Program-made: the position numbers and the translations under genes | Notes under the pieces: model-generated | Told to the model about the DNA's origin: nothing | Database searches by the model: none | The model's input: the letters and a program-made list of their open reading frames with translations, nothing else | Part shown: piece by piece, positions 1 through 64,000 of the stretch | Layout: each line of letters opens with the position of its first letter | Numbering within the stretch: the first letter of the stretch is position 1 | Origin: Streptacidiphilus sp. ASG 303 | GTDB lineage: Bacteria; Actinomycetota; Actinomycetes; Streptomycetales; Streptomycetaceae | Reading direction: 5' to 3' | Assembly (NCBI RefSeq): GCF_020991365.1 | Contig: NZ_JAJLRA010000005.1 | Location: forward strand, 248,001 to 312,000 | Length of the DNA: 64,000 nucleotides

Positions 1-1876
1 AGAGCGCGGCGATGAAGGCCTCCTGCGGGACCTCCACGCGGCCCACCATCTTCATCCGCTTCTTGCCCTCCTTCTGCTTCTCCAGCAGCTTGCGCTTGCG
101 GGAGATGTCGCCGCCGTAGCACTTGGAGAGGACGTCCTTGCGGATCGCGCGCACGGTCTCACGGGCGATCACCCGGGAGCCGATGGCGGCCTGGATCGGC
201 ACCTCGAACTGCTGGCGCGGGATGAGCTCGCGCAGCTTGCCGGCCATCTGCACGCCGTAGTTGTAGGCCTTGTCCTTGTGGACGATCGCGGAGAAGGCGT
301 CGACCTTGTCGCCGTGCAGCAGGATGTCGACCTTCACCAGCTGGGCCTGCTGCTCGCCGATGGGCTCGTAGTCGAGCGAGGCGTAGCCGCGGGTCTTGGA
401 CTTCAGCTGGTCGAAGAAGTCGAAGACGATCTCGGCGAGGGGCAGGGTGTAGCGCAGCTCCACCCGGTCCTCGGAGAGGTAGTCCATGCCCTGGAGGTTG
501 CCGCGGCGGGCCTGGCAGAGCTCCATGATCGCGCCGACGAACTCGTTGGGCGCCAGGATCGTGCCGCGCACCACCGGCTCGTGCACCTCGGCGATCTTGC
601 CGGTGGGGAACTCGCTGGGGTTGGTGACGATGTGCTCGACGCCGTCCTCCATCACCACGCGGTAGACCACGTTGGGCGCGGTGGCGATGAGGTCGAGGTT
701 GAACTCGCGCTCCAGCCGCTCCCGGATGATCTCCAGGTGCAGCAGGCCGAGGAAGCCGCAGCGGTAGCCGAAGCCCAGCGCCACCGAGGTCTCCGGCTCG
801 TACACCAGGGCCGCGTCGTTGAGGCGCAGCTTGTCCAGGGCGTCGCGCAGCAGCGGGTAGTCCGAGCCGTCCAGCGGGTACAGCCCCGAGAACACCATCG
901 GCTTGGGGTCCTTGTAGCCGCCCAGCGCCTCGGTGGCGCCCTTGTGCATCGAGGTGATGGTGTCGCCGACCTTGGACTGGCGGACGTCCTTCACGCCGGT
1001 GATCAGGTAGCCCACCTCGCCGACGCCCAGGCCGTCGGAGGCCTTCGGCTCGGGCGAGATGACGCCGATCTCCAGCAGCTCGTGGGTCGCGCCGGTCGAC
1101 ATCATGGCGATGCGCTCGCGCTTGGCGAGGTTGCCGTCGACCACCCGGACGTAGGTGACCACGCCGCGGTAGGCGTCGTACACCGAGTCGAAGATCATGG
1201 CGCGGGCGGGGGCGTCGGCGTTGCCCACCGGGGCGGGGATCTTGGCGACGACCTCGTCCAGCAGCGCCTCGACGCCCATGCCGGTCTTGGCGCTGACCTT
1301 GAGCACGTCGGAGGGGTCGCAGCCGATGATGTGCGCCAGCTCGGCGGCGTACTTCTCGGGCTGCGCGGCCGGCAGGTCGATCTTGTTGAGGACCGGGATG
1401 ATCGTGAGGTCGTTCTCCAGCGCCAGGTACAGGTTGGCGAGGGTCTGCGCCTCGATGCCCTGGGCCGCGTCCACCAGCAGGACGGTGCCCTCGCAGGCCG
1501 CCAGGGACCGGGACACCTCGTAGGTGAAGTCGACGTGGCCGGGGGTGTCGATCATGTTGAGGACGTGGGTGCGTCCCGCACCCTCGCCGCTCCCCGGCGC
1601 CCACGGCAGGCGGACCGCCTGCGACTTGATGGTGATGCCGCGCTCACGCTCGATGTCCATCCGGTCGAGGTACTGGGCGCGCATCTGCCGCTGGTCGACG
1701 ACACCGGTGAGCTGCAGCATCCGGTCGGCGAGCGTCGACTTGCCGTGGTCGATGTGGGCGATGATGCAGAAGTTCCGGATCAGCGCAGGGTCGGTGCGGC
1801 TGGGCTCCGGCACGGTGTTCGGCGTCGCGGGCAACTGGGGGTCCAGATTCTCAGGGGATCGATACGTCGCTCCCAT
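1..1876 (-). CDS. lepA: Elongation factor 4 (LepA), C-terminus cut by window edge
   Basis: Ribosome-associated translational GTPase that acts on stalled or mistranslocated ribosomes. The visible 625 codons read on the minus strand from ATG at 1876 and stay open to position 1. The G domain shows the P-loop AHIDHGKST about 40 residues in, the switch region [19 protein letters not shown] and the NKID specificity motif. The EF-G-like domains follow, and the LepA-specific end is reached ([25 protein letters not shown]) just before the edge, so only a few residues are missing. No clear Shine-Dalgarno sequence is visible before the ATG. The neighbourhood rpsT (divergent) and holA is the usual streptomycete context. 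Confidence 0.96.
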
Positions 1877-1902
1877 AGTCCCACGAGCCGAGGCGGGCCC
1901 GC

Positions 1903-2325
1903 TCAGCGCGCCGCCGCTCCCCCGCGCCGCACCGCGAGCGCCCAGCCGACCAGCGGCGCCTGCAGCGGCAGCCGCCCGTACGCCACGGCGCGCCTGGCCG
2001 GGGAGGCCCGGCGCCAGTCGTACGCCATCTTCACGTTGGCCGGGTAGACCACGGCGAACAGTCCGGCCGCGGCGAGGCCGCCCAGGCGGCGGGTGCGGGG
2101 CAGCGCCACGGCGGCGGCACAGGCCAGCTCGGCGGCGCCGCTGAGCTGCGTGTACAGGCGCGGGCCGCCCGGCAGCGCCCTCGGCACGAGGGCGTCGAAC
2201 GGCTCGGGCCGCACGAAGTGCAGCGTCCCCGCGGCCGCGAGCAGGCCGGACAGGAGGAGGGCGGAGCGGCGGCCGGAGGCGGCCCCGCGCAGACGGCGGA
2301 CGGTGCCGGGGATCACGGGGACCAT
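1903..2325 (-). CDS. DoxX-like small membrane protein
   Basis: A 140-residue membrane protein with about four hydrophobic segments (roughly residues 22-38, 62-78, 82-98 and 120-133). The pattern [19 protein letters not shown] near the first helix and [13 protein letters not shown] near the third is typical of DoxX-like proteins of actinomycetes. Its role is unknown; DoxX relatives are linked to redox homeostasis. The ATG at 2325 has AAGGTGG upstream. It is divergent from the ABM-domain gene at 2386, with 60 bp between them for both promoters. Confidence 0.75.
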
Positions 2326-2385
2326 GGGGCCACCTTGGCACAGGGGGTGGCGCGGCGGGGGCCGGTCCGGCGAGGATCACACCCC

Positions 2386-2691
2386 GTGATCCTCGAATCG
2401 GCCCTGCTCGACGTCCTGCCCGGCGAGGAGGAGGCGTTCGTCGCCGCCTTCCGCGAGGCCCGCCCCCTCATCGCCGCGCAGCCCGGCTTCCTGCACCTGG
2501 AGCTGCGGCGCTGCCTGGACGAGGGGCGCGGCTCCCGCTTCCTCCTCCAGGTGGGGTGGGAGCGGCTGGAGGACCACACCGAGGGGTTCCGGCGGTCCGC
2601 GGAGTACGCACGCTGGCGGGAGCTGCTGCACCGCTTCTACGACCCGTTCCCCGAGGTGGAGCACTACGGCGAGCCGCTGGCCGACGCGTGA
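2386..2691 (+). CDS. Antibiotic biosynthesis monooxygenase (ABM)-domain protein
   Basis: A 101-residue single-domain protein with the ferredoxin-like ABM fold pattern: an N-terminal strand ([12 protein letters not shown]), a helix ([16 protein letters not shown]), the [14 protein letters not shown] turn-strand, then [20 protein letters not shown] and a C-terminal helix ([22 protein letters not shown]). Such proteins are cofactor-free monooxygenases or small-molecule or heme-binding dimers; the substrate cannot be told. The GTG at 2386 is chosen because CGAGGA lies about 9 nt upstream and the family start aligns there. Confidence 0.8.
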
Positions 2692-2711
2692 GGCGGTCCG
2701 GCCCGGACGGG

Positions 2712-2741
2712 TTTGGGCGGCCGCTGCGCCCCTGGTAACGT
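2712..2741 (+). promoter_or_regulatory. Probable rpsT promoter
   Basis: A TAACGT -10 box at 2736-2741 follows a weak -35-like TTTGGG at 2712-2717 with an 18 bp spacer, placing transcription start about 60 nt upstream of rpsT. Only the -10 matches consensus well. Confidence 0.4.
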
Positions 2742-2809
2742 GGCCTGCTGCGCCTGCACTCCGTGCGGGCGCGCCGTCAAGACCGACCAACTCAGACTGA
2801 GGCTCCTTC

Positions 2810-3079
2810 GTGGCGAACATCAAGTCCCAGATCAAGCGGAACAAGACCAACGAGAAGGCGCGCCTGCGCAACAAGGCCGTCAAGTCCTCGCTGAAGACCG
2901 CTGTCCGCAAGGCCCGCGAGGCCGCCGAGGCCGGCGACTTCGAGAAGGCCACCGTGCTGGCCCGCGAGGCCTCCCAGAAGCTCGACAAGGCCGTGAGCAA
3001 GGGCGTCATCCACAAGAACCAGGCCGCCAACAAGAAGTCGGCCCTGGCCCAGCGCGTCCACTCCGCCCAGAACGCCTGA
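2810..3079 (+). CDS. rpsT: 30S ribosomal protein S20
   Basis: S20 is a helical protein that binds the 5' domain of 16S rRNA early in 30S assembly. The 89-residue product matches the usual length and shows the signature start [21 protein letters not shown], the basic helices, and [21 protein letters not shown] near the end. It starts at GTG 2810, with GAGG about 8 nt upstream. It is monocistronic and divergent from lepA, with a candidate promoter at 2712-2741 and a strong hairpin downstream at 3275. Confidence 0.97.
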
Positions 3080-3274
3080 TCACGGCCGACGCCTGATCGG
3101 CGCCCCTGCGGCGCTCCGGCCGGACGGACCCGGCGGTCCCTCTCAACCGCCCCCGTCGACGGCCACCCGCCCGGCACGGACCGGCCCTCTACCCGGTCCC
3201 CCCGCGGCAGCACGACCTCGCACCGCACGCGGCCTGCGTTCGCCACGCGGGTGCGGTGCACACCGCTTGACGGC

Positions 3275-3318
3275 AAGGCGCCGCGGCAGTCCCTCCCCAG
3301 GGCGGCCGCGGCGCCTTT
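3275..3318 (+). terminator. Terminator downstream of rpsT
   Basis: A 12 bp perfect stem AAGGCGCCGCGG / CCGCGGCGCCTT (3275-3286 with 3306-3317) is followed by a short T run. It lies about 200 bp past the rpsT stop. Confidence 0.6.
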
Positions 3319-3480
3319 CCGCTGTCCCGGGCCCTCCCGGCTCCCCTCGCGGCCGCCGCCGGTCGTTGCCGGCCGCCGCGGGCCCGTCGCCGGCCGGGGG
3401 TGCGGGCGGGACCGGCCCTGGCACGCGCCGCGACGGGGCGGCGACGGCGAAGGGCGGCGGCGACGACGCTGAGGCGATCG

Positions 3481-3536
3481 GCCGGTCAGTCCGTCGGCCG
3501 GTCAGTCCGTCAGCCGGTCATGCCGTCAGTCCGTCG
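3481..3536. repeat. 16 bp tandem repeat downstream of holA
   Basis: Unit GCCGGTCAGTCCGTCG occurs at 3481-3496 and, with one change, at 3497-3512. A degenerate third copy split by an insertion runs to 3536. It is intergenic, just past the 3' end of holA. Confidence 0.75.
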
Positions 3537-3575
3537 GGCAGCGCGAGGGAACGGCCGGGCGGGGCCGACGGACCG

Positions 3576-4568
3576 TCAGTGGTTCCGGCCGGAGCGCGCC
3601 GCGCGGGAGACGGTGACGACCGCCCGCTCCAGCGCATAGGCCGGATCGTCCGACCCTCCCTTGACCGCCTCGTCCGCCGCGGCGATCGCGGTCAGCGCCG
3701 TCGCGACGCCGTCACCGGTCCAGCCGCGCATCTGCTGGCGCACCCGGTCGACCTTCCACGGGGGCATGCCCAGCTCCCGGGCCAGGTCGGCGGGCCGCAT
3801 GCCGCGCCCGGCGGTCGCCAGCCGGCCGATGCTGCGCACACCGGACGCCAGCGCGTAGGTGATGCCGGTGGGGGGCTGGCCCACCGCCAGCGCCCAGCGC
3901 AGCCGCTCCAGCGCCTCGGCCGTGCGGCCGGTCACGGCCAGGTCGGCCACCTCGAAGCCGGTGGCCTCCGCCCGGCCGCTGTAGTAGCGGGCGATCACGG
4001 CCTCGTCGATCGGCCCGTCGGTGTCGGCGGCGAGCTGGCCGACGGCGGCGGCCAGCTCGCGCAGATCGCTGCCGATCGAGTCCAGCAGGGCCCGGCACGC
4101 CTCCTCGGAGGCCGAGCGCCCGGCGGTGCGGAACTCCCCCTTGACGAACGCCAGCCGCTCCCCCGCCTTGGCCATCTTCGGGCAGGCGACCTCGCGGGCG
4201 CCCGCCTTGCGCGCGGCGTCCAGCAGGCCCTTGCCCTTGGCGCCGCCCGCGTGGACCAGCACGAGGACGACCTCGTCGGCCGGGGCGGCGATGTACGCCT
4301 TGACGTCCTTCACGGTGTCGGCGGCGAGGTCCTGGGCGGCGCGGACCACGACCACCTTGCGCTCGGCGAAGAGCGACGGGGTGGTGAGCTCCGCCAGGGT
4401 GCCCGGCTGGAGCGCGCCGGGGGCGAGGTCGCGCACGTCGGTGTCCGGGTCGGCGGCCCTCGCGGCCGCCACCACCTGGGCGACGGCGCGGTCCAGCAGC
4501 AGCTCCTCCTGGCCGACCGCGAGGGTCAGCGGGGCGAGCAGGTCGTCGGGTGCGCTCTTCCTGGCCAT
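3576..4568 (-). CDS. holA: DNA polymerase III subunit delta
   Basis: Delta opens the beta sliding clamp as part of the clamp loader. The 330-residue protein has the HolA pattern: an N-terminal VGQEELLLDRAVAQVV, LTTPSLFAERKVVVVRAAQD (the beta-interacting region), the middle VCPKMAKAGERLAFVKGEF, SIGSDLRELAAAVGQLA, and the C-terminal collar helices with WKVDRVRQQMRGW and DPAYALERAVVTVSR. I chose the ATG at 4568 (MARKSAPDD); an in-frame ATG 12 bp upstream is an alternative. It is convergent with rpsT. In this family the gene normally sits between rpsT and the comEA/comEC pair, as here. Confidence 0.93.
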   Translation of the reverse strand: MARKSAPDDLLAPLTLAVGQEELLLDRAVAQVVAAARAADPDTDVRDLAPGALQPGTLAELTTPSLFAERKVVVVRAAQDLAADTVKDVKAYIAAPADEVVLVLVHAGGAKGKGLLDAARKAGAREVACPKMAKAGERLAFVKGEFRTAGRSASEEACRALLDSIGSDLRELAAAVGQLAADTDGPIDEAVIARYYSGRAEATGFEVADLAVTGRTAEALERLRWALAVGQPPTGITYALASGVRSIGRLATAGRGMRPADLARELGMPPWKVDRVRQQMRGWTGDGVATALTAIAAADEAVKGGSDDPAYALERAVVTVSRAARSGRNH

Positions 4569-4843
4569 CGCGCCCAGCATCCCATGCGGCGCCGACAGCG
4601 CCGAAGCGGCGGGGCCCGCCTCCGGAGGGCCGGAGGCGGGGCCAGGGCAGGGGCAGAGGCAGGGGCAGCAGGCCGGCCCGCGACGGCGCAGAGGGGACCG
4701 GGACCGACGGGCACGAGCGGCGGTCGGCAGCGGAGGGCCGGGGCGGCCGTGCGGTCCGGTGGCGGGCGGGCACCGCCCCCGCCGCCGTGGAGTGCCCAGG
4801 CCTGCCGCCGGGGCCCCGCATCCGGGTCGGGGAGAATGGCCGG

Positions 4844-5137
4844 GTGACCGAACACGCCGACCTCGCAGGACCCGCCCACCCGGGCGGCGCCGTCCGCCGA
4901 CTGCTCGTGCTCCCCGACCGCGACGCCGCCGAGGAGACCGCGGCCGAGGCGGTGGAGCGGTGGCCCGAGCTGGGCGAGCCGGAGCTGGTGCGCGAGGCGC
5001 TCGCCGGGGAGGACGACGCCGAGGACGCCCAGTGGCTGGTCGTCCTGGAGCAGCCCGGCGCCGCGTGGGCGGAGGCGCGGCGGGACGACCTGGAGCGGCT
5101 CGCCGCCGACCACGGGGGCTGGTGCGAGGACGCCTGA
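4844..5137 (+). CDS. Small acidic protein, possibly RraB-like
   Basis: A 97-residue acidic protein starting at GTG 4844 with GGGGAG upstream. The layout LLVLPDRDAAEETAAEAVERW ... AQWLVVLEQPG ... RRDDLERLAADHGGWCEDA resembles the RraB ribonuclease-E-inhibitor domain: a strand, a helix over residues to be combined, a strand, then a final helix ending HGG. That match is by eye only, so the function is tentative. It is divergent from holA and ends just before a hairpin shared with the AhpD-like gene. A large RNase E/G is encoded at 34.5 kb in this window, which makes the possibility worth testing. Confidence 0.6.
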   Translation: MTEHADLAGPAHPGGAVRRLLVLPDRDAAEETAAEAVERWPELGEPELVREALAGEDDAEDAQWLVVLEQPGAAWAEARRDDLERLAADHGGWCEDA

Positions 5138-5140
5138 CGC

Positions 5141-5183
5141 GCACCCCGGCCGTCCGCCGGCGCGCCGCGGGCGGCCGGGGTGC
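5141..5183. terminator. Shared terminator between convergent genes
   Basis: A 12 bp perfect stem GCACCCCGGCCG / CGGCCGGGGTGC (5141-5152 with 5172-5183), with extra CCGC/GCGG pairing inside. It lies between the ends of the 4844 (+) and 5257 (-) genes. Confidence 0.6.
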
Positions 5184-5256
5184 CTGCCCCGGGGCTGCTC
5201 CCGCCGACCCCGGGGCGGGCGGACGCGGGAGCGGCCGGACGCGGGGACGGCCGGGG

Positions 5257-5820
5257 TCAGGCCGCGGCGCCGTCCCAGGCGTAGGGCGCCAGCTCCTCGT
5301 CGAGCGGCGCCCGGGTCATCCGGTTGGCCAGCGTGGACAGGGTGTACGCGCCGATGCCGAGGACGACCTCCAGGGCGTTGCGGACGGTGTGGCCGTACGC
5401 GAGGAAGGCCCGCAGCTCCTCGGGGTCCGCCTCCCCGGCGGTGGCGAGGACGTGGAGCGCGAAGACACGGACCGCCTCCAGCCGGGCGTCGTCCAGGACG
5501 CGTCCTTCGCGGAGTGCCGCGACGAGGTCCGGTCCGGCGCCCATCGCGTCGAGCCTGGCCGTGTGCATGGCCACGCAGACGTGGCAGGCGTTGCGGGTGG
5601 CGACGGTGAGGATGACGACCTCGCGGGCGAGCGGGTCGAGGGTGGACGCCTCGAACAGTCCGCTGAGCCGCTGGAAGCCCTCCAGCAGCTGCGGCGACTC
5701 GGCCAGGCGCGCGACCGCGGCCGGGAGGCGGCCCAGGTGGCGCTCGGTCGCCTCCATCAGCCTGCGGGAACCGGCGGGCGCGGAGTCGGGCGTGTGGTCG
5801 GTGAAGAGGTTCGGGGTCAT
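5257..5820 (-). CDS. Carboxymuconolactone decarboxylase / AhpD-like protein
   Basis: A 187-residue helical protein of the AhpD/CMD fold. The catalytic signature is present: E and T in REVVILTVATRNACHVCVAMHT, giving the CxxCxxxH motif of AhpD-type peroxidase/thiol-relay proteins. It lacks evidence for a specific substrate. The ATG at 5820 has GGAGG about 9 nt upstream. It is transcribed divergently from a MarR-type gene, and the 97 bp between them holds a near-perfect palindrome, so the regulator probably controls this gene. A role in peroxide or electrophile stress is an inference from the family. Confidence 0.85.
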   Translation of the reverse strand: MTPNLFTDHTPDSAPAGSRRLMEATERHLGRLPAAVARLAESPQLLEGFQRLSGLFEASTLDPLAREVVILTVATRNACHVCVAMHTARLDAMGAGPDLVAALREGRVLDDARLEAVRVFALHVLATAGEADPEELRAFLAYGHTVRNALEVVLGIGAYTLSTLANRMTRAPLDEELAPYAWDGAAA

Positions 5821-5871
5821 GGCGGATCGATCCTCCACAGGGTGCAGCCGGAGGGGCAGCGCCCTAAGATG

Positions 5872-5907
5872 GACAACATGGTTGACGAAAAGGTAAACCA
5901 GGTTGTC
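5872..5907. promoter_or_regulatory. Palindromic operator between AhpD-like and MarR genes
   Basis: Two 15 nt arms (5872-5886 GACAACATGGTTGAC and 5893-5907 GTAAACCAGGTTGTC) are inverted with 13 of 15 matches and a 6 bp A-rich spacer. Size and symmetry fit a MarR dimer site. It overlaps a TTGACG that could serve as a -35 for the plus-strand gene. Confidence 0.7.
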
Positions 5908-5917
5908 GGGTTGCGCA

Positions 5918-6403
5918 ATGGCTGACGCTCCACAGGACCGCCAGGCCACCCACGGGTTCGAACTTCCCCTGCTGCTGTTCGCGGGGTTCCGCTCCCTCAT
6001 CGACCAGCTCCACGCCGAACTGGCCGTCCAAGGCCACCCCGACCTGCGGCCGGCCCACGGGTTCGCCCTGCAGGCCGTCGGGACGGCCGGCACGACCGCC
6101 GGCGAGCTGGGGCGGCGCCTCGGCGTCTCCAAGCAGGCGGCGGGGAAGACGGCGGACCGGCTGGAGGCGCTGGGCTACGTCGAGCGGACCGACGACCCGG
6201 CGGACGCCAGGCGCAGGATCATCCGGCTCACCCCGCACGGCGTCGACGCGCTCGTCCGCTCGGCGGCCGTGTTCGAGGAACTGCGGGCCAGTTGGGCCGA
6301 GTCCCTGGGCGCGGAACGCCTGGGCGACCTGGAGGACGCCCTGCGGACGGTCGTCCCAGGACCGGCCTTCCGGCTCGATGCGGCGGGGTGGTTCGGCGGC
6401 TGA
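5918..6403 (+). CDS. MarR-family transcriptional regulator
   Basis: A 161-residue protein with the MarR winged-helix core. A long N-terminal dimerisation helix (ELPLLLFAGFRSLIDQLHAELAVQ) comes first. Next is the DNA-binding part GTTAGELGRRLGVSKQAAGKTADRLEALGYVERTDDPADARRRIIRLTPHG, where the recognition helix and the DARR-x-IRLT wing are clear, and then C-terminal helices. The ATG at 5918 is chosen over an upstream TTG at 5903 that would lie inside the operator. The Shine-Dalgarno sequence is weak. The start lies 10 bp from the palindrome, so autoregulation plus control of the divergent AhpD-like gene is likely. Confidence 0.9.
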   Translation: MADAPQDRQATHGFELPLLLFAGFRSLIDQLHAELAVQGHPDLRPAHGFALQAVGTAGTTAGELGRRLGVSKQAAGKTADRLEALGYVERTDDPADARRRIIRLTPHGVDALVRSAAVFEELRASWAESLGAERLGDLEDALRTVVPGPAFRLDAAGWFGG

Positions 6404-6470
6404 CCCGGCGCGCGCAGCGCCCGGTCCGGCCAGCCGCCGCCGGCGGTCGCCCCCGCGACCGGGTCGCGGC

Positions 6471-6544
6471 GGTCCGGGCGGTCTTGGCGGTCCGGGCGGT
6501 CTTGGCGGTCCGGTGCAGTCCGGGCGGTCCGGTGCAGTCCGGGC
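6471..6544. repeat. Two adjacent tandem duplications (18 bp and 19 bp)
   Basis: GGTCCGGGCGGTCTTGGC at 6471-6488 repeats exactly at 6489-6506. The related 19-mer GGTCCGGTGCAGTCCGGGC at 6507-6525 then repeats exactly at 6526-6544. Confidence 0.85.
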
Positions 6545-6623
6545 GGGCGGCCCGGAGGAGACGGCCGCACGACGCGGCGGGACCGGGGGCGGCGGCCGTC
6601 GGGACGCGCGGCCCGGAGCGCCG

Positions 6624-6657
6624 CCGTGCCCCGACCGGGCCCGTGCCCCGACCGGGC
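6624..6657. repeat. 17 bp tandem duplication
   Basis: CCGTGCCCCGACCGGGC occurs at 6624-6640 and again, identically, at 6641-6657. Confidence 0.85.
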
Positions 6658-6731
6658 CCGTGGCGCGCCCGGTCCGGCCGGCGAGGACGGCAGGCGGACC
6701 GTGCGGACCGTCCGGGCCGTGCCGCGGGCGC

Positions 6732-9266
6732 TCACCCGCCGGGGTGGTGGGGGTGGACGACGGCGCGGAGGGCCGCCCGGCCGCCGCCGAGGACGGCGAT
6801 GTCGCCGGAGGTGTCGGTGCGCAGCACCGTGGCGCCCAGGGCGTGGAGCCGGGCGACGGTGCCGGGGGCCGGATGCCCGTAGGGGTTGTCCTTCCCGCAG
6901 GAGACCAGCGCGAGGCGGGGGTGCAGGAGCGCGGCGAGGGACCAGTCCTGGCGGGCCGAGCCGTGGTGGGCGACCTTCAGGACGTCCACCCCCCGGAGCG
7001 CGGCCGGGTCGGCGGCGAGCAGCCGTGCCTGGGCGGCCGGTTCGAGGTCGCCGAGGAGGGCGATCCGCAGGCCGCCGACGGTCGCCACCGCGGCAACGCT
7101 GGCGTTGTTCGGCCCGGGGGTGTCCGGGGTGGGCGGACCGGCAGGCCAGAGGACGTCCCAGGCCACGCCGGGTGCGGCGGTCCGGTGCTCGCCGGGCAGG
7201 GCGCGGACGACGGGCACGCCGGCGCGGGCGGTCCAGCGCAGCACCCTGGCCTCCTCCCCCGGCGGGTCGTCCAGCACGGTGGTCTGGACGGCGCCGACGG
7301 AGCGGCCGCGCAGCACCCCGGGGAGCCCCTCGACGTGGTCGGCGTGGAAGTGGGTGAGGATCACCAGGGCGATCCGGGTGACGCCGAGTGAGCGGAGGCA
7401 GGCGTCGGCGGCGTGCGGGTCCGGGCCGGTGTCGACGACGACGGCGGTGCCGGGGACCGTGCCCGGTCCGGCGGGCAGGACGGCCATGTCGCCCTGGCCG
7501 ACGTCGCACATGACGAGCCGCCAGCCGGGAGGCGGCCAGCCGGTGGTGATCCGGGTGAGGGCGGGCGGCCGGAGCAGGAGGGCGAGCACGGCGGCGGCGA
7601 GCAGCGCGGCCAGGGCGGGGTGGCGGCGCAGCCGGGGCAGGACGGCGGGGAGCGCGCAGGCCGCGGCGGCGGTGGCCGCGACGAGCAGGGCCGCCCCCGG
7701 CACGCCCGCGGGCCAGGCGGCCTCCGCGCCGGGCAGGGCCGCGCCGTGCCGGGCCACGGTGGCCAGCCAGCCGGCGGGCACGCCCGCCAGGCGGGCGAGG
7801 AGGGCGGCCGCGGTGCCGGAGACGGGGGCGGCCGCGAGGGCGGCGAAGCCGAGCAGGGTGGCCGGGGCCACGGCCGGTTCGGCGAGCAGGTTGCAGGGGA
7901 CGGCGACGAGGCTGACCCGGGCGGTCAGGACGACGATGACCGGGCCGCAGAACGCCTGCGCGGCGCAGGCGGCGCCGGTCGCCTCGGCGAGGCGGGCTGG
8001 CCAGCCGCGGCGGAGCAGGCCCGCGGACCAGCGCGGCCCCAGGGTGAGCAGCCCTGTCGTGGCGAGCACGGAGAGCAGGAAGCCGTAGTCCCGGGCGAGC
8101 CACGGGTCGGAGAGGACGAGCAGCAGGACGGCTGCGGCGAGTGCGGTCAGGGCGTGGCTGCGGCGTCCGGTGGCGACGGCCAGCAGGCCGACCAGCCCGG
8201 TGGCGGCGGCCCGCAGCACGCTGGGCTCGGGGCGGCAGAGGACGACGAAGGAGGCGGTGAGGGCGGCGCCCAGGGCGGCCGTGGTGCGGAGCGGCAGGCC
8301 GAGCCGGGCGGCCAGTCCGCCGCGCTCGGGGGTGGCGGCGCGGGCGGGGGCGCCGAGGAGGACGGCGAGCAGGATCGAGAGGTTCGCACCGCTGACGGCG
8401 AGGACGTGCGCCAGGTCGGTGGCGCGGAAGGCGTCGTGGAGGTCGTCGGGGATGCGGGAGGTGTCGCCCGTGACGAGGCCCGGCAGCAGGGCTCGGGCGT
8501 CGGGCGGGAGGGGGTCCGCGGCACGGCGCAGCCCGGCGCGCAGGCCTGCGGCCGCCCGCTGCACGGCCGTGGGCGGGGCGATCAGCCGGGGCGGGCCCCG
8601 GGTCAGCAGGACGGCGGCGACCGGTTCGGACGGGTCGTCGGACGGGAGCACGGTGACGTCCGCGGCGAGGCGGGTGGAGGGGACCAGGGTGAGCCACCGG
8701 GCCGCCTCCCGGCCCTGGGCGGTCAGGACCACGGGGGTGCGGGTGGCGGTCGCGGCGCCTCCCGAGGTGACCAGGTCGGCCCGGGCGTGGACGGTGACGG
8801 TGCCCTGACCGCGCCCGGAGCCGCGGACGCGGGGGCCGTGGGCGACCGGGTCCCCGGTGAGGGTGAGGTCGACGGCGGCGTGGGCCTGGATTCGGGCGAG
8901 GGCGGGGATCGGACCGCGGTGGAGGTCGGCGGTGTGGAGGGTGGTGGTCACGGCGGCGGCCGCGGCGGTCAGCAGCAGGGCGGGAAGGGCATGGCGGCGG
9001 CCGCGGACCAGGAGCACGGCGGCGGTGAGGACGGCCGCCGCGGCGCCGGCGAGGACGGCCGGGGTGCGGCCGGGGCCGGAGGTGAGCAGCACCGCGGTGG
9101 TGGCCCAGGCGGCGGCCGCGGGCGGCAGCAGCCGCAGGTCGGGGCGGAGCGCCGGATCCGGGTCCGGGTCCGGGCGGGGATCCCGGACGCGGCCGGGGGC
9201 AGGGCCGGGGTTCGGGGACGGGGGCCGGCCCGTGCGCCGTGCGGGGGCGGGAGGAGGGCTGTTCAT
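6732..9266 (-). CDS. comEC: ComEC/Rec2-type competence membrane channel
   Basis: In competent bacteria ComEC forms the inner-membrane channel for single-stranded DNA. This 844-residue protein has the three expected parts: an N-terminal region with a soluble OB-like stretch between membrane segments, the Competence domain (GLVTGDTSRIPDDLHDAFRATDLAHVLAVSGANLSIL, with many later helices), and a C-terminal metallo-beta-lactamase-like domain (VVDTGPDPHAADACLRSLG, ILTHFHADHVEGLPG, LKVAHHGSARQDW). The TH-x-H-x-DH motif is intact. The ATG at 9266 follows comEA by 28 bp, so the two are an operon. Natural transformation is not established for most streptomycetes, so its use here is open. Confidence 0.93.
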   Translation of the reverse strand: MNSPPPAPARRTGRPPSPNPGPAPGRVRDPRPDPDPDPALRPDLRLLPPAAAAWATTAVLLTSGPGRTPAVLAGAAAAVLTAAVLLVRGRRHALPALLLTAAAAAVTTTLHTADLHRGPIPALARIQAHAAVDLTLTGDPVAHGPRVRGSGRGQGTVTVHARADLVTSGGAATATRTPVVLTAQGREAARWLTLVPSTRLAADVTVLPSDDPSEPVAAVLLTRGPPRLIAPPTAVQRAAAGLRAGLRRAADPLPPDARALLPGLVTGDTSRIPDDLHDAFRATDLAHVLAVSGANLSILLAVLLGAPARAATPERGGLAARLGLPLRTTAALGAALTASFVVLCRPEPSVLRAAATGLVGLLAVATGRRSHALTALAAAVLLLVLSDPWLARDYGFLLSVLATTGLLTLGPRWSAGLLRRGWPARLAEATGAACAAQAFCGPVIVVLTARVSLVAVPCNLLAEPAVAPATLLGFAALAAAPVSGTAAALLARLAGVPAGWLATVARHGAALPGAEAAWPAGVPGAALLVAATAAAACALPAVLPRLRRHPALAALLAAAVLALLLRPPALTRITTGWPPPGWRLVMCDVGQGDMAVLPAGPGTVPGTAVVVDTGPDPHAADACLRSLGVTRIALVILTHFHADHVEGLPGVLRGRSVGAVQTTVLDDPPGEEARVLRWTARAGVPVVRALPGEHRTAAPGVAWDVLWPAGPPTPDTPGPNNASVAAVATVGGLRIALLGDLEPAAQARLLAADPAALRGVDVLKVAHHGSARQDWSLAALLHPRLALVSCGKDNPYGHPAPGTVARLHALGATVLRTDTSGDIAVLGGGRAALRAVVHPHHPGG

Positions 9267-9294
9267 GCGGGACCGGGTCCGGGACGACCCGTCA

Positions 9295-10383
9295 TCAGAG
9301 GGTGACCAGCGGACGGAGGTCGGCGTACTTGCGGGCTCCGATGCCCGCGACCTGCCGCAGCTGGTCCAGGGCGGTGAAGCCTCCGTGGGCCTCGCGGTAC
9401 TCGACGATGTGGCCGGCGAGGACGGGTCCCACGCCCGGCAGGGAGTCGAGCTGCTCGGCGCTGGCGGTGTTGAGGCTGACCGGGGCGGTGGGACGGCCGC
9501 CCGCCGCACCCCGGGGTGATGGCGCAGCCGGTGAACCCGGTGCGGCGGACGCGCCGACGAGGATCTGCTCGCCGTCGACGAGGACGCGGGCGAGGTTGAG
9601 GCCGGTGGTGTCGGCACCGCGTCGCGGACCGCCGGCGGCCCGGAGGGCGTCCGCCACCCGCGAACCGCGCGGCAGGGTCCGCAGCCCCGGACTGCGGACC
9701 TTGCCGGAGACGTCCACCACCACCTGGGCGGCGGGCCCGGGCGAGGGGCGGGGAGGGGCGCCGGCCGGATCCGCGCCGGGCGGGGCGAGCGCGGCGGCCG
9801 CCGGGGTGGGGCCGGGAACGCCGCCGGGGACCGCGACCGACGGGACCGGGACGGAGCGGGGCCGGGCGGACCGGAAGTGCTGCACGCCGTAGCCGACGGC
9901 CAGCAGGAGGAGCACCACCAGTCCGGCGACTGCGCGGCGGTCGAGGTCCGGCAGGTCGGGCAGGGCGCGGGCGAGTCGCGCGGCCCACCGGTAGGGAGGG
10001 GTTCCGGCCCGGGCCCGGGTGCGTACGGCGGCGCGGGCCTCGTCCGTGCCGTCGCCGCCCTCGCCGTCGGATTCAGGCGGAGGCGGGAGCAGGGTCGCGG
10101 GAGGAGCCGGGTGCGGATCCGGGCGAGAGGGAAAACCGGGGCCGGGACGGGGACCGGCATCGTGGAGGGCGTGCGGCTGGCCGACCCCCGCCGCGGAGGC
10201 GGGGGCGGCTGAGGACAGCGGCCCGGACCCCCCGGACGGGAGCGGGGACGGCTGCGGCTGCGGCTGCGGCTGCGGCTGCGGCTGCGGCTGCGGCTGCGGC
10301 TGCGGCAGGACGGCCTCCAGGCGGTGGCGGACGAGCGCGCTCACCTCCCGGCGGCGGGTGCCGGACGGGGTCGTGGGACTCAT
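9295..10383 (-). CDS. comEA: ComEA-type DNA-binding protein with Pro-Gln repeat
   Basis: A 362-residue protein. A cytoplasmic, low-complexity N-terminus carries nine Pro-Gln dipeptides near residue 30 (DNA repeat 10251-10304). A membrane anchor follows around residues 160-180 (AVAGLVVLLLLAVGYGVQHF). After it come an SLBB-type domain (QVVVDVSGKVRSPGLRTLPRGSRVADALRAAGG, LNLARVLVDGEQILVG) and the C-terminal helix-hairpin-helix pair (SLNTASAEQLDSLPGVGPVLAGHIVEYREAHGGF). ComEA binds double-stranded DNA outside the membrane and feeds ComEC, which follows directly. ATG at 10383; the N-terminus is much longer than in classic ComEA, as is common in streptomycetes. Confidence 0.93.
   Translation of the reverse strand: MSPTTPSGTRRREVSALVRHRLEAVLPQPQPQPQPQPQPQPQPQPSPLPSGGSGPLSSAAPASAAGVGQPHALHDAGPRPGPGFPSRPDPHPAPPATLLPPPPESDGEGGDGTDEARAAVRTRARAGTPPYRWAARLARALPDLPDLDRRAVAGLVVLLLLAVGYGVQHFRSARPRSVPVPSVAVPGGVPGPTPAAAALAPPGADPAGAPPRPSPGPAAQVVVDVSGKVRSPGLRTLPRGSRVADALRAAGGPRRGADTTGLNLARVLVDGEQILVGASAAPGSPAAPSPRGAAGGRPTAPVSLNTASAEQLDSLPGVGPVLAGHIVEYREAHGGFTALDQLRQVAGIGARKYADLRPLVTL
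10251..10304. repeat. Hexanucleotide repeat (GCTGCG)9 inside comEA
   Basis: Nine perfect GCTGCG units, read on the minus strand as nine Pro-Gln codon pairs. Gain or loss of units would keep the frame and change only the tract length. Confidence 0.95.
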
Positions 10384-10467
10384 GCCCCGGGACGCTAGGC
10401 GAGGCCGGCGACCCGTGGGCGGAACGGCCGGCAGGCTGTGGACAACCCCGGGGTGTGGACGACTCCG

Positions 10468-10485
10468 TTCACCCGTGGGGGTGAA
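10468..10485. promoter_or_regulatory. Short inverted repeat upstream of comEA
   Basis: TTCACCC and GGGTGAA (10468-10474 and 10479-10485) flank a 4 bp centre about 85 bp upstream of comEA and 95 bp past the degV-type stop. It could be an operator or a weak terminator. Confidence 0.35.
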
Positions 10486-10579
10486 AAGGAGCCCGCCCGG
10501 CCCGGTCCCGCCGGCCTCACCACCGCCACCACCGCCACCGCCACCGCTGCGACCGTCACCGCCACCACCGCCACCACCG

Positions 10580-11425
10580 TCAGCGGGGCGACACCACCAC
10601 CGCCAGCAGGCCCGGCCCCACGTGGGCGCCGATGACGGCGCCGACCTCGCCGACGTACAGGTCGCGCAGGCCGGGGATGCGGCCGCGCAGCCGCTCGGCG
10701 AGGGGCTCGGCGCGGTCCTCCGCGGCGAGGTGGTGGACGGCGACGTCGACCTCGGCCTCGCCGGCCCGCTCCACGGCGAGCTCCTCCAGCCGGGCGATGG
10801 CCCGGGAGGCCGTGCGGACCTTCTCCAGCGGCTCGATGCGGCCGCCCGACAGGTGGAGCAGCGGTTTGACGGCCAGCGCGGAGCCCAGCAGCGCGCGGGC
10901 CGCACCGATGCGCCCGCCGCGCCGCAGGTACTCGAGGGTGTCGACGTAGAAGTAGCCCGCGGCCCCGGCCGCACGGCGCCCGGCGGCCTCCGCGACCTCC
11001 TCCGGCCCGCAGCCCCGCTCCGCGGCCTCGGCCGCGGCGAGCACGCAGTACCCCAGCGCCATGCCGACCAGGCGGGTGTCGACGACCTGGACGGGCAGCC
11101 CGGCGGAGGCCGCGGCGAGCTGCGCGGCCTCGTGGGTGCCGGAGAGCTCGGCGGAGAGGTGGACCGACACCACGGCGTCCGCACCGGCCTCGGCGGCGGC
11201 GCGGTAGGCGGCGGCGAACGCCTCCGGGCCCGGCCGGGAGGTGGTCACCGTCCGGCGTGCCCGCAGGGCCTGGGCGACGTCCTTGGGCGACGCCTCGATC
11301 CCCTCGGCCAGGACCTCGTCGCCGACCACCACGCTGAGCGGCACCACGCCGATCCGGTGGCGGTCCACGGCGTCCTGCGGCAGGTAGGCCGTGGAATCGG
11401 TGACGAGGGCGACGTGGGCGGGCAT
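10580..11425 (-). CDS. DegV family fatty-acid-binding protein
   Basis: A 281-residue DegV protein. DegV proteins bind a fatty acid and act as FakB-type partners of a fatty acid kinase. Signature parts: ALVTDSTAYLP at the N-terminus, VVPLSVVVGDE, TVTTSRPGPEAFAAAY (the TSxP loop), VVSVHLSAELSGTHEAAQLAA, VVDTRLVGMALGYCVLAA, and YFYVDTLEYLRRGGRIGAARALLGSALAVKPLLHL. No FakA kinase lies in the window. ATG at 11425 is preceded by TAACCT with a 7 nt gap and no Shine-Dalgarno sequence, so the mRNA is probably leaderless. Confidence 0.93.
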   Translation of the reverse strand: MPAHVALVTDSTAYLPQDAVDRHRIGVVPLSVVVGDEVLAEGIEASPKDVAQALRARRTVTTSRPGPEAFAAAYRAAAEAGADAVVSVHLSAELSGTHEAAQLAAASAGLPVQVVDTRLVGMALGYCVLAAAEAAERGCGPEEVAEAAGRRAAGAAGYFYVDTLEYLRRGGRIGAARALLGSALAVKPLLHLSGGRIEPLEKVRTASRAIARLEELAVERAGEAEVDVAVHHLAAEDRAEPLAERLRGRIPGLRDLYVGEVGAVIGAHVGPGLLAVVVSPR

Positions 11426-11432
11426 GTGCGGG

Positions 11433-11438
11433 AGGTTA
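11433..11438 (-). promoter_or_regulatory. -10 box for leaderless degV-type mRNA
   Basis: On the minus strand TAACCT ends 7 nt before the ATG at 11425, so transcription would start at or next to the start codon. Confidence 0.5.
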
Positions 11439-11515
11439 CCCGCAGGGGGGCGGCGCGGGACAGGGGGCCCGGGAGGACGGAGGACGCTCCCCCGCAGGTG
11501 GCGGCGGGTCCCCGG

Positions 11516-12256
11516 TCAGCCGGCGGTGGGAGCGCCGGGCTCGGGGCGGGGCTTGCGGAGGCGGTCCGCGAGCCCCAGGGCGTCGGCCGCGCTCGGCGCG
11601 CGCCCGGCGGAGATCCCGCGCCGCGGGCGGGGACCGGCCGCATCGGCGGGCGCGGGGGCCGGGGCGGAGGCGGGCTCGGGGGCCCCGGGGGCCGGCGGAG
11701 CGGCCGGGGCCCAGTGGCGGAGCGCCCCGGCCTCCGTCTCGCACTCCCGGCCCAGCCGCGCCAGGTCGCTGTCGGAGAAGTGGTGGGCGCGGTCCTGGGC
11801 CGCCCAGCGCAGCGACTCGGCCGCGTGGGTGAGGCGTCCGGCCCGTTCGCGCAGCTCGGGCAGCCGTGCGTCGACCCGCGGGGCTCCGGGCTCCCGCTCC
11901 AGCAGGCGCAGCTCCCCGTCGAGGGCGCGGGCGTGCTCGTCGAGGCGGGCGAGGAGCTGGAGGGCGTCGCCGAGCTGGGGGTCCGCACCGACGCCGGACT
12001 CCAGCATGCGGCGGGTGGCGGTGAGCGACTCGCGGACCTCCAGACGGAGGGCGGCGATCCGGCCCTGCGGACCGGCCTGGGTGTACTTGCGGGCCTTCAG
12101 CGCCGCGTCCTCGACCGCGCGGCGGGCCCGGTCGCCGTGCTCCTCGACCTTGCGGCCCACCGCCCTGCCGGCCTTGACCGCGGCCACCGCCAGGAGGGCG
12201 AGCAGGCCGAGGACGAGCAGCGCGATGACGCCGACCACGATGCCGACCGCCTCCAT
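11516..12256 (-). CDS. Membrane-anchored coiled-coil protein, unknown function
   Basis: A 246-residue protein with one N-terminal membrane helix (residues 4-27, VGIVVGVIALLVLGLLALLAVAAV). Long charged helical segments likely to form coiled coils follow (about residues 65-175), and the C-terminus is rich in Pro and Ala. I do not recognise a catalytic domain. The ATG at 12256 has GGAGGTGG 6 nt upstream. It lies between leuS and degV, the position of a conserved streptomycete hypothetical gene. The topology suggests a cytoplasmic coiled coil tethered to the membrane. Confidence 0.8.
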   Translation of the reverse strand: MEAVGIVVGVIALLVLGLLALLAVAAVKAGRAVGRKVEEHGDRARRAVEDAALKARKYTQAGPQGRIAALRLEVRESLTATRRMLESGVGADPQLGDALQLLARLDEHARALDGELRLLEREPGAPRVDARLPELRERAGRLTHAAESLRWAAQDRAHHFSDSDLARLGRECETEAGALRHWAPAAPPAPGAPEPASAPAPAPADAAGPRPRRGISAGRAPSAADALGLADRLRKPRPEPGAPTAG

Positions 12257-12434
12257 GGGTGCCACCTCCGTGCGGGCTGCCCCGGTCCGTCGTCCGGGGC
12301 GGTCCCCCCACGGTAGCCCGAGGTCCGCCCCGGGGGACCCGGCAATCCGGGCGGAGCGGAGGAGTTCAGGGACGAGTGGGGGTTGTCCCTGACGCGAGGC
12401 ACCCCTGACGTGCGGCAGAACCCGCACGGAGCGG

Positions 12435-12505
12435 GCCGGGGCCGGAGCAGGCCGGGGCCGGAGCAGGCCGGGGCCGGAGCAGGCCGGGGCCGGAGCAGGC
12501 CGGGA
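12435..12505. repeat. 16 bp tandem repeat, 4.4 copies
   Basis: GCCGGGGCCGGAGCAG repeats perfectly at 12435-12450, 12451-12466, 12467-12482 and 12483-12498, with a partial fifth copy. It lies in the 355 bp gene-free spacer (12257-12611) between leuS and the coiled-coil gene; the spacer otherwise holds only the leuS terminator. Confidence 0.93.
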
Positions 12506-12542
12506 CCGGGGCGGACCGCCACCGGCCCGGGGCCGGACATGC

Positions 12543-12587
12543 GGCGGGGCCGGCCGCAGGGGCAGAACCCCTGCGTCCGGCCCCGCC
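12543..12587 (-). terminator. leuS terminator
   Basis: A 19 bp stem with one mismatch: outer GGCGGGGCCGG / CCGGCCCCGCC (12543-12553 with 12577-12587), inner CGCAGGGG / CCCCTGCG, loop CAGAA. It starts 25 bp past the leuS stop. Confidence 0.8.
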
Positions 12588-12611
12588 GCCGATCCGGCCG
12601 GTCCCCGGCCG

Positions 12612-15503
<2,892 letters not shown>

Positions 15504-15557
15504 CGTCCTCAGGACTCCATCGGTGTCAGGTTGCGGACCGTCACGTCAGCCGGAAAT

Positions 15558-15582
15558 GAAAAAACCCCTCTGCATGAGGGGT
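15558..15582 (-). terminator. Attenuator terminator of leuS leader
   Basis: On the minus strand, ACCCCTC / GAGGGGT with a 5 nt loop is followed by six T residues: a textbook intrinsic terminator. It lies inside the leuS 5' leader, between the leader ORF (stop 15629) and the leuS start (15503). Confidence 0.9.
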
Positions 15583-15588
15583 CGCCGC

Positions 15589-15619
15589 GCCGACTCCGGC
15601 CTGTCCGCCAGGCGTCGGC
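15589..15619 (-). promoter_or_regulatory. Leader hairpin upstream of the leuS attenuator
   Basis: GCCGAC / GTCGGC (15614-15619 with 15589-15594) encloses an inner CCTG / CAGG stem-loop. It starts 9 nt after the leader-peptide stop and ends 6 nt before the terminator stem, the place expected for a pause or competing structure. Confidence 0.6.
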
Positions 15620-15628
15620 CGGTACTGG

Positions 15629-15667
15629 TCAGCGCGGCCGGCTAAGGAGCAGGCGCACGGTTCGCAC
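15629..15667 (-). CDS. leuS leader peptide
   Basis: A 12-residue ORF reading MRTVRLLLSRPR from GTG 15667 to a TGA at 15629, with three consecutive Leu codons (CTG CTC CTT) in the middle. Starvation for charged tRNA-Leu would stall the ribosome there and favour an antiterminator fold, so leuS is induced. No Shine-Dalgarno sequence is visible; a TACCCT -10 box ends 6 nt before the GTG, so the leader ORF is probably translated from the very 5' end of the mRNA. A second GTG at 15658 would give a 9-residue version. Attenuators of this type for leuS have been predicted in some Streptomyces; the reading here is from this sequence. Confidence 0.8.
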   Translation of the reverse strand: MRTVRLLLSRPR

Positions 15668-15673
15668 GGGGTC

Positions 15674-15679
15674 AGGGTA
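15674..15679 (-). promoter_or_regulatory. -10 box of leuS leader transcript
   Basis: TACCCT on the minus strand ends 6 nt before the leader ORF GTG. No convincing -35 was found. Confidence 0.5.
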
Positions 15680-16212
15680 CCGCAGGGGCGCCACGGCCCG
15701 CTCGGACCGCCGGCGGGGCGCCGGAGCCGCACCGGGGAGGGGCGCGCCGCACCGCGCGGACGGGGCGCGCGGGAAGCGGCCGCGCGCCGGGCCGGACCGG
15801 CCGCACCCGGCGACGGGGCGGGCCGGCACAGGGCAGCGGGCGAGGCGTCGCGGGAGCGGGCCGCGCGCACCGGGCGGATGCGCACCGGAGGCCGCCGGGG
15901 AATCCCCCCGGAAATACCCAGGGAATCCTCCGGAAAGGCGGCCGGGGAATTCCCCGGAGGATTCCCCTTTCCCGGGACTCCTTACGGAGGAATGACGACT
16001 GGAGGCCCCTGACGGCAACGGAAGGCGCGCAACATGCCCGCAAAACGGTCATAAGCACCGGCCGCGACCCCTACCCTAAGTGAGTCCTAAGAGGCCCCTA
16101 ACGGTGGCGGTGGAGAATTCCCGGCAATGCCTCCGGGGCCGTTCCGGCCACTGCCGCGGCTATAGCATCGCCGTGTCATCGGCTTTCGGGCCAAGACCCT
16201 GGAGGGCCCCTC
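15680..16212. other. Long divergent spacer between leuS and the redox pair
   Basis: 533 bp without a convincing gene. It holds the leuS promoter, a cluster of GGGAATTCCC-type palindromes (15895-15965) and, nearer the plus-strand gene, three CCTAA-containing motifs (about 16072-16099) and a TATAGC. The last two may belong to the promoter of the redox pair. Confidence 0.5.
15895..15965. promoter_or_regulatory. Cluster of GGAATTCC-type palindromes
   Basis: Contains an imperfect palindrome around GGGGAATCCCC at 15895-15911 and the perfect 16 bp palindrome CCGGGGAATTCCCCGG at 15942-15957. It also contains a 12 bp inverted pair, GGAATCCTCCGG (15922-15933) and CCGGAGGATTCC (15954-15965). A further GAGAATTCCCGG lies near 16112. 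Confidence 0.55.
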
Positions 16213-17967
16213 GTGAACACCAAGAGCACCCAGCCGCGCCGGCGCGCCGCACTGCGGGGCGCGGCCCGCCTCCGCGACGCAGCCACCGGAGGGGGCGGCG
16301 GCCTCAAACGCCTGCCGTTCCCGCTGTTCCTGGTGCTCGTCACCGTCTCGGTGACCATCACGTCGACGGCCGTGCGGGCCTTCTCCAGCCCGGCCGGCAA
16401 GTCGTGGATGGACAGCGCGTCGCTCGGGGTCCTCAACTTCCTCGACTTCTTCATCGGCGTGGTCACCCTCGTCTCGCTCACCGGCTCGGTGGTGTGGGGG
16501 CTGATCTCGACCAACCAGTCGGTCCTCAAGCCGCACCAGCGGGTCTTCTCGCAGGCCGTGCACCGCGGCATCTCCACCGCGGCCCTAGCGGCGCTCCTCC
16601 TCCACATCCTGGTGAAGATCTCGTTCGGCGAGGCCGCGCCGGTCGACGGCGTCATCCCGCTGGGCGGGGTCGGCACACCGGTGGCCGTGGGGCTGGGCAC
16701 CGTCGCCGCGTACCTGATGGTCGGCGTCGCCGTCACCGGCATCCTGCGCAGCAGGTTCGCCCACGGCCGGTACCCGTGGATCTGGCGGCCGGTCCACGTC
16801 ATGGGCTACGCGTCCTGGCTCATCGGCCTCACGCACGGGCTCACCGCCGGACGGCCCGGCAAGTGGTACGTCCTGTGGGGCTACGGGCTCTGCGTGGCGG
16901 CCGTCGCGCTCGCCGTGCTGGTCCGCGCCCTCGGCAACACGGGCAAGAGCGCGGCGGAGCTGGAGTCGACCCGCAGGCTGATGGCCCGCGACCTGGTGGT
17001 CGGCCCCGGCGGGGCCGACCGCCGCCCGGCCGCGGCGCGGAGCGGGGCGGCCGCCGGCACCGCCCGGGACATCCCGCTCACCCGCGACCTCCCGATCCCC
17101 GGGCCGACCGGGGCGGAGCCCGCGGCCCCCTCCGCACCGGAGCCGACCACCGTCATGCCGGCCGCGCCGTCGTACGCGGCGGAGCCCGGGGCGGTCCCGG
17201 CCGCCGAACCGGTCCGGCCGGCCGTGCAGCAGCCGGAGCCCGTGCAGCCGCAGCAGCCGCTGTACGCACAGCCCGTCGCGGCGCAGCAGCAGCCCGTCCT
17301 CCAGCCGACCGGGTCGGTGGTCGACACGGGCGAGTTCTCCGCGCGCTTCGCCGCCGAGTGGGACACCGGTGAGCTCAACGCGCTGCTCGACGCCGGGCAG
17401 CGGCAGTACGCGGCGGCGCAGGCCGCGGGCGTCCCGTACACCGGCGACCCCTACGCCGCCGCCCAGCAGGCGGTGGCGGCGCAGCAGGCGGCCGCGCAGT
17501 ACCAGGCCTCCCAGCCCCTGACGGCGCAGCCCGTGATGCCCCAGCCCGCGATGGCGCAGCCCGTGCCCGCGCCGGCCTCCCAGCCGACGGCGCCCCAGGC
17601 CGCACCGCAGGCGTACGCCGCACCGCAGGCGTACGCCGCCGGCGGGTACCCGGCGGCCGGGCAGCAGCCCTACGCGGGCTACGCCGCCGACCCGTTCTCC
17701 ACGGGCGCCGTGCCGCAGGTGCAGGCCCCGGGCGTCACCCTCGGCGCGGCCGCGGCCCCGCTGCAGTACCTCCCGCCGACCGCCCCGGCGGACCCCTTCG
17801 CCACCGGCTCCTTCCCCCAGATGCCGGCCACCGGGTACGGCTACCCCGCGGCCCCCCAGCCGCAGCCGGCCCCGATGCCCGGCCCCGCTCCCGCCGCCCC
17901 CGGCGCCGGACCGGCCTACGGCCAGGTCCCGGCCGCCTACTCCGCCGACCCCTGGCAGGCCCGCTGA
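16213..17967 (+). CDS. Ferric-reductase-like di-heme membrane protein with long Pro/Gln/Ala tail
   Basis: A 584-residue protein. Six membrane helices lie in residues 34-240, and two His pairs suit two stacked hemes: H117/H131 (x13) and H195/H208 (x12), as in ferric-reductase-like and YedZ-type cytochromes. Residues about 245-584 form an unusual cytoplasmic tail rich in Pro, Ala and Gln with repeated short motifs such as ADPFSTGAVPQ and ADPFATGSFPQ. GTG at 16213 has GGAGG upstream. Its stop overlaps the start of the next gene (TGATG), so the two are made together. Likely role: transmembrane electron transfer with the flavoprotein as donor; the acceptor is unknown. Confidence 0.8.
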   Translation: MNTKSTQPRRRAALRGAARLRDAATGGGGGLKRLPFPLFLVLVTVSVTITSTAVRAFSSPAGKSWMDSASLGVLNFLDFFIGVVTLVSLTGSVVWGLISTNQSVLKPHQRVFSQAVHRGISTAALAALLLHILVKISFGEAAPVDGVIPLGGVGTPVAVGLGTVAAYLMVGVAVTGILRSRFAHGRYPWIWRPVHVMGYASWLIGLTHGLTAGRPGKWYVLWGYGLCVAAVALAVLVRALGNTGKSAAELESTRRLMARDLVVGPGGADRRPAAARSGAAAGTARDIPLTRDLPIPGPTGAEPAAPSAPEPTTVMPAAPSYAAEPGAVPAAEPVRPAVQQPEPVQPQQPLYAQPVAAQQQPVLQPTGSVVDTGEFSARFAAEWDTGELNALLDAGQRQYAAAQAAGVPYTGDPYAAAQQAVAAQQAAAQYQASQPLTAQPVMPQPAMAQPVPAPASQPTAPQAAPQAYAAPQAYAAGGYPAAGQQPYAGYAADPFSTGAVPQVQAPGVTLGAAAAPLQYLPPTAPADPFATGSFPQMPATGYGYPAAPQPQPAPMPGPAPAAPGAGPAYGQVPAAYSADPWQAR

Positions 17968-19481
17968 TGACCACCCCCGCCGTGACCGACGTCCCGGAGG
18001 TCCTCCGGATCGGCCCCGCCCGGCTGACCGCCGGCCTGGACGCCGACCTCCGGCTCGACCACGCCGCGCACCAGCGCGCCCACGGCCCCCTCCCCCGCTA
18101 CGACCTCGACGGCCTGATCGCGCTCGCCGAGAAGATCAAGCTGAAGGGCAAGGGCGGCGCGGGCTTCCCCTTCGCCCGCAAGCTCCAGGCCGTCGTCCGG
18201 ACGGTGGAGCGCCAGCGGATCGCCCCCGCCGTCGTGGTCAACGCCACGGAGGGCGAGCCGGGCAGCGCCAAGGACCGCATGCTGCTGGCCCGCGCCCCGC
18301 ACGTCATCCTCGACGGGGCGGGCCTGGTCGCGGACGCCCTGGGCGCGGCCTCCCTCGCGATCGGCGTCGACGAGGGGAGCCCCGGCGTCACCTCGATGCC
18401 GCCCGCCGTGGCCGAGCGCAGCTGGGACATCCCGGTACGGGTGGTCTGCCAGCCCGACCGGTTCACCTCCGGCGAGGGCGGCTCCCTGGTCCGCGGCGTC
18501 AACGGCCTGCCCGCCATCCCCCCGAGCCGCAAGATCCGCACCTCGGACGGCGGCAACGGCGGCGTCGACGGGCGCCCCACCCTGCTGTCCAACGCGGAGA
18601 CCTTCGCGCAGCTGGGCATCGCGGCCCGCCTCGGCCCCGACGCCTACGCGGTGATCGGCACCGCGGCCGAGCCCGGCACCGTCCTGCTCACGGTCAACCG
18701 CCCCGACGCCGGCCGGCCGCTGGTCGTGGAGGCCCCCGCGGGCACCCTCCTCGGCGACGTGCTGGACGCCGCCGGGGTCTCCCCCGGACAGGGCGTGCTG
18801 GTCGGCGGGTACCACGGCATGTTCCTGGACGCCGACGCCGCCGTGAGGGCGCCCTGCTCCCGCGCCGGCATGTCCGCCGCGGGCGGCTCCTTCGGCGCGG
18901 GCATCGTCATCCCCGTCCCCGAGGACACCTGCCCGCTGGGCGAGGCCGCGCGGATCGCCGAGTGGCTGGCCGTCCAGTCCGCCGGGCAGTGCGGGCCGTG
19001 CCGGATGGGCCTGCCCGACCTGGCCCGGGTCCTCACCGACCTCGCCAACGGCGGCGGCGGCACCCGCGCCCTGGAGGAGGCCCGCCGGATCGCGGGCGGT
19101 GTGATCGGGCAGGGCGCCTGCTCGCACCCGGACGGCTCGTCCCGCTTCATCCTCTCCGCGCTCACCGCCTTCACCGACGACCTGGCCAACCACAGCCTGC
19201 GCGGCGGCTGCGGGCGCCGGGTGCGGGGGGTGATGCCGCTCTCCCCGTGGGGGCCGGGACAGGACCAGGACCACCTCGGCGGCCCCACCCTGGTGGTCGA
19301 CTGGCAGCGGTGCCGGGCGCACGGGCTGTGCGCCGCCCTGGCACCCGAGCTGTTCAGCCTGGACGCCCACGGCTTCCCCGTGGTCAGCAACGCCCCCATC
19401 CCGGTCTGGCTGGAGAGCGAGGCCAAGCGGGCCGTCAACCAGTGCCCGGCGCTGGCGCTCCGCTTCGGCAGGGACCGCTGA
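17967..19481 (+). CDS. NuoF-like SLBB flavoprotein fused to a ferredoxin domain
   Basis: A 504-residue protein related to the NADH-binding NuoF subunit: FMN loop KGKGGAGFP at 60-68, NATEGEPGSAKDR at 92-104, an SLBB region around 240-290, and the C-terminal iron-sulfur domain. In NuoF the cluster is held by C-x2-C-x2-C-x39/40-C. Here C342, C345 and C385 are present, but the first position is Ala339 (SAGQCGPC). The last 65 residues form a small ferredoxin with C449, C455 and C493-P, the three-cysteine pattern of [3Fe-4S] ferredoxins. Translation is coupled to the di-heme membrane gene. It probably oxidises NAD(P)H and feeds the membrane hemes; the nucleotide is not proven. Confidence 0.82.
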   Translation: MTTPAVTDVPEVLRIGPARLTAGLDADLRLDHAAHQRAHGPLPRYDLDGLIALAEKIKLKGKGGAGFPFARKLQAVVRTVERQRIAPAVVVNATEGEPGSAKDRMLLARAPHVILDGAGLVADALGAASLAIGVDEGSPGVTSMPPAVAERSWDIPVRVVCQPDRFTSGEGGSLVRGVNGLPAIPPSRKIRTSDGGNGGVDGRPTLLSNAETFAQLGIAARLGPDAYAVIGTAAEPGTVLLTVNRPDAGRPLVVEAPAGTLLGDVLDAAGVSPGQGVLVGGYHGMFLDADAAVRAPCSRAGMSAAGGSFGAGIVIPVPEDTCPLGEAARIAEWLAVQSAGQCGPCRMGLPDLARVLTDLANGGGGTRALEEARRIAGGVIGQGACSHPDGSSRFILSALTAFTDDLANHSLRGGCGRRVRGVMPLSPWGPGQDQDHLGGPTLVVDWQRCRAHGLCAALAPELFSLDAHGFPVVSNAPIPVWLESEAKRAVNQCPALALRFGRDR

Positions 19482-19532
19482 CCCCGGGGTCCGGGGCCCG
19501 GACCCCGGGGTGCCGGCACCCCGGGGAAGCAG

Positions 19533-19565
19533 GAAGGCCGCCTCCCCATCGGGGAGGCGGCCTTC
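19533..19565. terminator. Bidirectional terminator between flavoprotein gene and tRNA-Ala
   Basis: A perfect 15 bp stem GAAGGCCGCCTCCCC (19533-19547) and its complement (19551-19565) around a 3 nt loop, between the convergent flavoprotein gene and the first tRNA-Ala. Confidence 0.85.
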
Positions 19566-19575
19566 GCGAATCCTG

Positions 19576-19648
<73 letters not shown>

Positions 19649-19705
19649 TCGACCTGCTGCGCCGCCGGTCCGGAGGCCTTTCGGACCTCCCCGGCGACAC
19701 CGCTC

Positions 19706-19711
19706 ACTCTA
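19706..19711 (-). promoter_or_regulatory. -10 box for the downstream tRNA-Ala copy
   Basis: TAGAGT on the minus strand with a CGTGGA 17 bp upstream, about 58 bp before the tRNA at 19648. A hairpin at 19766 separates this copy from the tandem pair, so it needs its own promoter. Confidence 0.45.
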
Positions 19712-19765
19712 CACGGTCGCGGGGCCGGTCCACGAATCCCTTACCGGCGCGGGGGCGAACGCGGA

Positions 19766-19798
19766 ACGGGCCGCCTCCCGGTCTGGGAGGCGGCCCGT
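19766..19798 (-). terminator. Terminator after the tandem tRNA-Ala pair
   Basis: A perfect 14 bp stem (19766-19779 with 19785-19798) around a 5 nt loop, 13 nt past the second tRNA-Ala gene. Confidence 0.8.
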
Positions 19799-19811
19799 CT
19801 CGCGGTCGCTG

Positions 19812-19884
<73 letters not shown>

Positions 19885-19885
19885 G

Positions 19886-19958
<73 letters not shown>

Positions 19959-20008
19959 GTGTTCCCCCGCGCCTTCCGGCCTTCCGGTCGGCGCTGCGAA
20001 CGAGGAAG

Positions 20009-20039
20009 ACTTTAACGGGTGGCCTCGGCATTTGGCCAA
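20009..20039 (-). promoter_or_regulatory. Candidate promoter of the tandem tRNA-Ala genes
   Basis: On the minus strand TAAAGT (20009-20014) lies about 17-19 bp from a GGCCAA/TTGGCC -35-like element in the palindrome TTGGCCAATTGGCC, about 50 bp upstream of the first tRNA. Confidence 0.4.
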
Positions 20040-20205
20040 TTGGCCTCTCGCCCCTCCCCGCCTGGGCGGGCAGGGAGGGAGGACGGGGCGCGGCGCCGGG
20101 GTGCGGCGTGCTCCGCGGCCCGGCCCGCCCCTCGCGCGGCGCCGCCGGACGGCGCCGTCGCGCGTCACCCCGGGCGCCGCCCCGGGTACCGCCTCAGGCA
20201 CCGCC

Positions 20206-20853
20206 TCAGGTGTCGTCGCCGATGACCGGCTCGGGCAGGGTGCCCGCGTTGTGCTCCAGCAGCCGCCAGCCGCGGGCGCCGCGGCCCAGGACGGACCAGC
20301 AGCAGTTGGAGAGGCCGCCCAGCGACTCCCAGTGGAAGGGCTCCAGCCCCAGCAGCCGGCCGAGGCTGGTGCGGATGGTGCCGCCGTGGCTGACCACCAC
20401 CAGGGTGCCGTCCGCCGGCAGCTTCTCCACCGCCTCCAGGATCACCGGCACGGCCCGGTCGGCGACCTCGGTCTCCAGCTCGCCGCCGCCGCGCCGCACC
20501 GGCTCGCCGCGCTTCCACGCGGCGTAGTCCTCGCCGTACTTCTGGCGGATCTCGGCGTTGGTGAGCCCCTGCCAGACGCCGGCGTAGGTCTCCCGCAGGG
20601 CCTGGTGGCGGGCGACCGGCAGGCCGGTGACCGCGGAGAGCTCCGCCGCGGTGTCCGCGGCGCGCCGCAGGTCCGAGGCGATGACGGCGTCCGGACCGAG
20701 GGCCGCCAGCAGGCGGGCGGCGCGGCGCGCCTGCGCCACGCCGGTCTCGGTCAGGGCGATGTCGGTGGTGCCCTGGAAGCGGCCCTCGAGGTTCCACGAG
20801 GTCTGCCCGTGCCGCCAGAAGACGACGCGCGGACCGCGCCCCGGGCCGTTCAG
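20206..20853 (-). CDS. Histidine phosphatase (phosphoglycerate-mutase-like), probable CTG start
   Basis: A 215-residue histidine-phosphatase protein with the catalytic RHG motif (VVFWRHGQTSWNLEGRFQGTTDIALTETG), the second arginine region SDLRRAADTA, the LRETYAGVWQGLT loop and the second histidine in VVVSHGGTIR. The substrate is unknown. There is no ATG, GTG or TTG in frame between the RHG region and far upstream. The frame opens sensibly at CTG 20853, which overlaps the rsfS stop as CTGA and has GGGAG 6 nt upstream, exactly as an ATGA overlap would. I therefore infer a CTG start. It follows rsfS in one operon. Confidence 0.85.
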   Translation of the reverse strand: MNGPGRGPRVVFWRHGQTSWNLEGRFQGTTDIALTETGVAQARRAARLLAALGPDAVIASDLRRAADTAAELSAVTGLPVARHQALRETYAGVWQGLTNAEIRQKYGEDYAAWKRGEPVRRGGGELETEVADRAVPVILEAVEKLPADGTLVVVSHGGTIRTSLGRLLGLEPFHWESLGGLSNCCWSVLGRGARGWRLLEHNAGTLPEPVIGDDT

Positions 20854-21293
20854 CTGAGACTCCCGTCCGCGGCCTCGACGGCGTTGCCCGCGGCGTCGGT
20901 ACGGGCGTCGGGGCGGTTGCGGGTGGCCTTGGCGTCCTCGGGCAGGTCCAGCTCGGGGCAGTCCTTCCAGAGGCGCTCGAGGGCGTAGAAGGAGCGCTCC
21001 TCGGAGTGCTGCACGTGGACGACGACGTCGATGTAGTCGAGCAGGATCCAGCGGCCGTCGCGCTCGCCCTCGCGGCGCACCGGCTTGACGCCGCACTCCT
21101 TCAGCAGCCGCTCCTCGATCTCGTCCGAGATGGACTTGACCTGGCGGTCGTTGGGGGCGGACGCCAGCAGGAAGGCGTCGGTGATGGCGAGCACCTCGCT
21201 GACGTCGTAGGCGACGACGTCGTGGGCGAGCTTGTCGGCAGCCGCCTGCGCGGCGGTGGTGATGAGCTCGGTGGCCCGGTCGGTAGCGGTCAC
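20850..21293 (-). CDS. rsfS: Ribosomal silencing factor RsfS
   Basis: RsfS binds ribosomal protein L14 and blocks 50S-30S joining when nutrients are scarce. The 147-residue protein has the DUF143 core: AADKLAHDVVAYDVSEVLAITDAFLLASAPNDRQVKSISDEIEERL, REGERDGRWILLDYIDVVVHVQHSEERSFYALERLWKDC. A C-terminal extension of about 30 residues is typical of streptomycetes. GTG start at 21293. It is usually linked to nadD, as here (one gene apart), and its last bases overlap the histidine phosphatase start. Confidence 0.95.
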   Translation of the reverse strand: MTATDRATELITTAAQAAADKLAHDVVAYDVSEVLAITDAFLLASAPNDRQVKSISDEIEERLLKECGVKPVRREGERDGRWILLDYIDVVVHVQHSEERSFYALERLWKDCPELDLPEDAKATRNRPDARTDAAGNAVEAADGSLS

Positions 21294-21340
21294 GATCTGC
21301 TTTCGGTAGGAGGTGGATGCGCCTCCCAGGATCTCACGGC

Positions 21341-21378
21341 GCGGGGAGGGGCCGGTGTCCGTACCGGCCCCTCCCCGC
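21341..21378 (-). terminator. Terminator between the LCP gene and rsfS
   Basis: A perfect 16 bp stem GCGGGGAGGGGCCGGT (21341-21356) with its complement (21363-21378), 7 bp past the LCP gene stop. It would partly separate rsfS from nadD-LCP. Confidence 0.8.
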
Positions 21379-21385
21379 CGCCGGG

Positions 21386-23326
21386 CTACTGCGGGGCCTT
21401 CGGCCTGCCCTTGTAGTCCTGGCCGAGCACCACCAGGATGTCGGCCGTCTGGCCGCCGGGGGCCTTCTTCACCGAGGTGGCGGGCACGTCCAGGGTGAGC
21501 GCCAGCTGCCTGGCGTCCCCGGCCCGGGCGTCGTCGGTGTAGCGGATCTCGGTGCGGGCGGCGGTGGCGGCGGCCCTGCCGACCGGCGGCACGAAGGTGT
21601 AGCCGCCGTTGACCACCTGGACCTGCGCGTCGGCCGCGCGGCCGCGGATGCCGGTGGCGTCCTGGACGGCCACCCTGGCCGGTCCGGAGCCGCGGTCGGC
21701 GTTGTGGACGGTGCCGCCCAGGACCTCCTTGACCAGCGCCCCGGCGGTGGCCTCGTCGACGGTCCCGTCGGCCTTGACCGGGAGGGTGCGGACGGCGAAC
21801 CGGTCCTTCGCGGCGTGCGCGGAGAGCGCGGCGAGGGACGCGCCGAGCTGCTTCTCGGAGAGGGACGGGTCCATCACCGCGTTCATCCGCTTGACCACGT
21901 CGGTGGCGGCGGAGGAGTCGGCGGGCATGGCCTTGACGACGGCGGCCAGCACCTTGCCGAAGCGGGCGAGCTGCGCGGCGGGCCGCTCCCCGGGGGCGAG
22001 GAGGGTGGCGTAGGCGACGGCGGCCTGGCCGTTGAGGCTGCGGGACGGGCCGGCCTGCACCAGGGTCTTCCCGTTCTGGGTGACGGGGGCGTCGACGTCG
22101 GCCGTGATGCCGCCGAGCTGGTCCACCAGGATCTGCAGGTAGGGGGTGTCCAGCCGCCAGGTGCCGGCCACGGGGGCGCCGAGGGTGGTGGCGAGGGCGT
22201 CCTGGGTGCCGCCGGCGCCCTGGGCGGCCAGGGAGGCGCCGAGGGTGGTGGAGCCGGAGCCGCCGCCGTCGTCGGGGAGCAGCAGGGCGCCGGGGAGGAG
22301 GAGGGCGGTGCCCTTGTCCCCGGCCGGGTCGTCGACCAAGAGGGCGGTGGTGGTCCTCCCCTTGAGGTCGTGCAGGTGGAGGGCGATCACCTCGCGCTTG
22401 CCGGCCGGCCCGCCGTCGGCGGCCGGTCCCCCGAGCACCCCGGACTTCCAGAGGTAGCCGGCGGCGCCCAGCGCGACCAGCGCGAGCGCGACGACCAGGG
22501 CGACGACGCGGTTGCGGCCGCGGCGCTTGCGCTCGTCGCGGCGCTCGGTGCGGGTCTCGGCGAACTTCAGCCAGTCGATGACGTCCTCGGACTCCTCCTC
22601 GTCGTCGACGAAGGTGAACTCCTCGCCGTCGTAGGAGGAGCCGGGGGCGGCACCGGGGCCGGGCGCGGTGCCCGGCCGGGCGCCGGGCCGCCGGGGGGCC
22701 TGGGCGGTGCGCTGCCGCGGCGGGGCGGCGGCGGTGGCGGCGGCCTGCCGGGCGTCCTGGGGGGCCTGCGCCGCCGCGGGGCCGGCGGCGGGGTGCCCGC
22801 CGGTGGCGTACCCGTCGCCGTACCCGCCCCCCTGGCCGGGCTGCTGCGGGGGCTGCTGGGGGGCGTAGCCGCCCTGGCCGCCGTAGGGGTCCACGGCCGG
22901 GTACTGGCCGGTGCCGTACCCGTCGCCGTACCCGCCCCCCTGGCCGGGCTGCTGCGGGGGCTGCTGGGGGGCGTAGCCGCCCTGCCCGCCGTAGGGGTCC
23001 ACGGCCGGGTACTGGCCGGTGCCGTACCCGTCGCCGTACCCGCCACCCTGGCCGGGCTGCTGCTGGGGCTGCTGCGGGGCGTAGCCGCCCTGCCCGCCGT
23101 ATGGGTCCGCGCCGTAGCCGCCGCCCTGCCCGCCGTAGGGGTCGGCGGCGTACGGACCGGCGCCCCGGCCGTCCTGCCGGTACGGCGCCGGGCCGCCGGG
23201 GGCGCCGGGCGGCGACCAGTCGCCGGGGTCGTCCCAGCCCTCCCGGTCCTGCCGGTCCGCGGGCACGTAGCGCCCCCCGGACCAGTCGTCGCCCCCCGGT
23301 CCCCTGCGGTCTGCCGATCCGGTCAC
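21386..23326 (-). CDS. LCP (LytR-CpsA-Psr) protein with LytR_C domain and Gly/Gln/Tyr-rich repeats
   Basis: A 646-residue envelope protein. Residues 1 to about 230 are low-complexity cytoplasmic sequence with three near-identical 36-residue repeats (YGGQGGYAPQQPPQQPGQGG...). An acidic stretch and one membrane helix (about 285-310, RVVALVVALALVALGAAGYLW) follow. Outside are an LCP-like domain (GRTTTALLVDDP, DTPYLQILVDQLGGITADVDAPV, RPAAQLARFGKVLAAVVKAM) and a LytR_C tail (ARVAVQDATGIRGRAADAQVQVVNGGYTFVPP). LCP enzymes attach glycopolymers to peptidoglycan. The usual Asp and Arg set looks reduced here, so activity is uncertain. GTG 23326 has GAGGGG upstream and follows nadD by 40 bp. Confidence 0.85.
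   Translation of the reverse strand: MTGSADRRGPGGDDWSGGRYVPADRQDREGWDDPGDWSPPGAPGGPAPYRQDGRGAGPYAADPYGGQGGGYGADPYGGQGGYAPQQPQQQPGQGGGYGDGYGTGQYPAVDPYGGQGGYAPQQPPQQPGQGGGYGDGYGTGQYPAVDPYGGQGGYAPQQPPQQPGQGGGYGDGYATGGHPAAGPAAAQAPQDARQAAATAAAPPRQRTAQAPRRPGARPGTAPGPGAAPGSSYDGEEFTFVDDEEESEDVIDWLKFAETRTERRDERKRRGRNRVVALVVALALVALGAAGYLWKSGVLGGPAADGGPAGKREVIALHLHDLKGRTTTALLVDDPAGDKGTALLLPGALLLPDDGGGSGSTTLGASLAAQGAGGTQDALATTLGAPVAGTWRLDTPYLQILVDQLGGITADVDAPVTQNGKTLVQAGPSRSLNGQAAVAYATLLAPGERPAAQLARFGKVLAAVVKAMPADSSAATDVVKRMNAVMDPSLSEKQLGASLAALSAHAAKDRFAVRTLPVKADGTVDEATAGALVKEVLGGTVHNADRGSGPARVAVQDATGIRGRAADAQVQVVNGGYTFVPPVGRAAATAARTEIRYTDDARAGDARQLALTLDVPATSVKKAPGGQTADILVVLGQDYKGRPKAPQ
22808..23131. repeat. 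Three 108 bp in-frame tandem repeats in the LCP gene
   Basis: Copies begin at 22808, 22916 and 23024. The first two are almost identical; the third is more diverged. Each codes for 36 residues rich in Gly, Gln, Tyr and Pro. Confidence 0.9.
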
Positions 23327-23366
23327 GCCGCCCCTCAAGGTCTTCCGATTGCCTCTGTGCCGGCCG

Positions 23367-24011
23367 TCAGCCGCCGCTGGCGGTCTGGCCGCCCCTGCGG
23401 TGGTAGAGCCTGCGCTTGTCGATGTACCGGACAACGCCGTCGGGGACCAGGTACCAGACCGGCTCCCCGCGGGCGACCCGCGAGCGGCAGTCCGAGGAGG
23501 AGATGGCCAGTGCCGGCACCTCGACCAAGGACACCCCGCCCTCGGGCAGTCCGGGGTTCGTCAAAGTGTGCCCCGGACGGGTGACTCCGATGAAATGTGC
23601 GAGGCCGAACATCTCCTCGGCGTTCCGCCAGGACAGGATCTGGTCCAGGGCGTCCGCGCCGGTGATGAAGAAGAGGTCGGCGTCCGGGTGCTCGGCCCGC
23701 AGGTCGCGCAGGGTGTCCACGGTGTAGGTGGGGCCCTCGCGGTCGATGTCGATCCGGCTGACCGAGAACTGCGGGTTGGAGGCGGTGGCGATGACCGTCA
23801 TCAGGTAGCGGTCCTCGGCCGGGGAGACCGCCCGGTCGCTCTTCTGCCAGGGCTGGCCGGTGGGCACGAAGACCACCTCGTCCAGTGCGAACAGGCTGGC
23901 CACCTCGCTGGCGGCCACCAGGTGCCCGTGGTGGATCGGGTCGAAGGTTCCGCCCATCACGCCGATGCGCCGCTTCACCGGCGCACCGCCGTCCTCGGCC
24001 TGCTGTTCCAT
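23367..24011 (-). CDS. nadD: Nicotinate-nucleotide adenylyltransferase
   Basis: Transfers AMP to nicotinate mononucleotide in NAD synthesis. The 214-residue protein has the nucleotidyltransferase signature [38 protein letters not shown] and the C-terminal [28 protein letters not shown] (SST-x-R variant). ATG at 24011; both an AAGGTGAGG and a TAAGGT box lie just upstream, so it could be read with or without a short leader. First gene of a run with the LCP gene and rsfS. Confidence 0.95.
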
Positions 24012-24046
24012 GCCGCCTCACCTTACGGGATGCGCCCGGGTGCGGA

Positions 24047-24079
24047 ACCGGCCCTCCGCCCGTCGGGCGGAGGGCCGGT
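24047..24079 (-). terminator. Terminator after small membrane protein gene
   Basis: A perfect 15 bp stem ACCGGCCCTCCGCCC (24047-24061) with its complement (24065-24079) and a 3 nt loop, just past the stop at 24122 on the minus strand. Confidence 0.85.
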
Positions 24080-24121
24080 CGGCCGGGGTCGGCGGCCGGC
24101 GTCGGACGGCCGGACTGCGGC

Positions 24122-24268
24122 TCAGCGGTCGCGGTTGAAGCGGGTGGTGATGAAGAGCAGGACCAGGAGGGCCAGCAGGGCGCCGCCCCCGGTGAGCGCG
24201 GGGTTGAGGCTGTCGTGGTTGCCGCCCTCGGCGAGCAGGCTCAGGGCGTGGGCTGCGGCAGTGGTCAT
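24122..24268 (-). CDS. Small single-helix membrane protein (48 aa)
   Basis: A 48-residue protein with one hydrophobic helix (about residues 26-40, GGGALLALLVLLFITTRF) and a basic end NRDR. The start at ATG 24268 is chosen because longer forms read into low-quality sequence; AGAAGG lies about 12 nt upstream. Function unknown. A second protein of similar plan is encoded 186 bp upstream. Confidence 0.6.
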   Translation of the reverse strand: MTTAAAHALSLLAEGGNHDSLNPALTGGGALLALLVLLFITTRFNRDR

Positions 24269-24454
24269 CGTCTGCTGGACCTTCTCGGCTCGGAGGGCGG
24301 ATGCGTGCTCATGGTACGGGTGGGGCCCGCGCAACCGCGCGGCGGCTCCGCGCGTCTCAGCCGGTGTGCGGGGCACCGGTCCCGGCCAATGGGCCGGACC
24401 GCGGCCGGCGGCGGCGGCAGGTCAGCGGCCGTCAGGCGGCCGACCGGCAGCCGT

Positions 24455-24616
24455 TCAGCGGTCGTTGTCGCGGCCGGCCTTGGCGATGGCCCAGGCCAGC
24501 AGGACGACGCCGACCACGGCGGCGATCAGCACGATGCGCAGGAAGAGGCCCGGTCCGCCCTCCCCGGAGATGGGGCTGGCGAGCACGGTCAGGGTCTCGG
24601 ACGGCACGGGCGGCAT
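24455..24616 (-). CDS. Small single-helix membrane protein (53 aa)
   Basis: A 53-residue protein with a hydrophobic helix (about residues 24-44, FLRIVLIAAVVGVVLLAWAIA) and a charged end KAGRDNDR. ATG at 24616 has GAGGAG about 8 nt upstream. Function unknown; divergent from the M48 peptidase. Confidence 0.65.
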   Translation of the reverse strand: MPPVPSETLTVLASPISGEGGPGLFLRIVLIAAVVGVVLLAWAIAKAGRDNDR

Positions 24617-24828
24617 GGTCAGGGCTCCTCGGTCGGGGTGCACTGCCCAGCGTAGACCGGGGCGTACCGGACAGCGGCCCCGCCCCGCCCCGCCGACAGG
24701 GGCGACGGGGCGGCCCCCGGCGCCGTAGGGTGGCCGGCGGGGACGAGTACGAGCAGGCGACGGACGAGGCGGACGGCGGGGGGCCCGTACCTCACGGGGA
24801 ACCGCGCCGCGCAGGAGGTACTCACGAC

Positions 24829-25932
24829 ATGACCGACCCCACCCGCGGCAGCGGCGTGCCCGACCGGGCGCGCAAGAGGTTCCCCGGCATCTCGACCCGG
24901 GCCTGGGAGCACCCGGCCGACCGCTCGGCCCTGGTGGCCCTGCGGAAGCTCTCCGGGTTCGACGACGTGCTGAAGAAGCTCGCCGGGCTGGTGTCCGAGC
25001 GCAGCGTGCGGCTGATGTTCCTGGCGACGGCCGTCAGGGCATCGGAGCGGCAGTTCCCGCACATCCACGACATGGTGCGCGACGCCGCGTACGTCCTGGA
25101 CCTGGAGAAGGTCCCGGAGCTCTACGTGACCCAGGACCCCCGGCCCAACGCCATGTGCATCGGCATGGAGACGCCGGTCCTCGTGGTGACCACCGGCCTG
25201 GTGGAGATGCTCGACGAGGAGGAGCTGCGGGCGGTCGTCGGCCACGAGGTGGGGCACGCGATGTCCGGCCACGCCGTCTACCGGACGATGCTGCTGATCC
25301 TGACCGGCATCGCCGCCCGGATCGCCTGGCTGCCGCTCGGCAACATCGCGATCACGGCGCTCATCACGGCACTCAAGGAGTGGTTCCGCAAGTCGGAGAT
25401 CTCCTGCGACCGGGCCGGGCTGCTGGTCGGCCAGGACCTCCAGGCGTCCATGCGCGGGCTGATGAAGCTGGCGGGCGGCCACCACCTGGCGGAGATGAAC
25501 GTGGACGCGTTCATCGAGCAGGCGGAGGAGTACGAGCGCGCCGGGGACCTGCGCGACGGCGTGCTCAAGCTGCTCCAGCTGCTGCCGCAGAGCCACCCCT
25601 TCGCGACGGTCCGGGTGGCCCGGCTGAAGAAGTGGGCGGAGAGCGAGGAGTACCGGTCGATCATGGCCGGGGCCTACCCGCGGCGCGCCGACGACCCGGA
25701 CACCTCCGTGGGCGAGCAGTGGCGGGCGACCGCCGAGTCGTACGCCCGGTCGGTCAAGGAGAGCAAGGACCCGCTGATGGGCCTGATCCGCGACATCACC
25801 GGGGGCGCGGGGGACGTGGGCGGCAGGATCCGCGACGTCTTCAGCGGCTCCGGGGCGCGCGGCGCGGGGACGGACGGCTCCGGGGCGGACGGCGCCGCGG
25901 AGGGCAAGGGCTCCGGCTCCGGCGGCAGCTGA
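24829..25932 (+). CDS. M48 family metallopeptidase
   Basis: A 367-residue zinc peptidase. The HEVGH motif is at 139-143, with the further ligand and gate in KSEISCDRAG. A hydrophobic stretch after the motif (about 150-185) suggests membrane association, as in HtpX-like proteins. The C-terminal 40 residues are Gly/Ser-rich. The N-terminus PGISTRAWEHPADRSALVALRKLSGFD is characteristic of the actinobacterial M48 group. Likely role: membrane protein quality control, by family. ATG 24829 has GGAGG about 10 nt upstream. Convergent with the 26015 gene. Confidence 0.92.
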   Translation: MTDPTRGSGVPDRARKRFPGISTRAWEHPADRSALVALRKLSGFDDVLKKLAGLVSERSVRLMFLATAVRASERQFPHIHDMVRDAAYVLDLEKVPELYVTQDPRPNAMCIGMETPVLVVTTGLVEMLDEEELRAVVGHEVGHAMSGHAVYRTMLLILTGIAARIAWLPLGNIAITALITALKEWFRKSEISCDRAGLLVGQDLQASMRGLMKLAGGHHLAEMNVDAFIEQAEEYERAGDLRDGVLKLLQLLPQSHPFATVRVARLKKWAESEEYRSIMAGAYPRRADDPDTSVGEQWRATAESYARSVKESKDPLMGLIRDITGGAGDVGGRIRDVFSGSGARGAGTDGSGADGAAEGKGSGSGGS

Positions 25933-25937
25933 GCGCC

Positions 25938-25989
25938 GGCCGCGGGGGCCGCACCCGTCCCGGGAACGGGCGGGCGCGCCCCCGCGGCC
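25938..25989. terminator. Terminator between convergent genes
   Basis: A 12 bp stem GGCCGCGGGGGC (25938-25949) with its complement (25978-25989) and an inner CCCGT/ACGGG hairpin. Confidence 0.65.
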
Positions 25990-26014
25990 GCACCCCCGGC
26001 CGGAGTGGAGTGGC

Positions 26015-27418
26015 TCAGCCGGCGGCGGCCAGATCGGCCATCGGCCCGCCGAGGACCCCGCACACCTGCCAGGCGGGGCGGTGCAGGCGGTCCAGCGGGT
26101 CGATCCCGGCGGCCGGGCCGGCGACGGCGCCCGCGGCGGGCTGCCCGGCCAGGACGGGGCGCAGGTAGCGGCTGGTGTCCGCGTCGCACGCCATCGGCCC
26201 GGCCTGGACCACGGAGTCGACCAGCCGCACCTGGGAGGCCGCGATGTCGTCGCGGTCGAAGCGGAAGCGCAGCTCGCGGCGGACGGTGAAGAGGGTCACC
26301 GGCGCACCGGGCACGGAGAGCTGGTCGGGGTCGAACGCCGTCGTGGGGGTGGCCGACGGCGAACCGGAGGCGGGCGACCCCGCAGCCGACGGCCCCTGAC
26401 CCGGTGCTGTGCCGCCCGGGAGGGCGGTGGCGGTGCCGCCCGGGGCGGCGGGAGCCGCGGCCGACCCGGGGAGGGCCGGCCCGGGGACGGCCGACCCGGA
26501 GGCGGGCGACCCGGAGGCGGGCGACCCGGAGGCGGTCGGCCCGAGGACGGTCGGCCCCGCAGGACCGGGCACGGATGCGGCGGTGCCGTCCGCCGGGGAG
26601 GACGGACCGGTGCGCGGCGCCGCCTGCAGGGCGTAGACGAAGGTGTGGTCGGTGAGCACCTCGAGGGTGTCGTCGTCGGCGTCGCGGAAGGACATGGTCC
26701 CGGTGACCTTCACCTTGGAGACCGCGAGCGTGACCTGCGCGGGGTCGAAGCGCACCATCCAGCCGGTCGCCGCGTGGTGCAGGTCGTCCCTCGGGTTGCC
26801 GACGCTGTCGTCGAACTGGGCGCGCTGCGCCGGCACCAGCAGGTCGCGGACGGCGCCCGTCCCGCCCTCCACCAGGACCTTGGAGTCCAGCGAGGAGGCG
26901 AAGAGGAACTGCTGCACGGCCGCCAGGGCGCGGGTGACCTGCTCCTCCGGGAACCGCTTGGTCGCCGTGGGGGCCGGCAGGGTGAGGCCGACCATGCCGT
27001 CGGCGAAGCCCGCGCCGTCCGTGCGCCGGTCGAAGCGGGCGAAGGGGCCGTCGGTCGTGCTGCCGCCCGCCGCCCGGGGCGCCGAGCGCGGCGCCAGGGG
27101 GACCACCGTCGTCGTGAGGAGGGTCCGGCTCCGCTCGGGCTGGCGGTAGGGGTGGCGGACGCCCATGTAGACGGCGGCCGCGAACGCGACCGCTATCAGC
27201 AGCATCAGTGCGAAGGCCTGCCGGGGCAGCAGCGCGGCCGACCGGGGGCCGCGGCCGGACGGCCTGCGGTCGGTGAAGCCCAGGCGCTCCCGGGCGGACA
27301 GCTCGCGGATCCGGGCAGCACGGACGAACGACTCGTCGAACACGACGGATCGGAACTCGTCATCCCCGCCGGGAACGCCCTCGGGCGCGCCCTCCGGAGG
27401 CTCCTCCCGGCCACCCAT
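26015..27418 (-). CDS. Conserved membrane-anchored protein, unknown function
   Basis: A 467-residue protein. A short cytoplasmic head carries VVFDESFVRAARIRELSARERL, a motif shared with the next gene upstream. One membrane helix follows (about 65-88), then a large extracytoplasmic domain with PEEQVTRALAAVQQFLFASSLDSKVLVEG and WMVRFDPAQVTLAVSKVKVTGTMSF. An Ala/Gly/Ser/Pro linker containing GSPAS repeats and a final conserved part complete it. No enzyme motif was seen. ATG 27418 is favoured over GTG 27424 because TACCCT ends 7 nt before it, the layout of a leaderless mRNA. Confidence 0.8.
   Translation of the reverse strand: MGGREEPPEGAPEGVPGGDDEFRSVVFDESFVRAARIRELSARERLGFTDRRPSGRGPRSAALLPRQAFALMLLIAVAFAAAVYMGVRHPYRQPERSRTLLTTTVVPLAPRSAPRAAGGSTTDGPFARFDRRTDGAGFADGMVGLTLPAPTATKRFPEEQVTRALAAVQQFLFASSLDSKVLVEGGTGAVRDLLVPAQRAQFDDSVGNPRDDLHHAATGWMVRFDPAQVTLAVSKVKVTGTMSFRDADDDTLEVLTDHTFVYALQAAPRTGPSSPADGTAASVPGPAGPTVLGPTASGSPASGSPASGSAVPGPALPGSAAAPAAPGGTATALPGGTAPGQGPSAAGSPASGSPSATPTTAFDPDQLSVPGAPVTLFTVRRELRFRFDRDDIAASQVRLVDSVVQAGPMACDADTSRYLRPVLAGQPAAGAVAGPAAGIDPLDRLHRPAWQVCGVLGGPMADLAAAG
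26493..26537. repeat. 15 bp in-frame repeat, three copies
   Basis: GACCCGGAGGCGGGC at 26493, 26508 and 26523 (last copy with a change near the end). It codes for the GSPAS repeats in the linker of the membrane protein. Confidence 0.85.
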
Positions 27419-27425
27419 GCCCACA

Positions 27426-27431
27426 AGGGTA
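27426..27431 (-). promoter_or_regulatory. -10 box for leaderless mRNA of the 26015 gene
   Basis: TACCCT on the minus strand ends 7 nt before ATG 27418. Confidence 0.45.
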
Positions 27432-27606
27432 AGTCTCCCGGGCGTCTGCGAACGATGCCGGTCCGGTCACGTTCTGACACGGAATCACCGAAGTCCCTTG
27501 CGGGACACGGCAGTCGGGGTGCAGGGCGGCGTTCCCGGGCCGTTGTCCGGCCGTACGCCGGGCGGCTCCCGGACGGCCGACGGGACAGCGGGACGGCGGG
27601 ACGGCG

Positions 27607-27654
27607 GGAGGAGAGGACGGCAGGAGGAGAGGACGGCAGGAGGAGAGGACGGCA
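27607..27654. repeat. 16 bp tandem repeat, three perfect copies
   Basis: GGAGGAGAGGACGGCA at 27607, 27623 and 27639. It lies in the 306 bp spacer between the two related membrane genes, which otherwise holds only the promoter of the downstream gene. Confidence 0.92.
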
Positions 27655-27724
27655 GGACGACGGCGGAAGGACGGGACCCCGCGCCGGAGCACCGGGCCGC
27701 GCACGCAGCCGGGCGTGCCGGCGG

Positions 27725-28300
27725 TCAGCCGCCGGAGGCGGCCGAGGGGGCGCTGACCACGGGGGGACGGGGCACGTCGGCGGCCGGGCTGCCGAAGCTG
27801 CCGCTGTCGGGACGCGACGGTGCGGGCGCGGCGGGCCCGGTGGTGCCCCGGTAGACGGCCGCGACGGCGACGGCGACCACCCCGAGCCCCATGACCACGG
27901 CGAGGAACCAGGCCACCGGCCGGTGCCAGCGGACGTGGGCGGAGGCGCGGCGCCCGCGCGGACCGGGGGCGCGGCGGCCGGAGAGGCGGCTGCGGTGCAC
28001 CGCCGGGCCGGGCCAGTCGAGGTCGTCCTCGTCGCCCCGGTACGGGCGCAGCTCCTCCGGCAGGCCGTCGTCGGCCGGGTCGCGGGGGTCGTCGGCGCCG
28101 CCGTACGCGCGGCCGGCGCCGGTGGCCTCCAGCTCCAGCCGGGCCTCGACGGCGGCGAGCATCCGCTCGTGGGCGGAGGGCTCGTGCACGGTGGCGGCCC
28201 GGACGAAGGCCTCGTCGAAGACCACGGCTGCGAACGCGTCGTCCGCACCGCCGTGGTCGGCGCCGTCCGGGTACGGCGAATCCCCCACATCCTCGGGCAC
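27725..28300 (-). CDS. Conserved membrane-anchored protein related to its neighbour
   Basis: A 191-residue protein. An acidic cytoplasmic part of about 120 residues includes VVFDEAFVRAATVHEPSAHERM, matching the head of the 26015 gene. One membrane helix follows (about 128-148, [22 protein letters not shown]), and the outside tail is short and rich in Pro and Ser. Function unknown. GTG 28300 is preceded by TACGCT with a 6 nt gap and no Shine-Dalgarno sequence, so a leaderless transcript is likely. Confidence 0.8.
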   Translation of the reverse strand: MPEDVGDSPYPDGADHGGADDAFAAVVFDEAFVRAATVHEPSAHERMLAAVEARLELEATGAGRAYGGADDPRDPADDGLPEELRPYRGDEDDLDWPGPAVHRSRLSGRRAPGPRGRRASAHVRWHRPVAWFLAVVMGLGVVAVAVAAVYRGTTGPAAPAPSRPDSGSFGSPAADVPRPPVVSAPSAASGG

Positions 28301-28306
28301 GGACTC

Positions 28307-28312
28307 AGCGTA
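28307..28312 (-). promoter_or_regulatory. -10 box for leaderless mRNA of the 27725 gene
   Basis: TACGCT on the minus strand ends 6 nt before GTG 28300. Confidence 0.45.
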
Positions 28313-28476
28313 TTACCGCGGGGGCCGTTTGTCTGTGGCTCGTCCCAAAGCCCCTCCGACCCGGCCGGACCCCGCAGCGGTGCGCCCGCGCGGACCGGCG
28401 CGCGGGCACCGCGTCCGCCCCCGGGCCCGCCTCCGCGCCGCCCCCGTACGGCCGCGGGCCGCCCCCGTGCGCCGCC

Positions 28477-28513
28477 CCGGGCGGTCCCTCCGGCTGCCGG
28501 GGGGACCGCCCGG
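28477..28513 (-). terminator. proA terminator
   Basis: A perfect 12 bp stem CCGGGCGGTCCC (28477-28488) with its complement (28502-28513), 60 bp past the proA stop. Confidence 0.65.
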
Positions 28514-28572
28514 GGGGACCGGCCGGGAGACCGCCGGAGGGGCGGCCCGGGGTGCGCGCACCCCGCCGCCCG

Positions 28573-29865
28573 TCAGGGACGGACGTGGCCGTCGCCGGTG
28601 AGGATGTACTTCGTCGACGTCAGCTCCGGCAGGCCCATCGGGCCGCGGGCGTGGAGCTTCTGCGTGGAGATGCCGATCTCCGCGCCGAAGCCGAACTGGC
28701 CGCCGTCGGTGAAGCGGGTGGAGGCGTTGACGGCGACCGTGGTGGAGTCGACCAGACGGGTGAAGCGGCGGGCCGAGGCCTGCGAGCCGGTCACGATCGC
28801 CTCGGTGTGGCCGGAGGACCAGCGGCGGATGTGGGCCACCGCGTCGTCGAGCGAGTCGACCACGGCGGCGGCGATGTCGTACGACAGGTACTCGGTCTCC
28901 CAGTCCTCGTCCGTGGCCGGGACGACCACCGCCGGACCACCGTGCGCCCGCGCGGCCTCGACCACCGCCGGGTCGCCGTGCACGGTCACCCCGGCCTCGG
29001 CGAGGGCGTCCAGCGCGAGCGGCAGGAAGGCGGGGGCGGCGTCCCGGTGCACCAGCAGCGTCTCCGCGCTGTTGCAGACGCTGACCCGCTGCGCCTTGGA
29101 GTTGAGCAGGACGTCCACGGCCATGGAGAGGTCGGCGCCGGCGTCCACGTAGACGTGGCAGTTGCCGGTCCCGGTCTCGATGACGGGGACGGTGGACTCC
29201 TCCACCACGGTGCGGATCAGCGAGGCGCCGCCGCGCGGGATCAGCACGTCGACCAGGCCGCGGGCCCGCATCAGCTCCTTGACCGAGTCGCGGCCCTCCC
29301 CCGGCACCAGCTGCACGGCGTCGGCGGGCAGGCCGGCCGAGGCCACCGCGTCGCGCAGCACCTCCACCAGCTTCGTGTTGGAGCGGTAGGCGGAGGAGGA
29401 GCCGCGCAGCAGCACGGCGTTGCCGGACTTCAGGCAGAGGGCGGCGGCGTCGGCCGTCACGTTGGGACGGGCCTCGTAGATGATGCCGACCACACCGAGC
29501 GGCACCCGCACCTGGCGGACGTCCAGGCCGTTGGGGAGCGTGTAGCCGCGGACGACCTCGCCGACCGGGTCGGTCAGGCCCGCCACGTCGCGGACGTCGG
29601 AGGCGATGGCGGCCACCCGCTCGGCGGTGAGGGTGAGCCGGTCGACCATGGAGTCGGGGGTGCCCGCCTCCCGGGCGCGGGCGACGTCCTCGGCGTTGGC
29701 GGCGGTGATCTCCGGGGTGCGGGCCTCCAGCGCGTCCGCGATCGCGAGCAGCGCGGCGTCCTTGGCCGCGCGCGGGACCGGGGCGAGCGCGGCGGCCGCC
29801 TCCCGGGCGCGGCGCGCGGCGGCGAGGACGGGCGACTCTGCGGCGTGGGCGTCAGTGCTGGTCAT
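28573..29865 (-). CDS. proA: Glutamate-5-semialdehyde dehydrogenase
   Basis: Reduces glutamyl phosphate with NADPH in proline synthesis. The 430-residue protein shows the family signature: [60 protein letters not shown], the catalytic Cys in [13 protein letters not shown], and the C-terminal [29 protein letters not shown] 29865 is preceded by TACCCT with a 6 nt gap, so the mRNA is probably leaderless and proA has its own promoter, apart from proB upstream. Confidence 0.97.
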
Positions 29866-29871
29866 GACCGA

Positions 29872-29877
29872 AGGGTA
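29872..29877 (-). promoter_or_regulatory. -10 box for leaderless proA mRNA
   Basis: TACCCT on the minus strand ends 6 nt before ATG 29865. Confidence 0.55.
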
Positions 29878-30036
29878 CTGAGCCGGGCGGCGCGGTCCAC
29901 GGTTCTTTCCACCCGCTGAGACGGCGGGTCGCCCTGCGGACGGGGCGGGCGGGGGGCGGCGGGCCGGGCGAACGGACGGCCGGGCCTGCCGGGCCGGACG
30001 GACCGGGCCCGTCGGGCGCCCGGGACGGGCGTCCGC

Positions 30037-30549
30037 TCAGTACGGGTGGACGCCGCCCACGGGGGCCGGGGGGCCGCCGTGCCCCTGTGCGGCGCGCGTG
30101 AGGTACGTCTCCCGGTCCACGACCTCCAGGCCCACGATCTCCCAGGCCGGCAGCCCGGCGGTGGCCCGGTGCTCGCCCCAGAGCCGCAGCGCGATCGCCG
30201 CCGCGTCGTGGAGGTCGCGGGCCTGCTCCCAGTAGCGGACCTCGGCGTGGTCGGCCGCGTAGCGGGCGGTGAGCAGGAAGGGGTGGTCCTGGGCGAGCCG
30301 CTCCAGGCCGCTGCGCAGCTCGGGCAGCGGCGTGCTGCGGCCGGCGACGCTGAGGACGACGTGCCAGAGCCGCCCCTGCTCGGAGGGGACCGCGGCGGCC
30401 CCCTGTGCCTGCGCGGGCACGGTCACGGGGGCGGGCACGGGCGCGGGGCCCCGCCCGGGTGCGGGTCTCAGGGCACGGCCTCCGTCGATGCCGGTCAGGG
30501 GCCGCTCCACCGGTCCTCCGGACAGCGCTTCCTGACGCCTGCGTCCCAC
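30037..30549 (-). CDS. Conserved hypothetical protein between proB and proA
   Basis: A 170-residue soluble protein. A Pro/Ala-rich N-terminal third is followed by a compact domain: LWHVVLSVAGRSTPLPELRSGLERLAQDHPFLLTARYAADHAEVRYWEQARDLHDAAAIALRLWGEHRATAGLPAWEIVGLEVVDRETYLTRA. I do not recognise a named family. GTG 30549 has GGAGG upstream at good spacing. It probably shares a transcript with proB; the gene is common at this spot in streptomycetes. Confidence 0.75.
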   Translation of the reverse strand: MGRRRQEALSGGPVERPLTGIDGGRALRPAPGRGPAPVPAPVTVPAQAQGAAAVPSEQGRLWHVVLSVAGRSTPLPELRSGLERLAQDHPFLLTARYAADHAEVRYWEQARDLHDAAAIALRLWGEHRATAGLPAWEIVGLEVVDRETYLTRAAQGHGGPPAPVGGVHPY

Positions 30550-30628
30550 CGGGGGCCTCCTGTCCGGCGCTGTCGTCGCCGGGCCCGACCGCCTCCGGGC
30601 CCGCTCACACCCCTGCTCCCGCCGCGCC

Positions 30629-31834
30629 TCAGCCGCGCAGCACCACCAGGTCGTCGCGGTGGACGACCTCGCGCTCGTACGCGGGACCCAGCTCCCGGGC
30701 CAGGTCGTGGGTGGACCGGCCCAGCAGGTGGGGCAACTCCCTCGCATCAAAGTTGACCAGTCCGCGGGCGACGATGTGGCCGTTTTCGTCAAGAAGGTCC
30801 ACGGGGTCGCCCGCGCTGAAGTCCCCGCGGACGCCCGTCAGGCCCGCGGGCAGCAGCGACTTGCGGCGCTGGACCACCGCGTCGACGGCGCCCGCGTCCA
30901 GGCTGAGCGCCCCCCGCGGGCTGCTGGCGTGCGCCAGCCACAGGAGGCGGTCGGCGGCACGGCGGCCGGTGCGGTGGAAGAGGGTGCCGGTGGGGCGCCC
31001 GGCGAGGGCGTCGGCGGCGCTGCTGGCCGCGGTGAGGACCACGGGGATGCCCGCGCCGGTGGCGATCCGGGCGGCCTCCACCTTGGTGACCATGCCGCCG
31101 GTGCCCACGCCCGCCCTGCCGGCGCTGCCGATCTCGACGCCCTCCAGATCGTGGGGGCCGCGCACCTCGGCGATGCGGCGGGTGCCGGGCCGGGCCGGGT
31201 CGCCGTCGTACAGGCCGTCCACGTCGGAGAGGAGGACGAGCAGGTCGGCGCGGACCAGGTGGGCGACCAGGGCCGCCAGCCGGTCGTTGTCGCCGAACCG
31301 GATCTCGGCGGTGGCGACGGTGTCGTTCTCGTTGACGACCGGGACCGCGCCCATCGCCAGCAGCTGCTCCAGGGTGCGGTAGGCGTTGCGGTAGTGGGCG
31401 CGCCGGCCGGCGTCCTCGGCGGTGAGGAGCACCTGGCCCACCCGGATGCCGTAGCGGGCGAAGGAGGCGGTGTAGCGGGCCACCAGCAGGCCCTGGCCGA
31501 CGCTGGCGGCGGCCTGCTGCCGGGCGAGGTCGCCCGGGCGGGCCCCGAGGCCGAGCGGGGCGAGGCCGGCGGCGATGGCGCCGGAGGAGACGAGGACGAC
31601 CTCGGTGGGCGGCTCGTCGCCGCTGCGGGGGGCGCGCACCCGGGCGAGCACGTCGACGAGGGCGTCGACCCGGTCGGCGTCCAGGCCGCCGGAGGCGGTG
31701 GTGAGCGAGGACGACCCCACCTTCACCACGATCCGCCGCGCCCGCAGGACGTCCTCCCGCAGGCCCCCGCCGTCGTTCCCGCCGTCGTTCCCGCCGGTGT
31801 TCCCGTCCCCGGCTCCCGCTGCGGCCACCGCCAC
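30629..31834 (-). CDS. proB: Glutamate 5-kinase
   Basis: First enzyme of proline synthesis, phosphorylating glutamate with ATP. The 401-residue protein has the amino-acid-kinase domain (RRIVVKVGSSSLT, VVLVSSGAIAAGL, VPVVNENDTVATAEIRFGDNDRLAALVA, LLSDVDGLYDGDP, GVGTGGMVTKVEAARIA) and a C-terminal PUA domain (GALSLDAGAVDAVVQRRKSLLPAGLTGV, VARGLVNFDARELPHLLG). The start is uncertain: GTG 31834 has GGGAG upstream, and GTG 31828 is an alternative. The Gly/Asn-rich head before the kinase is unusual. Confidence 0.94.
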   Translation of the reverse strand: MAVAAAGAGDGNTGGNDGGNDGGGLREDVLRARRIVVKVGSSSLTTASGGLDADRVDALVDVLARVRAPRSGDEPPTEVVLVSSGAIAAGLAPLGLGARPGDLARQQAAASVGQGLLVARYTASFARYGIRVGQVLLTAEDAGRRAHYRNAYRTLEQLLAMGAVPVVNENDTVATAEIRFGDNDRLAALVAHLVRADLLVLLSDVDGLYDGDPARPGTRRIAEVRGPHDLEGVEIGSAGRAGVGTGGMVTKVEAARIATGAGIPVVLTAASSAADALAGRPTGTLFHRTGRRAADRLLWLAHASSPRGALSLDAGAVDAVVQRRKSLLPAGLTGVRGDFSAGDPVDLLDENGHIVARGLVNFDARELPHLLGRSTHDLARELGPAYEREVVHRDDLVVLRG

Positions 31835-32010
31835 GCCCTCATCTCCCGTGCAGATCGCGCCCGTCCGTGCCGGACGTGCGGCGGTGCGCCCCGCCGCCCG
31901 GTGTCCGGCCGCCCGGCTCCGTGCCGCCGGGTCCGGCCGCCGGGCGTCCGGTCGCGCCGCACCCGGCCGCGGGCGCACCGTGCGGCGCCCGCCTCCCGCA
32001 ATCTACGCGA

Positions 32011-32065
32011 TGCGCCCCCGGCGCCCGTCCGGCATTTCACGCCTCGGACGGGCGCCGGGGGCGCA
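32011..32065 (-). terminator. obgE terminator
   Basis: A perfect 21 bp stem (32011-32031 with 32045-32065) around a 13 nt loop, 13 bp past the obgE stop. The 243 bp spacer to proB otherwise holds no gene. Confidence 0.9.
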
Positions 32066-32077
32066 CGGTGGTGCAGG

Positions 32078-33541
32078 TCAGACGTCCTCGTCGTCCTCGG
32101 CGGCGCGGCCGCTGGACAGCGGGTCGAAGGCCGCGTACTCGGCATCGACCTCGTCACGGGCGCGGTTGCGGCGCCGGTCCACGGCGGGACGCTGGGTCTG
32201 GAGGCGGTGGTCCTCGCCGCGGCGGCCGAGCATCTCCGCGCCGGCGGCCATGGTGGGCTCCCAGTCGAAGACGACGGCGTTCTCGTCGGGGCCGATGACG
32301 ACCTCGGCGCCCTCCTTGGCGCCGGCCTTCCACAGCTGCTCCTCGACGCCGAGGCGGGCCAGGCGGTCGGCGAGGTAGCCGACGGCCTCGTCGTTGGCGA
32401 AGTCGGTCTGGCGGACCCAGCGCTCGGGCTTGGCGCCGCGCACCCGGAAGAAGCCGTCCTCGACGGTGACGGTGAACCCGGTGTCGTCCACGGCCTTGGG
32501 CCGCAGCACGATGCGGGTGGCCTCCTGGACCGGCTTGGCGGCCCGGGCCTCGGCGACGAGGCCGGCCATGGCGAAGGAGAGCTCGCGCAGGCCCTTGCGG
32601 GAGGCGGCCGAGACCTCGAAGACGCGCAGGCCGCGGGCCTCCAGGTCGGCGCGGACGATGTCGGCGAGGTCCTGGCCGTCGGGCACGTCGGTCTTGTTGA
32701 GGGCGACCAGCCGGGGCCGGTCCTCCAGGCCGCCGTACGCGGCGAGCTCGGCCTCGATGGTCTCCAGGTCGGAGAGCGGGTCGCGGCCGGGCTCCAGGGT
32801 GGCGCAGTCCAGGACGTGCACCAGGGCGGAGCAGCGCTCGACGTGGCGCAGGAACTCCAGGCCGAGGCCGCGGCCCTCGCTGGCGCCGGGGATCAGGCCG
32901 GGGACGTCGGCGACGGTGTAGACGACCTCGCCGGCGGTGACCACGCCCAGGTTGGGGACCAGGGTGGTGAAGGGGTAGTCGGCGATCTTCGGCTTGGCGG
33001 CGGAGAGCACCGAGATCAGCGACGACTTGCCGGCGCTGGGGTAGCCGACGAGGGCCACGTCGGCGACGGTCTTGAGCTCCAGGACGATGTCGAGGACGTC
33101 GCCGGGCTCGCCGAGCAGCGCGAAGCCGGGGGCCTTGCGGCGGGCGGAGGCGAGGGCGGCGTTGCCGAGGCCGCCGCGGCCGCCGGCGGCCGCGACGTAG
33201 CTGGTGCCGGCGCCGACCAGGTCGGCCAGCACCTCGCCGTGGGCGTCCATCACCACGGTGCCGTCCGGCACGGGCAGGACCAGGTCCTGGCCGTCGGCGC
33301 CGGAGCGGTTGCCGCCGGCGCCGGGCCTGCCGTTGGTGGCCTTGCGGTGCGGCGAGTGGTGGTAGTCGAGCAGCGTGGTGACGTCGGGGTCGACCACGAG
33401 GACGACGTCGCCGCCGCGGCCGCCGTTGCCGCCGTCGGGGCCGCCCAGCGGCTTGAACTTCTCCCGGTGGACGGAGGCGCAGCCGTGGCCTCCGTTACCC
33501 GCGGCGACGTGCAGCTCGACGCGGTCCACGAAGGTGGTCAT
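32078..33541 (-). CDS. obgE: Obg GTPase (CgtA)
   Basis: A ribosome-assembly GTPase tied to growth and, in Streptomyces, to the onset of sporulation. The 487-residue protein has the glycine-rich Obg domain ([42 protein letters not shown]), the G domain ([53 protein letters not shown]) and the actinobacterial C-terminal OCT domain, ending in an acidic tail. ATG 33541 has GGAGG upstream. It follows rpmA and rplU, the normal order. Confidence 0.97.
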
Positions 33542-33583
33542 GGGATGTGCCTCCAGGGATGGGTCATTGCGGGGTGAAACAGA

Positions 33584-33614
33584 AGGGGTGGACCGGGCAT
33601 TCCGGTCCACCCCT
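33584..33614 (-). terminator. rpmA terminator
   Basis: A perfect 12 bp stem AGGGGTGGACCG (33584-33595) with its complement (33603-33614), between rpmA and obgE. It may lower readthrough into obgE. Confidence 0.75.
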
Positions 33615-33652
33615 CGTGATGCTGCTGGTGCTGCGTCAGGCTGTCGCCAGGG

Positions 33653-33910
33653 TCACTCGGCGACGGCGACGATGTTGACGACGCGGCGGCCGCGGCGGTT
33701 GCCGAACTCGACGGCGCCGGCGGTCAGCGCGAACAGCGTGTCGTCGCCGCCGCGGCCGACGTTGGCACCCGGGTGGAAGTGGGTGCCGCGCTGGCGGACG
33801 ATGATCTCGCCGGCGTTGACGACCTGGCCGCCGAAGCGCTTCACGCCGAGGCGCTGGGCGTTGGAGTCGCGGCCGTTGCGGGTGGAGCTTGCGCCCTTCT
33901 TGTGTGCCAT
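33653..33910 (-). CDS. rpmA: 50S ribosomal protein L27
   Basis: L27 reaches the peptidyl-transferase centre of the 50S subunit. The 85-residue protein starts [17 protein letters not shown] and contains [43 protein letters not shown]. There is no cleavable N-terminal extension like that of Firmicutes. ATG 33910; 13 bp after rplU. Confidence 0.97.
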
Positions 33911-33923
33911 GTCTCCCTGCCCC

Positions 33924-34238
33924 TTACTTCGCGGAGTCGATGCCGGTGACGCGCACGGCCGTGTGCTGCTGGCGGTGGCCCATGCGCTTGCGGTAACCGG
34001 TCTTGTTCTTGTACTTCAGGATGGTGATCTTGTCACCCTTGGTGTGGTCGACGACCTCGGCGTGGACCTTGACGCCGCCCAGGACCGACGGGTCGCTGGT
34101 CACGGTGTCGCCGTCGACGACCAGAATGGTCGAGAGCTCGACCGAGTCACCGGGCTTGACATCGACACGGTCGATCTCCAGCACGTCGCCGACGGCGACC
34201 TTGTGCTGGCGGCCGCCGGCGCGAACGATCGCGTACAC
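33924..34238 (-). CDS. rplU: 50S ribosomal protein L21
   Basis: L21 binds 23S rRNA and L20. The 104-residue protein begins [25 protein letters not shown] and ends [22 protein letters not shown], typical of the family. GTG 34238 is the only sensible start; an AGCAGG precedes it. The 5' leader folds into two hairpins (34277-34332). Confidence 0.97.
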
Positions 34239-34276
34239 GCGGTACCTGCTTTCTGCTACTCGGTCGGAACTCCCGA

Positions 34277-34332
34277 CGCCAGCCTTCCTGGCGAGTACAC
34301 AGGAGGCCTCCCCCGGGGGGACCCCGGGAGGC
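34277..34332 (-). promoter_or_regulatory. Two hairpins in the rplU 5' leader
   Basis: CGCCAG / CTGGCG (34277-34282 with 34288-34293) and GCCTCCC / GGGAGGC (34306-34312 with 34326-34332, with an inner GGGG/CCCC stem). They lie 39-94 nt upstream of the rplU start and could be a ribosomal-protein leader. Confidence 0.45.
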
Positions 34333-34400
34333 GGGTTGCTCGGGAGCATGGCGCAGACACGCCGAAGGCCAAGGATACGGACCGGCCCACCAGGGAGCAA

Positions 34401-34437
34401 ACCGGGCCTCCCCGCGGGTGTCGCGGAGAGGCCCGGT
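34401..34437 (-). terminator. rne terminator
   Basis: A 10 bp perfect outer stem ACCGGGCCTC / GAGGCCCGGT (34401-34410 with 34428-34437), with further pairing inside, 29 bp past the rne stop. Confidence 0.8.
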
Positions 34438-34465
34438 GCCGTCCGGCGCGGCCGCCGGAGGGCCG

Positions 34466-37400
34466 CTACTCGGCCGCCGGGGCGGTCGCCTCGGCCGGGG
34501 CGGAGGACCCGCCCTCCGCCGGGGCAGCGGCCTTCTTGGCGGCCGTGGTCCGCTTGGCGGCGGTCTTGCGGGTGGCGGTGGTCTTCTTGGCCGCCACCGT
34601 CTTCTTGGCCGCGGTGGTCTTCTTCGCGGCCGTCTTGCGGGCGGCCCGCTTGCGCGGCGCCTCCGCCTCGGGCTCCGCCTCGGCCGGGGCCTCCGCCTCG
34701 GCGGGGGCACCGGAGACCGCAGGGGCCTCGGCGGTGGGGACCTCGGCGGTCGGGACCTCGGCGGCGGGGGCCGGGACGGCCCCGTCCGGCACGGCCTCCG
34801 CCGGACGCGCCGGCAGCACCAGCACCGCGGCCTCCGCCTCCACCGGCGGACCGGCGGGCGCGGTGGCCTTGCGGACCGCCCGGCGCCGGGTGCGGCCGCC
34901 GGGGGCCGCCGCGGCGGGCAGCTCCACCAGGCTGACGGGCGCCGCCTCCGGCTCCGCCGCGGCCGGCTCGGGCGCGGCCTCCGCGGCGGGGGCCTCGGCC
35001 GCCGGCTCGGCGACGGGCTCGGCGACCTGGACCTCGGCGGCGGGCGCCTCGGGGGCCTCCTCCTCCGCCTCCAGCTCCTCCTCGTGCTCGTGCTCGTGCT
35101 CGTGGTCGTGGTCGTGCTCGTGGTCGTGGTCGTGCTCGTGGAGCTGCTCGGCGGCGACGCCGCCCTTGCCGCGCCGGCGGCGCTTGCTGCCGGCCGCACC
35201 GCCGCCGGAGCCGTTGCCGACGGTGGAGGGCTGGTCCATGTGGACGATGACGCCGCGGCCGTTGCAGTGCACGCACTGCTCCGAGAACGACTCCAGCAGG
35301 CCCTGGCCGACCCGCTTGCGGGTCATCTGCACCAGGCCCAGCGAGGTGACCTCGGCGACCTGGTGCTTGGTGCGGTCGCGGCCCAGGCACTCCAGCAGGC
35401 GCCGCAGCACCAGGTCGCGGTTGGACTCCAGGACCATGTCGATGAAGTCGATGACGATGATGCCGCCGAGGTCGCGCAGCCGCAGCTGGCGGACGATCTC
35501 CTCGGCCGCCTCCAGGTTGTTCCGGGTGACGGTCTCCTCGAGGTTGCCGCCCTGGCCGGTGAACTTCCCGGTGTTGACGTCGACCACGACCATGGCCTCG
35601 GTGCGGTCGATCACCAGCGAGCCGCCGCTGGGCAGCCAGACCTTCCGGTCCAGCGCCTTCATCAGCTGCTCGTCGATCCGGTACGTGGCGAAGACGTCCA
35701 CGTCCGAGGTCCACCGCTGGAGGCGGTCGGCCAGGTCGGGGGCGACGTGGCTGACGTACTCGTGGATGGTGGACCAGGCGTCGCCGCCCTGGACGATGAC
35801 CTTCGTGAAGTCCTCGTTGAAGATGTCGCGGACCACGCGGACGGTCATGTCCGGCTCGCCGTAGAGCAGCGACGGGGCGTTGCCGGAGGAGGACTTCTTC
35901 TGGATCTCCTCCCACTGCGCCTGCAGCCGCTGCACGTCGCGGGTGAGCTCCTCCTCGCTGGCGCCCTCGGCGGCGGTGCGCACGATGACGCCCGCGTCGT
36001 CGGGGACGATCCGCTTGAGGATCTGCTTCAGCCGGGTGCGCTCGGTGTCGGGCAGCTTGCGGCTGATGCCGGTCATCGAGCCCTCGGGCACGTACACCAG
36101 GTAGCGGCCCGGGAGGGAGACCTGGCTGGTCAGCCGGGCGCCCTTGTGGCCGATCGGGTCCTTGGTGACCTGCACCAGGACCGGCTGGCCGGACTTGAGC
36201 ACCGACTCGATGCGCCGCGGGCCGCCGTGGCCGAGCGCGCCGAAGTTGACCTCGCCCGCGTACAGCACGGCGTTGCGGCCCTTGCCGATGTCGACGAAGG
36301 CGGCCTCCATCGACGGCAGGACGTTCTGGACCCGGCCCAGGTAGACGTTGCCGACGTAGCTGGTGGCCTGCTCCTTGTTGACGTAGTGCTCGACGAGCAC
36401 ACCGTCCTCGAGCACGCCGATCTGGGTGCGCTCGCCGTTCTGCCGGACGACCATCACCCGCTCCACGGACTCGCGGCGGGCCAGGAACTCGGCCTCGGTG
36501 ATGATCGGCACCCGGCGGCGGCCCAGCTCGCGGCCCTCACGGCGGCGCTGCTTCTTGGCCTCCAGACGCGTGGAGCCCTTGATGGACTGCACCTCGTCCG
36601 GGTCGAAGGACGGCTCGTGCGAGGCCTTCTTGCGCGGCTCGCGCACCTTGACCACGGTGCGCTCCGGGGCGTCGGAGCCCACGTCCTCCAGGTCGGCGCC
36701 GGTGTCGCCGCCGCGGCGGCGGCGACGGCGGCGACGGCGCGAGGAAGCCAGGCCGGCGGCCAGCTCGTCCTCCTCCTCGTCGTCGCCCTCCGCGGAGGCC
36801 TCCTCGCCGGACTCCTCCTCGGACTCGTCGCGGTCCTCGTCGGCGCGGTCCTCGGCGTCCCCGCGACGGCGGCGGCGTCCGCCGCGGCGGCGGCGGCGCG
36901 AGGGGCGGCCCTCGTCCTCGCCGTACTCCGCCTCGCGGTCCTCGGGCTCCTCCTCGGCGGGCTCCTCCTCGGCGGGCGGCTCGACGCGGGCCTCGGCGGG
37001 CAGCTCGGCGCGGGCCTCCTCGGCGAAGGCGGGACCGGCAGGGGCCGCGGCGCGGCGGCGGCGACGGCGGCGGCCGCCCAGCTCGGACTCCTCGGCGGTC
37101 TCCTCCTCCTCGTCCCGGCGGCGGGCCGGGGCGGCGGGGGCGACCGGGGCGACGGGCTCCTGGAAGACCGGGGGCTGGAAGACGGCCGTCGGCGGGCGGA
37201 CGACGCGGCGGCGCGGCCGCGGGGCGGGCTCGGGCTCCAGCTCGACGGCGGGCTCGGGCTGCGCGGTCTCGGCCTGCGCGGCCTCCTCCTGCTCCTCCTC
37301 GGCCTGCGGCTCGGCGGCGGCCGGCTGCGGGGCGGCGGGCGCCTCGGCCTGCGGCTCCGCGGCCGGGGCCTGCTCGGCGGCCGGCTCGGGCGCGGTCTCG

Positions 37401-37765
37401 GCCTTCTTGCGGGTACGGCGGACGCGCTTCGGCTTCTCCGGAGCAGCCTCCTCCGCCACCGCGGCCCCGGCCTGCGACTCGGCGGCCTGCGGCTCGGCGG
37501 CGGCCGGCTGCGGCTCCGCGGCCGGGGCCTGCCCGGCGGCCGGCTGCGGCTCCGCGGCCGGGGCCTGCCCGGCGGCCGGGGCCTCGGGGCCCTGCGGCGG
37601 TCCGGCCGGGCGCGACACGGCGCGGCGGCGGCGCCGCGGCGCCGCGGCGGCGCCCTCCTCGGGCGCGGTCGCGCTTCTCACGGCGGCCTCCTCGGAGGCC
37701 GCCGACGCGGTGCCGCCGGCGGTGCCGTCCAGCGCCGCGTTCTGCGGCTCGTTGTTCTCGAGCAT
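34466..37765 (-). CDS. rne: Ribonuclease E/G, long form
   Basis: The endoribonuclease of the RNA-decay machinery. The 1099-residue protein has an N-terminal low-complexity part of about 370 residues with (A)[11 protein letters not shown]-type repeats and Arg-rich patches. The catalytic core follows: the S1 domain ([36 protein letters not shown]), the RNase-H-like part, the DNase-I-like part with [10 protein letters not shown] and [11 protein letters not shown], and the zinc link CVHC. The tail carries an alternating His-Asp/His-Glu tract (DNA about 35084-35142) and then Lys-Lys-Thr/Ala histone-like repeats. Catalytic residues appear intact. The order of tails is the streptomycete one, with extensions on both sides of the core. 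ATG 37765, with a palindrome about 170 bp upstream. Confidence 0.96.
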
Positions 37766-37935
37766 GCGGGCGTATCTCCCGTCAGGCCCCCGGGCTCCGG
37801 GCCGGGCACGGCGGGGCGCCGGTGCCGCCGGGTCGTACGCTCGGCGGTCGCTCGGCGCCGCCGCGCGGGCGCGGGGCCGCACGGGGGCTCGTTGTCTCGC
37901 TCGGCGCCCCGCCTGGGCGGGAGGCCGAAAGTCTT

Positions 37936-37948
37936 CTGGTCTGACCAG
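37936..37948. promoter_or_regulatory. Perfect palindrome upstream of rne
   Basis: CTGGTC-T-GACCAG, flanked on both sides by GTCTT-type sequence. The core TGGT-N3-ACCA resembles GntR/FadR-type operators. It lies about 170 bp upstream of the rne ATG. Confidence 0.45.
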
Positions 37949-38047
37949 TCTTCTCAAAGTGCACGGTCCCCAACCCCGGGTGGCTCCCTGGGGCCGGGAC
38001 CACTCCCCGCGCCCTGCGGGCTCTGGGCCGCGCGGCGGGGGAGGGTT

Positions 38048-38103
38048 CCCGCACCCGGTGCGGGTGCGGGGTGGGCCTCCCGCCCCGGTGGCGGGGCAGG
38101 AGG
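38048..38103 (-). terminator. Two hairpins after the DUF2344 gene
   Basis: CCCGCACCCG / CGGGTGCGGG (38048-38057 with 38061-38070) and CCTCCCGCCCC with its near complement (38076-38086 with 38093-38103). Both lie just past the stop at 38158. Confidence 0.6.
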
Positions 38104-38157
38104 GCTGGTCCCTCGTTCGACGACGCTCGCGCACTCGGCTGAGCGGCGGGGCCGGCG

Positions 38158-38988
38158 CTAGGCGGTCGCGGTGGCGCGCGGCCCGGCGGTCGCGGGTGGG
38201 ACGGCCGAGGCTGCGGCGCGGTCGGCCGCCAGCGGGTCGGTCACCGTGCCGGACTCCTCGTCGAGCGGCCCCTGCGCCAGCCTGGTCACCTCTGCGGGGA
38301 CCGGCGGCGCCAGGTCGGCCGTCGCACGGAGACCGGACAGGACGTCGTCAGGTCGTACGGCGGGTGTGGCGTGCCGCACTACCAGCCGCAGTATCGCACA
38401 GGCCCGGCCCGGCCGAACATCGGCACCACCCTCGGCACCCCCGCGGGCGCCGTCCCCGGACCGCCCGTCGGACACCTCCAGGGAGGCCACGGCGCCGCGC
38501 GTGTCGAAGACGCGGACCCCGTTCTTGGTGAGCCGCTCCACCTCCACGGACTCCGCGGCGAGGAACGCCGCGGCGGCCCTCTCAGCCTCCTCCGGGGAGA
38601 CGCCGTCCAGCCTGATCCGCCAGACGGAGGCCTGCAGCCGGTCGGCGAGGTTCGGCGTGCGGACCTCGACCGCGTCGACGACGTCCAGGCCGGGCGGGAG
38701 CGACGCGTCGAGCTGCGCGCGCAGCCGCTCGGGGTCGCGCTCCTCGGTGAGGGCGATCTCCAGGTACTCGGCCTCGCTGGCGACGCCGGTGGGTGCGGCG
38801 TTGGCGTACGAGACCTTCGGGTGGGGGGTGAAGCCCGCCGAGTAGGCCATGGGGACCGCGGAGCGCCGCAGCGCCCGCTCGAAGGCCCGCTGGAAGTCGC
38901 GGTGGCTGGTGAACCGGAGGCGTCCGCGCTTGGTGTAGCGCAGCCGGATGCGCTGCACCGCCGGAGCGGGGGGCGGGCCTTCGGGCAT
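38158..38988 (-). CDS. TIGR03936 / DUF2344 protein, radical-SAM partner
   Basis: A 276-residue protein with the DUF2344 pattern: IRLRYTKRGRLRFTSHRDFQRAFERALRRSAVPMAYSAGFTPHPKVSYANAAPTGVASEAEYLEIAL. In many bacteria this domain is fused to, or encoded next to, the TIGR03960 radical SAM protein; here they are separate, with the radical SAM gene directly upstream. The joint function is not known; a role in tRNA or ribosomal modification has been suggested only by context with rne and r-protein genes. ATG 38988. Confidence 0.9.
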   Translation of the reverse strand: MPEGPPPAPAVQRIRLRYTKRGRLRFTSHRDFQRAFERALRRSAVPMAYSAGFTPHPKVSYANAAPTGVASEAEYLEIALTEERDPERLRAQLDASLPPGLDVVDAVEVRTPNLADRLQASVWRIRLDGVSPEEAERAAAAFLAAESVEVERLTKNGVRVFDTRGAVASLEVSDGRSGDGARGGAEGGADVRPGRACAILRLVVRHATPAVRPDDVLSGLRATADLAPPVPAEVTRLAQGPLDEESGTVTDPLAADRAAASAVPPATAGPRATATA

Positions 38989-39148
38989 GCGGCGTGCCAG
39001 TGTCGTTCAGTCCCTCGTGAGTGGCCGTGTCCGGCCCTCGCGGACCGGAACCCTTGCACCACCAAGGGTACGCGGCGGGACGGCCCTGCCGCGGCCCCGG
39101 GCGGCCGACAGGGCGTCCGGGGCCGCCGGGCGCGCCCCGCCGGGCGGC

Positions 39149-39187
39149 CGGAGGGCCCGGCCCCGCCGTGCGGGGCCGGGCCCTCCG
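39149..39187 (-). terminator. Terminator after the radical SAM gene
   Basis: A perfect 17 bp stem CGGAGGGCCCGGCCCCG (39149-39165) with its complement (39171-39187), 17 bp past the stop. Confidence 0.85.
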
Positions 39188-39203
39188 AGGGGGTCGCCGG
39201 GGG

Positions 39204-41135
<1,932 letters not shown>

Positions 41136-41276
41136 CAGGCACAGGTCTTTCGTGACGTGGGCGGGGTGACCCCCAAGGGTAACGCGGCCGCGGACCCCGC
41201 CGTGCCGTGAGCGGGCGGCGCCCGGGGGCGTCCCGAGTCCGGGGAGGCCCGGCGGGACGGCGCGGCCGGGCGGCGC

Positions 41277-42875
41277 TCAGCGGGAGAGGCGGCGGCGCAG
41301 GCCCGGCCGGGAGGCGCGCCGCCAGGCGCGGGGCAGCCGCCGCTCGGCGGCGTCGGCGGCGTCCTGCTCGGCCTGGTGGAGGACGCCCCAGGTGAAGGAG
41401 GGCTCGCCGGCGGCGTCGGCCGCCGCGGCCAGCTCCCGCAGGACGGTCCGGGCCACCACCGCGTCCTGGTGCTCGCCCAGGAGCTCCTGGAGCTCCTTCA
41501 TCCTGTCCCGGAACCGCTTCGCGGGCCTCCCCAGCACCGGCTGGGCGGCCTCGGCGGCGTAGCGGGCGCGCTTGGCCGCCTTGCGCGCCTCGTGGAGCAG
41601 CCGGTCGCGGCCGGGGCCGGGCGGCGCGTCGAGCGCGGGCCCGACCCGCTTCGCCAGCCGCCGCCAGTCATGGCGCAGCGCGGCGGGCAGCACCCGGGCG
41701 GCGGGGCGGCCGGCGTCGGGGCCGGTCGGCGGGTCGGCGAGCAGGGCCTCCAGCGCGTCGTACAGGGCGGCGCAGCGGGGGCTGTCGAGGGCGGCGAGGA
41801 CGCGGGGCCGGGTGTCGGCGGCGCGGCGTACCGACCAGAGCTCCAGCCGGGCCGGTACGGGGCCGACGACCAGCGGTGCGGGGAGGGCGGCGACGCGGCC
41901 GTGGAGGCGGGCGTCGAGGACCTCGCGGTCGCGGTCGGCGCCGAGTTCGGCGCCGAGCCACCGCAGCTCGTCGGCGAGGGGGCCGGTGGCGGCGGGGTCC
42001 AGGACGCCGGGGAAGGTCTTCAGGGCGCTGCGCAGCCGCCGGGCCGCGATCCGCATGCGGTGGACGGAGTCGGGCAGGTCGCGGCGGACGGCGGCGTCCA
42101 GGGCGGTGAGCCGCTCGGTGTGCCCGGCGAGGTGGGCGAGGACGGCGTCGGCGGCGGTGGTGCGGCCCGTGCGGAGCGGCGGGGGCGCCGGGGCGGCGGG
42201 GAGGTCGGGGCCGAGGGCGCGGGCGAGCTTGGAGGCGGCGGCGCTGCGGCGGAGCCCGGCGGCGGCGAGGCGCTGCTCGACGGCGTCGAGGAGGGCGGTG
42301 CCGCCGTCACCCAGGGGTCCGAGCTCGACCTCGACCTCGGACCACTGGGTGACGGCGGCCTCGGGGGCGTCGGCGGTGAGGCGGTGGGCGGCGACCCGGT
42401 CGCGGGCGACCTCCGCGAGGGTGCGGCCCTCGGCGTCCAGCAGCAGGTGCAGGTGGCGGACGGTCACCAGGCGGGCCGCCGGCCGCAGGGGGCGGTCCCC
42501 GGTGCGGGCCCGCACCAGGGCGGCGAGCTCGGGCGGCACCTCGGGCGGCACCTCGGGCGGGGCGTCCGGCGGGACGGCGTCGCCCGCCGCGAGCGGCAGG
42601 CGGACCTCCTCCCGGGTGTCGCGGTTGCCCTGCACGTGGGGGGCGAGGGGGAGTTTGAGGTGCCAGCCGGGGTCGGCGCCGCCGGTGCGGCGGCGCAGGG
42701 TGGTGCCGTGCGCGGCGAGGCGCAGGTCCGGGGTGTCGTAGTACAGGGCGTCCAGGGTGGCGGTGCCGCCGTCGGCGACCCGGGCGACGCCGGGGACGCC
42801 GTCCAGCGGGGGCAGCGCGGGCCCGGCGCCGCGCGCCTCGTACTTCCGCTCCGTCTCCCGCACCGTCTCCGTCAT
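41277..42875 (-). CDS. CYTH and CHAD domain protein
   Basis: A 532-residue two-domain protein. The CYTH domain starts ETERKYEARG (the E-x-E-x-K element reads ETERKYE) and continues DALYYDTPDLRLAAHGTTLRRRTGG and WHLKLPL; CYTH enzymes act on triphosphates. The C-terminal CHAD domain shows VHRMRIAARRLRSALKTF and a late KRARYAAEAA. CHAD domains bind polyphosphate. It likely handles polyphosphate or a triphosphate; the substrate is not shown by sequence. ATG 42875, separated from rodA by a terminator. Confidence 0.92.
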   Translation of the reverse strand: MTETVRETERKYEARGAGPALPPLDGVPGVARVADGGTATLDALYYDTPDLRLAAHGTTLRRRTGGADPGWHLKLPLAPHVQGNRDTREEVRLPLAAGDAVPPDAPPEVPPEVPPELAALVRARTGDRPLRPAARLVTVRHLHLLLDAEGRTLAEVARDRVAAHRLTADAPEAAVTQWSEVEVELGPLGDGGTALLDAVEQRLAAAGLRRSAAASKLARALGPDLPAAPAPPPLRTGRTTAADAVLAHLAGHTERLTALDAAVRRDLPDSVHRMRIAARRLRSALKTFPGVLDPAATGPLADELRWLGAELGADRDREVLDARLHGRVAALPAPLVVGPVPARLELWSVRRAADTRPRVLAALDSPRCAALYDALEALLADPPTGPDAGRPAARVLPAALRHDWRRLAKRVGPALDAPPGPGRDRLLHEARKAAKRARYAAEAAQPVLGRPAKRFRDRMKELQELLGEHQDAVVARTVLRELAAAADAAGEPSFTWGVLHQAEQDAADAAERRLPRAWRRASRPGLRRRLSR

Positions 42876-42876
42876 A

Positions 42877-42915
42877 CCGGACGCCTGCCCCGCCGGGGGC
42901 GGGGCAGGCGTCCGG
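42877..42915 (-). terminator. Terminator of the mre-mrdA-rodA cluster
   Basis: A perfect 15 bp stem CCGGACGCCTGCCCC (42877-42891) with its complement (42901-42915), 17 bp past the rodA stop. Confidence 0.85.
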
Positions 42916-42932
42916 AGGGCCGCCGATGCGGG

Positions 42933-44135
42933 TCAGACCGAGACGGGCCGCTGCATCCGGACCGACTGGAGGAGGCCGACCCCCGTCCAGACGGCGAACA
43001 TCGACGACCCGCCGTAGCTGACGAACGGCAGCGGCAGGCCGGCCACCGGCATGATGCCGAGGGTCATGCCGATGTTCTCGAAGGCCTGGAAGGCGAACCA
43101 GGCGACGACGCCGGCCGCGACCACGGTCCCGTACAGGTCGGTGGCCTGGCGGGCGATGCGGCAGGCCCGCCACATGATCACACCGAGCAGCAGCAGGATC
43201 AGCCCCGCGCCGAGGAAGCCGAGCTCCTCCCCCGCCACGGTGAAGATGAAGTCGGTCTGCTGCTCCGGCACGAACTGGCCGGTGGTCTGGGTCCCGTGGA
43301 AGAGGCCCTTGCCGACGAGGCCGCCGGAGCCGATGGCGATCCTGGCCTGGTTGGTGTTGTAGCCGACGCCGGCCGGGTCGAGGGCCGGGTTGGCGAAGGC
43401 GGCGAAGCGGTCGATCTGGTACTGGCTGAGGAGCTTGAAGCGCCAGACCGCGAGCGCGCCCGCGACCCCGGCCGAGATCAGGCCCAGCACCCAACGGTTG
43501 GGGGCGCCGGAGGCGAGCAGCACGCCGAGCACGATGACCACCATCACCATGACCGAGCCCAGGTCGGGCATCAGCATGATGATCCCCATGGGCACGGCGG
43601 CCAGCGCCAGGGCCTGCAGGACGGTGCGGTGGTCCGGGGTCTCGCGCTCGCCGGCGTCGACGCGGGCGGAGAGCAGCACCGCCATGCCGAGCACGATGGC
43701 GACCTTGGCGAACTCCGACGGCTGGATGGAGAAGCCGCCGCCCAGCACGATCCAGTTGCGGTTGCCGTTGATGGTGGCGCCGAGCGGCGTCAGCACCGAG
43801 AGCAGCACCAGCAGCGAGAAGACGTAGAGGAACGGCACGGCGGTCCGCAGCCGGCGGTGCCCTATGCCGATGACGACGGCGAAGAGCACGAGGCCGATGA
43901 GGGTGTTCGCCAGGTGGCGCAGCAGGAAGTACTGCGGGTCGCCGTGGTTGAGGTCGGTGCGGTTGCGGGTGGCCGACCAGACCAGCAGCGAGCTGCCGAC
44001 GGAGAGGCCGAGGGCGCACAGCAGCAGCACCCAGTCCATGCGGCGCAGCGGCGAGTCGCGGTCCAGGAGCCGCTGGAGGGAGCTGCGCCGCGGGGCGAGC
44101 CGCACGGTGCGGTAGGAGGAGGACAGGCTGCTCAT
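42933..44135 (-). CDS. rodA: SEDS peptidoglycan polymerase RodA
   Basis: A SEDS-family glycosyltransferase that works with PBP2. The 400-residue protein has about ten membrane helices and the SEDS signatures NGNRNWIVLGGGFSIQPSEFAKVAIVLGMA, MLMPDLGSVMV, FVPEQQTDFIFTVAGEELGFLG and NIGMTLGIMPVAGLPLPFVSYGGSSM. ATG 44135 overlaps the mrdA stop (ATGA), so the two are translationally coupled and made in step. Confidence 0.95.
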   Translation of the reverse strand: MSSLSSSYRTVRLAPRRSSLQRLLDRDSPLRRMDWVLLLCALGLSVGSSLLVWSATRNRTDLNHGDPQYFLLRHLANTLIGLVLFAVVIGIGHRRLRTAVPFLYVFSLLVLLSVLTPLGATINGNRNWIVLGGGFSIQPSEFAKVAIVLGMAVLLSARVDAGERETPDHRTVLQALALAAVPMGIIMLMPDLGSVMVMVVIVLGVLLASGAPNRWVLGLISAGVAGALAVWRFKLLSQYQIDRFAAFANPALDPAGVGYNTNQARIAIGSGGLVGKGLFHGTQTTGQFVPEQQTDFIFTVAGEELGFLGAGLILLLLGVIMWRACRIARQATDLYGTVVAAGVVAWFAFQAFENIGMTLGIMPVAGLPLPFVSYGGSSMFAVWTGVGLLQSVRMQRPVSV

Positions 44136-46438
44136 GCGGGCCTCCGGTGGAGCCGGCGGGGGTCGGCCCACGGGTCGTGGCGGACCGGGGGCAGGGCGGC
44201 GGCCTGCCCGGCCGGCAGGCCGGTGCCGGCCGGGGGGGCCACGGGGGCGGTGAGGGCGGCCTGCACGACGGCGCCCGGATCGGCGGCGGGGCCGGGGGCC
44301 CCGGTGCCCGCGGCGGGGTCGGGGGAGCCGGCGGAGTCCGTCCTCACGACGGCGCTGCCGTCGGGGTTGAACCTCGGCAGCGAGGACTGCGGCTTGGGCA
44401 GCAGGGCCAGCTTCGGGTCGACCTTGCCGTCCTTGACGCCGTACAGGCCCTCGTAGATCTTGCGGATGGCGTCACCCGAGCCGCCGGAGCCGGTGCCGCC
44501 CTGGGAGATCGTCATGACGACGGCGTAGTCCTTGCTGTAGGTGTCCAGCCAGGAGGTGGTCTGCTTGCCGGCGACCTCGGCGGTGCCGGTCTTCGCGTGC
44601 AGCTGGATCTTGTCCTGCGGCCAGCCCGCGCTGGTGAACTTCCAGGCGGCGGTGCCCTCGGTGACGACGCCGGCGGTGGCCTGGTTGATGTACTGCAGGG
44701 TCCGCCGGTCGTCGGGCAGGCGGCCGTCGACGACGGGCTTGATGTCGCGGACCAGCTTGCCGTCGGGCCCGACGACGGCCTTGGCGACGGCCGGCCGGTA
44801 GAGGGTGCCGCCGTTGGCGAGCGCGGAGTAGATGCGGGCCATCTGGATGGGGGTGACGAGGGTGTCGCCCTGCCCGATGGAGTAGTTGACCGAGTCACCG
44901 GCGCGCATGACGTAGCCGTCGATGCAGTTCTCCTTGGCGATCTGGGTCGCCAGGTCGGTCTTGGGGCTGTCCTTCAGGGCGCACCAGGCGTCGTGGTTGG
45001 CGTCGTAGTAGTCCTGCTTCCACTTGCGGTCCGGGACGCGGCCCGGGACCTCGCTGGGCAGGTCGATGCCGGTCCGGGCGCCGAGGCCGAACTGGTGGGC
45101 GGTCCGGTAGAACCAGTCGGCGGGCTTCTTCTTCGGCTTGGTGCCGCCGTCCTTGAGCCACTGGTCGTAGGCGAGGCCGTAGAAGACGGTGTCGCAGGAG
45201 ACCTCCAGCGCCTTCTCCAGGGAGATGGGGCCGAAGCTCTCGCCCTCGAAGTTCTTGAACACGCGGCCGCCGATGGTCATCGCGGGCGAGCACAGGTAGC
45301 GCCCGTCGAGGGAGTACCCGGCCTGCACGGCGGCGGAGGTGGAGACGACCTTGAAGGTCGAGCCGGGCGCCGACAGGCCCTGGATGGCGCGGTTGAGCAG
45401 CGGGTAGTTGGACTTCTTCTCGGTCAGCGCCTTGTAGTCCTTCGCCGAGATGCCGCCGACCCACAGGTTGGGGTCGTAGTTGGGGGCGCTGGCCATGGCG
45501 ACGACGCGGCCGGTGTGGACGTCCATGACGATCGCGGCGCCCGAGTCGGCCTTGTAGTAGCTGTGGGTGTTGGTGTCGTAGACCTTGCGGGCGGCCGCCA
45601 TGGCGTCCAGCAGCTGCTTCTCCACCAGGGCCTGGACCCGGGCGTCGATGCTGGTCACCAGGTTGTTGCCGGAGACGGCCGGGGTGGTGCCGGCGCTGCC
45701 GATGACGCGGCCGAGGTTGTCGACCTCCAGCCGGTTGACGCCGCTGGTGCCGCGCAGGTCGTCGTCGTAGACGGACTCCAGGCCGGCCCGGCCGATCTGG
45801 TCGGCGGGCTGGTACTTCTCACGGCCGGTCCTGTGCTCGGTCCGCTTGACCTCCTCGTCGGTGACCGGCGAGAGGTAGCCGAGGACCTGGGCGGCGTTGG
45901 CGCCGGACGGGGCCGGGTACTGGCGCAGCGCGGTGGGCTGGGCGGTGACCCCGGGGAAGTCCTCGCGGCGTTCCATTATCTGCATGGCCTGCTGCGTGGT
46001 GGCGTCCGTGGTCACCGGGATGGGCTGGTACGGGGAGCCGTTCCAGCAGGGCTGCGGGGTGGTGGCGTTGCAGAGCCGCACCTTGTCGTGGACGTCCTTC
46101 TCGGACATGCCGAGCACTCCGGCGAGCCGGGTGAGCACGCCCTTGCCGCCGTCCTTCTGCTGGAGCAGCGAGGTGCGGCTGACGGAGACGACGAGCTTGG
46201 TGGTGTTGCCCGCCAGCACCCGGCCGGAGGCGTCGAGGATCTCGCCGCGCACGGCGGGCTCCACGACCTCGCGGATGTGGTTCTGCGAGGCGGCGGCCGT
46301 GTACTCCTGGCCGTTGCGGATCTGCAGGTACCACAGGCGGCCGCCGAGGGTGGCCAGCAGGGACAGCACGAGGACCTGGAGCACCACCAGACGGATCGTC
46401 ACCCGCCGGGTGCGGCCGGTCTCCGGGATGTTGGTCAC
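44132..46438 (-). CDS. mrdA: Penicillin-binding protein 2 (elongation transpeptidase)
   Basis: A class B PBP that cross-links peptidoglycan with RodA. The 768-residue protein has an N-terminal membrane helix (about 15-36), the PBP dimer region, and the transpeptidase motifs SAPGSTFK (SxxK), SVNYSIGQG (around the SxN) and HAKTGTAEV (KTG). The C-terminal Ala/Pro-rich tail of about 70 residues is an actinomycete trait. GTG 46438. Coupled to rodA downstream. Confidence 0.96.
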   Translation of the reverse strand: MTNIPETGRTRRVTIRLVVLQVLVLSLLATLGGRLWYLQIRNGQEYTAAASQNHIREVVEPAVRGEILDASGRVLAGNTTKLVVSVSRTSLLQQKDGGKGVLTRLAGVLGMSEKDVHDKVRLCNATTPQPCWNGSPYQPIPVTTDATTQQAMQIMERREDFPGVTAQPTALRQYPAPSGANAAQVLGYLSPVTDEEVKRTEHRTGREKYQPADQIGRAGLESVYDDDLRGTSGVNRLEVDNLGRVIGSAGTTPAVSGNNLVTSIDARVQALVEKQLLDAMAAARKVYDTNTHSYYKADSGAAIVMDVHTGRVVAMASAPNYDPNLWVGGISAKDYKALTEKKSNYPLLNRAIQGLSAPGSTFKVVSTSAAVQAGYSLDGRYLCSPAMTIGGRVFKNFEGESFGPISLEKALEVSCDTVFYGLAYDQWLKDGGTKPKKKPADWFYRTAHQFGLGARTGIDLPSEVPGRVPDRKWKQDYYDANHDAWCALKDSPKTDLATQIAKENCIDGYVMRAGDSVNYSIGQGDTLVTPIQMARIYSALANGGTLYRPAVAKAVVGPDGKLVRDIKPVVDGRLPDDRRTLQYINQATAGVVTEGTAAWKFTSAGWPQDKIQLHAKTGTAEVAGKQTTSWLDTYSKDYAVVMTISQGGTGSGGSGDAIRKIYEGLYGVKDGKVDPKLALLPKPQSSLPRFNPDGSAVVRTDSAGSPDPAAGTGAPGPAADPGAVVQAALTAPVAPPAGTGLPAGQAAALPPVRHDPWADPRRLHRRPA

Positions 46439-46541
46439 GCGGGCGCTCCTGTCCGTGCTGCGGGGGTGGTGCGGTCGGTGCGGCGGGTCCGGCGGGTGCC
46501 GGGGCGGTGCGGGCGCGCCGCCCCGGGGGCTGCTGCGGTGC

Positions 46542-47183
46542 TCACGGGCGCTTGACGAGACCGGGCGAGCGGTTCTTCCTCTTGCCGTACGAGGCGGCCT
46601 TCTTGCCGTACGAGGCGGCGCGGGCGTAGTGGGAGACCGTGCCCAGCAGCGAGCCCCCGCCGCCGGCGGCGACCATCGGGTCGGGGTCGGTGCGGCGGGC
46701 CAGCGCCATCACGCCGGGCACCACGAAGGGCGCCAGCAGCACGTCGTAGAGCAGGGCGGTGAGCACCAGGCCGAGCAGGCCGACGTGGCGGGCGGCGGTG
46801 TCGCCGACCAGGGCGCCCACGGCCGCGTACAGCAGGGTGGAGGCGATCGCGGCGACCGCGACGGCGGCCAGCGGGCCGGTGACCGACCGCAGGCGGCCGC
46901 TCTCCGGGCGGGCGAGGCCGGCGGCGTACCCGAGGAGGCAGAGCACCAGGGCGTAGCGGCCGACCGCGTGGTCGGACGGCGGGGCGACGTCGGCGAGCAG
47001 CCCGGCGGCGAAGCCGGTGATGCAGCCTCCGGTGGGCCCGTAGACCAGGCCGAGGGCGAGGACCACCAGGAGCAGCAGGTCGGGCACGGCGCCGGGGAGC
47101 TGGAGCCGGGCCAGGACGCTGACCTGGACGACCAGCGCCACGACGATCAGCGCGGCGGAGAGCAGTACGCGCTTGGGACGCAT
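46542..47183 (-). CDS. mreD: Rod-shape protein MreD
   Basis: A 213-residue polytopic membrane protein of the MreBCD complex, with about five to six helices (KRVLLSAALIVVALVVQVSVLARL, PDLLLLVVLALGLVYGPTGGCITGFAAGLLADVAPP, and so on). The GPTGG and GFAAGLLAD elements are typical. The basic tail has repeated (A)SYGKK. ATG 47183, two nucleotides after mreC. Confidence 0.92.
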   Translation of the reverse strand: MRPKRVLLSAALIVVALVVQVSVLARLQLPGAVPDLLLLVVLALGLVYGPTGGCITGFAAGLLADVAPPSDHAVGRYALVLCLLGYAAGLARPESGRLRSVTGPLAAVAVAAIASTLLYAAVGALVGDTAARHVGLLGLVLTALLYDVLLAPFVVPGVMALARRTDPDPMVAAGGGGSLLGTVSHYARAASYGKKAASYGKRKNRSPGLVKRP

Positions 47184-47185
47184 CG

Positions 47186-48109
47186 TCAGCCCTTCTTCGT
47201 CGTGGTGGAGACGGGCTTGGGGGTGGCGGCGGGCTTGGCGGCCGGCCTGGGCCGGGGCGGCAGCACCGTGTCGCGCGGGTCGGTGCGCGGCTTCTCCACG
47301 ACGACGCCCACCAGGTCCAGTTTGGTGAAGGAGACGAAGGGCTGCACCAGGACGGTCTTGGTGAGCTCGCCCGGGGTGGGCTCCACGTAGGCGACGGTGC
47401 CGACGGGGACGCCCGGAACGAACGGGCGGCCCTTCTCGGAGCCGAAGGTGACCAGGCGGTCGCCGCGCTTCACCTGGGCGCGGCCGTTGAGCAGCTGCAC
47501 CTTCATGGGGCGGGTGCCCTGGCCGGTGGCGAAGCCGATCTCGTCGCCGCCCTCCATCCGGGTGCCGACGGTGAAGTCGGGGTCGGAGGCGAGGAGGACG
47601 GTGGCGGTGGTGTGGCCGACGGTGGTGACCCGGCCGACCAGGCCGTCGCCGTTGATGACGGTCATGTCGCGGGTGATGCCGTCGTCGCTGCCGGCGTCGA
47701 TGGTGATGGTCCAGGAGAAGCCCTGGGCCGCTCCTATGGCGATGACCTGCGCGGCCTTGATGGCGTACTGGCCGGAGCCGGCGGTCTTCAGCAGGGCGTC
47801 CAGCTGCCGCACGCGGCTGCCGGCCATGTCGGAGGAGGCCAGGCGCTGCTTGAGCACCGCGTTCTGCCGCTCCAGCCGCCGGATGCGGTCCTGGTGGGAG
47901 CCCGCGTCGCGGACCGCCCGGATGCCGTCGGCGACCGGGTTGACGGCGGACGCGACGCCCTTCTCGACCGGGCCGAGCACGGTCGAGGCGGCGTCGCGGG
48001 CACCGTTCAGCGGCGATTCGTCGCCGCCCCGGATGTCGACGGTGATCAGGGCGAAGGCGATGGCCACCAGCAGGATGAGCAGCAGCCGGCTCTCTCGTGT
48101 GTCCCTCAC
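47186..48109 (-). CDS. mreC: Rod-shape protein MreC
   Basis: A 307-residue MreC. An N-terminal membrane helix (about 8-24) is followed by a coiled coil (DRIRRLERQNAVLKQRLASSDM), then the beta-barrel domain with ITIDAGSDDGITRDMTVINGDGLVGRV, and a Lys/Pro-rich end. In Streptomyces the mre genes act mainly in spore-wall formation. GTG 48109. Confidence 0.94.
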   Translation of the reverse strand: MRDTRESRLLLILLVAIAFALITVDIRGGDESPLNGARDAASTVLGPVEKGVASAVNPVADGIRAVRDAGSHQDRIRRLERQNAVLKQRLASSDMAGSRVRQLDALLKTAGSGQYAIKAAQVIAIGAAQGFSWTITIDAGSDDGITRDMTVINGDGLVGRVTTVGHTTATVLLASDPDFTVGTRMEGGDEIGFATGQGTRPMKVQLLNGRAQVKRGDRLVTFGSEKGRPFVPGVPVGTVAYVEPTPGELTKTVLVQPFVSFTKLDLVGVVVEKPRTDPRDTVLPPRPRPAAKPAATPKPVSTTTKKG

Positions 48110-48155
48110 GGTGCTCGGACGAGCCCTTCGTCTCTCGGGGTCGGCCCGGGGCGCC

Positions 48156-48181
48156 GGCCGGGCCCTCGGAGGGGCCCGGCC
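48156..48181 (-). terminator. Hairpin between mreB and mreC
   Basis: GGCCGGGCCC (48156-48165) pairs with GGGCCCGGCC (48172-48181), 38 bp past the mreB stop. It could be a partial terminator that makes mreB more abundant than mreCD. Confidence 0.6.
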
Positions 48182-48218
48182 GTGGCGGCCGCCGGTTCTG
48201 GCGGGACCGGTGGTGCGG

Positions 48219-49256
48219 CTAGCGGCGCGGCTGCGAGTCCAGGACCTGCTGGAGCGCCTCGAACTCCTCGACGCACTTGCCGGAGCCCAGCGCGACGGAG
48301 TCCAGCGGGTTCTCCGCGATGTGGATCGGCATGCCGGTCTCGCGGCGCAGACGCTCGTCCAGACCGCGCAGCAGGGCGCCGCCGCCGGTGAGCACGATGC
48401 CGCGGTCCATGATGTCGCCGGCCAGCTCGGGCGGGCACTGGTCGAGGGTGGTCTTCACCGCGTCGATGATCGAGTTCACCGGCTCGTCGATGGCCTCGCG
48501 GACCTCGGCGGCGGAGATCACCACGGTCTTGGGGAGACCGCTGACCAGGTCGCGGCCGCGGATCTCGGCGTGCTCGTCCTTCTCCAGCTCGCTGCCGTAG
48601 GCGGAGCCGATGGACATCTTGATCTGCTCGGCGCTGCGCTCGCCCAGCAGGAGCGAGTACTCCTTCTTGATGTGCTGGACGATGGCGTTGTCCAGCTCGT
48701 CGCCGGCGACCCGGATGGACTGCGCGGTGACGATGCCGCCGAGCGAGATCACGGCGACCTCGGTGGTGCCGCCGCCGATGTCGACGACCATGTTGCCGGT
48801 GGCCTCGTGGACCGGCAGGCCGGCGCCGATCGCGGCGGCCATCGGCTCCTCGATGATGTGCACCTGGCGCGCGCCGGCCTGCGAGGACGCCTCGATGACG
48901 GCGCGCCGCTCCACACCGGTGATGCCGCTGGGGACGCAGACCACGACGCGGGGGCGGGCCAGGTAGCGGCGGCGGTGGATCTTCAGGATGAAGTACCGCA
49001 GCATCCGCTCGGTGATCTCGAAGTCGGCGATGACGCCGTCCTTCAGCGGCCGGATGGCCACGATGTTGCCGGGGGTGCGCCCGATCATCTTCTTGGCCTC
49101 GGCGCCCACCGCGAGGATGCCCCCGGTGTTGGTGTTCACCGCCACCACGGATGGCTCGTTGAGGACGATGCCCCGGCCCCTGACGTACACCAGCGTGTTG
49201 GCGGTGCCGAGGTCGACAGCCATGTCACGGCCGATGAACGACATGTTGTTCGCCAT
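48219..49256 (-). CDS. mreB: Actin-like protein MreB
   Basis: A bacterial actin that organises wall synthesis. The 345-residue protein has phosphate-1 ([29 protein letters not shown]), [14 protein letters not shown], phosphate-2 ([22 protein letters not shown]) and the adenosine motif [18 protein letters not shown] 49256 (MANNMSFIG) has GGGAAGG about 12 nt upstream; the ATG at 49244 (MSFIGRD) is a possible alternative start. Confidence 0.96.
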
Positions 49257-49668
49257 GGGATCAGGGGGCCTTCCCGAACTCGAGGGTGGGGGTGGCTGGA
49301 GAGGACGGCCAGCCGTGCCGACGTGCTGAGTCACCGGCTTCGCCGCACCGGGCGGGCAGCCCGTGAGCCGTCCCCCATCGTAGCCACGCCCGCTCCGGGG
49401 ACGCCCACGCACACCGTGCACCCATTCTCGTTGCGCGGGGCGTGTTCTCCCGGGATTGGGACGCCGTGTCGGTGCCCGGGGTTCCCGGTCCGGCGGACGT
49501 CCCGGCGGAGGCTGCGGTGGGGGTTGGGGCGGGCGTTCCGGCAGGTGGGCCGCCGCGGGGGCCGCGGCGGGGGCGTGCCGGTGCGCCCCCGCGGACCGCT
49601 GCGGACCCGGGGGCGGGAGGAGAGGGCGGGGGCGGGGGGTGCGGGGCGGGCGCCGGGGCCGGGGAGCG
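49257..49668. other. Spacer upstream of mreB
   Basis: About 410 bp of GC-rich DNA between mreB and the ndk terminator. It must hold the mreB promoter. I see no gene, clear operator or RNA in it. Confidence 0.5.
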
Positions 49669-49706
49669 CCGGATCCGCACCGGACGGGGCGCCGGTGCAG
49701 ATCCGG
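49669..49706 (-). terminator. ndk terminator
   Basis: 15 bp arms CCGGATCCGCACCGG (49669-49683) and CCGGTGCAGATCCGG (49692-49706) pair with one mismatch, 16 bp past the ndk stop. Confidence 0.8.
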
Positions 49707-49721
49707 TGAGGATCCCGGGGA

Positions 49722-50135
49722 TCAGGCGTGCGCCGGGAAGAAGATCTTGATCTCGCGCTCGGCGGAGGCCTCGGAGTCCGAGGCGTGGATCAGGTTCTCG
49801 CGGGTGATCGTCGCGTAGTCGCCGCGGATGGTGCCGGGGCCCGCCGCGATGGGGTCGGTGGCGCCGGCCAGCGCGCGGACGCCCTCGATGACGCGCTCAC
49901 CCTCGACGATCATGGCCACGGAGGGGCCGGACGCCATGAACTCCAGCAGCGGCTCGTAGAACGGGCGGCCCACGTGCTCCGCGTAGTGCTGCTCCAGCAC
50001 GGCCCGGTCGAAGGTGCGCAGCTCCAGGGCCGTGACGGTCCAGTCCGCCTTGCGCTCGATGCGGCTGGTGATCTCACCGATCAGACCGCGGCGGACACAG
50101 TCGGGCTTGAGCAGGACGAGGGTGCGCTGCGACAC
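49722..50135 (-). CDS. ndk: Nucleoside diphosphate kinase
   Basis: Moves phosphate between nucleoside di- and triphosphates through a phosphohistidine. The 137-residue protein shows RTLVLLKPDCVRRGLIGEI, YAEHVGRPFYEPLLEFMASGPSVAMIVEG, GATDPIAAGPGTIRGDYA and the active-site NLIHASDS. Length is typical. GTG 50135 has TGGAG upstream. Confidence 0.97.
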   Translation of the reverse strand: MSQRTLVLLKPDCVRRGLIGEITSRIERKADWTVTALELRTFDRAVLEQHYAEHVGRPFYEPLLEFMASGPSVAMIVEGERVIEGVRALAGATDPIAAGPGTIRGDYATITRENLIHASDSEASAEREIKIFFPAHA

Positions 50136-50274
50136 GGGGCGGCTCCAGGGAGGTCGGTGGACGGGCGCCGGCGCGCGGATGCGGATGCGCGCAGGACGGT
50201 GCGTGTACGGGCGGTACTGCGGTACGGGCGGTACTGCGTGTGGGGGAAGGTCTCGCGAGGAGGTTACCCGGCGG

Positions 50275-50610
50275 TCAGACCTGCGCCGCCGCCCGGGCGG
50301 CCTTGAGGGCGTCGATCCGCCGGCCGTAGTGCACCGAGCACCACCACAGCGCGGCGAAGACGGCGCCCAGCCCGTACATGATCGGGACGACGGCGCCGGC
50401 GGCGACCAGCCCGATCTGCAGCGCCCAGCCCAGGGCGACGCCGCCCGGCCGGGTCACCATGCCGCAGAGCAGCACGCAGAGCGCCATCGCGGTGCCGCTG
50501 ACCGCCCACAGGGTGCCGTGCGGCACGTCGGAGAGCTGCATGGCGACCAGCGCGGCGAACATGATCACCAGCGCCTCGCCGATGAGGGTGGAGGAGCACA
50601 GGGTGCGCAT
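50275..50610 (-). CDS. DUF4233 membrane protein
   Basis: A 111-residue protein with about four membrane helices (ALVIMFAALVAMQLS, LWAVSGTAMALCVLLCGMV, ALGWALQIGLVAAGAVVPIMYGLGAVFAALWW) and a basic end. This small family is regularly encoded just after folC in actinomycetes; function unknown. ATG 50610, 28 bp after folC, likely in its operon. Confidence 0.88.
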   Translation of the reverse strand: MRTLCSSTLIGEALVIMFAALVAMQLSDVPHGTLWAVSGTAMALCVLLCGMVTRPGGVALGWALQIGLVAAGAVVPIMYGLGAVFAALWWCSVHYGRRIDALKAARAAAQV

Positions 50611-50638
50611 GGGTGACGGCCTCTCTCGTTCCCGCGTC

Positions 50639-52036
50639 TCAGTTCCCGCGCCGGTTCCGTCCGAGGAGGATCCGGGCCTCGCCGACGGTGATGACCGAAC
50701 CGGTCACCAGGACGCCCGCGCCGCCCAGGTCGCCCTCCTCCTCGGCGAGGGCGACGGCGGCGTCGATGGCGTCGTCCAGGCGCGGCTCGACCTGCACCCG
50801 GTCGGCGCCGAACACCTCGACGGCGAGGGACGCCAGCTCGTCGGCCTCCATGGCGCGCTGGGTGGAGTTCCGGGTGACGACGACCTCGGCGAGGATCGGC
50901 TCGAACGCCTCCAGCACGCCCCGGACGTCCTTGTCGGCGCTGGTGCCGACCACGCCCACCAGGCGGGTGAAGCCGAAGGACTCGCTGATCGCCTCCGCCG
51001 TGGCCCTGGCCCCGGCCGGGTTGTGGGCGGCGTCCAGCAGCACGGTGGGACTGCGCCGGACGACCTCCAGGCGGCCCGGCGAGGTGGTGCCGGCGAAGGC
51101 CTGCCGCACCTTGTCGTCGTCCAGCGACTCGCCGTTCGCGCCGCCGACGCCGAAGAACGCCTCGACGGCCGCCAGCGCCAGCGCCGCGTTCTGCGCCTGG
51201 TGGACGCCGTGCAGCGGCAGGAAGACGTCCTCGTAGGTGTGGCCGCCCAGGCCCCGCAGGGTCACCAGCTGGCCGCCGACCGCCAGGTCGCGGTGGAGCA
51301 CGCCGAACTCCATGCCCTCGCGGGCCACGGTCGCGTCCACCTCCACCGCACGGCGGAGGATCGTCTCGGCGGCGTCCAGCTGCTGCTGGGCGACGACCGC
51401 CAGGGCGCCCTTCTTGATGATCCCGGACTTCTCCACCGCGATCTCGCCGGGCGTGGTGCCCAGCTTGTCGGTGTGGTCCAGCGAGATCGGGGTGATCACG
51501 GCCACGGCGGCGTCGATGACGTTCGTGGCGTCCCAGGAGCCGCCCATGCCGACCTCGACCACGGCCACGTCCACCGGGGCGTCGGCGAACGCCGCGTACC
51601 CCATGGCGGTCAGCACCTCGAAGAAGGACATCGGGACGGGCAGCTCCTGGTCGACCATGCCGATGTAGGGCTCGATGTCCCGGTAGGTCTCCACGAACCG
51701 CTCGGGCGTGATGGGCTCGCCGTCCAGGCTGATCCGCTCGGTGACCGACTCCACGTGGGGGCTGGTGTAGCGGCCGGTGCGCAGGTCGAAGGCGCGCAGC
51801 AGCTGCTCCACCATGCGGGCGGTGGAGGTCTTGCCGTTGGTGCCGGTGATGTGGATCGCCGGGTAGGAGCGCTGCGGCTGGCCCAGGATGTCCATGAGCC
51901 GGGCGATGCGGGTGAGCGACGGCTCCAGCTTGTTCTCCGGCCAGCGGGCCAGCAGCTCGGCCTCCACCTCGCGGAGGCCGGCGAGGGCCTCGTCGGCGGC
52001 GGATCGGTCCGGGTTCCTGCTGGTCTTGTCGCTCAC
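50639..52036 (-). CDS. folC: Folylpolyglutamate / dihydrofolate synthase
   Basis: Adds glutamate to folates (and to dihydropteroate in dual enzymes). The 465-residue Mur-ligase-fold protein shows IHITGTNGKTSTARMVEQLLRAFDLRTGRYTSPHVESVTERI, VVEVGMGGSWDATNVI, TPISLDHTDKLGTTPGEIAVEKSGII and LLDAAHNPAGARA. GTG 52036 is preceded by TAGACT with a 6 nt gap and no Shine-Dalgarno sequence, so a leaderless transcript is likely. Confidence 0.96.
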   Translation of the reverse strand: MSDKTSRNPDRSAADEALAGLREVEAELLARWPENKLEPSLTRIARLMDILGQPQRSYPAIHITGTNGKTSTARMVEQLLRAFDLRTGRYTSPHVESVTERISLDGEPITPERFVETYRDIEPYIGMVDQELPVPMSFFEVLTAMGYAAFADAPVDVAVVEVGMGGSWDATNVIDAAVAVITPISLDHTDKLGTTPGEIAVEKSGIIKKGALAVVAQQQLDAAETILRRAVEVDATVAREGMEFGVLHRDLAVGGQLVTLRGLGGHTYEDVFLPLHGVHQAQNAALALAAVEAFFGVGGANGESLDDDKVRQAFAGTTSPGRLEVVRRSPTVLLDAAHNPAGARATAEAISESFGFTRLVGVVGTSADKDVRGVLEAFEPILAEVVVTRNSTQRAMEADELASLAVEVFGADRVQVEPRLDDAIDAAVALAEEEGDLGGAGVLVTGSVITVGEARILLGRNRRGN

Positions 52037-52042
52037 GCACCC

Positions 52043-52048
52043 AGTCTA
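52043..52048 (-). promoter_or_regulatory. -10 box for leaderless folC mRNA
   Basis: TAGACT on the minus strand ends 6 nt before GTG 52036. The surrounding CCGTAGACTG recurs before valS. Confidence 0.55.
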
Positions 52049-52132
52049 CGGAGCCGCGGGACCGCCGGGCGCCGCGGGACCGCCGCGAGGCCGCCGTGGG
52101 ACCGCAGCAGCGCCGCGGGCCGCCCGCCCGGC

Positions 52133-52166
52133 GGCCCGTACGGCCGGCGGTCCGGTCGTACGGGCC
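52133..52166 (-). terminator. valS terminator
   Basis: A perfect 10 bp stem GGCCCGTACG / CGTACGGGCC (52133-52142 with 52157-52166), about 70 bp past the valS stop. Confidence 0.6.
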
Positions 52167-52234
52167 CGGGAGGGGCGGCCCGCGGTGTGGTGGCGGTGCG
52201 GTGGCGGTGCGGTGCGCGCGCCCGGCGGTGCGGG

Positions 52235-54880
52235 TCAGGCCTGCGGCAGGGCCGCCAGCTGCGCCGTGATCCGGGCGATGTCGGCCTCGGCGGTGGCCTG
52301 CCGGGTCCGGATCTTCGCCACGACCTGCTCGGGCGCCTTGGCCATGAAGCCCTCGTTGCCGAGCTTGGCGGTGGTCTGCGCCAGCTCCTTCTCGGCGACC
52401 GCGAGGTCCTTCTGCAGGCGCTTGCGCTCCGCCGCCACGTCGATGGCGCCGGAGAGGTCCAGCGCCACCGTGGCGCCGGCGACCGGCAGGGAGGCGGTGG
52501 CGGTGAAGCCGTCGCCGGCCGGCTGCAGGCGCAGCAGGGAGCGGATGGCCTCCTCGTGCGCGGCGAGCGGGGTGCCGGCCAGGTCCAGGCGGGCCGGGAC
52601 GCGCTGGCCCGGCTTGAGGCCCTGGTCGGCGCGGAACCGGCGGACCTCGGTGACCACCTGCTGGAGCGTGGTGATCTCCGCCTCGGCGGCCGCGTCGCGG
52701 AAGCCGCTGTCGGCGGGCCACTCGGCGACGACCACGGACTCGCGGCCGGTGAGCGCCGTCCACAGCGCCTCGGTGACGAACGGCACCACGGGGTGGAGCA
52801 GGCGCAGCGTCACGTCCAGCACCTCGCCCAGCACCCGGCGCGAGGCGTCGGCCGCGGGGCCGCCGGCGGCGAGCGTGGTCTTGGACAGCTCGACGTACCA
52901 GTCGAAGACCTCGTCCCACGCGAAGTGGAAGAGCGCGTCGGAGAGCTTGGCGAACTGGTAGTCGTCGTAGAGGGCGTCGACCTCGGCCACGGTGGCGTTG
53001 AGGCGGGAGAGGATCCAGCGGTCCGCCGCGGAGAGGTCCGCCGCCTCGGGCAGCGGGCCCGCCACGGTGGCGCCGTTCATCAGCGCGAACCGGGTGGCGT
53101 TCCAGAGCTTGTTGCAGAAGTTGCGGGACCCCTGCACCCAGTCCTCGCCGATCGGCACGTCGGTGCCCGGGTTGGCGCCGCGGGCCAGGGTGAAGCGCAC
53201 CGCGTCGGAGCCGTAGGCGTCCATCCAGTCCAGCGGGTTGACCGCGTTGCCGAAGGACTTCGACATCTTCTTGCCGAACTGGTCGCGGACCATGCCGTGC
53301 AGGGCGATGGTGTGGAACGGCGGGGTGCCGTCCATCGCGTAGAGGCCGAACATCATCATCCGGGCGACCCAGAAGAACAGGATGTCGTAGCCGGTGACCA
53401 GGACGGAGGTCGGGTAGAACTTCTCCAGCGAGGGGGTCCGCTCCGGCCAGCCGAGCGTGGAGAACGGCCACAGGCCGGAGGAGAACCAGGTGTCGAGGAC
53501 GTCGGTGTCCTGCGTCCAGCCCTCGCCGCTCGGCGGCTCCTCGTCGGGACCGACGCAGACGACCTCGCCGTCCGGCCCGTACCAGACCGGGATGCGGTGG
53601 CCCCACCACAGCTGGCGCGAGATGCACCAGTCGTGGAGGTTGTCGACCCAGCCGAAGTAGCGGGGCTCCATCTCCTTGGGGTGGATCGCCACGCGGCCGT
53701 CGCGCACCGCGTCGCCGGCCGCCTGCGCCAGCGGGCCGACCTTGACCCACCACTGCAGGGAGAGCCGCGGCTCGATGGTGGTCTTGCAGCGCGAGCAGTG
53801 CCCCACCGAGTGCAGGTAGGGGCGCTTCTCGGCGACGATCCGGCCCTCGGCGCGCAGCGCGCCGACGATGGCCGACCGGGCCTCGAAGCGGTCCAGGCCC
53901 TGAAAGGGGCCGTGGACGGTGATGACGCCGCGCTCGTCGAGGACCGCGATCGACGGCAGGTCGTGCCGCCGGCCGATCTCGAAGTCGTTGGGGTCGTGGG
54001 CCGGGGTGACCTTGACCGCGCCGGTGCCGAACTCCGGGTCGACGTGGGCGTCGGCCACGACCGGGATCCGGCGGCCGGTCAGCGGCAGCTCGATCTCCCG
54101 GCCGACGAGGTGGGCGTAGCGCTCGTCGTCGGGGTGCACCGCCACGGCGGTGTCGCCGAGCATGGTCTCGGCGCGGGTGGTGGCCACCACGATGGCGTCG
54201 TCGCCGTCGCCGTAGCGGATGGAGACCAGCTCGCCCTCGTCGTCCTGGTACTCCACCTCGATGTCGGAGATGGCGGTCAGGCAGCGGGGGCACCAGTTGA
54301 TGATGCGCTCGGCGCGGTAGATCAGGCCGTCGTCGAAGAGCTTCTTGAAGATGGTCTGGACGGCCTGCGAGAGGCCCTCGTCCATCGTGAAGCGCTCACG
54401 GGACCAGTCCACGCCGTCGCCGAGGCGCCGCATCTGACCGGAGATCTGGCCGCCGGACTCCGCCTTCCACTGCCAGACCCGCTCGACGAACGCCTCGCGG
54501 CCGAGGTCGTGGCGGGACTTGCCCTCCTTGGCGAGCTCGCGCTCCACCACGTTCTGGGTGGCGATGCCCGCGTGGTCCATGCCGGGCTGCCACAGCGTCT
54601 CGTAGCCCTGCATCCGCTTGCGGCGGGTGAGGGAGTCGATGATCGTGTGCTCGAAGGCGTGGCCGAGGTGGAGCGAACCGGTGACGTTCGGCGGCGGGAT
54701 GACGACGGTGTACGGGGGCTTGTCGCTCTTCGCGTCCGCCTCGAAGTAACCCGCGGCCACCCAGCGCTCGTACAGCTTCCCCTCTACCTCGGCCGGTGCG
54801 TACTGGGTCGGCAGGGTGGCGGCGGCGCTGTGGTCCCCGGCCTGGTCGGCCTCGGGGCGCTGGTTCGTCATGTCGGTCAC
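52235..54880 (-). CDS. valS: Valyl-tRNA synthetase
   Basis: A class I synthetase that charges tRNA-Val. It has the HIGH motif as [11 protein letters not shown], the editing domain ([19 protein letters not shown]), zinc-type cysteines ([17 protein letters not shown]), KMSKS as [10 protein letters not shown], and the C-terminal coiled-coil arm ([35 protein letters not shown]). I choose GTG 54880 (881 residues) because TAGACT ends 7 nt before it and no Shine-Dalgarno sequence supports the ATG at 54871, which would give 878. Confidence 0.96.
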
Positions 54881-54887
54881 GACGGAC

Positions 54888-54893
54888 AGTCTA
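54888..54893 (-). promoter_or_regulatory. -10 box for leaderless valS mRNA
   Basis: TAGACT on the minus strand ends 7 nt before GTG 54880. Confidence 0.55.
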
Positions 54894-55050
54894 CGGAAGC
54901 CGGGGGACCGGTGACGCACCGCCGGACGGGGGTGCCTACGCCCCAGGTCGCCGGGCGACGCGGGCGGCGGCGTTGGGATAGCGTGCCGCCCGACGAGACG
55001 ACACGCCGACGAGACGAAGCGCCGCCCCGGGCGGCCGGGGGAGGCACCGC

Positions 55051-55986
55051 ATGTACGGGCAGGGCCAGCAGTATCCGCAGACCCCGGGGCAGCAGCCCCC
55101 GCAGCAGCCCTACGGCGCCCCCGGCGGCTACCCGCCGCCCCCTCCCCCGCAGCAGCCCTACGGGCAGCCGCCCGCCCCGCAGGGGTACGGGCAGCAGCCG
55201 CCGTACGGCGCGCCCGCCGCACCGCCCTCGTACGGGCAGCCCCCGCAGGGGTACGGGCAGCCGCAGCAGCCGTACGGCGCACCGCAGCCCGGCTATCCCC
55301 AGCAGCCCGGCTACCCGCAGCAGCAGCCGTACGGCGCCCCCGGCGGCTACCCGCCGCCGGCCCCGGCCGGCGGGCGGCGGAGCCGCAGGGGGCTGGTGAT
55401 CGGGATCGTCGCCGGCGTGCTGGTGCTCGGCGGCGTGGCAGCGTTCGTGGCGACCCGCGGCGGCGGCGGGGACGAGGGCGCGGCCATGGCGGGGCGGTAC
55501 CGGATCGCCACCCCGGCCACCCTGCCGGGCGGCTACGCGCTGAACACGCACAAGGAGCAGGCGGCGGACGACACCCAGACCGCCGGCGTCGGCAAGGAGA
55601 TGACCGGCGTGGTCGCCACCTATGTGGGTGGCACGCCGCGCTCGCTGCTGACGGTGTTCGGCGCGTACGGGAAGATCGCCGACCCGAAGGCCGCGGGCGC
55701 CCAGTACGAGGCCGCGGCGGCGCAGCGGAAGGCCCGCTACGCCCAGCCGATGCGGGACTTCCCCGCCAAGGACCCGCACGACGGCGGCGCCGTGCTGCGC
55801 TGCGGGGAGCTCCAGACCTCCAAGGGGCCGATGACCACCTGCTACTGGGTGGACCACGCCACCCTGGCCTCGGTCCTCTTCACCACCGTGCCCACCTCCC
55901 CCGATGCCCAGGCGCAGCCCGTGGACCCGGAGCAGGCCGCGCAGCAGACCCGCACCATCCGCGACGGCGTCGTGCAGCCGAAGTGA
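55051..55986 (+). CDS. Membrane protein with Pro/Gln/Tyr-rich cytoplasmic head
   Basis: A 311-residue protein. Residues 1-105 are low complexity, rich in [11 protein letters not shown] and QQPYG units. After RRSRR comes one membrane helix (about 114-134, [20 protein letters not shown]), then an extracytoplasmic domain of about 170 residues with two cysteines ([20 protein letters not shown]) that could form a disulfide. Function unknown; such three-part proteins are common in streptomycetes. ATG 55051 has GGGGGAGG upstream. Divergent from valS. Confidence 0.82.
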
Positions 55987-56154
55987 GCCCGGCCGTCCGG
56001 AGCCCCGCCGCCCGACCGGGCGGCGGGGCTCCTGGCGTTGCGCCCTGGCACTGCGTCCGGGCACTGCGGCGGAACCTCTTTGACGCGGCGGCCCCGCACC
56101 CGCTCTGATGTGCGCACGTCGAGCACACCGGGCGCAGGTCCGGGGAGGGAGCGC

Positions 56155-57096
56155 GTGGTGGGCGCAGGACAGGCACCGTCCGGGGAGGCCCGCGAGCGGG
56201 CGGAGGACGGCGGCCCGGTGCGGACGGAGCAGCCGGCATCCGGGGGTGCGCAGGGCGCCCGGGACGCCCAGGCCGCCGCCAGGGAGGCGGCCCGCGCGGC
56301 TTCCGAAGCCGCCGCGCTGGCTGCCGCGGCCCAGGCGGCCGCGGCGCGCGCCGCGGCGGAGGCCACGGCCCGCTCCCAGGACGCGGCGGCCGCGCAGCAG
56401 CCCCGGCCGTTCAACGTCCTCGTCCCGGAGCCGCCGAAGGCCCGCCGGGGCCTCTTCCTCACGCTCGGCCTGGTGGCGGGCTTCGCGGCCGGGGCGTTGA
56501 GCGGGTTCGGGCCGTGGGCCGAGGGATTCGTCCGCGGCCACCTCCACGGGGACGCCACGCACCAGCTGGTGCCGGTGTCCTCGTTCCAGGACATGGCCCG
56601 GCTGCCCGAGGACAGCGGCATGGTCCGCAGCATGCGCGAAGGCGGGGAGAAGGAGGCCGGCGGTCTCGGGAGAGCCGCCGAGCAGCTCGGGGTCTTCGCC
56701 CCCGTGGTCGCCGCGTACCAGCAGGGCGGTGCGGACGGGCGGACGGCGGCCCTCTCGGGCGCCTCCTTCCGCAGCCGGGTGCCGATGGCCCCGGACACGG
56801 TCCTCGACCGGGCGCTGGACGACGACCGGTGGTCGCGGCTGGTGGGGGGTGGAAAGGCCGGCGGGCCCCGCCCGACCCTCGGACGGTGGGAGGACCAGGA
56901 GCCGGGTCCGCTCGGCGGCGCCATGCGGTGCGCTCCGGTGAGCCTCCGGGAGCGGGCCGTCCTCGCCGTCTGCGCCTGGGCGGACGACAGCGTCCTGGGG
57001 TTCTACCTGGACACCGGCCGCCGGCACCGGATCGACCTCGGTGCGGTCGCGACCGACGCCCGTGCGATGCGGCTGGCCGTCGAGATCCCCCGGTAG
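56155..57096 (+). CDS. Membrane protein with Ala-rich coiled-coil head, unknown function
   Basis: A 313-residue protein. An Ala/Glu-rich helical region (about 25-80) comes first. One membrane helix follows (about 100-122, RGLFLTLGLVAGFAAGALSGFG), then an outside domain with RCAPVSLRERAVLAVCAWADDSVLGFYLD and two cysteines. The last part resembles in layout the extracytoplasmic domain of the gene before it (a pair of Cys about 15 residues apart, then W-x-D). GTG 56155 is chosen for the GGGGAGGGAG just upstream; GTG 56158 is also possible. Confidence 0.72.
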   Translation: MVGAGQAPSGEARERAEDGGPVRTEQPASGGAQGARDAQAAAREAARAASEAAALAAAAQAAAARAAAEATARSQDAAAAQQPRPFNVLVPEPPKARRGLFLTLGLVAGFAAGALSGFGPWAEGFVRGHLHGDATHQLVPVSSFQDMARLPEDSGMVRSMREGGEKEAGGLGRAAEQLGVFAPVVAAYQQGGADGRTAALSGASFRSRVPMAPDTVLDRALDDDRWSRLVGGGKAGGPRPTLGRWEDQEPGPLGGAMRCAPVSLRERAVLAVCAWADDSVLGFYLDTGRRHRIDLGAVATDARAMRLAVEIPR

Positions 57097-57123
57097 CCTC
57101 CGCCGCGGCCTCGACCGCACAGA

Positions 57124-57163
57124 CGAGGGCCCCGCACCGGACGGATCCGGTGCGGGGCCCTCG
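57124..57163. terminator. Bidirectional terminator between convergent genes
   Basis: A perfect 18 bp stem (57124-57141 with 57146-57163) around a 4 nt loop, between the 56155 gene and clpX. Confidence 0.9.
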
Positions 57164-57164
57164 T

Positions 57165-57206
57165 CGTCGTGCGTCCGCCGTCGTGCGTCCGCCGTCGTGC
57201 GTCCGC
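57165..57206. repeat. 14 bp tandem repeat, three perfect copies
   Basis: CGTCGTGCGTCCGC at 57165, 57179 and 57193, directly between the terminator and the clpX stop. Confidence 0.92.
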
Positions 57207-57221
57207 CGGGGCGGATGCCGG

Positions 57222-58508
57222 TCAGGCGCTCTTCTCGCGCCGCTCGCGCTTGATCATGTCGCGCGGGACCAGCGTCGGGATGGCGTGCTTGGAGACGACG
57301 TCGCCGGTGACGACGACGCGGGCCACGTCCTTGCGGGACGGCACCTCGTACATCACCGACATCAGCACCTCCTCCATGATCGCGCGGAGGCCGCGGGCGC
57401 CGGTGCCGCGCATGATCGCCTGGTCGGCGATGGCCTCCAGCGCGTCGAGGGAGAACTCCAGCTCCACGCCGTCCAGCTCGAAGAGCCTCCGGTACTGCTT
57501 GACCAGGGCGTTCTTCGGCTCGGTGAGGATCTGCAGCAGGGCCTCGCGGTCCAGGTTGTGCACCGAGGTGATGACCGGGAGGCGGCCGATGAACTCGGGG
57601 ATCATCCCGAACTTCACCAGGTCCTCCGGCATGACCTCGCGGAACAGGTCGCTGGAGTCGATCTCGTGCTTGGAGCGGATGGTCGCGCCGAAGCCGATGC
57701 CCTTCTTGCCGGCCCGGCCCTCGATGATCCGCTCCAGGCCCGCGAAGGCGCCGCCCACGATGAACAGCACGTTCGTGGTGTCGATCTGGATGAACTCCTG
57801 GTGCGGGTGCTTGCGGCCGCCCTGCGGGGGCACCGAGGCGGTGGTGCCCTCCAGGATCTTCAGCAGGGCCTGCTGCACGCCCTCGCCGGAGACGTCGCGG
57901 GTGATCGACGGGTTCTCGCTCTTGCGGGCGACCTTGTCGATCTCGTCGATGTAGATGATCCCGGTCTCGGCCTTCTTGACGTCGTAGTCGGCCGCCTGGA
58001 TCAGCTTGAGCAGGATGTTCTCGACGTCCTCGCCGACGTAGCCCGCCTCGGTGAGCGCGGTGGCGTCCGCGATGGCGAACGGCACGTTGAGCATCCGGGC
58101 GAGGGTCTGCGCCAGCAGCGTCTTGCCGGAGCCCGTGGGGCCCAGCAGCAGGATGTTGGACTTGGCCAGCTCGATGCCGTCGTCCCGGCCGCCGCCGGAG
58201 CGGCCGTTCTCGCCCGCCTGCACCCGCTTGTAGTGGTTGTAGACGGCGACCGAGAGCGCCTTCTTCGCGATGTCCTGGCCGACGACGTACTGGTCCAGGA
58301 ACTCGTAGATCTCGCGCGGCTTCGGCAGTTCCTCGAAACGCACCTCGGAGGTCTCGGCGAGCTCCTCCTCGATGATCTCGTTGCAGAGGTCGATGCACTC
58401 GTCGCAGATGTACACGCCGGGACCGGCGATGAGCTTCTTCACCTGCTTCTGTGATTTGCCGCAGAACGAGCACTTGAGCAGGTCGCCACCGTCTCCGATG
58501 CGTGCCAC
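57222..58508 (-). CDS. clpX: ATP-dependent Clp protease ATPase subunit ClpX
   Basis: A AAA+ unfoldase that feeds substrates to ClpP. The 428-residue protein has the N-terminal zinc domain ([27 protein letters not shown]), Walker A GPTGSGKT, Walker [10 protein letters not shown], the pore loop region GYVGED, the ClpP-contacting IGF loop (KGIGFGATI) and sensor 2 ([13 protein letters not shown]). GTG 58508 has AAGGGGAAG upstream. A terminator after clpP2 suggests that clpX has its own promoter in the 273 bp upstream. Confidence 0.97.
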
Positions 58509-58720
58509 GAGGTGCTTCCCCTTCGCCAAAGGCCCCGTGGGGGTCGGAGCCTGGTGCTTGGTATCCGACGGTACTCCGTCGGGCCCGCCGATCGGCCGAC
58601 TTCGGCAGCTTGGCCGTACGCCCTGGGCGAATCCGTGACCGAGGGGGCCGGGGGGTCGGAGGGGAACGGCGGGTGCCACCGGGCGTGTGCACGAGCACCG
58701 CCCTGCTGTCAGATGGTGCC

Positions 58721-58764
58721 AGGCCGCGGCCCCCGCCCGGAAGACGGGGGGTGGGCCGCGGCCT
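58721..58764 (-). terminator. clpP1-clpP2 terminator
   Basis: A 12 bp perfect stem AGGCCGCGGCCC / GGGCCGCGGCCT (58721-58732 with 58753-58764), with C/G-rich pairing inside, 17 bp past the clpP2 stop. Confidence 0.7.
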
Positions 58765-58781
58765 CGCGGCAGCGCATCCGG

Positions 58782-59438
58782 TCAGTCGAGCAGCGAGCTC
58801 TTGCGGGTGGAGATGATCTGGTCGACGAGCCCGTACTCCAGGGTCTCCTCGGCCGTGAGGATCTTGTCCCGCTCGATGTCCTCGCGGATCTGCTCGATCT
58901 CCTTCTTGGAGTGCTTGGCCAGCAGGGTCTCCAGCTGCTCGCGCATCCGGAGGATCTCCTTGGCCTGGATCTCCAGGTCGGAGACCTGGCCGCGGCCGGT
59001 CTCGGTGTAGGGCTGGTGGATCAGCACGCGGGCGTTGGGGAGCGCCATGCGCTTGCCGGGGGTGCCGGCCGCCAGCAGGACGGCGGCGGCGGAGGCGGCC
59101 TGGCCCATGCAGACGGTCGAGATGTCCGGCTTCACGAACTGCATGGTGTCGTAGATCGCGGTCAGCGCGGTGAACGAGCCGCCGGGGCTGTTGATGTACA
59201 CCGAGATGTCGCGGTCCGGGTCCATCGACTCCAGGCAGAGCAGCTGGGCCATGATGTCGTTGGCCGACACGTCGTCGATCTGGGAGCCGAGGAAGATCAC
59301 CCGCTCCTCGAAGAGCTTGGCGTACGGGTCGTACTCCCGGATGCCCTGGGAGGTGCGCTCGACGAAGCGGGGGACGATGTACCGGCCCTCGGCGCGCAGG
59401 CGCTCCTGGGCCTCGCCCATCAGGCTGGGGATGTTCAT
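58782..59438 (-). CDS. clpP2: ClpP protease subunit (ClpP2)
   Basis: A serine peptidase subunit of the Clp core. The 218-residue protein has [25 protein letters not shown], the Ser motif [16 protein letters not shown], the His motif [13 protein letters not shown] and the Asp-containing [25 protein letters not shown]. It lies 68 bp after clpP1; the two form one complex in actinomycetes. ATG 59438. Confidence 0.96.
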
Positions 59439-59506
59439 GGTTTCTGGGCCTCCGTGTGTGCGGACTGTCGCTGGCGGACTCTCTGGGGGAACGGCTGCCG
59501 GGCGGC

Positions 59507-60145
59507 TCAGGCGCCCGTGCCACCGCCGCCGGGGACGTCCGCGGCGTGGTGCATGACCTCGTCGATGAGGCCGTAGTCCTTCGCCGCCTCCGCGGAGAAC
59601 CAGCGGTCGCGGTCGGAGTCCTTGGTGATCTGCTCCAGCGACTGGCCGGAGTGGAAGGCGATGAGCTCGGCCATCCGGTGCTTGGTGCGGATCAGCTGCT
59701 CGGCCTGGATCCGGATGTCGGTCGCCGAGCCGCCGAGGCCGGCCGAGGGCTGGTGCATCAGGATCTCGGCGTTGGGGAGCGCGAACCGCTTGCCCTTGGC
59801 GCCGGCCGTCAGCAGGAACTGGCCCATGGAGGCCGCCAGGCCCATGGCGATGGTCACCACGTCGTTCTTGATGTACTGCATGGTGTCGTAGATCGCCATG
59901 CCTGCGGTGACCGAGCCGCCCGGACTGTTGATGTAGAGGTAGATGTCCTTTTCCGGGTCGGCGGCAAGGAGCAGAAGCTGGGCGGTGATCTTGTTGGCGA
60001 TGTCGTCGTCGACCGCCTGGCCGAGGAAGATGATGCGCTCGCCGAGCAGACGGTTGTACACCTGGTCGCCGAGGCCGACGCCGGGGATGTCACCGGCGGC
60101 GCGGGGCGCCATGAGGCCCGGGGTCGCGATCTGGGGAGTCGTCAC
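59507..60145 (-). CDS. clpP1: ClpP protease subunit (ClpP1)
   Basis: The partner subunit of the mixed Clp peptidase. The 212-residue protein has [25 protein letters not shown], the Ser motif [16 protein letters not shown], the His motif [15 protein letters not shown] and [26 protein letters not shown] 60145 has AGGTGG upstream. A ClgR-type box lies 125 bp upstream, which fits control of the clpP1-clpP2 operon by ClgR. Confidence 0.96.
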
Positions 60146-60269
60146 GTAGCCACCTGCTCAGTTGAATCGGACGGCCGGCCGCCCGGCCGTCGCGCGTCTG
60201 CTGTGCTGATTGTTCCTTCTCATGGACCCTAACGCGCGGCCAGGGCCCGGCCATCCCCCACACAGAGCT

Positions 60270-60283
60270 GTTCGCTGTGAGCG
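60270..60283. promoter_or_regulatory. ClgR-type operator upstream of clpP1
   Basis: GTTCGC-TGTGA-GCG matches the known streptomycete ClgR motif GTTCGC-N5-GCG. It lies between tig and clpP1, 125 bp upstream of the clpP1 start. Confidence 0.75.
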
Positions 60284-60368
60284 CAGGCTGCACAGGCTGT
60301 GACGGGCCGCCCGGGCCGGGCCGGCGCGGGCCCGGCGACGGGGCCCCCACCACGGGCGCCGAACGCGC

Positions 60369-60413
60369 GGCAGGCCCGGGTACGGCACGCGGGGTGCCGT
60401 ACCCGGGCCTGCC
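60369..60413 (-). terminator. tig terminator
   Basis: A perfect 20 bp stem (60369-60388 with 60394-60413) around a 5 nt loop, 26 bp past the tig stop. Confidence 0.92.
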
Positions 60414-60438
60414 GGGCGGTTCAGCGGAGGGGGGAGGC

Positions 60439-61842
60439 TCAGGCCTCGTCGCCGGACTGGGCGTCGGCCTTGCCCTCGGCGGCCTCGACCGCCTCGACGG
60501 CGGCCTCGGTCTCCTCCTCGTCGTCCTCGAAGTCGACGACGTTGCCCTCGGTGTCGACGACCTTGGCGGCCTCGACGACCAGCGCCAGCGCCTTGCCGCG
60601 GACGACCTCGCCGACCAGCAGCGGCACCTGGCCGCCCTGGACGACCTGCTGCGCGAACTGGTCCGGGGTGAGGCCGGAGCCGGCGGCGCGGCGGACGAGG
60701 TGCTCGGTGAGCTCCTCCTGGCTGACGGAGAGCTCCTCGTTCGAGGCGATCTGGTCCAGGACGAACTGGGTCTTGATGCCCTTCTTCGCCTGCTCCTCGG
60801 TCTCCTTCTCGAAGTCCTCGAGCGACTTGTCCTGGGTCTTCAGCCAGGTGTCGAGGTCGAGGCCCATCTGCGCCAGCTGGTGGTGCTCCAGGTTGTGCTT
60901 GCGGGTCTCGATCTCGTCCGCGAGCAGCTTCTCCGGGAAGGGCATCTCGACCTTCTCCAGGAGGGCGTCCAGGACACGCTCCTGGGCCTGGGTGGCCTGG
61001 TCGAACTCCTTCATGCGGGCCAGGCGCTTGCGCGAGTCCTCGCGCAGCTCCTCGAGGGTGTCGAACTCGCTCGCCAGCTGGGCGAACTCGTCGTCGAGCT
61101 CGGGGAGCTCCTTCTCCTGGACGGCGGTGACGGTGACCGTGACCTCGGCCTCCTTGCCGGCCTGGGTGCCGCCCTTGAGCTCGGTGGTGAAGGTGGCGGT
61201 GCCGCCGGCCTCCACGCCGATCACGGCGTCGTCGATGCCGTCGAGCAGGCGGCCGGAGCCGATCTCGTACGACACGGCGGTGGCGGTGCCGTCCTCCGGC
61301 ACCTCGCCGTCGACCTTGGCCTCCAGGTCGACGACCACGACGTCGCCCGCGGCGGCGGCGCGCTCGACGGCCTTGACGGAGGAGAAGCGCTCGCGGAGCT
61401 GCTCCAGCGACTTCTCGACGTCCTCGTCGGTGACCTCGACCGGGTCGACGGTGACCTCGATCTCGCCGAACTCGGGGAGGGTGATCTCCGGGCGGATGTC
61501 CACCTCGGCGGTGAACTTCAGGTCGCCGCCGTCACCGAGGTTCTCCACACCGGCGATGTCGGTGATCTCGGGCTGGCCGAGGACCTCGATCTTGCCCTCG
61601 TCGACGGCCTGCGTGTAGAAGCGCGGAAGGGCGTCGTTGACGGCCTCCTCCAGCACCGCGGCACGGCCGAAGCGCTGGTCGATGACGCGAGCCGGGATCT
61701 TGCCCTTGCGGAAACCCGGAACCGTGACCTGCTGGTTGATCTTCTTGTACGCCGCGTCGAGGCTGGGCTTGAGCTCCTCGAAGGGCACCTCGACGGTGAG
61801 TCGAACCCGGGTCGGGTTCAGAGTCTCCACGGCGCTCTTCAC
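60439..61842 (-). CDS. tig: Trigger factor chaperone
   Basis: A ribosome-bound chaperone and prolyl isomerase. The 467-residue protein has the ribosome-binding signature [19 protein letters not shown] in its N-domain. The PPIase domain follows ([46 protein letters not shown]), then the C-terminal arms and an acidic end. GTG 61842 has AGGAG upstream. Transcribed towards clpP1, but separated from it by a strong terminator. Confidence 0.97.
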
Positions 61843-62138
61843 GGTTGGGTCTCCTTGGGGCTTTGCGGTCGGTTTGTCCGCCGGGCGGGGCCTGGTGGGG
61901 GCTGGGCGGCCGGCGAGACGGGTGATGGGCCACATGGAGCGGCATCTCCCGCAGGATGGACGGTGAGCGTGCTCCTCGCCCTCGGACGGCCGAACGGTGA
62001 GCATGCCACACGAGCGGTCTCCAGCGGTCCATCCTACCGGTACCACAAAGCAGGATGGACGGGGACAGCGGACCGCGTGAGCAGGGCGGAGCCCGCGGCG
62101 AGGGCGGACGGCTCCGGCGGTCGCCGGAACGGACGCAC
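61843..62138. other. tig upstream spacer
   Basis: About 296 bp without a gene. On the minus strand a TAGGAT (62031-62036), about 190 bp upstream of tig, is a possible -10 box. Nothing else was recognised. Confidence 0.4.
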
Positions 62139-62172
62139 GAGGGCCCCCGCCCGGGGACGGACGGGGGCCCTC
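62139..62172 (-). terminator. tRNA-Pro terminator
   Basis: An 11 bp perfect stem GAGGGCCCCCG / CGGGGGCCCTC (62139-62149 with 62162-62172), 9 bp past the tRNA-Pro 3' end. Confidence 0.8.
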
Positions 62173-62180
62173 ACTCGCTG

Positions 62181-62254
62181 TCGGGGTGACCGGATTTGAA
62201 CCGACGACCTTCCGCTCCCAAAGCGGACGCGCTACCAACCTGCGCCACACCCCG
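62181..62254 (-). tRNA. tRNA-Pro (TGG)
   Basis: 74 nt cloverleaf. Acceptor CGGGGTG / CACCCCG, discriminator A. Anticodon arm TCCGC-TTTGGGA-GCGGA with anticodon TGG (codon CCA). CCA is not encoded. Confidence 0.96.
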
Positions 62255-62340
62255 TCGCAACGACACGTAGCGTACAGGCTCACCTGGGCCGTTCCGCAGG
62301 ATTAACGGGATGCCGCCCGGACGGCCGCGCGCGGGCCGCG

Positions 62341-62369
62341 TGCAATCGCCCGACCCGACCGGGTAGGCT
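62341..62369 (+). promoter_or_regulatory. Candidate tRNA-Gly promoter
   Basis: TAGGCT at 62364-62369 with TGCAAT 17 bp upstream, about 60 bp before the tRNA. Confidence 0.4.
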
Positions 62370-62428
62370 GGGCCCGCCCCGGGTCGGCACCGGCCGCGGG
62401 GCGCCTGTGCGCACCCGGGTGTGCACGT

Positions 62429-62499
62429 GCGGGCGTAGCTCAATGGTAGAGCCCCAGTCTTCCAAACTGGCTACGCGGGTTCGATTCCCGTCGCCCGCT
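62429..62499 (+). tRNA. tRNA-Gly (TCC), likely attachment site of the adjacent element
   Basis: 71 nt cloverleaf. Acceptor GCGGGCG / CGCCCGC, discriminator T. Anticodon arm CCAGT-CTTCCAA-ACTGG with anticodon TCC (codon GGA). The integrase gene ends only 67 bp past its 3' end, pointing at the tRNA. The attachment core is therefore probably the T-arm and 3' end of this tRNA, and the gene remains intact. Confidence 0.96.
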
Positions 62500-62506
62500 C
62501 CGACAG

Positions 62507-62549
62507 CAGGGCCCCAGGTCAGCGGCATGCCAGCCGACCCGGGGCCCTG
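62507..62549. terminator. Terminator between tRNA-Gly and the integrase
   Basis: CAGGGCCCC / GGGGCCCTG (62507-62515 with 62541-62549) form a 9 bp stem between the convergent tRNA-Gly and int genes. Confidence 0.65.
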
Positions 62550-62565
62550 TCGCGTACCGGGCCGG

Positions 62566-63720
62566 TCAGCCCGGCGTGCCCGTGCCGTGCCCGTCCGGCG
62601 CGGGGAGAGGCCGGCCGCCGGAGGTGCGGGCGCGGGTCACCAGGTCGCTCACCGACTGGGCGATCAGGCGCTCCCGCTCGGCGGTGGCGTGCTGGTAGAT
62701 CAGCGCCGCTCTGGCGGTGCTGTGGCCCATCCGCGCCATCAGCTCCTTGGTGCTGGCGCCGGTGGAGGCCGCCAGGGTGTTCCCGGTGTGCCGCAGGTCG
62801 TGGAAGCGCAGCCCCGAGACGCCCGCCCGGGCGCAGGCCGCGTGCCAGAGCCGGTTGAAGTGGTTCCGGCGCGGCGTGGTGCCCTTCGCGCCCACGAACA
62901 CCCGCCCGTCGGGGCCCGGTTCGGCGAAGCGTTCGAGGTGGCGCCGGAGGTCGGCGGCGATGACCTCCGGGAGCCCCACCGTGCGCACGCCCGCATCGCT
63001 CTTGGGCTGCTTGTGGATCCGCTGGCCGTTCCTCAGCTCGGCGACCGCCTGGCGCACCCGCACGGCTCCCCCGTCCAGGTCGACGTCACGGCGGCGGAGC
63101 GCGACAAGCTCACCCCAGCGCAGCCCCAGGAAGGCTGCGAGGAGGACCAGGGCCCGGTACCACTCCTGCACGGCGTCGGCGACGGCGAACACCTCCCCCA
63201 CCGTCGCGATCGGGCGCTCCGGGGTGCTCTCCTTGCTGCCGCCCTTGATCTGGCAGGGATTCCGACGGATCAACCGGTCCTCCACCGCCGTGGCGAACAC
63301 GGCGCGCATCAGCGCGTACGCCTTGGCGACGGTCGAGGGGCCGACCCCTTCGGCGAGTCGGGCCGCCCGCCAGGCCCGGACGCCGGCGGGGGTCACGTCG
63401 GCGACCGCGACCGTGCCGAAGGTCGGGGCGAGGTGCAGGCGCAGCAGCGACTCGTACAGCTCGACCGTCCTGTGGCTCAGTCCGCGCTCCGCGATCCACG
63501 CCCGGGCGAAGTCCCCGAAGGCCGCCTTCCCCGCGTCCGGGTCCGACCAGTCGCCGCGGCGGAGCTCCGTCTGCTTCTCGGCCAGCCAGTCGTCCGCCTC
63601 CCGCTTGGTCCCGAAGGTGCGCGGGGCCGGGCGGTCGACGCCGTCGGGCCCCGGGTACCGGGCCTGGTAGCGCCCGGAGGGCAGCTTGCGCACCCGGCCG
63701 AAGACACGCTTCCCCGCCAT
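62566..63720 (-). CDS. int: Tyrosine site-specific integrase
   Basis: A 384-residue tyrosine recombinase. The N-terminal arm-binding part starts RVFGRVRKLPSGRYQARYPGPDG (AP2-like), then the core-binding SAM-like helices (about 65-160), then the catalytic domain with R201 (GLRWGEL), K240, H307 and R310 (HDLRH), H333 (GHS) and Y342 (IYQHAT). All catalytic residues are present, so it is probably active. ATG 63720 overlaps the xis stop by one base (TGATG). Confidence 0.96.
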   Translation of the reverse strand: MAGKRVFGRVRKLPSGRYQARYPGPDGVDRPAPRTFGTKREADDWLAEKQTELRRGDWSDPDAGKAAFGDFARAWIAERGLSHRTVELYESLLRLHLAPTFGTVAVADVTPAGVRAWRAARLAEGVGPSTVAKAYALMRAVFATAVEDRLIRRNPCQIKGGSKESTPERPIATVGEVFAVADAVQEWYRALVLLAAFLGLRWGELVALRRRDVDLDGGAVRVRQAVAELRNGQRIHKQPKSDAGVRTVGLPEVIAADLRRHLERFAEPGPDGRVFVGAKGTTPRRNHFNRLWHAACARAGVSGLRFHDLRHTGNTLAASTGASTKELMARMGHSTARAALIYQHATAERERLIAQSVSDLVTRARTSGGRPLPAPDGHGTGTPG

Positions 63721-63929
63721 CAGGACGCCACCGCCAGACGAGTCGTACGACGCCCGGCCGGGTGGACGGTGTGGGCTGCGACGAAGTCGGCGAGGGCCGC
63801 TTCGGGGATGCGGACGTGGCGGCCGACCCTGACGAAGGTGATCCGGCGCTCCTCGATCAGGCGGCGCGGGAAGCGCTCGGTGGTGCCGAGGCGTTCGGCG
63901 GCCTCGGCGACGGTCAGCAGGCGATCCAT
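63720..63929 (-). CDS. xis: Excisionase (helix-turn-helix)
   Basis: A 69-residue protein of the excisionase/MerR-like helix-turn-helix type: LLTVAEAAERLGTTERFPRRLIEERRITFVRVGRHVRIPEAALADFVAAH. It guides the integrase to excise the element. ATG 63929 has GAGGAGGAGG just upstream. Coupled to int. Confidence 0.92.
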   Translation of the reverse strand: MDRLLTVAEAAERLGTTERFPRRLIEERRITFVRVGRHVRIPEAALADFVAAHTVHPAGRRTTRLAVAS

Positions 63930-63946
63930 GCGGCGTCCTCCTCCTC

Positions 63947-64000
63947 TCAGGCCAGCACGTGGGGCAGCTCCTCTCTCGCGGTGTCGCGGTTGGTCTTCCT
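63947..64000 (-). CDS. C-terminal end of a further element gene
   Basis: The last 17 codons of an open frame (RKTNRDTAREELPHVLA, stop at 63947) directly upstream of the xis ribosome binding site. In elements of this type the gene before xis is often a replication initiator, but 17 residues cannot show that. Confidence 0.5.
   Translation of the reverse strand, partial: RKTNRDTAREELPHVLA

Follow-up and report, generated by a model that had tools for sequence, protein, structure and literature searches.

Does the segment directly upstream of leuS in Streptacidiphilus sp. ASG 303 make expression of this gene dependent on leucine and, if so, how would a ribosome on the leader act on termination? 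The window analyzed here is a 64,000-nucleotide stretch of the genome. The leader element is situated on its minus strand, 5' of leuS (15503..12612, -). The coordinates and parts described in the first-pass annotation are accurate, and all of the parts are found on the minus strand, the strand itself being missing from that description.

The element begins with a -10 box of the TANNNT type, TACCCT (15674..15679), recognized in the sequence and in homologous leaders. The spacer GACCCC (15673-15668) separates it from the GTG start of a 12-codon leader ORF, leuL (15629..15667), which encodes MRTVRLLLSRPR, ends in a stop codon and has orthologues in Streptomycetaceae. The codons of leuL are GTG CGA ACC GTG CGC CTG CTC CTT AGC CGG CCG CGC TGA, in which the control codons CTG CTC CTT (15644..15652) correspond to Leu6-8 with CTT as the last. 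The final 10 nt of leuL, including the stop TGA, form the 5' arm of a hairpin, P1 (GCCGCGCTGA, 15629..15638), the 3' arm of which (TCGGCGCGGC, 15584..15593) abuts an intrinsic terminator. Both arms were delineated by folding and covariation. The terminator, found by a terminator scan and by covariation, is an 8-bp hairpin, GACCCCTC-ATGCA-GAGGGGTT (15563..15583), and includes a T6 tract (15559..15564). The putatively regulated gene, leuS (12612..15503), encodes a protein that has the PF13603 editing domain and matches TIGR00396 at 885.7 bits, showing that it is a genuine leucine--tRNA ligase.

The minimum free energy fold of the minus-strand leader contains both P1 and the terminator and has an energy of -58 kcal/mol (z = -2.4; 5 of 200 shuffles were equal to it). 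Folding of the plus strand across the region, opposite to the strand of leuS, was not better than shuffles. Upon scanning from the box to leuS with a terminator consensus, 15583-15563 with its T6 tract was the sole terminator-like site. When the 400 nt 5' of leuS were shuffled 3000 times with dinucleotide composition preserved, LLL-containing ORFs of 6-20 codons appeared seven times; none had TANNNT at 6-7 nt, and box, ORF and terminator never occurred together. The arrangement of the leuS leader is not due to chance.

Rfam covariance models gave no match between 15450 and 15750 even at E up to 5, and at the gathering score they found tRNAs alone in the 64-kb window. The lack of an Rfam match at the leuS leader speaks against a T-box or another Rfam riboregulator. 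Three tRNA-Ala(GGC) genes, two of them directly adjacent, are located at 19575-19958 (-).

The distribution of the element was established by retrieving 80 named leuS loci for leader comparison. It is present in all 64 loci from Streptomycetaceae-like genomes and also in eight others, namely those of Hamadaea, two Catellatospora, Plantactinospora, Paractinoplanes, a Micromonosporaceae MAG, Jiangella and Austwickia. No leader match was found in the remaining eight loci, from Aeromicrobium (2), Cellulomonas (2), Actinomyces, Sediminivirga, Saccharopolyspora and one MAG. A covariance model of the leader, R1, has matches in 98 of 247 genomes of the class, representing 40 of 96 genera and including 24 of 24 genomes of the window's own family. 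Sampling across the phylum yielded a single strong match beyond the class (G324, E 3.2e-10), along with two marginal ones. The R1 score of the window, itself a row of that model, is 94.1 bits.

Downstream of the aligned R1 matches, a LeuS-like ORF lies on the same strand in 80 out of 82 cases. The other two matches are weak (27-29 bits), and the Leu-rich ORF in them is of a different type; possibly these are leuA leaders. Since intrinsic terminators are common between genes, the terminator might be attributed to an upstream operon unrelated to leuS. However, the nearest upstream gene is divergent (an ORF at 16213, +), so that the terminator belongs to the leuS leader, and the element accompanies leuS as just described; membership in another operon is hardly conceivable.

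About 35 of the downstream LeuS proteins are close to that of the window (>60% identical in the part that aligns), while many others form a second, diverged lineage with roughly 33-50% identity to it. For two examples of the diverged lineage, both of them partial proteins and one under the full-length cut-off, the best match was leuS_bact. In the genome G191 the two diverged leuS genes occur together, and a leuL leader precedes each of them (L168 = G191:C30; G191:C5:472929-473032). Judged from the sequences, the occurrence of the same leader before two LeuS lineages suggests either gene replacement in place or independent recruitment.

The two hairpins are conserved as structures. In the 82-row alignment, which was fitted to the structure and hence leans towards it, 98.8% of the cells are paired and 10 of 15 pairs show changes on both sides (70 cells), a level of covariation that none of the shuffled and slid controls came near. 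Compensatory double changes occur in five of the nine modelled pairs of P1 and in five of the six modelled pairs of the terminator. In an un-fitted MAFFT alignment of 23 leaders, C-G to U-A replacements are already seen in P1. The gap between the P1 3' arm and the six-pair core of the terminator is 1-4 nt in all leaders and 2 nt in 65 of them. Conservation of the terminator in relatives, a point on which the first-pass annotation had made its proposal depend, thus extends to P1, both hairpins covarying across the 82 leaders.

The leader peptides of the Streptomycetaceae-like genomes are mostly MRAVRLLLS[EG]PR. At the last Leu codon, 71 of the 82 leaders have CTT, 10 have CTC and one, a truncated locus (L197), has CTG. 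The codon CTT is very rare in the genes that follow: it makes up 3 of 4681 Leu codons (0.06%) in 62 leuS genes, and CTG 96%. The last Leu codon is situated 5 nt before P1 in 78 of 82 leaders. The stop codon of leuL ends 10 nt into P1 in 62 leaders, at the first nucleotide of P1 in 12, and further downstream in eight. With the 5-nt distance fixed and the stop position variable, what is conserved is the position of the stall site with respect to P1. The run of Leu codons, the other feature whose conservation had been called for, is likewise kept across families while the length and stop of the ORF vary. According to a theory reportedly put forward by Elf and colleagues, the control codons of leaders are those read by the isoacceptor whose charging drops first. 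The preference for CTT fits sensing via the tRNA isoacceptor that reads CUU and CUC; an alternative reason for it would be the need to keep the 5' end unstructured.

These regularities bear on whether leuL is only incidental, the hairpins being a constitutive terminator or an element for RNA stability and leuS not being regulated by leucine. The stability of the terminator in every modelled state (see below) agrees with such a view, as does the behaviour of the S. coelicolor ilvB leader, where changes of putative control codons are reported to have been without effect (cited in PMC1262725). An incidental ORF is nevertheless improbable, because the Leu run, its last codon and the 5-nt distance to P1 have been maintained across families in which ORF length and stop differ.

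A TANNNT box precedes the start codon at 6 nt (54 leaders) or 7 nt (27 leaders), that is, in 81 of 82 leaders, and there are practically none at other spacings within 50 nt upstream. Start codons were picked with preference for candidates having a box at 4-9 nt, and the presence of a box is therefore somewhat favoured, while its restriction to 6 or 7 nt is unaffected. No -35 element is recognizable, nTGAC at 17 nt being found in 2 of 82 leaders. A sigma-70 consensus scan of the leuS leader region gave no promoter, as expected for a TANNNT-type site without a -35. In many leuL promoters, which lack a -35, TGCG[GC] stands right before TANNNT (15684-15674 in the window), and may be a promoter signature.

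In S. lividans the mean distance from the -10 to the transcription start is 6.3 nt, and a -10 sequence was detected for 93.4% of the leaderless genes (PMC8079986). The leuL2 ORF upstream of leuS in that species (MRAVRLLLSEPR) is leaderless according to 5'-end RNA-seq and is followed by a hairpin and a uridine stretch (PMC8079986, 2021). Together with the 6-7 nt spacing, this report makes it very probable that leuL is translated leaderlessly in ASG 303. The absence of a Shine-Dalgarno sequence was noted correctly, as the 6 nt between box and GTG leave no space for one. A transcript that starts further upstream, with leuL reached in another way, would be in keeping with the lack of a recognized -35; it is very improbable in the face of the box spacing, the missing space for a Shine-Dalgarno sequence and the leaderless S. 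lividans orthologue. The leaderless start, singled out by the first-pass annotation as the feature worth checking, is thus well supported as a prediction for ASG 303, but had already been published for S. lividans leuL2.

The fixed TANNNT spacing, the conserved Leu run and the covarying P1 and terminator support the interpretation that the leuS leader is, quite probably, a leucine-responsive attenuator coupled to translation. With the parts, their spacing, the covariation of the hairpins and the link to leuS given by comparison of the leaders, the following course may be envisaged for the leaderless start, the stalling and the readthrough. RNA polymerase would start at or next to the GTG, and a 70S ribosome would begin leuL without any leader. 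When Leu-tRNA is sufficient, the ribosome would finish leuL and leave, P1 and the terminator would fold, and most transcripts would end before leuS. When Leu-tRNA, probably the CUU/CUC isoacceptor, is short, the ribosome would stall at the last Leu codon, 5 nt before P1. The leading edge of the stalled ribosome would cover the base of P1, and the polymerase would read through into leuS. With the A site occupied by the last Leu codon, and an assumed footprint of 12 nt counted from the start of that codon, the stalled ribosome would hide about the first four nucleotides of P1. P1 may assist the terminator next to it, either by stacking on it or by guiding its folding, and the stalled ribosome would remove that help. 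This assistance by P1, the reading favoured here, is the least certain part of the mechanism and is plausible rather than probable.

An antiterminator was sought by masking the ribosome-covered nucleotides in the 82 leaders, but the median terminator probability was 0.997 in both the naked and the stalled state, and masking lowered it by more than 0.3 in one leader alone. In 78 leaders, comparison of the two terminator arms with the upstream RNA showed no excess complementarity over shuffles (mean z +0.55 and +0.10); for P1, the positive control of this procedure, the mean z was -3.5. Because the terminator is stable under masking and its arms show no such complementarity, simple alternative pairing does not explain the switch. 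P1 and the terminator appear in the models as compatible, abutting hairpins that are not mutually exclusive. The alternative pairing that the first-pass annotation expected was therefore not found by masking or by complementarity, and its statement that every part of an attenuator is visible holds for the leader ORF, P1 and the terminator, but not for an antiterminator. Pairing of the P1 3' arm with the terminator loop was considered as a general mechanism and rejected, as it is lost in the window's own clade and in others.

The switching step might instead be that of a classical trp-type attenuator, in which a true antiterminator excludes the terminator and forms upon stalling of the ribosome. 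Of the features of that type, the leuS leader has the ORF with control codons and the intrinsic terminator after it, and a mutually exclusive antiterminator was not found computationally, either by masking or by complementarity. Antiterminator and terminator hairpins are assigned to the leuS leaders of S. coelicolor and S. avermitilis in PMC1262725. In many Streptomyces the P1 3' arm (GCGCGG) can pair with the terminator loop (CUGUGC), and could form a kinetic antiterminator. Kinetic folding could thus be the bridge between that published assignment and the masking and complementarity results. However, the window, with its loop AUGCA, lacks this loop pairing, as do Kitasatospora and the short-stop lineages. 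Excess upstream complementarity is seen for neither terminator arm, and the terminator probability stays near 1 under masking, so that a trp-type switch appears rather unlikely.

The combined proposal, of a widespread actinobacterial attenuator without an antiterminator in which a leaderless ribosome stalled on a rare CUU codon gates a tandem-hairpin terminator by blocking the P1 that it needs, and which was kept or re-acquired before two LeuS lineages, is a tentative and somewhat doubtful one. Experiments on the general architecture are split. The codon changes without effect mentioned above were made in the similarly built ilvB leader of S. coelicolor, whereas changed LVVI codons abolish induction in the ilvB1 leader of M. 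tuberculosis (PMC13236596). No direct experiment on a leuS leader was found in the literature.

A 2005 study predicted attenuators upstream of leuS in S. coelicolor and S. avermitilis (PMC1262725), in agreement with the statement in the first-pass annotation that such predictions exist for some Streptomyces. Like the leader in the window, these have an ORF with Leu codons and a terminator before leuS; they differ in the antiterminator assigned to them, none having been found in the family here by folding or complementarity. A close counterpart is leuL2-leuS of S. lividans TK24 (PMC8079986), with a 12-codon peptide containing three Leu (MRAVRLLLSEPR compared to MRTVRLLLSRPR), a hairpin with a U-tract, and the same gene. 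The window thus has the Leu-run ORF directly before leuS and the hairpin and U-tract terminator that characterize leuL2-leuS in Streptomycetaceae. Two of the twelve residues differ (A3T, E10R), the start codon is GTG instead of the ATG of most Streptomyces leaders fetched, and the terminator loop reads AUGCA where CUGUGC is usual.

The actinobacterial ilvB attenuators likewise have a short ORF containing codons for branched-chain amino acids and, right before the terminator, a hairpin similar to P1, but regulate acetolactate synthase and sense Val, Ile and Leu. The M. tuberculosis ilvB1 model has a stated antiterminator (PMC13236596), unlike the leuS leader described here. The ASG 303 genome has its own ilvB leader, encoding MRTRILVLGGRVG and a stop (G000:C167:320863-320976; L167:1364-1477), which the leuS model detected with a score of 42.7 bits and which has P1 and a terminator in the layout of the leuS leader, upstream of an acetolactate synthase-like ORF. 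CTT is also used in this leader (ATC CTT GTA CTT). The leaderless polycysteine ORFs of mycobacterial attenuators (PMC9031893) resemble leuL as short leaderless ORFs in which the speed of translation senses an amino acid; they differ in sensing cysteine and in controlling other operons, and the mycobacterial cys leaders are without a conserved terminator hairpin (PMC1262725). The LEU element, or leuL1-leuA leader, has a Leu-rich short ORF that is leaderless in S. lividans, but precedes leuA, has no typical intrinsic terminator and is proposed to form a pseudoknot (PMC1262725, PMC8079986). The presence of a terminator and the identity of the gene as leuS set the leader in the window apart from a LEU element. 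The leuA leader ORF of the ASG 303 genome (MRYGLLLLSC..., G000:C156:222519-222541; L217, minus strand near 1523-1478) reads CTG CTT CTT CTT, with CTT where leuS genes use CTG.

The leuS leader is real, conserved and functionally coherent. If it is an attenuator, it would couple the charging of Leu-tRNA to the supply of the charging enzyme by way of leaderless translation. Such translation is common in actinobacteria and, to our knowledge, has rarely been tied to a defined function. If the reading without an antiterminator is true, attenuation can be built by hairpin assistance instead of alternative pairing. Which tRNA is sensed, and how a stalled ribosome can prevent termination, are questions on which the conserved rare CUU codon and the missing antiterminator bear. 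The predicted leuS attenuators of Streptomyces (PMC1262725) and the leaderless leuL2 (PMC8079986) were already known. What is new is the breadth across many actinobacterial families with the tie to two diverged LeuS lineages, the near-constant use of the rare CTT as last Leu codon with a fixed distance of 5 nt to P1, and the finding that no antiterminator pairing is detectable.

The region that separates leuS from the divergent gene at 16213 contains nested inverted repeats (15887-15967), with perfect arms of 13 nt, arms of 26 nt that match at 81%, and GGGGAATTCCCC-like motifs. The divergent gene (16213-17967) encodes a probable membrane protein with no Pfam match, and lies beside a gene for a NuoF-like protein (17967-19481) that has a C-terminal 4Fe-4S ferredoxin-type domain.
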